A stretch of 64,000 bases of DNA from Tilletiopsis washingtonensis (taxonomy: Eukaryota; Basidiomycota; Exobasidiomycetes; Entylomatales). The notes under the pieces were generated by a model. The model had not been told where the DNA came from, made no database searches, and saw only the letters and a program-made list of their open reading frames with translations. Positions within the stretch are counted from its first letter, which is position 1, and each line of letters starts with the position of its first letter. Below are positions 1 through 64,000 of the stretch, one piece after another. The translations under genes were made by a program, and so were the position numbers. The stretch spans positions 341,649 through 405,648 of the forward strand of contig NW_020312015.1 in NCBI RefSeq assembly GCF_003144115.1, written 5' to 3'.

Positions 1-2
1 GC

Positions 3-1061
3 AAGAGCTCGGGACGTGCGCCGCCGCCGTGGATTGCGCCTCGCCCGCCGCAAGCTAAGCGCTCGTCGACTCTGCCTGCCTCTGCGTCTCAAGTGCACCT
101 CGCCGTCGCATCTCCACCGGCGCTTCAAGCCTCGCAGTCTGTCTCGCGCCTCGCCGTCGCGTCGCCGTCTCCTTCGCGCTCGCTCTCGCGTGCCAGCTCC
201 GCAGCCGACCTAACGCTGCCCGGCCAGGCATGGCCGCATGCACGCCGGTCTTCTCGCATGCCTGCGGCCGTGCGCGAGGAGAGTGATGCCAGCGATGAAG
301 AGGATGTGCCGCTGGCGATGCTGCGCGCCCAGCAACAAGAGCGCTCGGCCGGCTCCGGCATGCTGCGCGGCAGTCGCAGCCAGAGTCACCTGGTGCAGCC
401 GCCGTTCTCGAGCCATCGGCAGGCTGTCCCGCCGATGCCCTCTGTGTCGCGCTCGCCTAGCCGTGCAGCCGCACCGGCGGCCGCGTCCGCTGCCACCGGC
501 CTCATGCCCTCGCCCTCCTTTGCGCGCTCACCCGTCGCGCGCACGTCGAGCTCGGCGCAGCTCGCCGGCGCCGGCGATGCGCGCCTCAGCTCGCGGCCGT
601 CGGACAACGTCCGCCTGCACAGCGGCTCGGCGCCGCCGCGCAGTCCCAGCACGCTCTCGCCGCCCGCAGGCTCGGGCTCCAAGGAGGCCCGGCTGCGCTC
701 GTCGCCGAGCCGCCAGGGCAACATGCACGATGCCTCGCCGCGCTCGGCCATGCCCCGCAGTGCCTCGCTGCTGCCTCCGCCGCCGCTGCCCACCTCTCCC
801 GAGGGCGGCCGGCGCGCCTCGCCGCGTGCCTCGCCACGCATGCCGAGCGCCGTGTCGATGGCCAGCATGCACCAGGCATACGCCGCGCAGCCGCTGCAGT
901 ACGGTGCTATGCCCTCGCAGCACATGATGCCGCAGCACGCCGCGCCGAGACAGTCGAGCCGTCCGTCCAACCCCTCATACCCGCACATGGCGCCTGCCCT
1001 CGTCAACCTCTCGCCGATTCCGCTGCCGCGCTCCGCCACGATGCGCGCGGCGAACTGGTAG
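3..1061 (+). CDS. 3' part of a Ser/Pro/Arg-rich, probably disordered protein
   Basis: The frame is open from the left edge of the window to a TAG at 1059-1061, so the 5' end is missing. The visible 352 residues are low in complexity, dominated by Ser, Pro, Ala and Arg, with many SPS, SPR and RSPS steps (for example SPSFARSPVAR and RRASPRASPR). These look like sites for proline-directed or basophilic kinases. There is an acidic patch (ESDASDEEDVP) and a Met/Gln/His-rich stretch near the end. I see no folded domain, membrane segment or catalytic motif and do not recognise the family. The coding sense of this frame is supported by its uninterrupted length and biased composition, but GC-rich DNA also gives long spurious frames, so confidence is moderate. 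A helicase gene follows on the same strand 440 bp downstream. Confidence 0.55.
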   Translation, partial: KSSGRAPPPWIAPRPPQAKRSSTLPASASQVHLAVASPPALQASQSVSRLAVASPSPSRSLSRASSAADLTLPGQAWPHARRSSRMPAAVREESDASDEEDVPLAMLRAQQQERSAGSGMLRGSRSQSHLVQPPFSSHRQAVPPMPSVSRSPSRAAAPAAASAATGLMPSPSFARSPVARTSSSAQLAGAGDARLSSRPSDNVRLHSGSAPPRSPSTLSPPAGSGSKEARLRSSPSRQGNMHDASPRSAMPRSASLLPPPPLPTSPEGGRRASPRASPRMPSAVSMASMHQAYAAQPLQYGAMPSQHMMPQHAAPRQSSRPSNPSYPHMAPALVNLSPIPLPRSATMRAANW

Positions 1062-1502
1062 ACGATGCGAGCAGCACCAGCACCCCCACACTCACTTTGT
1101 CGTGTCCATCGCCTATAATCCCGAGCACCCTCTCTGTGTTGCGCCCCCCCTGAGAGACCACCTCTGCATGTAACCCTTCCGCACGCCGCCGCACCCCCAT
1201 ACACCCTCCGAGCCTCGCTTGACGCAAGCGGGCCCGGCCGCATTTCACCTCCCTCTTCAGCCGCTGCCGAGTGCGCAGCCAGCAATGCATCTCTGCAGTG
1301 AGCTATCTGCGAGTGAGCACGTCCCCGAAGCCATCAGAGAGGCGCAGCATGCGCGGCACCAGAGCCTGGCCGCGAGGCGCGGCGCCGCACTCTTACTTCC
1401 GAGTCCCGCACCTCGCCCAAAAAGCGTGCCGCACCCTACCACCTGCAGCGCCGCGACGCTTCCTTCATCTCCTCTGCCTCGTCCCTCTGCCGAAACCGCA
1501 CG
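1062..1502. other. Intergenic, tandem genes
   Basis: This 441 bp stretch holds the 3' flank of the Ser/Pro-rich gene and the 5' flank of the helicase. It is C-rich and pyrimidine-rich towards the helicase start. I see no RNA gene or further exon in it. Confidence 0.5.
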
Positions 1503-4277
1503 ATGCCGCACGCCTCGTCGCCCTCCTCCAGCACTGCGGCTTTCCGCACAGGTGCCGCAGCCTCGCCTCGCCCCTTCAAGAACATGCCTTCGTCGGTGCT
1601 GGGCGCACGCGGGCCGCGCGATGCCGAGACACGCCAGGAGCTGGCACGGCAGCTGCGGCATACGCGGCAGCAGCTGCCCATCTGGGCGGGACGAGAGGCC
1701 ATCGTCAAGGCAGTGCGCGAGCATGACACTGTGATTTTGATGGCCGAGACTGGCAGCGGCAAGACCACGCGTGAGTACACGGCGCATAGTCGCACTGCTG
1801 CGCTAGGCTGATCGGGCTGTGTGCGCGCCACAGAGGTGCCGCAATTTTTGCACGAGGCGGGTGTCTGCTCCGAGTCGGCGCCCCTCATCGGCATCACGCA
1901 GCCACGGCGAGTGGCAGCTACATCGTTAGCGAGCCGCGTGGCCGCAGAGATGGGCGAGCCGGACCCAGCCAGCGTGCCGCGTGTGCCCGTCAAGAAGCGC
2001 AAGGCGGCGGGCGGCGCAGCGCCTGCCGGACGGACCCTCGGCAAGGTGGGCTATGCAATCCGCTTCGATGATCGCACAGGTCCTGATGCGCGGCTGCGCT
2101 TCATGACCGACGGTCTGCTGCTGCGGGAGATCATGGGCCGCCGCGAGCAGGCCGTCGAGGCGGGTGCGCCGAGCCATGCCATGCTGGAGCGCTACGGCGT
2201 CATCATCATCGACGAGGCACACGAGCGCACGGTCGACACCGACTTGCTGCTCGGCCTTGTGCGCCGCATCCAGCGTGCGCGCAGAGAGGCGTACGATGCG
2301 TGGCGTACGCGCCAGGGCGCAGACAGCAGCATGGACGTGGCGCCCACGCTGCTCAAAGTCGTCGTCATGTCCGCCACGCTTGATGCGCAGAAGTTCGCCA
2401 GCTTCTTCGCCGAGCCGCGCATCTCGCCCAACGACGGTCCCGTGCCTGCGCCGATCCTCTACGTCGCAGGCAGGCAGTTCCAGGTCGACGTGTGCCACAC
2501 GATGGAGCCGCAGGCCGACCTCACCGCTGCTGCGCGACAGACTGTCTTCCAGATCCACACGGGCCTGGCACCAGGAGACATCCTAGTCTTCAGCACGGGC
2601 GCCGAGGAGATCGAGAGTCTGCGAGCCGAGCTCGAGCGGCTCAATCCTGTCGTTGAAGCTCATTTCGAGCAGGAAGGCAAGCCGGGCAGCCGCCTGCACG
2701 TCGTGCCGCTCTATGCCGCGCTCGGAGCTGGGGCGATTGCCAAGGCGTTCGAGCCGACGCCACCTGGCTGCCGAAAGGTTGTCATCGCCACGAACATTGC
2801 CGAGACGTCAATCACGCTGCCGGGCGTGCAGTATGTCATCGACTATGGCCTCGCCAAAGAGCGCGGCCTGACGCGCCAGGGCCAGGCTGGCGGCGGCAGT
2901 GTCTCGTCGCTGCAGGCCCTGCCCATCAGCCAGAGTGCGGCGGACCAGCGCACCGGTCGCGCAGGCCGTGTCTCCAAGGGCCGCTGCTTCCGGCTCTACA
3001 CCGAGGCCGCGTACGAGGATCTGGACGTTGAGACAGTGCCCGAGATCCTGCGCTCGGACCTCACCAACACCTGCCTGACGCTCTACTCGCTAGGCATCAA
3101 CCCGCTCACGTTCGACTGGATCTCCATGCCGGACAAGAGCGAGGTGGCGGCGTCGACTATGTCGCTCTACCACCTCGGCGCCGTCGTCGAGCCGCGCGCG
3201 GAGCGACGCGAGTGCGGCATGGAGATCACGCCGCTGGGCCGCCGCATGGTCGGCTTGCCCCTGCCGGCGGCACTGGCGCGCATGCTCATCGCCGGCGGCG
3301 AGATGGGCCCACATGTGGCCCGGCAGGTGCGCGACCTCGTCGCCATTCTCTCCTCGGACCGCGCAAGCATCCTGCACGTGCCGTCGCAGAGCTCGAATAG
3401 CGCCAGCCGCGCCGCCGGCGCCCAGGCCGGACCGAGCGACTTCGACCGTGCGCACGAGGCGCATGCAAAACTCGCGCACGTGTCGGGCGACCACGCCACG
3501 CAGCTCAACGCGCTCTACGCCTACCTCGATGCGTTGCAGGAGGCTAAGGCAAGTGCCGCGCGCATGGCCGAGCTTGGCACGCCCGACGCCAAGGGCCACA
3601 AGAGCAAGGGCCAGAAGTCGGCGCTGCACATGCACATGAAGGCGTGGTGCCGCGACAACTGGATCTCGGACAAAAGCCTGGTGCAGGTGCTGGACATTCG
3701 GCGGCAGCTGCAGCAGCTCTGCCGCGCCGCCAAGATCATCTGCGACGACGATGCGACGCCGTCGATGCCGGGCACGCCGCGCAACAAGGTGCCGCGCATG
3801 ACGCCGCTGGGCACGCCTCGCAGCTCCGGCACCGGCGATGCCTCGGACGACGACTCGGACGACAGCCACCCCGCAGCGGGCCTGTACGTCACGCGTGGCG
3901 GCGCTCGCGGGCGCGGCGCTGCGGGCGCGGAGCAGGAGCGAGAGGACTACGCCGAGCTGCGCAAGTGCATCTTCCTCGGCCGCTCGAGCGAGTATGCCTT
4001 CAAGCAGAACGACGGCTCGTACCTGCGGCCCGGCAGTGACCTGGTGAGTGCTGGCTGTCGAGAATGCCTGCGAGAGGGCGCGCGCTGACGCCTCTTGTGC
4101 ACCTCCTCGCAGACGTTCCGCATCCATCCAAGCTCGACGCTGATGAACGTCAAGCCGCTGGCCATCGTGTTCGAGGAGCTCGTGCTCACCACACAGCTCT
4201 ACGCTCGCACTGTGAGCGCCATCGAGTCGGCGTGGGTCGACGAGGACGCCAATCCGCGAACCCGAGCTGCCGCCTAG
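1503..4277 (+). CDS. DEAH-box ATP-dependent RNA helicase
   Basis: Three exons: 1503-1770, 1834-4043, 4113-4277, giving about 880 aa. Superfamily 2 DEAH helicase motifs appear in order: motif I ETGSGKTT (about residue 82, split by intron 1 just before QVPQFL), motif II DEAHERTVDTDLLL (about 216), motif III SATLDAQKF (about 268), motif V TNIAETSITLPGV, and motif VI QRTGRAGRVSKGRCF (about 460). The C-terminal OB-fold module carries FRIHPSS and EELVLTT, as in Prp22/Prp43/DHX33-type enzymes. Such proteins use ATP to remodel RNA-protein complexes in splicing or ribosome assembly. The lack of an S1 domain argues against Prp22. The overall layout is closest to Dhr2/DHX33-like nucleolar helicases, but that subfamily call is inference. 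An acidic, Ser-rich linker lies near residues 700-760. The start at 1503 is the first ATG in frame; MPSSVLG at 1584 is an alternative. Confidence 0.9.
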
Positions 4278-4511
4278 TGCCCGCTCATCGAGCCACGGAC
4301 AGCGCACCAACCATAACCCTCCGCCACGCTACTGCCCTTTGCTAATCGCCATCAGGCTTCGACTGTGGTGTGTCTGTGGGAAGGACGGTATATTGTGATG
4401 TCTCGAGATACAGCGCAGATGCAGCTCTAACGGTGGCCCTGCAGCTCGCGCTCGAATGCCTCTGTGCGCAGCAAGCGTCAGTCAGCCGCCCACGCAGACT
4501 CGAGCTGCAGA

Positions 4512-6430
<1,919 letters not shown>

Positions 6431-7684
6431 GGTGGAGGCGAGTGGAGGGCGCGAGAGGAGGCGGCAACTGGTGCGCAGCGAGGAGCGACGCTGCAGGCAG
6501 GCAGGCCGGACGCTGGAGTGAGAGAGGCAAGAAGGAGCGTGAGGCGATAAAGATGGTGGGGGAGCGCTGGCAAGGCGCGAGCTCCTTCTTGAGCGTCTTG
6601 AAGCGCTCCGCACCGGCGCGGAGAAGCGGCGGCGCCGGCGCTGGCGTGGCAGGCGGCCTGCCGAGCGTGCAGCACAAGAGCGTCACCGTCGTGGCCGCCG
6701 CGGCGGGCGCCGAGCCGGCGCCGAGATGCGTGCGCACGCCACGCCGCTGCGCGCTCCGCTGTCGCGGCACAGCCACGGATCTCCGCGCCGTCTCGCGCGC
6801 GGCCCATGTGGCCTCGTAGCGTCTCTGCGTCGAAGCCAGCATCCTCCCGCGCCGGCTGAGCTGCATGCATGTCCGGAGATCAGACGACACCCGAGAGTGG
6901 CTTCGACGAGGAACGTGCTGCGCCAGATGGGTATGCAGTCCGCTCAGGGCATGAAGGAGGGACAGGGATCTGCGAGGCATCTGCACGGCGTTGCTCTGGC
7001 GCAGCGAGGCGCGCTTCGTGCCTCGAGACGACCTCCCAGCACAGCCACGGCCTCTCTGCTCGGGATCCCGAGCCTCGATGTGGCACGCGCAGTACCAGAG
7101 TCTTGGCGAGATTTCGGGGCATACTCCAGCTTCTCTTTGGCAATTGCTCGCCGTCAGCGGCGGACTGCGAGGGCGGGCTGGAGACACGCCCGTGCGCGCG
7201 CGGCGAAGGTGTTGCTCCGTGTGCCGAGCCGGCGACACGGAGAGACACAGGCGCCGTGCCTGAAGTGAGCCCCGCGATGTCTGCGCGACGCGACCTGCCA
7301 GCAGCCTCCTCCGCCTGCTGTCCACGCCGGCTGCGGACGTCACCTTGGCACCTTGGGAAGGCAAGGCCGGCTGTTGAGAGCCATTGCTCAACATGCAGAG
7401 GCGCTCGATGTCTGTCCGAGGCGGACGTCCGGAGCCGCGTTGGCGCGCGCCGGGCAGCCGCGACGAGGCGATGCAGCCCCAGGGGCTGCGCCGCGCGCTG
7501 CCGCCGAGGCGGTGAGATGCGCACCCGACGCGCGCTGTGCGCGCGCTGCTTCTCCCAGCTCCACACCTCTCGTCGTCAGACCAGCCCTTCGGCTGCACCT
7601 TCCTTCCGCGCTCTGCCCGGCCGCCGAGCCTGCTCAGGAGCCTCCGCATATCTGAGCGCGGAGCGCCGGCGTCTCCCTTCCGCC
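6431..7684. other. Divergent promoter region, MAPK / BEACH gene
   Basis: 1254 bp between two divergent start codons. It must hold both promoters and 5' UTRs. Long frames on both strands here have Arg/Ala/Cys-rich translations typical of non-coding GC-rich DNA. I see no convincing exon, tRNA or repeat. Confidence 0.5.
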
Positions 7685-10600
7685 ATGTCGCTGCGGCCGC
7701 GCGCCTCGGCCTCGGCGCTTGACGTGGCTTCGCCTGGCAGCGTCAGCTCGCCGGGCGCCTCGTCGAGCAGCAAGCCGATCCTCTCGCCCCTTCTCTCTCC
7801 CTCCAATCTGCTGCGCGGCGGTGGTGGTAGCGGCAGCAGCAATGGACCGCATCTCTCGCCCAGCAGTCCGTCAGGCACTGCCCGCGGCCTCGCCCACTCG
7901 CCCTCGCTCGCCAGTCTCGGCTCGGCCGGCCGCGGCCGGCAGGCCAGCGCAGAGTACGGCAGCCCGGGCCCGTGGGAGGAGGAGCGCGAGGAGAGTCTGC
8001 GCGAGCTGGCCGTCGTATTAGGCGCGCTGCGGCAGGTGGAGGCACACAAGCTCGACGGCACAGTGAGTAGGCCTTGGCAGCGAGAGGGACGCGCAGGTCG
8101 TTGTGAGCTCGCACACGGCGCGCACGTGCTGACGCAGAGTGCAGCTGCATCTCCTCTCGCAGCTGCAGCGTCTCGTCCACGAAGGTGACTCGCTGCCGCC
8201 GAACCACGCGCGGCCCTCGCCCAAGGACGAGTTCCGCCGCCTGGGCGGCTACCTGACCCTCGTCGGCCTGCTCAGCAGTCTCGAGGGCAGTCGGCATCCG
8301 CCGCAAGCAGAGTCGGAGGATGCCTCTGCCGAGCTTGCAGTGCTGCATCTTGATGAGGGCGAGACGAAGGCAGATCCGTCGTCGGGCCCGACCGAAGCGC
8401 CGGCCGATGCGTCCAGCGAGGCTCGTGCTGAAGGATCCAGCGCTGCTGATGATGCGGCCCAGCTTCACGAACGGCTGCGCGTCGAGATCTTCAAGCTCAC
8501 GCTCTCCGTGCTGCTGGCCACGCTCGTCAGCGTGCCGGCGAACACGGCCCACTTCGAGCGTGCCGTCGGCTGGGACACGTTGCTGGCTAGCCTGCGGCTC
8601 AGCACTGTGCTCGAGACCTCACCGCGACAGTTCTATGGCGCACTGCTCGGCCTGGCGGTGGGCGATGTTGGCTCGTGGATCGGCTGGCTGGACCGCGCAA
8701 AGCTGGACGAGAGCGGCGAGGCAGCAGCCGATGAAGAGGCTTTGCTGCGGCGCATCTCGCAAGCCTGGGGTTCCACACGCGTTGAGGTGCCGAAGGGCCT
8801 GAGTCTGGTGGTGAGCTGTCTAGCAGACTGCGGCGATCGGTGGCTGGACACCGCAGTCTCTTCGATCCTCGAGCGAATCGCCCAGAGCAGTCGGCGCAAC
8901 CAGGTCGCGATGGCGCAGGCCGGCCTCGGCGACCAGCTGCTCGAGCCTGCCAGCTCTCAGGGCGACTCTGCCGCTACTGCATGCAAGTGGCGGACAGCGC
9001 AGCGCCTCTGCGAGCTCGGCCTGTCGAACGCGACCGCACAGACGATGCTGCGCCGCCTCATCAGCAAGTCCGACGTCTCGCTGGCCACCGACTCGCATCT
9101 CGGTCTGCTACTCTCGATCGCCGCGCCCTCACGCGGGCCGAAGAGCGTGACGTTCGAGATGGGCACCACCGGGCATGCCTCGCTGTCCTTCTCCTCTCTG
9201 CGGCGGCCCTTCCCGCCCGGTACCAACTCGCGCGGCTTCAGCTTCTTCGCCTCGATCTACATCGAGCGCATCGAGCCGAGTGCCGAGCTTGAGCTGCTGC
9301 AGCTCTTCGACGTATCACGTCAATGCTCTGTGCGCCTCAGCATCGAGCCGGGCACCGGACAGGTCAACTACTCTACCGCCGAGGGCGCGCCGCGCACGCA
9401 CTTCCAGGGCGCTGTGCAGGCCGGCGCATGGACGCACATCTGTCTCACGCACGCGCGGCCAAAGGCTCAGGCCCGCTCGTCGCTCGCACAGCTCTTTCTC
9501 AACGGGCGCCTCGTCGATGAGCAGACGGTGCTGTGGCCAAGCAGCGCGAGCGGTAACGTGCGGGCAGTGTTCGGCACGATGCCGCCTGCGCGCGTCTCGC
9601 CGACGACCCCTCAGTCTGCACGCCGCAAGGCAAGCCGGCTCGTCTGGTCGCTCGGTCCAGCGCACCTGCTCGACGCCGTCGTGCCTCCTGACCTGCCCCT
9701 CGTGCTCTCGGAGCTCTCGCCACGCTACGCCGGCAACTTGCAGGACTCGCTCGGCCGTTTCCTCACGTACTCGACGAGCACGCACGTGAATCTGCGGCTG
9801 AGCGAGCTCTCGCGCAACGGCACTACTGGCAGCGGGAGCGAGCGAGACCTCTCCTCGCACCCGCTCGTGGCCGCGATTGCCGGCAGCGCGCGGGATCTGT
9901 TCAACGAGGAGCGCTTCTACTTCGTCGTCTCGGCAGACAATACGTGGGCGCTGGCACGACAGGCCGTCGCTGCCGATGCAGCTATACGCCCCGGACCCCT
10001 CGTGGTGCTGAATCAGGCCATGCCGCTCACGCGCGATGCCATCGCTGCGCCGTCGGGGTACGCGAAGCTGTACGGCGACCCCGTGCTGTGCGTGCCCAAG
10101 GGCCTCGACGAGACGATCTGGCAGCTGGGCGGCGCTGGCGTGCTGCTGGCCCTCGTTGAGCGTGCGAGCGATGCTGTGGGCCTGGAGCGCGCTCTGGCGC
10201 TGCTGTTCAGCGTGACGAAGGACAGCTGGCGGCTGTCGGAGGACCTGGAGCGCAAGAAGGGCTACGAGGTGCTCAGCTTGCTGCTGCATCGGCATCAAGA
10301 GCGCGGCTTGCTCTCGCGCCGCATCCTCGACATGTTCCTCGAGGCCGTCGGCGTGGAGAATGCGCAGCCAGAGGAGACGGCGCTGTCTAATCCGTTCCTA
10401 TTCCGCCTCTTCCTGCTCGACTTCCAGCTCTGGACGCGCTGCGACGACGACACGCAGCGCGTTCATCTGCAGCACTTTGGCACGCTGCTGCGGATCTCGC
10501 GGCACCGGCGCTTCAACATTCGCCGTTCAGGCAAGATGCAGCTGGCGAGAAAGGTGAGCGATCTGGCTTCATCGGCCCCGGTCCGTACTGATCCATGGCA

Positions 10601-13600
10601 CACACAGATGCTGTACGCTCTGCGCGCCAACGTGTTCAGCGAGGAGACGCTCGAGGAGGCGATACAGGCCCTGCGCGTGGTTCTCATAGCCAGCTTCTCG
10701 GAGGCCAACATTCGCGCGCTCACGACGTACCTGGCCTCTCAGCTCTGCCAGGCGGTAGAGGAGGCACGGTCGCCCGCACCGCAGCGCATGTCGACGCTGG
10801 ACTCCTCGTCCGCTGGAGCAGTGCGTGCCAGCACGGGAGCCTCCGCCAGCAGCACGCCTCTGCGCGTCTTCGAGATGCTCACTGAGCTTGTGCTGGAGCG
10901 GCCCTCGTACCTGTCCAAGCTGGCGACGTCGGTGAGCAGCAAATGGCTGCTGCTCTTCTTCCATCCGCACGCCGAGCGACGCGCCGCCGTGCTCTCGCTG
11001 GCCATTCTGTCGCGTCTGCTGGCCACGCTGCCGCGCTATGCCGAGCGCCTTAACGCGGCCGGAGGCATCAAGACGCTCGAGCGTCTCCTGCCGCGCTTCT
11101 GGTCGAGTCCAGCCGTGCTGCCCACGTGCTTTGCCATCCTCTTCGGCAAGGACCTCGAGCCGGGTGCTGGTCTGAGCTCCTTCGAGCCCGCGCCAGCGCT
11201 CCAGGTTCGCTGTGCGCCAATCATGCGAGTCATCGTCGCTACCATGCGCGAAGGCCTGCGCGCCACTGCATCTCGTGGTGCGCCTTCGCGTACTCGGCCG
11301 GGCGCCAATCGCGGCCGGCCCTCGGACTTCCTTGCCGCGCCGACGCCGAGCGCGAAGGGCAGACATGGACGCAAGCGCTCTGCCTCGTTCAACATCGATT
11401 CGAAGGAGCTTGCAGAGTCGTTCAAGACGAGCAGCGAGGAGGCGCTGCTGCGCGATGCAGTCTCTCTGCTGGAGAAGCACTGTCTGGCGTCGGCAGTATT
11501 CCGCGAGCTGCTCTTCTCGCCCATCATACTGCGGCTGCTCGTCTCGACGGTCAGCCCGTACGCCCGTGTTCGCGGGCGTGCGAAGCAAGACGATGCTGCA
11601 TCGGGTGAAGACGAGCTCGACCTCGTAGACACGCTTTGCGATCGCATCTTCACTTTACTCGCGCAGCTGGCGCTCGAGTCCATGCTCGAGACCGGTGGCA
11701 CTGCTGTACTTGCAGCGCTCGTTGCGGCGGCACCGCCCGCCGACCTCAAGGCGGCCTCGTCGTTCCGGGCGGCTATGTTCGCGCGCCTGTGCGAAGCAGC
11801 TGTGCACATGCTGGCGCGAAGGCCGGCTATCCTTCGCAGCGACGCCACCTGCGGCGTCCTGGCCACGCTGGCGGCCAGCGCTTCGGAGGAGGCGCTGCAA
11901 GGCTCGCCGCTGCTGCACTCCACCTTCGACCTGATCACAGCCCTGCTCAACAAGCTGACGATGCGTGCGCGGCAGCCGCAGGACGCGGTGCACACTGTGA
12001 TTCGCTCGCTCCTGGCCTCCCTCAACCAGGTTGTGCTGCTCAGGCTCGCGACTGAGGAGGCCTCGGTCTGTCAGACGCTGCGACAGGTGGCACAGCAGCA
12101 GACGAGCGTGTTCGCCTCTGACAACAGCGACGAGACCTTCTTCCGCTGCCTGCTCCATCAGGCGCTGAAGCACCTCAAGGACAAGGATCGTCAGACGAGC
12201 TTGGAGAGCCGAGATGTCCTCCGCCTGCTCGTCGTGGCTCGCCCGCCGCTTTTCGACGCGCTGCAGCGTCCGGGCTCGAATGCTTCCGACCTACTCAAGG
12301 GCTCTGAGCCGTCCTACGTCTGCTCGCTTGTCCAAGGCCTTGACTCCGACACTGCGGCCGTGCCCTACGAGCAGGAGTGGGACGGCTTCCTCAAGTCGCT
12401 TGAGACTCTCAAGGCCGCTGCTCACCTCGAGCGCATTGGACACGTCAAGGAGCTGCTGGACCGCTCGGACGCGCGGGATCACGCCATAGTGGCCACGGAG
12501 CGCCGCATGGTAGCCTGGCATGCCAGCCTCCGAAGCGAGTGAGTGTGTCCGTGCCCTAGCCGCGAGAGACATTCTGACACCTGCCGTGCCGTCAGCGACG
12601 AGGTGCGGTACAACAAGTATCGCCTGGACGCACGGGAGCTCTTCGTCTTCGCACAGGCCGAGTGGACGAAGATGCTGGCGTCGCTGCAGCGCGAGCGCGG
12701 CCTGCTGGGCCCAGACGGCCGAGACGGGAGCCGCATGTGGAAGCTCGATCCCACGGAGGGTCCGCAGCGCATGCGCATCAAGCTGCAAGAGCTGCCGCGC
12801 GCCGAAGAGGCTGCTGAGGTTCCGTACATCAAGGGCGCGGCGCTTCAGCACACGTCAGACGAGAAGGCGCACGGCGATGAGTGGGGCAGCGGTGAGCAGC
12901 TCGTCGACGAGCCGGAAGAGGCGCTGGTGCCGGACAACACTCCGCATCCCGAGACGCCGGGCCACGGCAAGGAGGCCAGCACGGACCCAACCGAGACCGG
13001 TCTACCTGAGGCGGCTAGGGACGAGACTGACGCCGCCGAGCTCGGCGATGGCGAAGAGAAGTTTCGCCGAGTGCTGCGCTCGCTCGAGCGCGGAGACGTC
13101 ATCGTCGATGTGTACAACACGTCGCGCGTCGTGGGCATCGAGTGTCGCGCTGCGCTGCTCATCGTCGGCCGCACATGTCTGACGCTCATCGACGACTACG
13201 TGCAGCTGCGCTCCGGCGAGCTGTGCGCGGCGTGGGAGGCACCTCGAGAGGAGCGAGATGCGCTCGTAATGGCGACCGTCGCCTCTGAGGCGGACGCAGA
13301 CAGGCCTTCGACGCTCATCGCAACGCTCGAAGGCGAGGCGCAGACGCGCAAGTGGCCCTGGGCGCAGCTCGTGGCGTGCCATCGGCGTGCATTCCTCCAT
13401 CGCCGCACCGCCGTCGAGCTCTTCTTCCAGGACGGACAGAGCTGCCTCTTGGTGCTCGACAAGACAGCGACCGTCGAGCGGCTCCTCAAGGAGCTCGGCA
13501 CGCGCAATCGCGCAGCTGTCGTCGCCCCGGACTCGCTCCTCGCTGGCATTCGCCTTGCGGCCCCCGCAGCTCGCGCTCAAGGCGGCGGCAGCCTGTCTTC

Positions 13601-16054
13601 GCGTCTGGCTGGCGCAGTGCTTGGCCGATCGCAGCAGCCGGGTGCCTTGACAGCCGCGTGGATGCGCCGTGAGATCAGCAACTTCGACTACTTGATGCAG
13701 CTCAACACGCTTGCTGGCCGCACTTACACTGATCTCTCGGCGTACCCCGTCTTCCCGTGGATCCTGGCGGACTACACGTCGGCGACGCTCGACCTCTCCA
13801 ACCCCTCGACGTTCCGCAAGCTCGAGCTGCCGATGGGTGCGCAGATGCCCGCACGTCGCCGCCAATTCGATGAGCGCTATGCGCAGCTGCTCGAGCTCGA
13901 CGAGGTCCCGCGGCACTACGGCACGCACTACAGCACCGCAGCGACCGTATGCGGATACCTGATCCGCGTGCGGCCATACTCGGCCATGCTCATTGCGCTG
14001 CAGGGTGGCACCTTCGACTTGGCCGACCGCACGTTCAGCAGCATCCAGAGAGCCTGGCAGTCAGCCTCTGAGCTCTCCAGCGGCGATGTGCGCGAGCTCG
14101 TGCCCGAGATGTTCTTCCTGCCCGAGTGTCTCGTGAACACGAACCGCTTCGACTTCGGCCACAAGCAGGACGGCGAGGCTGTCGACGACGTAGAGCTGCC
14201 GCCGTGGGCGCACGGCGACGCGCGGCTGTTCATCCAGAAGCATCGCGAGGCGCTCGAGTCTGACTACGTCTCCGCCCATCTCGGCTCCTGGATCGACCTG
14301 ATCTTTGGCTGTCGCTCGCGCGGCGAAGGCGCCGTCGAGTCGACCAATGTCTTCCATCCGCTCTCGTACGACGATGGTGTGGACCTCGAGGCGATCGAGT
14401 CGCCGCACGAGCGTCTTGCGGCGGCCAGCCAGATCCACAACTTCGGCCAGTGCATGCCGCAGCTCTTCACGCAGCCGCATCCTGCGCGTGCACCGCGCAT
14501 CGATGCCTCCGCACTGCCCGGAGGCCAGCTGCCCAGTTTGTCCGAGACGCCGTGGCTGATGGCGCAGGCAATCGTGCCAATCCGCACACTGCGTGGCAGC
14601 GTCCACTCCATCTATGCGGAGCGGCCGGAGCGCGCGTATGGTGAGTGCTTCTGGAGCTGTCCGTCTATCACATGTGCTGACGTGTCCTGAGTCAGCCTCG
14701 CCGCGCGACTACCTGATCATGCCCAAGCTTGGGCTGAGCATCAGCTCCGGCCATCTGGATGGCAGCGTGCGCATCTTTGGCTCGCACGACGCGGGCCGTG
14801 CTGCCGGCGTCACCGAGCAGATGACCGCCGCGCGCATCACCTGCATGCAGCAGGCCGGTCCCGACTCCATCGTCGTCGGCAGCAGCGACGGGCTGCTTGG
14901 CCTCTGGAAGGTCAACGCCAGCAAAGCCGAGCTGAGTCTCTCGAGCACGCTGCGCGCACACTCGGCCTGTGAGTCTCCGCGACGCACGTCCGCCAGCTGC
15001 TGCGACTGATCGCTGCGTCTGCAGCTGTGCTTTGTGTCGTTGCATCGATGAGCTACAGCATCGTCGTTAGCGGCTCGGAGGACTGCACCGCTGCGGTGTG
15101 GGACCTCAACCGCGGCGAGTACGTTCGCTCTCTACGCGGGCACGCCAGCGCCGTGCAGCAGGTGGCCGTCGACGGAGGCAGTGGCCTTATTGCCACAGCC
15201 GCTGGGCCCGAGGTGCGGCTGTGGAGCATCAACGGCGACCTGCTCTCGCGCATCTCCACCAACGCGAGCCTCTCCGAGCCCGTCGCCAGCCTAGCCTTTT
15301 TCGCGCGCGAGTGGCACGAGGGCAAGCTGGCACTGCTCCTGACGGGCCATCGACGCAAGGTGTGTGCTGCCGCTGAGTAGCGTGTCTGACAGCGTGCTGA
15401 CAGCTCGCCTCAGGTCATTGCCTGGGCCTGCACTCCGCGCTCGTCTGACGAGCAGAGCCGGCTGCTCTGGCGACTCGAGCCGCACCACGTGAGTGATGGC
15501 TTCTTGTCTGCGCCCTAGTCCAGTGTCCTGACATCTGCATAGGTGTTCGAGCACCACGACCGCGTGGGTCCGGCAACGACGCCGCTCATCACGGCCATCC
15601 ACACGAGCGCCACGCAGCTCTTCACCGGCGACGAGCTGGGCCGCCTCTATGGTGCGCAGCGCACGCGTGTGTCCCTCAGCAAGTCCTGGCTGACGCTGCT
15701 TCTCCTGCCCCAGTCTGGTCCTTCCCTGGCGACGCGATTCCTGTGCCCGACTCTTACTCGGGCTCGTGCATGGGTCCGTGCGCCAAGCGCTTCGGTGTGC
15801 TCGAAGCCAAGCGCACCTGCGTGAGCTGTGAGTGGCTGGCGTGCTGTCCACACCCGAGCGACATCGACTGACGCTGTGGTGCCCAGGCGGCGGCCTCTTC
15901 TGCTCGGCCTGTGCGCAGCCCCAGGCCGTCTACGGCGGCGCCCGGTGAGTCCGCCGTCCTGCTGCTGGCCTCCGACACCTAACTGACGCCCCGCCACAGC
16001 TTCTGCCAATCCTGTTCCTCTGTTCTTGCCCTCCTCCCCACACATCGTCCGTAG
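7685..16054 (+). CDS. BEACH-WD40 protein with C-terminal FYVE-like zinc finger (Alfy/neurobeachin family)
   Basis: Eleven exons: 7685-8062, 8145-10553, 10608-12538, 12596-14640, 14696-14968, 15025-15359, 15414-15488, 15543-15651, 15714-15827, 15887-15944, 16000-16054; about 2593 aa. Order of parts: disordered Ser-rich N-terminus; long helical region; a concanavalin-A-like lectin fold at about residues 460-590 (GAWTHICLTH, LFLNGRLVDEQTV); a PH-like domain from about 1735; a BEACH domain at about 1930-2215 (REISNFDYLMQLNTLAGR, YGTHYSTAATVCGYLIRVRP, PEMFFLPECLVN); WD40 repeats; and eight paired Cys at the end in FYVE spacing. BEACH proteins act as scaffolds in lysosome/vacuole traffic and selective autophagy. 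FYVE fingers bind PI3P on endosomes or phagophores. Intron 2 (10554-10607, 54 bp) is a multiple of three with no stop, so its removal is inferred from GTGAGC, CTGAT and ACAG. The FYVE-like finger is degenerate: Cx3C at the first pair and no RRHHCR motif. Confidence 0.92.
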
Positions 16055-16154
16055 ATCCTCCATCATCTGTACCACCAGCCATCCCACGTCGTCACGCGCA
16101 TCCTCGCCAATACAGGCCCCTTCACACAGCCGGCAATCCGTCACGTCGCTAGCA
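16055..16154. other. Convergent 3' flank
   Basis: Only about 100 bp separates the stop of the BEACH gene from the stop of the palmitoyltransferase gene on the other strand, so the two 3' UTRs probably overlap. Confidence 0.5.
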
Positions 16155-18188
16155 TTAGCCCCATACATCGGCGTCGTGTTGGTCTTCTCTCCGCGTGGGC
16201 CGTCGCGGCATCGGCGAGGTTTCCCGAGAGGCGCCAGGCGAGGCCAGCGCCGTTGTGCCGTCCTCGTCGTCCGAGTCGACCGAGTACAGCACGAAACCGT
16301 CGCGGCGCGGCGCAGCGCCCCACTCGACCTCGCCGTGGGCGCTCTGCGTGCGCATGCCGGCCTGCCGCACAGCCGCCGACCCGTGCGGCAAACGCCCTCC
16401 TGCGATGTCTGTACGCCGCATCGGTGAGAGGCGACTGTCGGGCACCTGTGGTACTGGCCGCAGCGAGGCGGGCGGCGGCGAGCGTGCGCGGCCGCGAATG
16501 GACGAGACGGGCGAGGAGAAGGCGCCGGTGCCCGAAGCTGATCGCAGGGGCGTGGCTGGAGCGCCACCTGTGCTGCTGCCGCGCCCCGCTAACCGCACGC
16601 CGTCGCCTCGCGAAGAGGCGCCGAGCCGGATCGTAGCGGTGATCTGCTGCAGCTCCGACAGCTTGTCGGCGTTGACCGCATACGAGTAGCCGTCGGACTC
16701 GCTGGAAGCCGGGCAGATCAGGTCAGCAACGGAGCGGGAACTCAGCACACGGCACCGCTACGCACGGTTGGGTGGTCGGCAGGAACCACTGCCACCACGT
16801 GCGGCCCATCAGCGCCTGCCAGTTCTGCGTCACGCCCACGTCGTAGATGTTGAGCTTGCCTGCGCGCTTCAGTGCGCGCCGCTCGTCTCTGCTGAGCTCC
16901 TCGTCGGCGCGCCACTGCTCGCCGCCCGCCTCAGTCTCTTGTTGCTCACGTTCCGGCGAGCCTTCGTCAGTCAGGCGCCGCAGCCGCTCCGAGACGCTCT
17001 CGCGGCCCGGCGAAGGTCGCGAGGCAACGCGCACACGTCCGGCACCCTCCATCGACTCGAGCGTCGTGCGGTTGCGGCAGATGAGCCAGGCATGATAGCC
17101 CGTGAAGGGAATGAGCGCCACGCCGAACTGCGTCAGGAGTCAGCAAGATGCCTGTAGCAGCGCTCCTCGCTTGCACGCACGATGAAGGCGACGAAGAGCA
17201 GGATGGCCCATGCGATTGGCGACGTCTCGAAGCCCTGGTGCAACTTCGGTGTCAGCGCGCAGCGGGCTCTCCCGCACGGCACAGGCGGACTCACGTTGTC
17301 TTCGTTCGACACCCAGACTAACAGGACACGCGCCGTGTCCTGTGCGCCATAGACGCACAGCACGCACGTGTAGAAGAGGAAGAGGAAGAAGCTCTTGTGG
17401 TTGCGCAGGCCCACACAGTTTGTGATCCACGGACAGTGGTGCTACGCAAGGGCCAGGTCAGCCGCCGTCTCGCACCGGGCGCATTCAGCTGCATGCTCAC
17501 GTCCATCTGCAAGCGACGCGTCAGCCACTGACGTACACGCAAGCACAGCGTCACTGCCGCTACTCACACGCAACACACATCGCTTGCAGCTCGAGCAGTG
17601 ATGTGCGCGGTCCGGCTTAGGTGCTGCACACTTGTTGCACCAGCGGCGCTCGCCGCTGCTCTTGACCTGCACGTCTGCGAGGTGCAGTCGTCTGCGCCCA
17701 CGCGCTTCATCGGCCAGGTGCGCGTCGGCGGCATTCAGCACGTCGCCCAGCTGCCGTCGCCCGGAGCGCGCAGGGAACTGCGGCGCGCCGGGAAAGAGGG
17801 TGAGCGCCACGTCGAGGGCGCGCTCGCCGTCCGTCTCGGGCTCGCGCGTCGGGAGCAGCGGCGCGTTGTCGCCCTCCTCCAGCCCCTGGTCGTCGGCGTC
17901 ATGCTCAGACTCTACGGGCCGCCGCCGCTCCGCACCGCCCTCTATGTCCTTGTCCGGATAGCCTGGCGGGCGCAGCACTGCGAGTGCGAAGCACCCTGCG
18001 GCGGCTGCGACGAGTGCGGTCGCGAGGAGCGCGCTGAGGAGCGAAGTCCAGGGCGCGTGCAGGTGCCGCCACGTGTAGCGCAGGTGGATGTCGAGCAGCG
18101 TGAGCCAGGCGAAGAAGAAGAGGGCCTCGACGAGCACAAAGGGCGTGTAGGCGAGCGCGCGCAGCACGGCGCGCGCAGAGAGTGCCAT
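16155..18188 (-). CDS. DHHC-type protein S-acyltransferase (palmitoyltransferase)
   Basis: Exons on the minus strand: 18188-17568, 17506-17501 (6 nt), 17441-17295, 17234-17181, 17127-16766, 16701-16155; about 578 aa. The Cys-rich domain reads WCNKCAAPKPDRAHHCSSC, then KRCVLR-MD-HHCPWITNCVG, with the active-site Asp-His-His-Cys at residues 209-212. Two membrane segments precede it (FVLVEALFFFAWLTLL; LLSALLATALVAAAAGCFAL) and two follow (FFLFLFYTCVLCVYGA; IAWAILLFVAFIFGVALI). A TTLE element (TTxE motif) sits after the last. This four-pass layout is that of Pfa3-like enzymes, which transfer palmitate to cysteines of vacuolar or Golgi proteins; the exact orthologue is uncertain. The C-terminal 180 residues are Ser/Arg-rich and look disordered. 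The start ATG at 18188 precedes the first membrane segment directly. The Asp of DHHC is supplied by the 6-nt exon. Confidence 0.9.
17501..17506 (-). other. 6-nt microexon (Met-Asp) of the DHHC gene
   Basis: Reading the minus strand, KRCVLR ends at 17568 and is followed by a GTGAGT intron (17567-17507) ending CTGACGCGTCGCTTGCAG. Then comes ATGGAC, then a second GTGAGC intron (17500-17442) with CTGACC and ending GTAG before HHCPW. Without the microexon the universally conserved Met-Asp of RCVL(R/K)MDHHCPW would be lost, while both junctions remain in phase. This is a strong family-based argument for a 6-nt exon. Confidence 0.85.
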
Positions 18189-18883
18189 GGACCCCGGCGC
18201 CGGGCGTGGAGAGGAGATGGGTGCGGCAAGGCAAGGTGCGAGGTGGAGCAGCACGCGAGGCTGCGCTTGGCGCCGTCGAGGCGCTGCCGCCGTTCCCGCG
18301 CTGCCAGGGGTCCAACACCGCCCGCACGCGCACGGCGTCTTAGTTGTATTGCGGGGTGGCCGCGCGACTACAACCCCACCGCCCTGCTTATAGTCGCCCG
18401 TGCGCGAGCGCGACGGGCGCGATGTCGCTCCGGCGCGCGTCACACGCGCGCCAGCGCTCGCTGCGCTGCGAGACGGGCACAAGCGCAGGACGGCGGCGGC
18501 GCGCACACAGGCGATGCGCCTCGCCGCCGGCCAGCGAGGTGCGATGGTGTCGGTCTCAAGCCCCCTCCTTCCTCCTCCTCACACGACCACGCACCCGCAC
18601 CCTCACGCCCCGTCTCGACGTCCGTCCAGTCACGCCTCGCACGCCCGCTGCTGCTCCAGCTCGCGTGACCGCTCCTCGTCGCCGCCGCGCACGTGCCGCC
18701 ACGCGCGAGCCCCTCGCAGTCTCGTCCTGCCGCCGCCGCGCACGCCCCCACGCTTACGCATCCGCCGGCTGATCGCGCCTCGCCGCTGCCGTCCCACCTC
18801 GACCCTCTCGGCCGCTCACTAGTGCAGCGAGACTCCGTCTGCCACCCGCCGCCCTCCCGCCCACACCGCTCCTCGCGCCCGCC
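18189..18883. other. Divergent promoter region, DHHC / calcineurin
   Basis: 695 bp between divergent starts. Towards calcineurin it becomes a C/T-rich leader, typical of fungal 5' UTRs. No exon or RNA gene seen. Confidence 0.5.
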
Positions 18884-21564
<2,681 letters not shown>

Positions 21565-24327
21565 CTGCCTGCCGTCGCCGGGCACCAGCATGGCGGCTTT
21601 GCCTAGGCCCGCCTGTCGGGCGCACCTGTTGCCGGGATACCTCCCCTGACTCTTCTCCGCTACATCCAACCTGACCCCGCATCTCTCTCTCACCCCACAT
21701 CAACCCATGACCCGGGGCCGTGTGCCCAACCCTGCGCTCGCTCTCTATTCTCTTTCTCGCGCTCTCCCTCTCTTTCTCCTGTATCCAAACGACAACACAC
21801 CTCTCCCATTCCCCCTCGGCACTGTGGTCCCCTCCTCACCCCTCTGCGGCGACGAAATGCATGGGCGCGCCGTTCCCGACGCGGACTAACTGAGACACAC
21901 CGCGAGTGAGCGAGACAGGTGGCACCGACACACATCCGCCATCCTGCGTGCTGATGCAGGATGGATGAGGCGATGCATACACTCGCTGTGGGACGACGGA
22001 TCACGATGCGAGCTGACCTTATATGACGCGGCCGGCGGGAGGGCGCCTCGGGGTTGCTGTGAGATGGCGCCCTTCCTTGGCAGCGCCGTACCGTCGGGAA
22101 CGTCGCCGACGCCGCAAGAATGCCGAGCCGACGGCTCGGCGTGCCAAGGCTTGCGGCGCATCGCCGACATGCAGCCGCTGTCCAGCTGTCGTGCGAAAGG
22201 CGCCAGCCACTCGACTCGACTGTGGCTGCTGTGTGCCGTGGCTGCGCCGGATGCCGCGGCTACCAGCCGCCAGCGATCGGAGTCGGAGCCGGCGTCCCAT
22301 CGCCGTGAGAATAAGCATGGCGAGATGCAGCGGGAGCAAGGAGCAGCTCCGTTGATCTCGACGTCGCACAGCGCGTAGAGGCCGAGGTCTACCTCTTCGC
22401 TGTCTCTGACGCTGACGCACGTCAGCCTCGTCGTGACGAGCTCGCAGCTCGCGAGGAAGAAGGCAGCGTCTCGCTTGGCGGCGCTCGGCTCGGCTCCGCG
22501 CGACGCTGCGGCGCAAAGCAACCGGCGGCCCTGGCTGCATGCGTGCGGTAGATTCGCCTGCCGCAGAGCTCGCGCTGCACGCACCTCGGCTGCCGCCGTG
22601 GCCGGATCAGCAGCGAAGCGCACCATGTGCCTTCGGACAAAGCCAGAGGTTGCGCTGTGCGAAGAGTCGAGCAGCTGCAGCTGCACCTTACAGCAGAGGG
22701 GTGCGGCATGCTGCGGCATGGCGTCGTCTGCATGCTGCGGCTGGTCGCAGGACAGCGCGCGCTGCTGCCGCAGCCGTGCGAGATGCGTTTCTTCCCGCCG
22801 AGCAGAAGCGGCTCAAGCGAAAGGAAGAGAGGGCAGATTGCCGCAGCGGGACAACAGGCATGATGAGCCGTCTCAGAGCTCTTGCCCTCTGAGACGCAGC
22901 AGGACGCGCTCTCGAGGCCGCTCAGCAGGGGTCCGGCAAGAGGTCATGCGCTCGGCAGTCTCATTTGCTGCTGCTGAGGCGGCTTCATGCTTCTCTGTGC
23001 TTCGAGCTGTGGTGCTTTGCAGCATGAAGTGGGAGGATGCTCTGCCTCGCTGTGCTGATGCGCTGCGCTGTGGAGCTCGAGGTGCGACCTCCTCCTTCCC
23101 TTGTCCCTCGTCCCCCCCGCGGGCCGGGCCATTGGCCCGCGTGCGTATCATCCTCGCGGCCTTGCTGCGGCGGCCCAACTGCACCTGGCCGCAGCCGCAG
23201 CTCTGCGCAGGATGCCATGCTGAGAAGGGCAGCGCAGCGCCTGAAGCAGCCCTTCTGCTCGACGAGCTCGCATGCCTGCCTCTTTCTACTCTGCGGCAGG
23301 ATGCGGCTGTATCTTCTCGTATGCGGAGCGCCGCCGCACCCGCCGCGCTTGCGCGCCAGCAGCTTTTATGCCGACCGGCTCGGCGCCGAACGGCAGCCCG
23401 CCAGCATGCAGCCGCAACCACCACGGGCCTCGTCGAGTGGTGCCGGCGGAGCCGAATGGAGCACGAAGAGGAATTCGAGCGCAACGCCAGCCGAGGAGCT
23501 GCTCGCCATCCTCGATGGCCGCAGCAGGTGCACTGCCTGCAGCGCCGGCGCGGGATCGGGTCAGGCGTGGGCGGCCCAGCGCAATGGGACGCCTCCTTGG
23601 GCGATCTGCGCCGCATACGACGTCCGAGGGTGAAGTGCCGCAGTCCAGCCCATCAGCCCTGCCGTCGGAAGAGGTGCGGCAGAGTGGTGAGAGGCGTCGT
23701 CCCGTACGCCGCTGCCGGATGCCGAGGCCTGCCTGCCACTCTGCCGCTGCTTTTCCTTGTCCTCGCCGTCGTCGTCACCGCGCAACGCCGGCTTTGTCGA
23801 GCCGAGCGGAGCGCTGCAGCTGCACGCTGCACCGCGCCCTGCATGCTGCAGCACAAAGGCCGTGCCGATACGAGCATGCACGACTTGCATGGCTGAGATC
23901 GTGCGCAGTCCCCGGCGCAGCACCGCTGCGGCGGCTGCCGGTGCGGGTACGCCATGGGTGGAGCGCCGCGCCGCGGCAGCGAGCGGGAAGAAAAGGAGCG
24001 CTGCTGCACGAGGTGCTTAAGCTCGGGCGGAGCAGCGCAGCAGCAAAATCGCAGAGGGAGCCGCGAGAGGCACGCAGACGGCGTGCCGCTTCCGTGTGCG
24101 GCAGGTGCAGGCGCGGCTGAGCTCCAGAGGCAGCCAGCTCCGGCGCTGCTGCCGCGGTTGCCCTTGCCCGCGCCCGCACCGCACCGCCGCCGCCGCCGCC
24201 GCCGCTGCCCGTCGCCTCTCCGCCTCCTTCTTGCCCGTCCGCTCTCGGAGCCGAGCTGTCCCCTTGACCTTGCCCTGTCCTGCAGCCCTGCTCCGCGGCC
24301 CGCTCCGCTCCGCTGCCGCACGCACCG
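21565..24327. other. Long gene-free stretch before the Zn2Cys6 gene
   Basis: About 2.76 kb between tandem genes, the longest non-coding gap in the window. It starts with a C/T-rich 3' flank of calcineurin. Long frames exist on both strands (for example 22433-23896 plus, 22873-23616 minus), but they overlap each other, are rich in Arg, Ala, Cys and His, lack intron-exon signals that extend them, and show no recognisable motif. I treat the region as an extended promoter/5' UTR for the transcription factor, or as a place for an unrecognised non-coding RNA. The last 150 bp before 24328 is a clear pyrimidine-rich leader. Confidence 0.5.
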
Positions 24328-27300
24328 ATGGAGGCGCCCGACTACGCCGCCCTCGCGGCCGCCGGCCCTTCCCACCACCATCACCACTCCCTGCACGCCC
24401 TCGACGCCGCCTTTGCCCTGCCCCTTGCCGAGCACGCGCAGCACCCGCCGCCGCCGCCGCAGCAGCAGCAGCCGCAGCAGCACTTCGGCCCGCCCGATCT
24501 GCTCCCACCGCAGCAGCAGCAGCACCACGCTCCGCCGCACAGCGCCTACTCCCATCACCAGCAGCACCTGTCCTTCGGCGACGGGTCCGACGCCGGGCCG
24601 TCCGCCTTCTCCAGCCCGCTGCAGCACGCCGCCTGGCCTCCACCGCCGCAGGCGCAGCAGCTGGCCTTCCACGCGCCGCACTCGCGCTCCGTCTCCGTCT
24701 CGTCGCGCGCCCAGAGCCCGTCGAGCGAGCTCTCTGCGGCGTTTGCACTGCCCGTCTCCACCTCGGGAGGCCGCGGCGACGCCGTGCCAGGGCCCGGCTG
24801 GACGAGCCGCGTGCCGCCGTCGCAGGGCTCGTCGCGCCGCATCTCGCGCCTGGCTGCCGCCGCAGCGGGCGTGCCGGTAGAGCAGCAGCTCTTCGACTAC
24901 GGCTCCTCGTCGCTCGACAGCCTCGCGGCCAAGCCGCTCTCGCGCTCCAGCTCGCGCCGCAGTGGCAAGGAGCAGCCGCCTGCCGCCGCTGCTGCTGCTG
25001 CTGCGCCCAAGATGCCGCGCGCCGTGACGCCCGAGGAAGACGCAACTGCCGCCGCAGATGCTGCGACGGCGGCGGGCAAGGAGGCACAGCGGCGGCAAAA
25101 CAGCAGCTGCGACGCCTGCCGGCAGCGCAAGGTGGCGTGCAAGAAGGTGGCCGGCGAGGCCAAGTGCGTGCACTGCAAGGCCAAGGGCATCGAGTGCACC
25201 ACCATCTACATCCAGCTCGCGACCGGCGGCACGAAGCCGCGTCCCATCAAGCGGCCACGCACCGGCGGCGAGGACAGTGCAGCCTCGCAGGCGCCCGAGG
25301 ACAGGGGCCCCAGCCTCGTGCGCTACCTGCTGCTGCGCGACGCCGAGTACAACATCAATGTGACGGGCCTCTCTTACGAGACGGGCTCGGCCTCACCGCC
25401 GCCATCGCGGCGCAACGTGCCGTCAACGGCGGCAGAGACTCGCCTGGCGAACACGCAGGCGCGCGCCGACTTCTGCTCTGACCTAATTGAGACGTGAGCA
25501 GCGTGACAAGCCCGGCGACCCTATGCAGCCTGCTGACTCTCTCTTGCGACAGCTACTTCTCCATCGTGCACATCCGATACCCCATCATCGACCCGGACCT
25601 CTTCCGCAAGCGCTGGCACGACCGCTCGCCGGAGCTGGGCGGCCCGCCGCCCGACGTGCTGGTGGCCGTCATTCTCGCATGGGGCGCCAAGTACTCCGAG
25701 TCGCCCATCATCGTGGCCGACCGCGCCGAGACGGCGCATGAGCTGACGCCGCGGCAGAAGCAGAAGCGCGAGGCGGTGCAGTCCGCCAAGTCGACGTCGA
25801 CGCTGCTCACGGCGCCCGTGACATCGACGTCTGCGACCGAGACGCAGTGGCTCACGGCGCCGCGCGACGTTGTCAATCCAGCTTCGGCGCGCGAGGCAGC
25901 CACTGTCGTGGGCCGCTCGCGCATCGCCGAGGACCTCATCGTCAAGGCACAGGAGGTGCTGGAGCGACAAAAGGCACACCGCATCGCCACGATGGACAAT
26001 GCCAAGGCCTGCCTCATTGTGCAGGCTCTCTTCTGGCAGCGCGGTCTCGACGATCCGCGCGGCGCCATGCAGCAGGGCCTCTCGGGCAGCGAAGGCACGG
26101 TGCGCCCGCGCAAGCGCGGCGTGTACATGTGCAACGGCGTGTGGATGGTCTCGGGCCTGCGGCATCTGATCGAGGTGCGTCTGTGCGCATGCACGCGGCA
26201 GCGGAGCCGTTCGCTGACTTGTGCTCCCTTTCTGCAGCTGCAAGTGCACCTGCAGGAGACCGTCAGCCGCATCGACGACATGCGCGTGCGCGGCGAGGCC
26301 GTCATGACGTGGTGGCTCGCCTGCATGATGGACGCGCACATGGCTGCCATGTTCCGGCGCAAGCCGCATCTCGATCTCGAGGACTACTCGGTGGAACTGC
26401 CGTTTCCGCCGCCCGAGGCGCCCGGAGAGGGTCCTGGCCCGCTGTCCAACGCGCAAAGCCACCGGTGAGTGGGACGTCTAAAGCAGGCAGGCGCGACATA
26501 CACTGACCATGCTGTTCCCAGCATCTGGCTCGACTCGGCGCGCGAGCAAGTGGAGCTGATGCGCTCCGTCTACCCTGCGCTCTGGACGCCACATGCGGCG
26601 GCCGTCGGTGTGTCGTCGCGCCGCCTCGACGAGCTTGTCACACTGGCCTGTCGCTGGCGCAGCAACCACCTGGCGCTCGTCGGTGCGCCGTCACCCACGT
26701 GGCCGTCGAACTGGAGCTTTGCGTCTGCCGTGACGGCGGCGGCGTCGGACATGAACTACCACCTCGTCTGGATCTTCATGTTCCAGGCGATCGAGGAGTT
26801 CGGCATTGCCGAGCTCAACGCCGCCAAGGCGCAAAGCTCCTACTCGCGCAGCGCGCTGCGGCACGGCGGCAGCGACATCGAGCTGGACCTCGGCAAGATC
26901 CGCGCGATGCAGGCGCGCATCTACGACGAGGCGCTCAATGCGTCGCTGCGCTGTGCCTCGCTCTCGCAGGTGCTGACGAACAATGGCTACCTGCGCCTCG
27001 AGGCCGGCATCATGAAGGTGACGATGAGCGAGGCCGGCTACTGCCTGGCACACTTCCGGCGCCCCGAGATTCTCTCCATCATCGACGGCCTGCGGCAGTA
27101 CGGCCAGGCCTTCGAGGAGTGCTACGACCAGGCCGACGCGCTGCAGACGCTCGCCGCCGAGTACATGGAGGGCCTCGACACGGCCGAGCCGAGCAGCGGC
27201 CCGGCCATGGGTCAGGACGTCGGCTCATCCGTCGGGCAAAACCACCGGCGCACACAGCCGCTGCCGCAGCGCGGCGCACATATCAGCTCGGCGCCGCCGG

Positions 27301-27659
27301 GCATGCCCTCGGCGCAGACGTACGGCACCGGCAATGGCAGCATGGCCGAGGCGCCGAGCTACTACGGCGTCACCACTTATACCCCCACGGGCGGCATCAC
27401 GCATCCGGCGTACGGCGCTGTGGCGGCGGGCGGCATGTCGACTGGCCATGCTGCGCCGCCGCCGCCGCAGCAACAGCAGCCGCCGCTGCACCACGGCCGC
27501 GCACCGCACGGCTACGCTCCGCACGACGGCGCCTCGTACGGCGCCCCTCAACAGCAGCAGCAGCACCACCACCACCAGCCACCGCACCAGACCGCCTCGG
27601 CGCAGGCGTACCCGCACCCGTCGATGCAGAACGGCACGCATCAGCAGACGTTCTATTGA
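24328..27659 (+). CDS. Zn2Cys6 binuclear-cluster transcription factor
   Basis: Four exons: 24328-25493, 25553-26174, 26238-26464, 26522-27659; 1050 aa. The zinc cluster CDACRQRKVACKK...CVHCKAKGIEC has spacing Cx2Cx6Cx8Cx2Cx6C and binds two zinc ions to contact CGG-type half-sites. It lies near residue 260 rather than at the N-terminus, after about 250 residues rich in His, Gln, Pro and Ser (poly-His, poly-Gln, poly-Ala runs). A fungal_trans-like middle homology region follows from about residue 390 (YFSIVHIRYPIIDPDLFRKRW, then helices to about 870). The tail is Gln/His/Pro-rich (PPPPPQQQQPPLHH), a likely activation domain. The target pathway cannot be read from sequence. Members of this family often regulate carbon or amino-acid use. 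An unusually long upstream gap precedes it. Confidence 0.93.
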
Positions 27660-28081
27660 GCTGCTGCACGGATCCCCCATCCCTCTTTACCCCACCAGAC
27701 GGCGTCCCGTCATCTCTTCCTCGTTCGCGGCGCCGCACCATTAGGCCCGCCTCTGTCACCTGCATACACCCCGGTAGCCTCTGCCTTTCCTTCGGCCCTA
27801 GCACTGGCACACCTGTTCACCCAACGCACCTCCTTCCACCTGGTTACCACCTCGCAATGGCACTCTGACGTCACCCGCGCTGCACCCTGGGTCAGACGAG
27901 AGAGGAAGAGCGAGACGTAGATTACAGCGTGAAGAGGCAGAGATGATGGTGGTGCGGCAGACAAGTGAGATTGCGGCCGCGGTGGACATGGGTGGGGGAG
28001 CAGTGCGTGACATCACGGCGAGCTGCTTTTGATGCGGGTGACGGGAGGGGAAACACGATGCACAGTGAGCGCGCGCATCGC
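27660..28081. other. Convergent 3' flanks
   Basis: 422 bp between the stops of the Zn2Cys6 gene and the eL8 gene. Contains only C/T-rich and A/G-rich UTR-like sequence. Confidence 0.5.
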
Positions 28082-29605
28082 TTAGGCCTCCTTGACGACG
28101 TTGGCGCCGGCAGCCTTGGCGCGCTTGCGCATCATCTCGGCCGACTTGGCGCCGCGGACACCGCCGCCCCAGTGGCGCGAGAGCTCCGTGTGCTTGTCGA
28201 GGTAGTTGGCCTTGGCGGCCGAGACGAGCGTGGCCAGCTCGCGCTCGTCGGCCGAGTTGACGGCCGTGAGGGCGGCGACGGCGGCCGTCTTCTTGTGCAC
28301 GACGGCTCCGAGACGCGACTTGCCGCCCTTGACGATGACGTACGGCACACCCATCTTCTTGCAGAGAGCGGGCAGCTGCAAGGCGAAAGAATGTCAGCGG
28401 CGCCGCAGGGCACCTCACAGCGGCGGCCGACTCACGTAGACGACGAGCTCGATGGGGTCAACGTCGGCAGCGATGGCGACGAACTTGGCCTTCTTGGCCT
28501 CGATGAGGGCCACGACGTGGTTCAGGCCGTACTTGACGTTGACGGGCTTGGGGCCGGCCTTGGCGGCGTCCTTGTTGCCGGCAGCCACATCGGCGGCGAT
28601 CTTGCCGAGACGCTCCTTCTTCTCCTGCTTGCTCTCCGGGCGGTACTTGTTGAAGAGCTTGAACATGGCCGTGGCCGTGTTCTTGTCGAGCGTGTTGCTG
28701 AACTGCGCAATCGACGGCGGCACCTTCAGGCGCTGGTTGAGCACGACGCGCTGGCGCTGCAGCTGCACGTATTGCGGCCACTTGACGAAGCGCGTCAGGT
28801 CCTGCGACGGCCGGATGTCCTGGCCTACAAGGAGAGAGAGGGTCAGCAAAGAGACTGTGCAGCGACGTGCACACCGCAACGCACCGATGCCGAAGCTGCG
28901 CGTGCGCTTCTCGAAGCGCGGGTCCTGAGGGGCCTTGGCGCCCTTCTTGGCGTACGGCTTCGAGCCGGTCTTGGCGGTGGTGGTGGCCTTGGGCTGCGGG
29001 GGAGAAGGACGGTAAGAAGGGGATCATTGAGACGAGCTGTCGGACGACAGCTCGGAGCTCTAGCGGCGTGGGAGATGCGAAGAGGTCGCAGCGAGTGGTG
29101 AGCTCGTGGCGTGCCTCTACAGCACTCTCCCAGCCTCCCCGCACGTCATCGGCGGCCGTCTCGCAAGACTGGCCGCCTCGGTGCTTACATGACGACCTCT
29201 GAGGCTGCTGTGTCGACGCAGCACACGGTGCGGCAGCCACTCAGGCGTGCCTCCCGCTAGGGTGTGTGCATGCGCCGGCACAGAGCGGCAGGGGTTGCGC
29301 ATGAGCGGCGCAATGCCATGCCTGGATGATCTGGGCGCACGCAGCGAGCGGCGAAGCAGGCCCGCCCAGATCACCGCATGGCGATGTCGCAGCAGCCGTC
29401 GATGCGCATGCAGGAAGACGAGTGCGATGTGGCGTCACGGAGGCACAGCTCTCTGCCGCACGCTTCGTCTTGTCTTCCTGCACCCTGCCCACACCGGCAC
29501 GCTGCCGAGGCAGCCGTGCACCGCGGTGCGCCGAGTGTGGTGTGTGATGCGAGTGGGGGCACGCTCCGAGCGGCCGGACGAGGTGACGGACTAGCTGCGC
29601 ACCAT
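28082..29605 (-). CDS. RPL8: 60S ribosomal protein eL8 (L7a/L8)
   Basis: Exons on the minus strand: 29605-29603 (start codon only), 28993-28885, 28824-28436, 28375-28082; about 264 aa. The sequence is typical of eL8: [92 protein letters not shown]. It is a structural protein of the large ribosomal subunit near the L1 stalk/ITS2 region. Exon 2 has no ATG: an in-frame TGA lies just upstream of its CCGCAG acceptor. The start is therefore placed at ATG|GTGCGC at 29605, which sits at the end of a pyrimidine-rich leader typical of ribosomal protein genes. This leaves a 609-bp first intron, by far the longest relative to exon size here. Exons 2-4 are certain; the one-codon first exon is inferred. 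Confidence 0.9.
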
Positions 29606-30718
29606 TGTGAACGACGGTCTTGAGGGGTGGAAGACGATGTGGTGGGGAGAAGCAGAGGCTGCCGTGCGCTGCCGCCTGGCTGGCTGCGCGCCCCCGCCGC
29701 GCCGCCGCCGCGCCTCTGCGCGCAGGCGCAGGGCGCGCTCGCCGCAGCCGCAGCAGCGTCACGTGACAGGCATCGCGCCCGGCGGCCGCTTCTCCTCGCC
29801 GCCGCCTCACGCCGCAGTCCGCGCCTTTGCAGCCCACACGGCATGCTTGCATGTCGCAAAGGCCTTGTGAGAGGTCCACACGCTGCACAGATCCGAGAGA
29901 GCTGCGTCGTCTGCTCGGGCGTGCAGAGGCGGGCCAGGCTGTGCATGTGCGCGCCCTGCGTGCTCGCCACCGCAGAGCCCAGTGTCCCGAGACGCAGGCA
30001 ACTGCGAGGCACAGGATGTCGATCAGCTCAGGCAGACGAAGCCAGTGAAGCGCAGCTGGGGCTTCTGGAGCCGCACCACCACCCCAGGCCGACGGCATCC
30101 AGAGCGCCCGGGAGCGGCGTTGCGGTGATCAGCGGCCGACGTGAGCCGCGCGACGAGTCGGCGCAGACCGGGCCGGCGAGTCTCGCCGGCTGTAGTGCGC
30201 GAGTACAAGCTCGCCTGAGCGCTTGAAGTCGCAGCTTCAACTGTGCCCACCGAGAGATGCCCGAAGGCCGTGCGTGCGCTTTGTCCTCCACCAGCCGCAG
30301 ACAGAGAGGCAAGCTCTGGCCCCGCTTTCAGCTCACGGACCCTCCGGCGGCGGCAGCGGGGCCAGACGAGGACCTTGATAGCCAGCACGCAGTCCTCGCA
30401 GACCGTGCGGGCCGTGCTGTCGCGCTATCTGTGGGACAAGCGGGGCAGCGGGGTGCCGCGAGCAGGCCCTCGTGCGCTGCGAAGAGGGGCAGAGATCGCC
30501 CGGCCGAGGCGTGACGTTGAGTGCGCTGCTGGGGCGCGGCCCTCGGCGCGCGGCGGCTGGCAGCCGGCAAAGCGCGCCGAGAGCGTCAGCGAGCGGCGGC
30601 CACCGAGGGCGACGCGAGCGCTGCGCCTGCGCGCTGCGCCGCTCGCAGCGCCGTTGGAGTTGGGCGCGGCCGCCGCTGCATCTTCCTGACTCCACCCATC
30701 CCCCATCCGCGTCCCACC
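29606..30718. other. Divergent promoter region, eL8 / malate dehydrogenase
   Basis: 1113 bp between divergent starts of two highly expressed gene types. Close to 29606 the minus strand shows a C/T-rich leader. No gene or RNA recognised. Confidence 0.5.
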
Positions 30719-32211
30719 ATGCTTGCCCGCTCCGCCCTCCGCTCCTCGCTGCGTGCCGCCGCGCCGTCGGCGCCGCGCATGTTCAGCTCCTCGGCCGCCG
30801 ACCGCCACGCCGTCGCCGTGCTCGGTGCCAGCGGCGGCATTGGCCAGCCCGTGAGTGCGCTGAGCGCGCGGCGGCCTTCTGCTGCGCCGGCCTGCGGAGC
30901 CGTGCAAGCGGCCTCGGCTGCCGCGCCGTCGCACTGCACTGTCCCTGCCATGCTGACACGGCCCTGTCCAGCTCTCGCTGCTGCTCAAGAACGACCCGCT
31001 GGTGACGTCGCTGCGCCTCTTCGACGTGCGCCTCGCGCCCGGTGTCGCAGCCGACATTGGCCACGTGAACACGCCCGCCGTGGTGCGTCGCCCAGAACAT
31101 GCTGCACTGCCGGACTGTGCACTGATGCTCGCCGCAGACCACCGGCTACTCGCCCGACGGCCCCGAGGGCGGCCTCAAGAAGGCGCTCGAGGGCGCCGAG
31201 CTCGTCGTCATCCCCGCCGGTGTGCCGCGCAAGCCCGGCATGACCCGTGACGACCTGTTCAACGTGCGTGTGCTGCACGAGCCACACCACAGCAGCAGCA
31301 GCAGCAGCAGCAGCAGTAGCAGCATCTGACCCGTCTGTGCACAGACCAACGCCTCGATCGTGCGCGACCTGGCCAAGACGGCCGCCGAGGTCTGCCCCAA
31401 GGCCCACATCCTCGTCATCTCCAACCCCGTCAACTCGACGGTGCCCATTGTCGCCGAGGTGTTCAAGAAGGCCGGCGTCTACGACCCCAAGCGCCTCTTC
31501 GGCGTCACGACGCTCGACGTGACGCGGGCCAGCACGTTCCTCAGGTGAGTGCTCGGCCTCTCAGCCGCCCGCAAGTGGCGCGGGCTCACCCATGCCGCCT
31601 CCACAGCGGCATCGCCGGCGCCAAGCCGAGCGAGACGATTGTGCCGTGCGTCGGCGGCCACTCGGGCCCGACGATTGTGCCCCTGCTCTCGCAGGCCGCG
31701 CAGGGCTCGGCCGTCAAGGCCGGCGAGGCGTACGAGAAGCTCGTGCACCGCATCCAGTACGGCGGCGACGAGGTCGTCAAGGCCAAGGATGGCGCCGGCT
31801 CGGCCACGCTCAGCATGGCCTACGCCGCCGCCGTGTTCAGCAACTCGCTGATGCGCGCCATCGGCGGCGAGAGCAACGTCGTCGAGTGCACGTACGTCGA
31901 CTCGCCGCTGTACAAGGACCAGGGCGTCGACTTCTTCAGCTCCAAGGTGACGCTCAGCGGCGAGGGTGTCGGCGAGATCCACCCCGTCGGCAAGCTCTCC
32001 GCCGAGGAGGAGAAGGTGCGTGCGAGATGCGCGCGCGCAGTGAGATTGAAGCTGACATGCTCGCGCACGCTTGCAGCTCATGGAGGCCTGCCTGCCCGAG
32101 CTCAAGAAGAACATCCAGAAGGGTGTCCAGTGGTGCGTTGAGCGGCCTTAGCAGTGCACAGTGTGATGCTGACGCCTATCTTGTGTGCGCAGGTACGGCG
32201 AGAACCCCTAA
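30719..32211 (+). CDS. MDH1: Mitochondrial NAD-dependent malate dehydrogenase
   Basis: Seven exons: 30719-30850, 30972-31082, 31138-31263, 31345-31544, 31607-32015, 32077-32132, 32193-32211; 350 aa. A mitochondrial presequence rich in Arg, Ala and Ser ([20 protein letters not shown]) precedes the Rossmann start [20 protein letters not shown]. The substrate-binding and mobile-loop motif [19 protein letters not shown], then [11 protein letters not shown], and the region around the catalytic His ([18 protein letters not shown]) are intact. It interconverts malate and oxaloacetate in the TCA cycle and malate-aspartate shuttle. The third intron carries a (CAG)9 tract. Met21 could serve as an internal start giving a shorter product, though I see no second promoter. 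It ends 235 bp before a convergent gene. Confidence 0.96.
31290..31316 (+). repeat. (CAG)9 microsatellite in an MDH1 intron
   Basis: Nine perfect CAG units lie inside the intron between 31263 and 31345, followed by a TAG/CAG variant unit, upstream of the CTGAC branch site. It creates many spare AG dinucleotides but the used acceptor is the last one. Confidence 0.9.
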
Positions 32212-32446
32212 ATTGCTAGAGCTGCTCCCGGGCGCGCGCGCCTTGCTCCAGGCCCGCGCTCCGCATTGGCCTGGTCATGTCCAGCCGGGCACGACAGGCG
32301 CCAGCAATGTCAATCCAGGTATAATCGATCGCGCGCGCATGACAGGCGTGGCGACGCAGCGAGGGGGGTACATAGGCAAGCGGGGACAGATAAGGCGCAG
32401 GGGCAGAGCAGAGAGAGCAGTGGCGGCAAGGAGCATGCGCCGCGCG

Positions 32447-35400
32447 CTAGTCTTTCTTCTTGGACCAGTGCTCCGAGCAGATGGCGAGCAGCAGATTGAA
32501 GGCGTCGTCGCGCTGGGCAGCGCGCAAGGGGACGTCAGCAGAGGCAGTGCAATGGCGGCGCGCGAGACGCTGTCACGCACGTGGCTCATGTTGGAGAAGA
32601 AGAGCGATGGCTTGCTGGAGCGCTGCACCTGCAGGCCCGACGAGCTCCACACCAGCAGGCGGATGGACCTGTGGGCAGGTGCGCGCGGGTCAGCAAGAGT
32701 CGGTGCGCTCAGCTGCTCATCCTCCACGCACTTGGTCTTGACCAGCCCGGCAATGTCCTCGAGCGGCGTCTTGCATGTCTTGTGGCTGCGCTCGGGGCGC
32801 ACCGAGTGCAGCGCGACAAAGTAGCTGCCGTCCGAGAGATGCTCATGAGCGTTGCGACTGGCAGGGCCGAAGGTTCCGCTGACTCACATCATGCGCGTCG
32901 TGATGGTCAGATGGCCGGGAATTGCGTTGTGCTGGCAGAAGAAGCTGCCCAGCTTGCGCGGCTGGCGAGCGTGGGGTCAGGCTATGCCATCGCCACCAGG
33001 GCCGGGCCACCTGCTCACCTTGAGCGTCTCGACGCCGTCCTTGACGACACGCTCCTCGAGCGACAGCAGGCCCTCGCCCTCGCGCAGCGGCCGCATGGCG
33101 CCGTGCGCCACGGCATGTGCGGCCGAGGAGCGCTTCTGCGGCGTGAGCATCTTGAGCGGCGACTTGCTCTTCATCTCCTCCGCCGCGCCGGCCGGGGCAG
33201 CAGCCAGGCCGTCCTCGTCACTGGGCGCGCGCTGCAGCGTGGCGCCCTTGGAGACCTGCTTCTCCAGGTGCCGCCGGCGCAGCAGCTGGATGGCAAACTG
33301 CGCGTCGGTGGGCGAGCCCCAGAGCACCCACCATACGGGCGACAAGGGCCGTCGGTAGCGCGGATAGTGGCTCTGCAGCGGCAGCAGGATGAAGAAGGTG
33401 AAGCCGAGCAGGAGCCAGAGGAACTTGGCGATGTAGTACGTCGGCGTCACCGCCACCAGCACCGTCACGACGCCGAAGATCGAGAGCGTGCGCCATGTCG
33501 CCGTTGGGTTGCGCCAGAGGATCAGGTTCTTGATCTTCTCGTGCTGTGGTGGGGCATGAGCGGGCGCGGTAGTTCACTGTGCTGGTGTCACTTACGCCAT
33601 CGGCCAAGTCGCCAGCAGCAATCTGCGAGGCGAGACCGAACTGCCAATGCCCGTCAGCGAGGCTCTGCGTCTGGATTAGCGGGGAAACGCACCTTGACCA
33701 CCCAGCGCTTGTAGATCTCGAGCACGTCCAGTCGTGATCTCTGTCGGCGCTGTCAGCCTGCGCAGCAAGTCGCCTGGACGATTCACTTCTTACTCACGCG
33801 TCGGAGCCGCTCTGCAAGCTTGTCGGCCTCGCGGCCTCGGGCCATGCGCTTGCGCACCTGCTCGTGCAGATACGAGGCGTCGGGCGGGAAGAAGCGGAAT
33901 TGCATAATCTGCAGAGCACGTTTAGCAACGGCAGCTGCGAGCATGCCCGTAGCCGGCTTACATAGAACATCAGGATGCTGCGGCCGAGCGTGTGTCAGTC
34001 GACAGTCTCGCAGTCTGCTGGCGGCGTCACTCACAGCAAGAACGCAACAAAGATGCCGTCGATGTACCACAGCACAAAGTAGGCCATCGCTGCCGTGCCC
34101 GTGCGGCGCGGGCTCTCCCAGCGGTACATGCGCCGAGCACCGAGCAGGAAGCGCTCCCAGAAGGGCGCGATGATGTAGAGGCGCTCGACGTGCGAGCGCG
34201 CCTTGCTCTCGCGGTACGACTGGTCCGGGCTGTTGTCAAGCTCCTCGGGCGCGTAGCGCTCGATGAGCGCGAGGATGTAGGCGATGCAGAATGCAATCGT
34301 GTCTACCCTGGGCTCGCCGGCCATGCTGCTCTCGACTCCCTCCGAGGCAGACACGAGCTCCCACGACTCGCCGTCGTGCTTGAGCGCCGCCGACGGGTTG
34401 CTCATGAGCGCCTCTGCACGAGCTTCTTGCTCCTGCTCTGCCGCCTCTTGCTCCTCCTTTCGTTGCCGTGCCTTTGCCGAGGCGGCCTTGCCCTCTTCCT
34501 TCTTGGCCGCACGCTCCGACTTCTCGAGGGACCGCTGCCGCAGGCCTTCGAGGTTGTCCTCCGGCGCGCCAAAGACGGCCGCGCCCTCGTCCGTCGACTG
34601 CGGAACGTAGCCGTCGTCTGTGGCCCACGTCACATGCGGGCTGCCGGCTCGACCGCCCTCTCGCGCCTTTTTGCTGTTCTTGTCCAGCTTCACGGGCGTA
34701 TCAGCGAGCATCTGCTTGCTGCGACTCGGAGGCACTCCGGGGCCCTGATCTTCGGCCAGGCGCTGCAGGCCGCGATCGACGTGAGTCAGCACCGTGACGC
34801 GCTGCCCTCGCCGTGCAGCAGCGACTGCCTCCTCGGGATCCACGCGAAAGTCATCGAGGCGCGGCATTCTGCGCTGTGGAAACGTCAGAGACTGCGGCAC
34901 GCGCACCTCGCGCGTGTGTCGGCCAAAGTTCGAGAGGAAGCTCTCCAGCTCGAGCTCCTCGAGCTCCAGCAGAGGCTTCTGCAAGTGGTGCGAGGCGCCG
35001 CCGCTGTGCAGCGAGAAGACGCCAGACGTGTCGTCTGAGCCGTGCGACTTGAGCGAGATGGTCGAGGGGTCGCGGTCCTCGGACACGACTTCAAGGAGCG
35101 ACGAGGACGACTCGGAGTCAGACTCGCCACCCAGCACGGGTCCTGCTTTGTCTAAGGCCTCATCGTCGGAGCTGTCTAGCGCAGAGCCGACCAGTGTGGT
35201 GGCGGCGCGAGCCTCCTCGTCCGAGCCCGAGGACTCGACGGCGCCGCAGATGGCCGGCGCTTTGAGCTCTTTGACCGACGTGGGCCGGCTGGCGTGTGCG
35301 CTGCTGCGCCGCGAGTGGCTCTTCCTCTGCCGCGAGCCGTCAAGATGTCCGTGGTGCCTCAAGTCGCCCGGAAAGTAACCGCGCTCCTCGAGTGTCGGCT

Positions 35401-36094
35401 CGGCGCGAGACTTGGGCGGACTGCTGCCCAGCGCCTCGCCGCTCAGCGCCGCCTGCTTGCCGCCCGAGAAGCTGCGGCGCCCTTTCTCGCGCTTGCCCGG
35501 GTGCTTGGCCAGGTAGAGGTCGCGCGCAATCATGCGTGCCTCCTCCTCCTCGAGGCGGTCCTTGAGGTCGGATGCTGCCAAGAACTTAGCGTAGTCGCCC
35601 TCAGTCGCCTTGCCGACTATTGCAGGCGTGTGTTTGCCGCTCGATGGGCCGCTGCTGTTGCTGTGACCGGCAGCATGCCTGGATGTCGGGCGACTGCCCG
35701 AACTGCGCTCCTTGCGGGGCGATGTGCCGTCGCCGGCCTGAGGCCGATTTCGCAGGGTGCTGGCTAGCGACCCTAGGACACCGCGCGGGGCCGCCTTTGA
35801 GGGACCAGCCGCCGGCGTCGTCTCGTCGTCCGTGTCCTCGCCGCCCATCATTCCGTAGGCGCCCAGCATTGGGTAGGCGTCATCTTCGTGAGCGCGCAAG
35901 GCTTCCTGCCTTGACGGGCCAGCAACGTTCTCTGCGGCCATGCTGACCTCGTCGCTTGTGGCGGAGTCCGAGTGCTTGGGCAGGAGCAGAGGATGGATGG
36001 GATAGGTCTCCTCGGCGCTCGCGTCGGATGCCGGCGGCTGAGCGTCCTTTAGCTGTTGCCGCGCCTCGTCATCTTCAGCTTCCGTGCTGTTCAT
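32447..36094 (-). CDS. GRAM-domain membrane protein (GRAMD4-like layout)
   Basis: Ten exons on the minus strand: 36094-34035, 33977-33962 (16 nt), 33908-33798, 33740-33693, 33640-33596, 33543-33019, 32961-32888, 32824-32732, 32668-32581, 32512-32447; about 1041 aa. The first 550 residues are acidic, Ser-rich and probably disordered, with a charged Lys/Glu/Ala-rich helix near 520-560. Then follow WERFLLGARRMYRWESPRRT, a hydrophobic segment (AMAYFVLWYIDGIFVAFLL), a second one (IFGVVTVLVAVTPTYYIAKF and the following LLLGFTFFILLPL), and a C-terminal GRAM domain (AIPGHLTITTRM, RSHKTCKTPLEDIAGLVKTK, GLQVQ, RDDAFNLLLAI). GRAM domains bind membrane lipids or proteins. The order membrane segments then GRAM resembles animal GRAMD4, but function is unknown. 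The exon 7/8 junction is the least secure: its 63-bp intron has only a weak branch site. Confidence 0.8.
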
Positions 36095-37295
36095 CTCCAA
36101 AGACTGCCTGCCCGAGCAGAGCTATCTGCGCGAGTGCGGGCCAGCGCGGCGCAGCTGCTATCCTTTCTCGTGCTATCGCTTGCCCTTTCACGATGCGAGC
36201 CGAGTGCCGTCGCGCTCAGCGTCGATGTACTTCCGCAGCGGTGACTGCGAGATGGGGCTGCGCAGCCAGCCGCAATGCGGACGAGGCGCAGTCGCGGCAA
36301 GCCCGGGATCAGCGCGCTCTCACGTGCACACCTCGCAGCGGCGCTCTGAGGTGCAGCAGCGGGGCATACAGCTGCAAATCTGACCTGGGAGAGCCGCGCT
36401 GGGCGAGCAGCGTCTGTGCGCTGCACTTGGTGTGAACGAAGGTCCTTGAGTCTTGCGCTTGCGGCGGATGGGGTGCGGAGAGAAGAAGTGACAGAGGGCT
36501 GAGGCTGAGCCGGAGCTTGCCGTGCCGTTCCCCGCACGCCGCACGCAGCAGTCACAGTCGGCTGACTCGGCCTGCCGCCCGCTGCTCTGGTGCGTGCATG
36601 CACGGCAGATCATGCGCGATGGCGCATGAGCGCAGCAACCACGCGCCGAGGCGTGTGGGAACACCCGAGAGCGGCAGCGAGGCCGGCCCGGTCCCGCCCT
36701 CGCACTGCAGTCCCGTTGTGGTGACCACCGCAGCGCCAAGAGGTGCCGCCAGCGCCCTTCACCGTGAGATCCAGTGCGCAGCCAGGTGCTCTTGCGCAAT
36801 GTCCGTGCCGCAGCGCTGCGCGTCGCGTGAATCCGAGGTCAGAAGCGCGACGCGGCCAGGTGCAGGGCAGGGCAGGACAAACTCTGACGCTTCCTGGGCT
36901 GTGCGCCCGTTTGCCTTCGGTGCGAGCACGATTCGTCAATAGCAAGGTCCATTGCATCTGTGCAACAGCAGCAGAGATCAGCTCGCACTCGCCAGCGCTG
37001 CTGCACGCCGATGGGGCAGGGTGCTCGGACGATGTTCAACTCGGCTGGCCGTCCCTGCACGGGCCACGCGTTGCGGTGGAGGGCGAGATGGGCAAGGCAA
37101 GGCGGCGCCCCTGAAGGCTCGACGCGGCACCCGCACATGACAGCTCTTGGCTGAGCAGCAGGCTCGCCACTGCAGCTTGCCTCACCTCCACCACAGCCGC
37201 AGCCGCAGCAGCAGTCGGCGCAGCGGCTCCAGCACAGGCACCTGGCCGTCCGTCTTTCGCCGCACATCGGCCGCCCGGGCTGGAGCACGCGCAGC
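36095..37295. other. Divergent promoter region, GRAM gene / polyol dehydrogenase
   Basis: 1201 bp between divergent starts. No exon, RNA gene or repeat recognised. Confidence 0.5.
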
Positions 37296-38664
37296 ATGGC
37301 GTCCTCCAGCCTGGGCGCGCTCCTCTACGGGCCGCAAGACCTGCGCGTGGTGCGTCGTGTGCAGGGCTCCGGCACGCAGCCTCGCTGACACACTTCTGCA
37401 CTGGCAGGAGGAGATGGTGCTGGGCCCGCCAGGCGCCGGCGAGGTACAGATTGAGATCAAGCAGACGGGCCTGTGCGGCTCGGACCTGCACTACTACCTG
37501 CACGGCCGCAACGGCGACTTTGCGCTGCGCGCGCCCATGTGTCTGGGACACGAGAGCGCCGGCGTCGTCGTGGCGCTCGGTCCGGGCGCTGCTGAGGCGT
37601 CAGGCCTGCGCATGGGCTCCCGCGTGGCCATCGAGGCGGGCAGGTACTGCGCCAGCTGCAATCGCTGCCGCGAAGGCAGGTACAACCTCTGTCCCGACAT
37701 GCGCTTCGCAAGCAGCGCAAAGACGTTTCCGCATCTGCACGGCACGCTGCAGCAGCGCATGAACTGGCCGGCCAGCCTGGTGCATGCGTGAGTCGAGTGA
37801 GCATTCGCAAATGCCGCCGCCACTGATCCGCTGTATTGCGGCAGCCTGCCGCCACATCTGTCCCTCACTACCGGCGCACTGATCGAGCCGTTGTCTGTCG
37901 TGCTGCAAGCACTGACCCGCACGTCCTTCGGGCCGGGCGAGTCACTGCTGGTCGTCGGCGCCGGCGCCATTGGCCAGCTGGCGTGCGCCGCAGCGCGGGC
38001 CAGCGGCGCATCATTCGTCGGTGCGGTCGACATCGACGCCGGCCGTGTAGCCTTTGCTGCCGACAATGGCTGGGCGGACGACACGCTCGTGCTTCCGCTG
38101 CAGCGCGACAACAGCAGCGACAGCTCGGAGGCAGAGCCGCTGCGCAGCCGCGCCGAGGAGGACCGCGCGGCGATGGAGCTCGTCAAGCAGCAGGCTGCCG
38201 CCGTGCAGAGTGCCTTTCCCTGCATCGCAAGCAGCGGAGGCTTCGACGTGGTGCTCGAGTGCAGCGGCGTGCCGGCGTGCGTGGCGCTCAGCATCTACGC
38301 GGCGCGATCGGGCGGACGGGTGGGCCTGATAGGCATGGGCCACCCGGTGCAGACGCTACCCGTGGGCGCAGCCGCGCTGCGTGAGGTCGATCTCGTCGGC
38401 GTCTTCCGCTACGCCGGCATGTATCCCAAGGCCATCGACTTGCTCGCCAGCGGCGCCCTGCGCGCCAGCGGCTTCGGACGCCAAGCCACCGAGCCGCCGG
38501 GCAGAGCCAGTCACGCAAGCTCCTCGATCACGCCCGGCGGCATCGAGAACCTCTTTAGCCACCGCTTCCGCCTCGTCGACGCGCGCGCCGCCTTCGAGGT
38601 GCTGCGCGCGGGACGCAGCGAAGACGGCCGCGGCGTCGTCAAGGTCTTCGTCAGCGAGGAGTGA
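37296..38664 (+). CDS. Zinc-dependent polyol (sorbitol/xylitol-type) dehydrogenase
   Basis: Three exons: 37296-37349, 37408-37787, 37845-38664; 417 aa. It belongs to the medium-chain dehydrogenase family. Catalytic zinc ligands are in GLCGSDLHYYLHG (Cys) and GHESAGVV (His-Glu). The structural zinc lobe is CASCNRCREGRYNLC. The coenzyme fold has GAGAIGQLACAAARASGA, followed by VDID, whose Asp favours NAD over NADP. Such enzymes oxidise sorbitol, xylitol or L-arabinitol to the keto sugar; the exact polyol cannot be told. Two insertions set it apart from typical 350-360 aa members: an acidic/charged loop after PLQRDNSSDSSEAE (about 40 residues) and a Ser/Gly-rich loop before ITPGGIENLFSHRF. Confidence 0.9.
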
Positions 38665-38799
38665 GCCGCGCGCGTGTCACTTCACCGCCAGCAGCACGGC
38701 TGCGCCGAGTCTCAGCGCTGTCTTGGGGGGCACTCCGAGCAGTCGTTGCATTGTAGTCCCGTCAGCATGTGTTGTGCAAGCAGTGCGTCTCTATTCCCA

Positions 38800-41700
38800 T
38801 CAAGCGTCGCTGTCCCGCGGCCCGCCAGCAAAGACGGGGCCGTCCCTGCCAGGCAGCTCGATCATCACACGGTCGCTCTCGTGGCCCGACAGCGAGCTGG
38901 CCGCCGTGCTATTGGCGCCGCCCGCCAGGATGCCCGTCTCGCTTGGCGTCGAGATGCCCGAGATGCCCGAGCCCGTACGCTCCGGCGGGCCGTTGCTCTC
39001 TGCGGTGCCCGGCCGCGCCATGAAGCGTGCAATCGCCGGCGAGCTGGAGGCATGCTGCAGACGCGAGCTGTCTGACTCTGGCGGCGCAGAGCCGCCGCGA
39101 TCCGTGCGTGGCCGTGGCCCGGGTGTGAGCGCGCTGAAGAGCGCAGCCACACGCCCGCCACGCCGTGGTCCACCGCGGCCGGATTGCGAGCCAAATTGGT
39201 CGCCCTGCTCACGCTCGCCGTCGTCTTGTGCGGCCGCGTCGCGCAGAGACGCGTTCGAGATGGTGCGGTTGCGGTTGAGCGTCTTGCTGTGGCGGCTGTC
39301 CGAGGCGGCCGCAGCGGCCGCGCGAGCCGGCGAGGTGGAGCGTGAGTTCGGCTTGCTCGCACCAGGCGCCCTTGAGGAGCGCTCGTGCCTCGTGTCGCCA
39401 GCGTTGACCCACTGCACCGTGTTCGAGCGCTGGCCAGAGTCCTCGTCGCCTGCGAGACCGCCGTGGCTCGTGGTGCGGTAGAACGTGCGTGCAACCGCGC
39501 CCGTTGGAAGCGAGTCGGTGCGCGGCAGACCGAGTCCGCTGCCGCCGCTGTTGCCGCTGAGGAAGATGGATGTCGGGCGCGAGCTCTCCGGCGTCGGGTC
39601 CTCGATGATGTAGTCCTCCGCCTCATCCTCGTCCTCCAGCAGTCTCTCGCTGTGGCTCTTGCTGCGCCGGCCTTGCAGACCGACCTGACCAGCCAGCAGA
39701 CGCTTGCGCAGCGAGAAGCGCCGCTTGGCCGTGACGCTGTCCGTGCCTGCAGCGTGCACCTGCAGCTTGTGCGCATGCGCGCCGCTGGCATGGCGCCCGT
39801 CGGGCGAGCGCGAGCCGCTTGCGCTGCGGCTGTGGATCGGATCCTCGGCAAAGCGCGCAGAGGCCGACTTTGCAGGCTGCCGTGCGGCTGCTCGCTCATC
39901 GCTGGCGTCGCGACGGCCAGACGCTGCGCTCATGGCGCCGTAGATGAGAGCAGTGCGCTCGGCACGCTCCTGCCGGCTGTCTTCGCCGTGCGAGTCGTCG
40001 CGCGACATGGAACTCTGCTGCGCCGCTGGGCGGCCGCGCTCGGCGGCGCTCGAGCTGCTCTGCGCGCCGTTCTTGCGCGACTCGAGGTACGCATTGTAGC
40101 GATTCGGGATGCCGTGATGGATAACGTTGCGCACCGCCTCGGTCGGGTCCCACTGGTGGTGCTCGGTGATGCCGAGGTGCTCCTCGATGCCCTCGGCGTG
40201 GTGGCGCACCCATGCGTGCGCGGGGCTGTCGGCGTGCCGCACCGCCTCGACGTCGGCGTCGGTGAGGTTGAGGACGTGCACCTCGGGATCGTCGGAGCGA
40301 GTCTTCTGGTACTCGAGCAGCAGCTTGTTGCCCTCGACCCACGAGCGCACGCTGGGGTAGCCGCTCTGCGCGTTGTGGTACGGCGCGCGCTCCTCGTCCT
40401 CCTCCACTGCCTCTGGCGCCTGCTTCTCCAGGTCGTGGCTCGTAGCTGCGCCGCCGATGTCGCCCTCCTCGCCGTCCTGCTGCGCCTCGGCAGAGCGACG
40501 CCTCTCGTCGCCCTCCTCGAGCTGCCCCTCTCTGCGCTGCCGCGCCTCGCGCTCCGCCTTAGCGGCCGCCAGCTTCTCGCGGTAGCGGCGTGCCTCGATG
40601 CATGAGTCGCCGCCCCACTCGCACGAGGGGTCGGCGTTGTGCTCGTCCTCGTAGTCCTCCGGATCGTCGTTGAAGCGGCGGTCCAGATCTGCCTTCTCTA
40701 GATCGCGCTGGGTGCGCGTATTCATCAGTCCAACATGGCTGCCAGACGTGGGCGAGTGCGAGCCCTCGCCCGACGTGCCGCTGCCGCTGGAGCTGCTCAG
40801 CTCGCCGTTGCGGTCCTCGCGCAGCTCCTTCTCTGCATCGCCTCCGATGGCGCCGCGTCCAATGACGCCCAGCTGGGCGTTGAGCACACGCTCGATCTCC
40901 GTCATGTTGCCCTCCTCGTGCTTGAGCGTGTCGTTGGTGCGGAAGCGCTTCACGCGGTTCAGCCAGCCCGGCTCGCCGCCGCCCTCGCCCGACATGCGGC
41001 TGATCGACGCGGCGCGGCTCCACGTGCGCGTCACCGTCGTGGCGTGGCGCGAAAAGGCAAAGAAGGGAATCGTGAGGCCGTGCACGAGGATAGAGCACAT
41101 GACGAAGAAGAAGATGATCGGCTGGATCGTCGCGGCAAGCACGTCGTTCGTGTCCACCGGCGGCTCCGGGATCTCCTCGGGCAGCTCGGTGCGCGCGAGC
41201 GTCGCAATGAAGATGGCACCTGCGCCAATGGGGCCGAACCAGCCGGCAAAGATGGCCTCGCGGAAAGTCTTGATGTCGGGGATCCACTTCCAGAGCGCCA
41301 GCACGATGGGCAGGCGCTTGAGCAGCAGCGTCAGCAGCGTCACGACGATGAGGCGCCACAGGCTGAGGCCGATGCTCGCATCGACAAAGGTGTGGAAGGG
41401 GATCAGCGCGCCAATGTAGATGAAGGCGGCCGTGTTGAAGAGCAGATCGACGATGTTGGAAAAGTTGGAGTCCTCCGTCTGGCGCGTGAACCAGCCGTCC
41501 CAGGCGAACGCCGTGCCGCAGGCAAAGGCACCGAGCAAGTCGTCGCTGCCCAGCAGCACGCCGACACCCATGCTGGCCAGCGCCAGACTGACGTACTGCG
41601 CCACGAACGACTCGCGGTCCACGAGGCGGTGGCGCTCACTGAAGCGCATCGCCTTGCGCGCCAGGAAGCCAATGAGCGCGCCGAGGAAGGTGCCGAGGAT

Positions 41701-42780
41701 GATCTGATACGCCCAGGCGTCGTAGAACCACATGCCAATCGCCTTGCCGCGGTTGTCGCGGTGCGTCGTGAGGAAGAGCGCGAGGAAGAGAAAGGGGAAC
41801 GCAGCGCCGTCGTTGCAGCCCGACTCGCACATGAGCATGTGGCGCAGATGCGCCGGCACGTGCTGCTCGGCCCAGGGGCCGCCGACGACGGCCTGTGCGA
41901 GGATGGGATCCGTCGGCGTCACAGCAGCAGCGACGACCAAGCTAGGCAAAGAGTGAGTATGGGGGGCTGTGCGCGCAAGGGCGCCTTCAACTCACCTGTT
42001 CAGGAAGTCCAGCCCAGGAATGAACGCCCAAATCAGCAGGCCCGTGATCATCCAGCCCCAGATCATCACAGGGCCCAGCAGCAGCGCAATGCTGCGCCAG
42101 TGGCGCAGCAGGTACTTCTTCGGCAGCTGGCGAGGCGCAGCTGTCAGCGCAGTGCGCCGCAGGAGGCAGCTGCGCGAACACTCACTTCGACACCGACGGC
42201 AAAGACGGAGAGGGCAATGGTGACGCGCATGATCTCGAGCGTGACTTCGTTGGTGATGTGGCCGCCGGGCGTCTCGCTGGCGTGGCCGCCCCAGCCGGCG
42301 GGGTCGAAGAGATTGATGGCCACGGGCCCGACGATGACGCCGAAGAGCGCCGCAATGGGCGCCTCGCCGAGATACAGCCGCTCCTTGATGAAGAGCGACA
42401 GCATGCCGAACTGCGCGCGCGAGGGGTGAGCACTGCTGAAGCAGACACGGAGCGCGGCGCCATGTCCTGACGACAGCACACCTGCGCTCTGCCTCGCGGC
42501 ACAGCCGGGGGGCGACTGACAACGACGCATGGCGGTGCAAGGCTACGCTGCTGATACCCGTCCCACAGGCCCAGCCAGTGGCTTCGTTGATGCCGCTGGA
42601 GCACCCGCGCGGCTGCGCGTGCTGCCGCCTGCGAGCCGGGCACGCCGGGCCCTCCTCGCCTCCACGGCGACTCACGATGACGATGAAGAAGCCGAGGCCC
42701 ACATAGATGAGATGCGCCGCGGTGATCTCAAAGGGATGGAAGCGCGACGGCTCAAGGCTGGCCGTCGAGCCGGCAGCCAT
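38800..42780 (-). CDS. NHA1: Plasma-membrane Na+(K+)/H+ antiporter, Nha1 type
   Basis: Four exons on the minus strand: 42780-42676, 42410-42186, 42126-41996, 41941-38800; about 1200 aa. The first 450 residues hold about 12 membrane segments with the Nha1/Sod2 signatures FGMLSLFIKERLYLGEAPIA, LRHWRSIALLLGPVMIWGW, TPTDPILAQAVVGG, ESGCNDGAAFPFLFLAL and GWFGPIGAGAIFIATLAR. The family exports Na+, Li+ and K+ in exchange for protons and sets cell pH, volume and salt tolerance. About 750 residues of cytosolic tail follow. The tail is highly charged, with WVEGNKLLLEY and HVLNLTDADVEAVRHADSPA, then Ser/Arg-rich segments containing many RRSKSHS-type basophilic sites. Intron 1 is long (265 bp). The stop lies 135 bp from the convergent polyol dehydrogenase stop. 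Confidence 0.94.
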
Positions 42781-43896
42781 GCTGGGCTAGAAGTGCTGCG
42801 CCGCGCGCCAGGGGTCGCAGAGCGAGGTGGAGCGGGGCAGCCCTGGCGCGAGGGGCCAAAGAGGACGCTGCTGCTGCCAGAGGACCGGTGTGGCAGCGAG
42901 AAGGATGCGACTGGTGATGGCTCGAGAGCGTGCGCAACGACGAAGAGGCGTCGGCTGAGTGCGAGCGTGAAGAGGATGCAGGTGGCGCAGCGACGAAGGT
43001 GTAGACGCGCGGACGACCGAGGTGTGAGAAGGTGAAGGTGTGAGAAGGTGGGAGCACGGTCTAAGGAGGGTGGAGCACACGCGGAAGGAAGTGTTGTCGA
43101 GAGCGGTGCGGAGCAGGTGGTCGGAACGCAGAAGGAGCGGGTGCAGTCGGAGGCGAGGATGCGCTGCCCTCCGCTCGAGGCGAGGCCCAAATCATCAGGT
43201 CGTGACGCGCGCCGTGCAGAGAAGCGCGCGCTGCACCCTCTCACAGCCTGCAGGCACCGCGTCAGCGCCGGCGGCCTGCACATGCCGCCCTGCTGTGCCG
43301 CCGCACCGCACGCTCCCTCGGAGCGGAGCCGGCGGCGGGCTCGGCGTCCGCGGCAGCTCGCCTCTCTGTGGAGCGCCCGAAGCGCGCCTTGCTGGGGTGC
43401 AGCCTGCAGCGCCAAGAACGAGAGCAACGTGCCGCGCCGCGAAGGCGCTGCTGGCGTGCCTCTGCAGCTGCTACGCTCCCCGAGGAACCAAGATAGCGTC
43501 TCTGCTCCGCACTCTGGGGCAAGCCGCAGTTCGGGGGGCTTCATTCGAGGCACCACTCCGCCCTGAGCAGCGATAAAGAGCTCTTACAGGAGGCCCACTG
43601 CCCCGCATCGAGCTTGCCATGACGTGCCTTGATTCTGCAGCAGCACACACCGCAGCAGGCCAACGCGCAGGCCAAGGCATGATGTTGGTGATTACTTTGC
43701 GGGCAAGTATGGCGTTGTTGTAAGAGGGTGACTGTGATGGAGAGAGGCAGCGACGATGGCAGTGTAGGCGTGCAGTAGAGGGGGATGTGTGTGAGAGAGA
43801 CGGGTGTGTAGAGAGGGGAAGAGAGAGAGTGGAGAGGACAGAGCAGAGCGCGGAGGGCCCGGTCGCAGGCGGCGGCCCCCTTCTTCTTGCTCATCA
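42781..43896. other. Intergenic between exportin-T and NHA1
   Basis: 1116 bp; 3' flank of exportin-T and promoter of the antiporter, both on the minus strand. The part near 43690-43850 is T/C- and A/G-rich UTR-like sequence. No gene recognised. Confidence 0.5.
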
Positions 43897-46800
43897 TCAG
43901 CCGCCGCGCGACTTCTCGATGAACGTGTGCAGTGCCCTGCGCAGCTGCCGCGAGTCTTGCAGCTTGAGGCTCTGCGCAAACTCCTGGCCCATGTCGGACG
44001 GGCATCCCACGCGTGGAAAGTACACGGTGGTAAGATACGAGAGGGCCTCGTCGCCGCGCACCTCTGCGATCGTCTTGAGCAGCGTGGCAATCTCGAGGAG
44101 CACCTGCTGCGACTGCGCATCGCCGAGCTCAAACGTCGGCTTGGAGGGCGCCTCAAAGACGAGTGGCACGAGCGTCTCGTAGATGAACTGCTCGAAGCCC
44201 GGCAGCGGCTCGCGCGTGGCGCCGGCCGGCGTGTTGCCAGGCGCAGCCGTGCCGGGAGCGCCACCCCAGACGGCGACGAGGCGATGCAGCACCGAAAAGG
44301 TCGCGCGTTGCGTGTTGACGTCGGCGCTGGTGGCGTAGAAGACGAGGCTCTGGAGGATGCCCTCTAGCTGCGGCTGGTTCTTCTCGGAGCGCAGCACGCC
44401 CTCGAGATTGGCGCCCAGCAGCACCGAGAGCAGGCCGATGTACGCGCGAATCAACTCCGTGCGCTCCACCGCATCGTCCGTGCCCGCCACCTCGCGGTTA
44501 AGAAAGTGGAAGACGCGCGAGACGAGCACAATCAGCAGCTCGTCCATCACGGGCCGAATCGTGGCCTTGTAGCGCGACGCAATGAGTCCGACGAAGGAGA
44601 GCACCTCGACGAGCTCCTTGGGCTGCGTCTCGCTGAGCAAGCCATTCAGCAGCGCCGGCACGTACGGCAGCACCACATCGCCACACGTGGCGACCATGCG
44701 CGAAAAGGCGCCGCGCGCCGCCTCGCGGATGATGGCAAAGTGGCTCAGCTCGCCAAGCGCCTCGAGGATGCGCTCCGTGATGTCCTTGAAGACGACGACC
44801 CAGGCGCTCGCGTCGGTACTCTGCGTCTCGGGCGTAATATCGGGGAAGCCCTTGGAGAGCGTGCTGGAGGCGAGGAAGAGATGGTGCGCCTGCAGCACGG
44901 CGCGCAGGTCTTGCCGCTCGCCCGTGTAGGTCTGCACGGCTTGTCGCAGCTGCACGAGCATGGGATCCACGATGGCCTGAGGGTGTGGGGCCAGTCAGTA
45001 AAGGTGGCTCTCGCGGGAGCTTCTGAGCGCATGCACTCACGCGCAGCAGAGCAACTTGCGTCTCGGGCGCCTGCCGCAGCGACGCTAGCATGATGCCGCT
45101 GGCCTCGAAGAGGTTAAGCTGGCTGTCGATGGTGCCGACGACATCCATTGCCCGCTCCAGCGGATCCTCGCCCTCGAGCACCGACGGCAGTTCGGCCTCG
45201 ATGACGAGCAGGTCCTGGATGCGTTCCAGCACGCCGCGCACGAACTCGGGGCTAATGACGGCGCGCGTGGCGTTGATGAGGCGGAAGAAGAGGTAGTTGA
45301 CGCGATGCCGCACGCCCGCGCGCGCGTGGTGCAGGCCGCGCTCGTCGAGGAACGGCGGCAGCACGGCGCCGATGCTCTGTGGCCGTGCCTGGAAGAAGGC
45401 GGCATAGCGCACCATGCACTCGAAGAACTGCAGCTTCACGGCCGCGTGCGGAAAGGCCGACACCTGCGAGTCAACGAGGTGCTGCATCGTCTCGCCGAGC
45501 GGGTTGAGCGGCGCGTTGGTGTACGTCGACACGGTGCCTTTTGCTCGCTTGGCCTTGGCAGCCTCGCCGGGCGGCAGCACCACAAAGGACGTCGGAACGA
45601 TGCCTGGCAAGCGCGAGAGTAAGCGGACAGTCCTGCGGCGTGCGAGTGAGCAGGCGGGCGTACCTGCTTTTGGCTGTCCAGTCGCGGCGAGAATGAGCTC
45701 GCCGAACCAGTACGCAGCAAAGAGCGCCACCTCGACCTGCTGCCAGGTGAGCGCCGGCCCTGTGCCCGCAAGGCCGGCGTCGCAGGCATTGAGCGTTTCG
45801 TGGATGAGCGTCTGGACACGCGTCATGAAGAGCGTCTCGTCGATGGCGGCAATGGCCTGCACCATGACCTGCAGACTCTTGCGCAGCATCATAAAGTGCG
45901 CCGTCTCGTCGTCTTCGCTGTCCGCCTCGTACGTGTCGTCGCCGCCGAGAAACTCAGCGTCCTCGTCGTAGCGCATCTTGGCGAGGCACACGTCGAGCAG
46001 CGAAGCGAGAAAGGCGCGCTTGTCGGGCGAGAAGAGCGAGTCTAGCGCAGCGTTTGGCGAGGCACGTCGCGCCTTTTTGAGCTGGGATGGCGGACTCTGC
46101 GTCAGCGATGGCGTCGCAACAGGCATGCAACGCGGCGACGCACGATGGTGAGCGCCTGGCTGAGACACGGCTGGATGACCTCGGCCATGTCGTCGTACTC
46201 GTCGCCCAGAAACGTGAGCGCCAGCGGCAGCGAGCGCATGAGCAGATCGTCGGCCTGCGCTCGCACGGCCGCATCCACGGCAGTGTCTTCGATGATGCGC
46301 GCCAGCTCCATGCTGTTTGCATTGGCCAGCTTGGCGAGGCGCTCGCGGAACTCATTGTCCGGCTCGCCCGACTCGGTCTTGCCGCGCGTCGACTGTTCGA
46401 GACTGTCGACGACCGTGGTGAGGTCCAGCGCGCGCAGCAGCTCAATCTTGTCCGGCGCAAGCATGCCCTTTGTCGTCACTTCGTACAGGCACTCGGCGGC
46501 CACGTTGCGTAGTGCGGGTGATGAGTGCTGCAGCAGCGTGTACAGAATCTGCACCGTCTCCGGCGTGACCATGAGCGAGATGTCGGTCCATGCTGCAGGG
46601 ATGTGTCAGATGTGGAGATGTGCAGGCCCGGTATGCAGACTCACAGACGTAGTCGCCAACGACGCGCACGGCCTGCTCCGTGATCTCCTCTGCAGTATTG
46701 TCCGGCCATCTGCCCGAGCCAACGTTGCCCAGGCTCTCCTGCACCGTCGCCCACAGCATCTGGGCAATGGCCGCGGCGTTGTGTGCGCGGATCTCGTCGC

Positions 46801-47652
46801 GCACCGCGCCGTCGCGCGCCAGGCGCTCGCGCGAGCGCACCGCGCGCAGCATCGTGTCGGAGCCAAGTGTGAGGGACAGATCGTGCATGATGCGCAGCAC
46901 CAGATCGGTGCTGGCCGGCCGCAGGGCGCCCGCAGAGTCGCGCGTGAGGGAGAGCAGCGTGGCCAGCAGCGTGTAGGGCGGCGGCAGCGAGTAGCTCTGC
47001 ACGAGCAGCAGAGAAAGCGCCTGTGCCACCTTGTTCTTCAAGACTGCGGGCGGAGGTGAGCCGAGGCTCTCCCTCCCTTGCCCCGCAGCTGCTACTCACA
47101 CGAGAGGCCGCGCTCTGCCTGCCCATTCACAAACTCGTCATTGACGTACGCCAGCGCTTCTTGCTGCAGCCAGGCCACTGCGGCGGCGGGATCGGCCGAC
47201 TGCGATACCCTGGTGTGGTGTCAGCAGAGATGCGGGCAGGGCTGGAGACGGCATCGGCAGCAGCGAGTGCTCAGAATCTGGTTAATGTGTGTTCCGCAGC
47301 AGGTGTGATTGCACCTCTCGGCGTTGGATTGTTCGTGATTTGATTGTATCTCATCATAGCAGTGTGCGGACTGGGCGAGTGCCGCATGTCTGTGCCCCAC
47401 GACTGGTGCTCACCGGTTCTCGAGAAAGTCCTGCACGAGATTGAGGGCGAACATGCGCACGCTGTGCGGGTGCTGCCCACCCTCGCCGCCCGGCACGTGG
47501 CGCGCGGCAAAGACGTTCCATGCCGGCTGCCAGCTCTCGTGCGTGTTGGCCTTGAGCTGCTCGAGGTACTGGTGCGCCTGCGCCACGAGCGCAGCGTCGG
47601 CCGTGTGCGGCGCCGAGGCGATGGACACGGCGCGCAGCAGCTCCGACTCCAT
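43897..47652 (-). CDS. LOS1: Exportin-T, tRNA nuclear export receptor
   Basis: Seven exons on the minus strand: 47652-47414, 47209-47100, 47043-46645, 46592-46144, 46081-45664, 45603-45041, 44976-43897; about 1085 aa. It is an all-helical importin-beta-type protein. Family-typical stretches include LNLVQDFLENRVSQ, YVNDEFVNG, FLKNKVAQALSLLLV, HDLSLTLGSDTM, GDYVSWTDISLMV, CLYEVTTKGM, LRQAPETQVALLRAIVDPML, and the C-terminal LGDAQSQQVLLEIATLLKTI. With RanGTP it carries mature tRNA from nucleus to cytoplasm. Intron 5 (45663-45604) is 60 bp and free of stops, so its removal rests on splice signals and on continuity of GQPKAGIVPTSFVV. The start at 47652 gives a plausible N-terminus (MESELLRAVSIAS). 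Intron 1 is 204 bp. Confidence 0.92.
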
Positions 47653-49417
47653 GGCCGGTCTGGGCTGGCTGAGCAGCCGAAGCGCGGGAGCAACGGCCCG
47701 GCTGAGGTGTGGAGGTTCGTGAAGGAAAGAAGGAGGGGGCGTGGCAGAGAGGTCGTGAGGCGCAGGCAGAGGCTGGAGAGGTGCGCGCGAGTCTGGTGGA
47801 GCGAGGCGAGGAGGGTGTTGGGAGAAGACCGTGCGGCACCAGAGAGCGGGCGCGGCGCCGCGGCTCTGTGCGCAGCGAGGGCGCGCGCGCGCTGGCGAGG
47901 TCACATGACTCGGTGGGAAGCGGCGGCCCTCTCGGCCGAGATGCGCTGCGGGCCGCCTCCTCATGGCGCACCCTGCGTCCGCCCCCCGTAGGCGGCTCCA
48001 GCGGGCCTGAGCTCTGGTCTGAGGCGTCTCGATGGGCGAGTTTGCCAGCGCATCTGGCTGACGCTGTTCTGCTTGCGCCGACATGCGGGGCGCTGCGAGG
48101 GTATGGCTGCGACGCAAGGCCGGCGCGCGGCGCGTGTCACGGGTGCAGCTGTCTGACCCATCGCGCAGGCCACATGCGAGCATCAGCGAAACTGACTAAG
48201 ACTTGAGCTCATCTGTTCTGCGCAGAGAAGCAGGGCGAGAGCGCGGCTCCATTTAGCTCCACGCCCTGCCGCCTGATTTCGAGCCGGCAGGCAGCACAGG
48301 CAGATGCAGCGGGCAGAGGTGGAGGACGCAGCGCTGCAGGGCCACAGGGCCGCCCAGAGGCGGCGGCGACCAGATCCGACCCGAGCAAGACGTCTTGCGC
48401 TCGCCCTGCCTCCTGAGCGCTGTGTCTGCTGCTCTCTTGAGCTGCGCCCAAGTCAAGCCAGCCGGCATGCTGGGCGTGGAGTGACGCACGAGCTTGCCCA
48501 AGAACTCGGAGCGCGAAGCAGCGACGCCGCGCTGCCTTGCCGCGCCGAATTTTGCGGAGAGAGGCGCGCCACTGCGCATCTCGCTGCGACCTTGCGTTAG
48601 ACGCCGAGGCTGATCGTCTGGCATCTCGCGAGTGTGACAACCACGCTGCGCCATGGCGCAGCTCCATCTCCAGCAAACGCTTCAAGCGCACCAACAGCGT
48701 TCAGACAGCGCAGCGCTTCTCCACGTCTGGGCGCCGCAGCAGCCGCAGCACGGTGCGCCAGGCATGAGCGGTGGCGGGCCGTCGTCACCGATAGGAGGCT
48801 GCCGCCGCGTGCCGTGCTGGACGGCGGCGGTGCGATGCCCTCTGCCTTGGAGATGCCCAATGCTGCACCGCTCTGCACCTGCCAGAGCATGCAGCAGCAG
48901 CAGCCGATGCACGCAAGAGAACAAAGGAAGAGAGCGGACCAGCAAAGGCGACGAGGTGCCTGTGCCGGGGCGAGAAGGAAGTGGAGAAGGAGCTCCAAAC
49001 GCGCACGGCCCACCCCCGCCGCCGCCGCTAATTTGCGCGCGCGCGAGGAGCGTTGCCGGCGCGCTGCTGCCTGTCTTCTGCCAGAGCGCGCGGCGCGCCG
49101 CGGCGAGCGTGCAAGAGGCCGAGATTGGCAGAGTGGGCCGCAGGTGCGCTCGCTTTGACTCCTCTGGTGCCTGCCTCTCCGCACCGCCCTTCTTAGCCAC
49201 GCCAGCCCAGCGGTCGCTCTTTGGCCAGCAGCGCTCGCGTTGGCCACTTCTCTCTGCGCCGGTGCGCATCGTCCTTCCTTCTCGCCACCAACCCGACCTG
49301 CTCATCCCCACAGGTCACCCTTCCCTTCCCATACGTGAGTTGCACTCTCTCATCCCACCTCTCACACACCGCAGCTGCTCACTCGCCTTTGCAGCCCCCC
49401 ACCACACTCCCTCAGCA
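47653..49417. other. Divergent promoter region, exportin-T / dihydroxyacetone kinase
   Basis: 1765 bp between divergent starts. The last 150 bp before 49418 is a clear C/T-rich leader. Overlapping frames on both strands have no family motif. No RNA gene recognised. Confidence 0.5.
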
Positions 49418-51849
49418 ATGAGCACGAAGCACGTCTTCCCCACCGCCGAGGGCCTCGTCGAGAAGGCCGAGCGCGGCGCCGTTGCGCTCAACCCTGCACT
49501 GCGCTTGTGAGTGGCCTTGTGCCTCTGTCTCGTCGATGTGTGCTATGGCGACGTGACCCGATTGAGGCGTGTCCCGCTTCTCTGCTGGAGCCGGCAGTGT
49601 GGGCAGGCGGCAAAGTGCACGGCAGCAAGGGCGTGGCCACGTTCTCCTGCGTGCTTCGCTCCGCGAGCGCACATGTGCCAAGGGGGGGGGGGGGGGGGCT
49701 GCAGTGGCGCGTCTCTTGCGAGACGCGCACTCAGATGACCGAGCCGTTCCTGTGCTTCGAGCGCTGGTCCATGAGGGCACGCCGGTGCGCAGGCGGCCCT
49801 GCGCAGTGGCGTCACTTGCCATCCTCGCGAGGCGCCAGCCCACGGTGCGGCGCGGTGCGGCACGGTGCGGCGCGATGCGGCGCGGTGCGGCGCGGTTCGC
49901 GCGCGCGGAGCGTGGATCTGCGCGCGCGCTGGCGGCATGGCTCGGCGTCTTGGCCTCTGCGTGCTCTCTCGCCTCGCCTCGCGCCTCCGAAATGTGTGCT
50001 GACACGCGCGCAAACGCCCAACAGCTACGCCAAGCACAAGGTCATCTACGATGCGACGCACTCCAACGACAAGGTCGCCATCATCTCCGGCGGCGGCGCC
50101 GGCCACGAGCCGGGCCACGCGGGCGTCATTGGCAAGGGCATGCTCACTGCCGCCATCTCTGGCGAGGTCTTTGCCTCGCCGTCGGCCAGCCAGATCTGCT
50201 CCGGCCTCGACCTGGCCAACACCGACGCCGGCGTCATCATGGTCGTGAACAACGTGCGTTGAGCTGCGAATGCGCGCTTGTCTGCTCCTGCTGACCTCTT
50301 GCTGCTATTGCAGTACACCGGCGACTGCCTCAACTTCGGCCTGGCTGCCGAAAAGGCACGCGCGGCCCTTGCCATCTCGGGCAACAAGAAGAGCGGCGGC
50401 GTCGAGATGGTCATCATCGGCGACGACGTTGCCGTGGGCCGTGCGCGCGGCGGCCTCGTCGGCCGCCGCGGCCTCGGCGGCAACATCTTCACGTGCAAGA
50501 TTCTCGGCGCCGGCACGCAGAAGGGCCTCAATGTGCAGCAGCTCAAGAAGCTCGGCGACTCTACGATTGCCAACACGGTCACCGTGGGCATGTCGCTCGA
50601 CCACTGCCACGTGCCCGGCCGTCCCAAAGAGCGCGAGGAGTGGGGCGGCCTGCCCGACGAGGCGTGCGAGATTGGCCTGGGCATCCACAACGAGCCCGGC
50701 TTCAAGCGTCTGGACCGCGTGCCGGAGCCCGACAAGCTCATTGGCGAGATGCTCGGCTACCTGCTCAACACCGACGACGAGGACCGCCACTACCTCGACT
50801 TTGACAGGGACGACGCGCCGGTGCTCTTCATCAACAACCTCGGCGGCATGAGCCAGCTCGAGATGAACGCCATCACCGACGTGACGATTGAGCAGCTCGC
50901 CAAGACGTGGAGCCTGCACCCGTCGCGCGTGTACTGCAACCAGTACATGACGTCGCTCAACGCGCCCGGCTTTGGCATTTCGCTCGTGAACCACAAGAAC
51001 GTGGCGCGCGAGACGGGCGAGGACCTGCTGGCGCTGCTCGACGCGCCCACCGACGCGTACGCCTGGTCGGGCGTGCAGACGGGCTGGGGCAAGGCGACGG
51101 GCCAGCCTCGGGACCGTGCGGCCGAGGAGAAGGAGGCGTCGGACCGGCTCGATGCCGTGCGCGCCCAGGGCGGATCCGTCTCGGGCCTCTCTGCCGACGC
51201 CGGCAAGTCGGCTGGCGGCCCTTCCAACGCCGATCCGGCACTCGCGCGTCGTGCGATTGAGGGTGCCTGCAAGTCGGCCATCGCTGCCGAGCCGGACCTG
51301 ACGCGCTTCGACACCATCGTCGGCGACGGCGACTGCGGCGAGACGCTGGCGTTTGCCAGCAACGCCGTGCTCAAGGCGCTGCGGGAGGACAAGATTGACC
51401 TGAACAACGCCGCCGGCACGTGTCTGACGCTCGGCACCGTGCTGGAGTCGGCCATGGGCGGCACTTCCGGCGCCATCTACGCCCTCTTCTTCGCCGGCCT
51501 CGTGCAGGGCATCGTCAATGGTCCCGGCAAGACTGGCTCTGCCGCCGGCCTGGCGGAGTGGGGCTACGCGGCCAAGTCTGCGCTCGAGCAGCTGGGCACC
51601 TACACGCCCGCGCGCCCGGGCGACCGCACCCTCGTCGATGCGCTGACGCCGTTCTGCGTCGAGCTGGGCGCGGGCAAGAGCCTGGCCGAGGCGGTGGCGG
51701 CGTGCAAGAAGGGCGCAGAGGCGACAAAGGGCATGAAGGCGCGCCTGGGACGGGCCACGTACGTGGCGAGCATGGAGGGCGACATGCCGCCGGACCCGGG
51801 AGCGTGGGGCGTGTGGGCTCTCACCGAGGGCCTGCTCAAGGAGCTGTAG
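49418..51849 (+). CDS. DAK1: ATP-dependent dihydroxyacetone kinase
   Basis: Three exons: 49418-49506, 50025-50253, 50314-51849; 617 aa. The N-terminal DhaK domain has ISGGGAGHEPGHAGVIGKGM, the NYTGDCLNFGLAAEKA region, and MSLDHCHVPGRP, whose His forms the covalent adduct with dihydroxyacetone; NNLGGMSQLEMNAI follows. After a Ser/Gly-rich linker the DhaL (ATP) domain shows DTIVGDGDCGETL (Asp residues binding Mg-ATP) and AMGGTSGAIYALFFAGL. It phosphorylates dihydroxyacetone to DHAP, serving glycerol use and detoxification of dihydroxyacetone. Intron 1 is unusually long (518 bp) and carries a G17 run and a 10-bp tandem repeat. The exon 1/2 junction joins NPALR-FYAKHKVIY, as expected of the family. 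The start ATG follows a C/T-rich leader. Confidence 0.95.
49682..49698 (+). repeat. G17 homopolymer in DAK1 intron 1
   Basis: Seventeen consecutive G inside the 518-bp first intron of the dihydroxyacetone kinase gene. Length could be affected by sequencing error. Confidence 0.9.
49841..49900 (+). repeat. 10-bp tandem repeat in DAK1 intron 1
   Basis: About six units in perfect 10-bp phase with consensus CRCGGTGCGG: units begin at 49841, 49851, 49861, 49871, 49881 and a diverged one at 49891. Confidence 0.85.
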
Positions 51850-53957
51850 ATTCCCCCCAGCGCCAACTTCCCCATCCCATGCTGCGTCACCCTCAGACCT
51901 GTTTCGGAAGCTCGAGAATGAATCGATACGACCACTGAACGCGTGGAAGCGCGACTGCGTGGTGCCAGGGAGACGAAGAGGAAGTCTGGTGGAGCTGGCC
52001 GTCGCACGGGGCGCGCACACGAGCGACGGCTGCCGTGGCGCACCATGCCGCCGTGCTGCTGTCTCGCGGATGCGTCTTGTTGCGCATCTTCCTTCGCCTG
52101 CATCACCACAGCGATGGGCAGACTGAGCGGAGCGAGCAGCCAGACTGCCAGGGGCTCTATGGTGCATGACTGTGCTTCTACCTGCGCGCGAGCCTGTTCT
52201 GGCAAGCTTTGCTCGTGCATGCCTTCGACGCTGCCCGTCTCTGGCAACTGTCCGAGCGCCGAGCGCGCTCTGGCTCTGCTCTCAAGAAGATTCGACGAGA
52301 CTCCCTTCGCTCGAAGGCCCACATCCGAGATTGACTGCTAGATGTGATACGAGTTCCTGCCATCTTCAGTACAGCAGTGGGCTCGGCGTCCGGAGCGTCT
52401 TTCTGCGATCGACGTCGTCTGCCTCAGTAAGAGTGCTTGAGTCTGCGCCGCCGGCGTGCGCCCTGCATCTGCCCCGGCTCCGATGGACAAAAGTTGCGTC
52501 TCGAGTGCATCGTGCATAGTGTGCATTGTGCATCATTCACACGACAACGCACTCCTGCTGCAGACGCTTCTGGCCGGACCCGCGCTCTGCAGCAGCCCAC
52601 GGCTGGCCGGGCGTGAAAGGGAGGCGGGCGTAGCGGGCGTCGCAGCAGGACGCGCGCGCGTCCGATGCTGCTCCCGTCCTCGGACCCGTCGAGCTCAGCC
52701 GCCCAGACCGCAGAGGCACCTCGCTATCTCTGGCTATGCTTCCCCCGCACCCGGCTTCTGCACCCTGCTGGCGGCTGCATCTCTGCATGTCATGCATGTG
52801 CTCTGGCCGCTTGGCCCGTATCTGTCAGACTTGCAGACGAGCGTGCGATGACGGGACGTCTACCGGTCCGCCGAGCGTGTGCTTCCGCTCTCGTCTCTGC
52901 AGCTCAGAATGCGGGGCCCCTCATGGACTAGATTGTCAAGCCGACTGCGTGAGAGATGCTGCCCTGCTGCTACGCGGATCGTCGTCATCCCTCGCTCCTG
53001 TCCGCTGTGCTTGCCGGCCGCTGTCCATAGCTGCCGCAGCAGAGAGAACGCAGAGCATGGCGGCACACGCCTTTCGCACGGCTGGCGAGCACCCTCGTCT
53101 CGTCCGAGACGAGTCCCGGGCACGGCAGACGACGCCCAATGTTGAGCACGCAGCACGCGCGACGCAGCACGCAGGCCTCGAACTGTTGAGCCTCGCTGCG
53201 GCGTCTGCATGACCCCGTCTGCTGCGGGCTGTCTGCTGTCGTCAGGCGTGGGGCCGACAAGAAGCGTGCCGAGAGAAGGGCGGGCTCCTGAGCTTCCGCA
53301 ACCTCCCGGCGCGGCGCATGGGTGCGTCGGGACGCGCCGGCGGCTGAGTTCTGCAGGCTGCGGCCGCAGAAAAGTGCGCGCGACGACGCCTCTCCGCTGC
53401 GCCGCCTCGATGCTTTGCTGGCAAGCAAAGGCCGTGCCTTCGGGCATGCATGGCGTCTCGACTCTGACTCTCGAGCATGGCACGAGTTTGCCGTGCCCCG
53501 TCGAGCTGAGCTTGCGCTTCGCTGCTGCGCCTGCAAAATGCGAATCTGCTCGTTGGGTGCCGGGCGGGCAGCTGTGGTACCTCTCTGCCGTCTTGAGGAG
53601 GTGCGCCGCGCGGCTAACGAGACCTCCACGCCGGCACCGTCCGAGCGCCGAGGCACGCGACCCGGCCCTGCATCGAGGGTCCCGCCGCCGCGCGGCACCG
53701 GCAGCGCCCGCAGCTGTGGCGCCCGCAAGCCGCAGCAGGCCGCCGCCGCATCGCACCGCTCCGAGCGTGTGCTTCTTCGAGCCTGCCGCCTGTGGCTCGG
53801 GCTGTGCACCCCGCCGCCGCCGCCGCCTCATCAAAGCTGTGTCTTGCACCCAGCCTGTCCTCCTTCAGCTCCCTCACCTCTGCCTCTCTTCGCTCACCCT
53901 CCTCATCACCTGCATCACCTGCATCTCATCACCCCCTCACCTCCTCCTCGGCCCAGC
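51850..53957. other. Gene-free stretch before the malic enzyme locus
   Basis: 2.1 kb between tandem genes. Frames on both strands (for example 52860-53849 minus) have Arg/Cys/Ala-rich translations and overlap one another. The last 120 bp before 53958 is strongly C/T-rich with CCTCATCACCTGCATCACC steps, like a 5' leader, supporting a transcript start there. Confidence 0.5.
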
Positions 53958-54236
53958 ATGGCCCCGCCGTCCGCGTCCGCCGACGACAAGCTCAACCTGC
54001 TCACGCAGCCCTCGGCCATCGCCGCGCCGCCGGCGACGAAGCGCGACAAGCCGCCGCAGCCGACGCCCGACCACAAGACGAGCGATGATCCGGTGCAGGA
54101 CATGGTGCGTGTTGCTCGCGCCTCTTGCCGCCTGCTGCGAGCCGAGCAGCTGATCAAGCGACGACGATCCAGGTCCACCTCGCCGCCTCGCGCGGAGGAG
54201 GCTTTGCCAGTCTGCGCGACCCCTTCTCCAACCAAG
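53958..54236 (+). CDS. Alternative 5' exons of malic enzyme (putative cytosolic isoform)
   Basis: Two exons, 53958-54104 and 54173-54236, are joined by a standard 68-bp intron (GTGCGT, CTGAT, CCAG). They encode MAPPSASADDKLNLLTQ and so on, ending SLRDPFSNQ plus one base. The malic enzyme family has a conserved L-RDP-x-x-N-x-x-TAF element, and the mitochondrial first exon of the gene downstream carries [17 protein letters not shown]. Inside that exon, AACGCAG|AC at 55345/55346 is an acceptor in the right phase: joining 54236 to 55346 gives [17 protein letters not shown] with no gain or loss of residues. The product would be 611 aa without a mitochondrial presequence. Alternative reading: a decayed 5' duplicate of the gene. 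No other continuation of these exons makes sense. Confidence 0.6.
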
Positions 54237-55047
54237 GTGCGTGCGCCATTCTGCAGAGTGTGCCCTGCGTCTCTGCTCCGTTGCGCCATGGGTCTCTGAG
54301 CCTTGAGCTAGCCGGTGCAGCGCCGAGGCGGGCGCTCGCCAGTCGTCTCTGCGGTGCTGCCAAGGAGTGGGCTGCCCCATGCCGCGCTCCACGCCGAGGG
54401 CATCAAGTGTTGGGCTCTGCCAGCTTGGCGGCTTGTCCTTCATCCTGCCGCTGCGTGCCCGCGTCTTGGCGGCGTTGCGCCGCTGCATGTCGGCGCCGGG
54501 GCTGCCGGTGCGGTGCTCCGAAGAGACAGAGATCGAGAGAAGGCCGTGCCGCAGCCGCCGGCGGCGGGCTCTCAGGCACGGGCCAACACCTCCTCCTCGG
54601 AGACGTTCGGGACGCTCATCCTGCGGCGCTGCGGCGCCCGCGCCAGATTAGATTTTGCCGCATGACGCTCGCGGCCCCTGCCCGCTGCCGTGCGGTACCG
54701 CGCGCTGCATCTCGAGAAGATCCGATGCGCGCGCTCTGGCGCGTGCAGACGGATTCAACGCCCGAGTGCCGAGTCACGCGCGCGCGTGCTGCGGCGGCAT
54801 GGGCAAGGGCGAGCAGCGGTGCCAGCTTCGTGCTTCACCTCCTCCACCACCTCTCTCCACACCCGTCGCCGGGCTCAGTGCATTGTGCCAGCGTCCAGCG
54901 TCTTGCGTTGGCCCCCGCTGCGACGCTCTGCTACGCCCTGTGCGCGTCCTGATCCTGATCCTCGCCTCTCCGCACCTCTGAAACCCCTCAGCGGCCGGCC
55001 TGCTCGCCGCTGCTGCCTCGGCCACGCTCGTTGCCGCCGCCGCCGCG

Positions 55048-57577
55048 ATGCCGCCACGCTCGCTGCCGCCGTGGCGTGCCGCGGTGAGCGGCGGTGCCGT
55101 GCGCACGCGTGCTGCTGGCGGCCCGCTGCGTCGCGCAGCTGCGCCGCCTGCTCTGTCGGCGCGGCCGTTCTTCCCTGCCTCGGCGTCTGCGTCTGCCCCG
55201 CGTTGCCAGCCCAGCTTCTCACGCCCTCTCCACTCCGGCCCTGCCGCCTCCTCTGCCCCTCTGCCCTCTCCGCACGCCCACTCCGAACCCGACTCGACCG
55301 CCACGCCTTCCACCTCGCTGCTGCGCGACCCCTTCGCCAACGCAGACACGGCCTTCTCCGAGAAGAAGCGCGACGAGCTCAAGCTGCGCGGCCTGCTGCC
55401 GCCGGCCCAGCAGTCTCTCGACGTGCAGATCCTGCGTGCCCTCGAGCAGATCCGCGTCAAGAAGACGGACCGTGAGTGGGGACGCGACGCAGATCGCGCA
55501 CCGATGAGGACCCCCAGCTGATGGCCGCTCGTGCCTGTCAGTCGGCCGCTACATCGCCCTCGCTGCGCTGCGCCAGAGCAACGTGCGTCTCTTCTACGCC
55601 CTCATCATGCAGAACCCCGAGGAGACGCTGCCGATGATCTACACGCGTGAGCGCACATGCTAGCAGAGCTTCAGCAGCAGCGGCGCTTCTGACACGCACC
55701 TGCGCAGCCACTGTCGGCGAGGCGTGCCAGAAGTTCTCGCGCATCTTCCGCCAGCCCGAGGGCCTGACCATCTCGCTCTCCGACAAGGGCAACGTCGCCA
55801 GCATTATCGACAACTGGCCCGTGCCCGCCGGTGCGCCGCGCATCGCCGTCGTCACGGACGGTTCGCGCATCCTCGGACTCGGCGACCAGGGCTGGGACGG
55901 CCTGGGCATCAGCATTGGTGCGTCCAGGAAAAGCATTCTGTCTCCTCTGCACTTTCGCTGACACGCTTATCCGCTTCGCAGGCAAGCTCTCGCTGTACGT
56001 CGCCGCCGGCGGCATCCACCCGCGCGCCACGCTGCCCATCGTGCTCGACGTGGGCACGAACAACGAGGACAAGCTCAAGGACCCGCTGTACCTCGGCCTG
56101 CGCCAGAAGCGTGCCAGCGACGAGGAGGTGCTGCCGCTGGTGGATGAGATGATGGAGGCGCTGCAGAAGGCATACCCCAACCTCATCGTCCAGTTCGAGG
56201 ACTTCCAGAGCGAGCGCGCCTTTGCCTACCTTGACCGCTACCAGAACAAGTACCGCATGTTCAACGACGACATTCAGGGTGAGCAGACGCCCGCCGCGCC
56301 TTGCATGCGGCACACACTCATCCATGCGCTCTGCCACAGGCACCGGCTCGGTGATCCTTGGCGGCTTCACCAACGCGGCGCGCCTCAACTCCAAGGCCTC
56401 GGGCCGTCCGCTGTCCGACCAGCGCATCCTCTTCTTTGGCGCCGGCAGTGCGGGCGTCGGCGTGGCGAAGCAGCTGTGCGCCTTCTTTACGCGCCAGGGC
56501 CTGAGCCAGGACGAGGCACGCCGTCGCATCTGGCTGGTCGACTCCAAGGGCCTCATCACCAATGACCGTGGCGACAAGCTGGCGGAGCACAAGGTGAGCA
56601 GGGCCGCAGAGGACGGAGGCTCATGTCGCGAAGCTGACCGCCCTTCTGCGCAGGTGTACTTCAGCCGCGATGACAATGAGGGCAAGCAGTACAAGGGCCT
56701 GCTAGACGTCATCAACTACGTCAAGCCGACGGCGCTCATCGGTCTCTCGACGGTTCCCAAGACGTTCACCGAGGAGATTCTGGCGCGCATGGCCGAGCTG
56801 AACCCTCGTCCCATCGTCTTCCCTCTCTCCAACGTGAGCACGCAGCTCTTCTGGCCTCGTTCTCTGTGTGCTGTTGCTGACCGCCTGCTGCTCCCCAGCC
56901 ATCGTCGCTGTCCGAGTGCGACTTTGAGACGGCCGTGCAGGCCACAAAGGGCCAGGTCATCTTTGCCGCCGGCTCGCCGTTCCCCGAGACGGACTACGAG
57001 GGCAAGCATCTCATTCCGGGCCAGGGCAACAACCTCTACGTCTTCCCCGGCATTGGCCTCGCCGGCGCCCTGGCAAAGTGCGGACGCATCAGCGACGAGA
57101 TGATCACGGAGTGTGCGTAGCGCGCCGCGCGGCTGGTCGAGCGACGCAAAAGCTGTAGAGGCCCAGTGCACTGACCGATCGCTTCCTTTTTGAACAGCCG
57201 CTCTCGCCCTCGCTGACAGCCTGAACGACGAGGAGAAGGCCGAGGGCCGCATCTACCCGAGCCTGAAGCGCATGCGCGACATCAGCGCCTACGGTGAGTT
57301 GCCCGAGGCGCGGTTTTCTTGCTATCGTCTCACTTCTTCTGCTTGCGACAGTCTGCGCACGCGTCATCATCATGGCCAACCGGCAGGGCCACGCGCGCGA
57401 CGGCGGCTACACGGCCAGCATGACCGACGACGAACTCGTGTCGTGGTGCCGTGGCGAGATGTTCGAGCCTTCGTACGGTGCGTAGCGCGCGCGCGAGAGA
57501 GACAGAGAGGGAAACTCTTTGAAGCAGCTCATGCTTACGCTGCGCTTTCCCGGCTCGCAGAGAAGCTGCTCGCCTAA
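55048..57577 (+). CDS. MAE1: Malic enzyme (mitochondrial form)
   Basis: Ten exons: 55048-55471, 55542-55646, 55708-55917, 55982-56278, 56340-56593, 56654-56833, 56899-57112, 57198-57293, 57352-57477, 57561-57577; 640 aa. Oxidatively decarboxylates malate to pyruvate, making NAD(P)H. The N-terminus is Arg/Ala/Ser-rich ([20 protein letters not shown]) and fits a mitochondrial presequence. Family motifs: [42 protein letters not shown] (substrate/Lys region), [10 protein letters not shown] and FNDDIQGTGSV (metal site), [12 protein letters not shown] (dinucleotide fold), [57 protein letters not shown] or NADP preference cannot be settled by eye. A second pair of 5' exons upstream could give a cytosolic form. 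The 3' end lies 242 bp from the convergent COQ4 stop. Confidence 0.95.
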
Positions 57578-57819
57578 AACAGAGGCAGAGCAATGCGCGC
57601 GCGCCGCGATGCGTCACCACTTCCTCCCTCTCCCACACGCTTCACCTGCTCACACATGGTTCACACTTTCTTGTCACGATGACCCGCTTCGATCTTGACC
57701 CACATGTGCCCTACTTGCCTCTTTCCCTCTTGCGTACTAGCCGTTGCGCCTGAGGCACGGCCGAACGCTGAGACAAATGACACACACACACACTGGGCTG
57801 CTTACGAACATGCTGCTTG

Positions 57820-58904
57820 TCATTGCGCTGCGGGAGTGTGCTGCTGCTCTGACGATGCTGCGCTGGCTCTGCGTTGCTCCTCCAGCACCTTACTTGGCCA
57901 TCTGCCTCTCATCATGCCGCTTGCCTTGCTGCGGCCTTCGTAGTCTACGCGGCTGGGCAAAGGCTCCTCGAAGCCGAGTTCCGCGCGCATCTCATCGAAG
58001 TTTTGCTCCCATCGCTCCTCCCAGTACACGCCAATCAGCGGCTTGACGCGCCTGCCCTCTCGCCATGCCCAGCCCGCCAGTCCGCCGCCGGCGCCGCCGA
58101 AGAGCTGGGCGCGCTCGGCGGCGCTCAGGCGCAGCGGACCGGCGAGCGAGGAGAGGTAGGAGACCGGCAGGCCAAAGTGCGCCGCCTCGAAAATCTTGAC
58201 GACCGTCTCGCCGAGATGCGACACGGGCATGAGACACAACACGTGGTGCATGTCGTGCGCCTGTCGGTTGCGCGTCATGACGTAGCGCAGCGTCTCGTCG
58301 TTGACGTGAAGCACCTGAAGGAGAGAGAGAGAGCCTGTTCAGCCATGCGCCCACTTGTGTCTGCGTTCCAACGCCCCCTGACCCCCCTGCCCACTCCCTC
58401 CTCCCTGCCCCTTGCCGGACCACCCTTGAGCTGTGGCAGTGCCGGACGCCCCCTTGAGCTGTGGCAGGGCCGCTTCGGCTGTAGCAGCATCGCCTTCTTT
58501 ATCCTGCCCGCCCCCCTGACCCTTTCTCCCTCTTGCTCCCTCACATCCTCGCCCTTTCCCCCGCGCCCACGCCCTGTCACCTCGACTCACTTCGGCGCGC
58601 GTGTCCGGGCCCACATTGTTCCAGTCGAGCCAGCGGGTATATTCCTTGCCAAACGTGCCCTCCTGCAGGCCTCTAAGATAGGCCATGTCGACGCTCTTTG
58701 TGTGAATCTGCGGGCGCTGCAGCAGCACGCGGCGTCCCTCGGGCGAGGCGAGCATGGCGTCGCGCAGCGCCGGCAGCACGGGCTCGCCGCTGAGCTCGGA
58801 GAGCAGGGCGATCATGTCGCCGCGCGCCGGGTTGTGCAGCGAGGCGACGGCGGCGCCGGTGCCGAGCAGGACTTTGTGCAGGAGAGAGATGGGCTCAGGT
58901 GCGG

Positions 58905-58947
<43 letters not shown>

Positions 58948-59115
58948 GCGCTGGCTGGACGAGGCGAGGGCGCTGCAGTGGAGGCGACGAGAGGAGGAGG
59001 AGGAGGAGGAGGAGGAGGAGGCAGCAGCAGCTGCAACGCCGGCGGAGCGCGCAGACGGCATGCCTGGGCGCAGCGAGGCTGCTGGCCGTGCGGCGAGACG
59101 TGGCAGCGCAGCCAT
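57820..59115 (-). CDS. COQ4: COQ4, ubiquinone biosynthesis protein (mitochondrial)
   Basis: Two exons on the minus strand: 59115-58591 and 58314-57820; about 339 aa. The N-terminus is presequence-like (MAALPRLAARPAASLRPG) and interrupted by two long poly-Ser tracts. The mature part shows LHKVLLGTGAAVASLHNPARGDMIALLSE, YLRGLQEGTFGKEYTRWLD, TRAEVLHVNDETLRYVMTR, and the Zn-binding HDxxHx11E motif HDMHHVLC...HLGE. COQ4 is part of the coenzyme Q synthome on the matrix face of the inner membrane and is linked to C1 decarboxylation/hydroxylation. The last 50 residues beyond FEEPLPSRVDYEGR are less conserved, so the stop at 57820 is less certain. The 276-bp intron contains an imperfect tandem duplication. 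It is transcribed divergently from the beta-galactosidase gene with only 307 bp between starts. Confidence 0.92.
58414..58467 (-). repeat. Imperfect 27-bp tandem duplication in the COQ4 intron
   Basis: On the plus strand GCCGGAC...CCCTTGAGCTGTGGCAG occurs at 58414-58439 and again at 58441-58467, with one inserted base and a few changes. It lies entirely within the intron. Confidence 0.85.
58907..58945 (-). repeat. COQ4: (CTG)13 tract coding poly-Ser in COQ4
   Basis: Thirteen CTG units on the plus strand; on the coding (minus) strand they read AGC and encode a run of Ser in the presequence region. Confidence 0.9.
58991..59020 (-). repeat. COQ4: (GAG)10 tract coding a second poly-Ser in COQ4
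   Basis: Ten GAG units on the plus strand; on the coding strand they read TCC and give a second run of Ser, with a codon of a different type from the first tract. Confidence 0.9.
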
Positions 59116-59422
59116 GACGGGAGTGTGTTGGGAAGGATGGTGGTGGAGAGAAAGCAAGGCAGTGTGAGTAAGAGTGGCACTCGCTCGTCTGACCTGACGC
59201 GGCCGCGGCAGCGGCCGCCAGATCGCGGCGGCGCACGCGCGTGGGAACAGCGCAGCGCTCCAGTGCGGCTCCTTCCACGTGCCCTCCACCCGACTCGGTG
59301 CGGGGATGGTCAGGCGGGGCGCCAATCCGCTGCCTGTCCAGCGATGCACGCAGCGCTCGGCGTCGTCGTCTTCACTCCCATCGTCCTCAAGTCCTGAAGC
59401 AAACATTTGCGGGGGCCAAGCC
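59116..59422. promoter_or_regulatory. Short bidirectional promoter, COQ4 / beta-galactosidase
   Basis: Only 307 bp separates the two divergent start codons. Two exact copies of the palindrome GCGGCCGC (59199-59206 and 59211-59218) lie 12 bp apart near the middle. These contain CGG/CCG half-sites of the type bound by Zn2Cys6 proteins, but any such use is speculation. Confidence 0.4.
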
Positions 59423-60397
59423 ATGCGCTGGGCACTCTCGACGCTCCGCCTCTTGGGCTTCAGTCTGCTCTGCCTCGCCGGCACAGCCGCTCATACCTGG
59501 CAGGTGCCCCTGTTCTCCTCTGCGCCGCCCGCACGCGAGCCCTGGTCGCCGGCGCTCTCCTTTGCCGTCGCCTACTACCCCACCCAATGGGCCCCCTCGC
59601 AGTGGGCCTCGGACGCGCGGCGCATGGCCGCCGCCGGCATCCGCTTCGTGCGCCTCGCCGAGTTTGACTGGGCGCTTCTCGAGCCTCGTGCCGGGACGTT
59701 CAACTTCAGCACGCTCGATGCGGCGCTGCACGTGCTCGACTCGCATGGCCTGCAGGTCATTCTCGGCACGCCCACGGCGACGCCGCCGCGATGGGCGGTG
59801 AGAGAGTATGATATACTCGGCGCCGATGCCGACGGCAAGCCGCGACGATGGGGCAGTAGACGCAGCTACTCGTTCAGCGCGCCCGACTATCGCATGCTCA
59901 GCGAGCGGATCACCAACAAGCTGGCACAGAGGTATGGACAGGATCGAAGGGTCGTGGCGTGGCAGGTGAGTTCGCGCGCCTCTTCTGACCTCGCGACAGA
60001 GTAAGCCTCTGCTTAATGGCGGACACATCATCATCTCACACAGCTCGACAATGAATTCGGCTGCCAGTACGTCCTTATACATCCATCCCCCTTTCCCCTC
60101 TTCACCCTCCCGATCCTCCTCTTTCCCCGGCTGACGCAAACTCCACACACACAGCAACACAGTGCGCACCTTCGACGCGCATGCCGCCGCTGCGTTTCGC
60201 GCATGGTTGCGCACCAAGTACGGCAGTCTGTCGGCGCTCAACGAGAAGCAAGGGCGCGTCTTTTGGTCTTCGCAGTTCGAGCAGTGGGCAGATGTGTCGC
60301 CGCCCACGCATGAAGTCACCGAGGTGAGGCTTTCTCTCTCTCGGCGTTTGCATCGATTCCGTGTGCGCTTGGGGAAGCAATTCGCAGGTCAACTGGC

Positions 60398-60438
<41 letters not shown>

Positions 60439-62756
60439 TCACGTCTACCTTTGTGCATTTGCGTGAACGATGCAAAGAGCAACCCGGCTCATAGATTGGA
60501 CTGGTTCGCGTTCTCCTCGCATCAAGTGGCGGCATTCGCAAAGGGACAGGTGGATGTGATTCGCAAGCATGCTCGTCAGGTATGGCGCCCCTTTTACCAC
60601 CCCCCCCCTCTCTCTCCCCCCCTCCCTGGCGCCAAGCTGAGGCGCGAACAACCCTGGCCACAGCCAATCACCACCAACGTCTTCGGCAGTTTTGAGTTCG
60701 ACGTAAGTCACGCAGCTTCTGAACACCCCCTTCTACGCTGCTGCACAGGTCCCAAGGTCTACCCACTCTCCCTTTGCTCACGCTGACCTGAGAGCACAGC
60801 ATCATGCCTTTGCGCAAGAGACGGGTCTAGATTTCGCAACGTGGGACAGGTAAGCCTTCGCCTTCCTCTTTCCCCTCGATTTGACCTCTCTGACAACGAC
60901 CCCGCGTAAAGCTATCCGCTAGGCTACACCGAATCCACACCCTGGGTGGCCGAGACGGACAAGAGGGCATTTGCGCGCACCGGCAGACCTGATGCGCAGT
61001 CCTTGCATCACGCTATGTCAGTGGACGCTCTGACCAGCGGGCGGCCTGGGGGGTCACTCGCAAGCGTTCCAGAACTGTGCTGATGCTTGTTGCGCACGTG
61101 CGTTCCCAGCTACCGAGGCGTCGCGGGTGCGGCGCATGGAGTGGCAAGAGGCGAATGGGGCGGTGAGTTGCGCATTCCGCTTTCTTGTAGACGCTCCGAT
61201 TGCCTGTTTGCTCGGCTTTCTGAAAGGGGCTACCTTTACGAATGCGGCAGTGATGGAGCAGCAACCTGGACCGGTCAATTGGGCATCGCAGTGAGTACCG
61301 CGCGCACGAGTCTGCACGCTGTGTATAGGCCCTGCTGAGCCCTGTCCTCCCGCTTCCTCCCTCACTCCCGCGAATGCAGTAACCCCTCGCCAGCGCCAGG
61401 CATGGTCCGTCTCTGGCTGCACGAGATCTTCGCACACGGAGGCTCGCTCGCAAACATCTTTCGCTGGCGGCAGGGTACGTCCTTTCCACCCAACCCCCCC
61501 AACTCCCACCCTCTCCCATCGCGTGCTCACCCTCCTCTCTCCGCCTAGTGCCGTACGGCCAGGAGCAGATGCACGCTGCGATGCTCCGTCCCGACAGCGT
61601 CGAGGATGTGGCGTGGCACGAGCAGCAACGGACGCGCGAGGATCTGCTCCTCTTGCGCCAAGCTGGCCTTGTGCGCGGCCAAGGCGCAGAGCTGCAGTGG
61701 AGCGCTGCGCCTCGGCCTGCAAAGGTGGCGCTCGTGCTCGACTATACTGCCGGCTTCGTGCTCGAGGTGAGTTGGGACCAGTTCTTGCTGGGCCCAGATC
61801 CCCATCGCGCTTTTTGCCATGCCCTGAACGTCGACCGACCCCAAAACCACACAGGCAAGTCCGCAAGGCGGCGTCTGGCAGACCGAGACGTTTCACGGGT
61901 ATGACTTCCAGCTGCCCGAGCTGCTGACCGAGTGGTACTCGGCGCTGCGGCGTCTGGCGCTCGACGTCGACGTCATCTCTCCCGCGACGTCGCTGCAGAA
62001 TTACTCTCTCGTCGTCGTGCCGACGATGCCGAAAGTGTCGCACGCCTTCGAGGCGCAGCTGGCCGCGTTCAAAGGACACGTCATCTTTGGGCCGCGCTCG
62101 GCCTCCAAGGTCGACACGCTCTCGCTGCCGCACGACATGCCGCCGGCGCAGGGAGGCGTGCGGAGCAGACTGCCCATGAAGGTGGTGCGCGTCGAGAGTC
62201 TGCGCAAGGGCCTCGGCGATCAAGTGGCCATTGCGGGCGGGCAGGACGCCTCGGACGTAGACGTGTGGTCGGAATGGCTGGAGTGTGAAAGGGACGGAGA
62301 GAAGGCAAACCAGGAGGCGCCAGCACGATACATTGGATATCGCAATGGCAGTGCAGCGGCGTGCGAGCATGTCGTCAATGGCAGCGTACGTCTCTCGCCC
62401 CTCTCTCCTCTCCCTCTCTGTCGCTGACAGAAACTGACCACCCCCCACTTCCTTGCCCTGACTTGCAGCGCACCACCTATCTAGGCTGGTACGCGCGCTC
62501 CACCCCGCTGCTGCCTCTCTTCGCCTCCGCCGCACGCGCCCTCAACATCTCCACGCTCCTCGCGCGCCCCGTCGACGCCGCCGCCGATCTCGGCGCCCAC
62601 GTGCGTCTGGCGCGCCGCGGCGACGTCGTGTATGCGTTCAACTACGCCATGCAGGCGCAGCGCCTGCCGCACATGCCCAAAAGCGCCACGCTCGTCGTGG
62701 GCAACAGCAGCGAGACCATCGAGGCTGCGGGCGTGAGCGTGTGGCATTTGCCTTGA
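59423..62756 (+). CDS. Secreted GH42 beta-galactosidase
   Basis: Thirteen exons: 59423-59965, 60044-60066, 60155-60323, 60478-60579, 60664-60702, 60800-60849, 60912-61016, 61110-61162, 61251-61290, 61380-61474, 61549-61766, 61855-62385, 62469-62756; 751 aa. An N-terminal signal peptide ([16 protein letters not shown]) predicts secretion. The GH42 TIM barrel begins [20 protein letters not shown] and [14 protein letters not shown]. The acid/base Glu is in QLDNEFGCH, the nucleophile Glu in [12 protein letters not shown], and DSYPLGYT and [11 protein letters not shown]...[16 protein letters not shown] are family hallmarks. A trimerisation-like domain ([39 protein letters not shown]) and a small C-terminal beta domain follow. 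It should cleave terminal beta-galactosides in the medium. GH42 is mainly a bacterial family, so an old transfer is possible, although the gene is now fully intron-rich with host-like GC and splice signals. Several tiny exons (23, 39, 40, 50, 53 nt) were placed by phase and motif continuity. Confidence 0.92.
60402..60434 (+). repeat. (CT)16 microsatellite in a GH42 intron
   Basis: Dinucleotide run directly after a GCCTGAC sequence inside the intron 60324-60477. Another branch site must serve the distant acceptor. Confidence 0.85.
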
Positions 62757-62999
62757 GGCAACAGCGGGAAACCCCCCACTGCCCCCTTCTCTTCCTTTGC
62801 CCTTCTTTCCTGCCCCTCTTTTGCCCTGCCCCTCTTCCCCTCCCCCCCCTGTCCCGGCACTGCTGCCGCGCGCTGCAAGCTTCAAGATGTGGGGGCAATG
62901 ACTCATGGAAATTCTCGGAGTGCGGAAATCGTGTGGCTCTCTCTCAACAGACTTGCTCGACAGGGGCTGCGGACCTCGCCCCTCCCACGAGAGGGGGGA

Positions 63000-63751
63000 C
63001 TACCAGTAGATGCCGTAGCCGACGAGGCCGACGGTCGAGAGGCCGGTCGCCACGAGCGTCGTGATGCCGCTGACCTGCATCTTGGGAAGTGAGAGCAGAC
63101 CTGTTTTCCGGAGATAGGGGGGAGGGGGGGGTCTACACGTCAGCACATGGGCGCCGCACCTAGGCGCTCCGGGCCCCCGGGGGGGGGGGGGGGCAGCGAG
63201 GCATGCATACGCACGTCCAGTGTCCCAGATCAGGTGGCGCACGCCATTGATGGTGTGGTAGGCGAAGGGCACCGCCAGTGCCGTCTTTGCGCCCAGCTTG
63301 GCCCACAGCGGCAGCCCGGCGGCAAAGCCGACGACGCTCGACGCCGACACGGCATCGCCGAGGCCCAGGTAGGGCAGGCCGACGTAGGCAATCGCACCGG
63401 CGTACTGCCAACGCGCCGGCGTCAGTGGGGAAGGAGTGGAGAGGGGGGGATGAGCGACGTACAAGACCGGCGGAAAGGGCGGCACCGGTGATGCGGTTCG
63501 AGATGGACATGTACATGTTCAGGGGGTACTGCCCAGCAACGCGTCAGCTTCAAGGCAACAGCAGCGAAGCGCGTGTGCGGGGCACACGCCAGAGAGACTC
63601 ACGCGGTAGATGGTCAGATGCGGGCTGATGGGGCGCACGGAGCGATGCTTGTTGAGCAGCTGCAGGCTCTCCTCCTGCGACATGTGCGTCGACTGGGGCC
63701 GCGCCACGGCCGCGCTGGTGCGCAGCCCGGCAAAGGCGGGACGGAAGGCCG
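63000..63751 (-). CDS. SDH3: Succinate dehydrogenase cytochrome b subunit (SDHC/Sdh3), 5' exon not found
   Basis: Exons recognised on the minus strand: 63751-63603, 63528-63463, 63404-63215, 63100-63000. Typical SDHC sequence: SVRPISPHLTIYRYPLNMYM, SISNRITGAALSAGL, FAYHTINGVRHLIWDTG, with three hydrophobic segments. It anchors complex II in the inner membrane and forms part of the heme b and ubiquinone site. The Asn in SISNRITG and the His in HTINGVRHL fall at positions known in other fungi as SDH-inhibitor resistance sites. The first recognised exon starts at an AACAG acceptor and encodes AAFRPAFAGLRTSAAVARPQ, presequence-like but without a Met, so a short first exon with the ATG must lie further right, perhaps beyond 64000. 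MSQEES inside exon 1 is an alternative but less likely start. The last intron contains a G15 run on the plus strand. Confidence 0.85.
63179..63193 (+). repeat. G15 homopolymer in the SDH3 intron
   Basis: Fifteen consecutive G (C on the coding strand) inside the last SDH3 intron; a likely polymorphic or error-prone site. Confidence 0.85.
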
Positions 63752-64000
63752 CTGTTGCGGGGTTGCCCGAGCGCGGGGGGGAGTCAGCGTCGGGCGTCTA
63801 GCAATCAGATGGAGGAGGCGTCTTTCTCTTTGCTGCGCGCATCTGGGCAAGCAATGGCAATCATAGTCACGTAGCACACTCAGCTGCGAAACAACAGCGC
63901 CTTCACCCGCTCTTGCGAGAGAGCCCTGCTTGCAGATCTTCCCGTCGCCGCTTTCGACGAAAGAAAAGAAAGCACCCGCCCCATGCCGAGCTCTGCGACG

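Follow-up and report, generated by a model that had tools for sequence, protein, structure and literature searches.

Can one malic-enzyme gene serve two compartments of the cell? The question is raised by a locus in a 64-kb window (the whole stretch of DNA analysed here), where two different coding 5' ends precede a single malic-enzyme core. Judging from the sequence, we consider it probable that this one locus gives rise to a cytosolic and a mitochondrial protein through alternative promoters, each with its own first exon. If this is true, the fungus sends malic enzyme, which supplies pyruvate and reducing power, to the cytosol or to the mitochondria by promoter choice, and annotation pipelines with one model per locus miss one compartment. 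It would also be a second gene structure, beside that of Cryptococcus MAE102, that achieves dual placement.

Gene structure and products

The window has a G+C content of 0.61-0.72 (2-kb steps) and contains intron-bearing eukaryotic genes. By homology, the gene product is an NAD(P)-dependent malic enzyme of the eukaryotic type. Its core matches the Pfam families PF00390 (220.3 bits, cut-off 23.1) and PF03949 (294.6 bits, cut-off 23.5). Against PDB entry 9e6m, the 640-aa form scores 491.8 bits (alignment from residue 86) and the 611-aa form 495.1 bits (alignment from residue 51). The observed part of the two-form reading consists of gene anatomy, homology, coding bias and splice-site statistics. 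The features of the locus, in positions of the window, are:

53820-53957 (+), pyrimidine-rich leader and putative promoter 1 of the cytosolic form; 80% C+T in the last 100 nt
53958-54104 (+), upstream coding exon 1; 49 codons, ATG at 53958
54105-54172 (+), upstream intron; 68 nt, donor GTGCGT, CTGAT 19 nt before the acceptor
54173-54236 (+), upstream coding exon 2; ends GGGFASLRDPFSNQ plus G
54237-55345 (+), proposed intron of the cytosolic transcript; 1109 nt, donor GTGCGT at 54237, predicted splice
54850-55047 (+), leader of the mitochondrial form with putative promoter 2; C+T 67% over the final 100 nt
55048-55345 (+), putative mitochondrial presequence part of the first exon; ATG at 55048, ends LLRDPFANA
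55215-55345 (+), AG-free pyrimidine-rich stretch with acceptor CGCAG (55341-55345); from AG count and synonymous-codon test
55346-55471, 55542-55646, 55708-55917, 55982-56278, 56340-56593 (+), exons of the shared malic-enzyme core, first half
56654-56833, 56899-57112, 57198-57293, 57352-57477, 57561-57577 (+), exons of the shared malic-enzyme core, second half

Upstream exons 1 and 2 read as 49 codons, then VHLAASRGGGFASLRDPFSNQ, then a single G. The AG of the candidate acceptor occupies 55344-55345, and the following two bases complete GAC (Asp). Both coding 5' ends join the same core in frame, and both frames are open: 611 aa when 54236 is joined to 55346 vs 640 aa from the mitochondrial start (lengths without stop). 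The 54236-55346 join is exact in phase, with a motif spacing identical to that of the mitochondrial form. Nine further introns of 58-85 nt each interrupt the shared core, and the proposed 1109-nt intron is 13 times as long as the longest of the gene's other introns (85 nt), a length that weighs against it. The initial annotation had placed these exons, the ending SLRDPFSNQ plus one base and the acceptor CGCAG at 55341-55345 correctly to the base, and recomputing its statements on phase, motif spacing, product lengths and the 1109-nt intron returned the same values.

Upstream exon 2 aligns with the N-terminal motif of PDB malic enzymes, which carry SGYTLLRDPHHNKGLAF (9e6m) and RGYLLTRNPHLNKDLAF (2aw5) before the core; we take 9e6m to be a plant enzyme and 2aw5 to be human ME1. 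By this comparison, RDPF is the conserved, ordinary start of malic enzymes. Because the acceptor lies downstream of the motif, each alternative 5' end must carry RDPF. The motif had been singled out as a duplication; two copies are indeed present, but they are not a special device, as the enzyme itself requires the motif in both 5' ends.

The upstream exon fits the beginning of a malic enzyme better than the mitochondrial exon does. Against the 24 closest PDB sequences, which include many versions of one and the same protein, the 611-aa form outscores the 640-aa form in 21 cases, and the 640-aa form scores higher in three (8e76, 1llq and 6ags). All stop-free 13-mers of the window in six frames (106,080) were also ranked against a profile of four PDB segments, three of them nearly identical; here the upstream motif comes first with a score of 30.0, ahead of the runner-up at 24.25, and the mitochondrial copy comes fourth with 22.25. 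When a single plant segment served as reference, the upstream and mitochondrial sites ranked 1 and 3; human ME1 as the sole reference put them at 17 and 146 with the 13-mer, and at 3 and 77 with a 12-mer. At the DNA level the two exon ends (54211-54236 vs 55320-55345) share 22 of 26 bases, the next best matches to the 26-mer exon end in the window being 19/26 on the plus strand and 18/26 on the minus strand. A pattern scan for relatives gave no matches in viral contigs and 13 in prokaryote genome contigs, none of them a relative.

Coding and splice signals of the upstream exons

Upstream exon 1 has a GC3 of 0.96 and a codon log-odds of 26.7 bits. None of 2,611 stop-free windows of the same length in the flanking DNA reached this value (maximum 7.4), the background of the log-odds being drawn partly from that same flanking DNA. 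Exon 2 is short and less extreme; its log-odds was reached by 17 of 3,986 windows.

Splice matrices were built from 24 introns, namely ten in the malic-enzyme gene (one of them the upstream intron) and 14 found elsewhere by script. The donor AAG|GTGCGT at 54237 is in the top 3 of 3,064 plus-strand GTs (top 0.1%), and that at 54105 is in the top 0.6%, under a donor model that leans to the motif GTG[AC]G[TC] (nine more script introns had been excluded because their donor did not fit this motif or because they exceeded 90 nt). The acceptor of the upstream intron (54105-54172) has the lowest score, 0.7, in the leave-one-out test. The codons at both junctions are rare. The donor junction has CAA (0/24 Gln codons in the core, 16/240 in other genes), and the acceptor junction has GCA (4/49 Ala codons in the core, 11% in other genes). 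These rare codons count in favour of the two-5'-end reading.

The candidate acceptor at 55345

With the 24-intron matrix the acceptor at 55345 scores 3.2, a value reached by 16.7% of plus-strand AGs. When the upstream intron was left out of training, the score was 2.1, which beats only three of the 24 introns in the leave-one-out test (range 0.7-10.2). No CTNAY occurs within 60 nt before 55345, and such a site is present in 23 of the 24 training introns; the nearest site of this type is CTCAC, 124 nt upstream. The low score and the lack of a near CTNAY speak against efficient use of this acceptor. Some alternative acceptors are known, however, to combine a far-off branch site with a long tract free of AG.

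The acceptor is favoured by the 129 nt before it, which contain no AG and are 74% C+T. Only 5 of 4,132 AG spacings on the plus strand are as long, and the AG-free distance before the 24 training acceptors is 8-61 nt. Since long AG-free runs also turn up where no acceptor is known, such as 57589-57739 just beyond the stop codon, the coding constraint itself was tested. When the peptide was recoded with redrawn synonymous codons, the probability that no AG arose was 0.0003 under three codon tables, and 0.0004 or 0.0006 when the test was repeated; the chance of equally many pyrimidines was 0.0001 or less. Under a codon table taken from the presequence itself, tested stretch included, the probability of an AG-free outcome was 0.069. 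For AG, the statistic was the AG-free run up to the acceptor, and this run also set the stretch in which pyrimidines were counted; for the presequence as a whole the values are, by codon table, P = 0.003 or 0.0009 for pyrimidines and P = 0.004 or 0.0025 for AG. The same bias test was unremarkable in all five control stretches (distal presequence, shared exon part, upstream exon 1, upstream exon 2 and COQ4 presequence).

Taken as a whole, the homology of exon 2, the codon bias of exon 1, the near-consensus donor and the biased synonymous codons before the acceptor argue for the two interchangeable 5' ends that the initial annotation had suggested.

Leaders and predicted targeting

It had also been claimed that both starts follow pyrimidine-rich leaders, which holds at 80% C+T in the 100 nt before 53958 and 67% before 55048. 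On both strands together, 0.05% of 100-nt stretches are as C+T-rich as the leader before 53958. Three other gene starts that were tested are likewise pyrimidine-rich (65-73%), so pyrimidine richness may be widespread before gene starts in this DNA. The first 60 residues contain 9 basic and 0 acidic residues in the 640-aa form, and 6 basic and 7 acidic residues in the 611-aa form.

Discussion

In the mechanism that we propose, promoter 1, before 53958, would drive a transcript whose two short exons code for an N-terminus that has no presequence and ends in the conserved motif. This transcript would be spliced from 54236 to 55346, with promoter 2 and the presequence removed as intron, and would encode the 611-aa cytosolic enzyme. 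Promoter 2, within the 1109-nt intron, would drive a transcript in which 55048-55345 is retained to code for a mitochondrial presequence, for a product of 640 aa. We infer both transcripts, the use of the acceptor at 55345, both promoters and both localisations from the sequence.

More tentatively, and with somewhat more doubt than belief, we suggest that the core-proximal 130 nt of the presequence have a dual use, as targeting peptide on the one hand and as pyrimidine tract, AG-free zone and acceptor on the other, and that the presequence was perhaps born from an intron. Dual use would place the codons of this stretch under two constraints. As for its birth, the 3' end of an intron in a cytosolic gene may have turned into a coding exon after a promoter arose inside that intron. 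The codon signature, with no AG and a surplus of pyrimidines at synonymous sites, may serve to reveal acceptors hidden in exons from DNA alone.

Three other accounts of the upstream exons were weighed. It is unlikely that they are used but joined to another acceptor, at 54991, 55138 or 55541, even though each of these is in phase. The acceptor at 55138 scores higher than 55345 (4.3 to 5.1), and CTRAY sites lie 33 and 39 nt upstream of 54991, but 54991 itself scores -0.8, and with either of the two the first RDPF would lie far from the core and the product would carry a buried presequence. The acceptor at 55541 is of a proven type, as it belongs to the shared gene and has a CTGAT 20 nt away; its use would skip the whole mitochondrial first exon, staying in phase since 55346-55471 measures 126 nt, and would lose TAF...RGLLPP, which is aligned in all five PDB alignments displayed. 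Among the acceptors considered, the motif spacing is kept by 55345 only. We therefore rank 54991, 55138 and 55541 below 55345, because with them the spacing is broken, the presequence buried or conserved core lost.

The 22 of 26 bases common to both exon ends would also suit a remnant, namely a 5' end left over from a malic-enzyme copy, duplicated or older, and no longer joined to the core, or else a separate short transcript, and the frame of exon 2, if unspliced, continues to a stop at 54952. We regard this as quite unlikely, in view of the open frame and strong codon bias that exon 1 retains, the near-consensus donors and the codon selection in the acceptor context. Open frames and a short peptide match can also arise by chance in GC-rich DNA, and stop-to-stop frames of 40 aa or more that overlap 53000-59000 number 88; with the codon log-odds, the motif rank and the donor rank all extreme, this explanation is very improbable. 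The reading with two 5' ends joined to one core at 55346 is the one compared below with known systems.

The closest known case appears to be MAE102 (CNAG_06374) of Cryptococcus neoformans, which would serve the same purpose by a simpler route. In the available text of the report on it (PMC11302930), the upstream of two starts yields a protein that carries a mitochondrial signal, chiefly in stationary phase, and the other, 19 bp past the annotated ATG, yields a signal-less form found in cytosol and nucleus in exponential phase. The two starts and the two forms were demonstrated by TSS-seq and tagging, and this use of starts is under Tur1 (PMC11302930). That text terms the product malate dehydrogenase and does not contain the word "malic"; we take MAE102 to be a malic enzyme from its name. 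Common to both systems would be one basidiomycete locus with two starts and forms with and without a mitochondrial signal, which in the present case are predicted from the DNA. They differ in that MAE102, as far as its report describes it, uses a simple truncation, whereas in the present gene the presequence would give way to two additional coding exons upstream, and the candidate acceptor sits within the exon of the other form. The order of the starts is also reversed, the mitochondrial start here being the downstream one.

A different solution is described for the GC-rich yeast Rhodotorula diobovata, where cytosolic and mitochondrial malic enzymes come from two separate genes (PMC8074367, in the text available). 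The present genome region is likewise GC-rich and would provide both enzymes, but from one locus with two 5' ends. In fungi generally, alternative starts turn an N-terminal signal on or off, according to the accessible part of a review (PMC9604717). Dual placement by alternative starts is already known in fungi, and it is the gene structure that differs here: unlike in the dual-localisation cases in the available text of that review, the candidate acceptor of one form lies inside the presequence-coding exon of the other. That arrangement is not described in the text available, and the words "first exon" occur zero times in the review's main text (PMC9604717). A literature search that reached only the smaller part of the subscription journals found no fungal malic enzyme with alternative 5' ends beyond MAE102 (PMC11302930).

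Genomic context

Scans of the 64-kb window for tRNAs and Rfam families gave no matches. The nearest identified gene upstream of the malic-enzyme gene encodes a dihydroxyacetone kinase (PF02733 and PF02734; 50014-51846, plus strand), with a gap of ~2.1 kb to the malic-enzyme start. A COQ4 gene (PF05019; 57960-59115, minus strand) is convergent with the malic-enzyme gene, and its presequence has long serine runs and AG-rich coding (20 AGs in the first 70 codons). The window holds two malate enzymes, as a malate dehydrogenase-like gene (30966-32130, plus strand; PF02866 in the last long segment) lies ~23 kb from the malic-enzyme gene. An eL8 ribosomal protein is also encoded in the window, and its best PDB matches are fungal entries; these matches, with gene structure and base composition, suggest a fungus, probably a basidiomycete. 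Long codon-biased segments are located at 25548-26159 (plus strand) and 34049-35620 (minus strand), both without a Pfam match at E 0.001. The window's longest plus-strand AG-free stretch is at 21605-21893, with 288 nt between AGs, in a region that also holds a script-placed intron on the minus strand.
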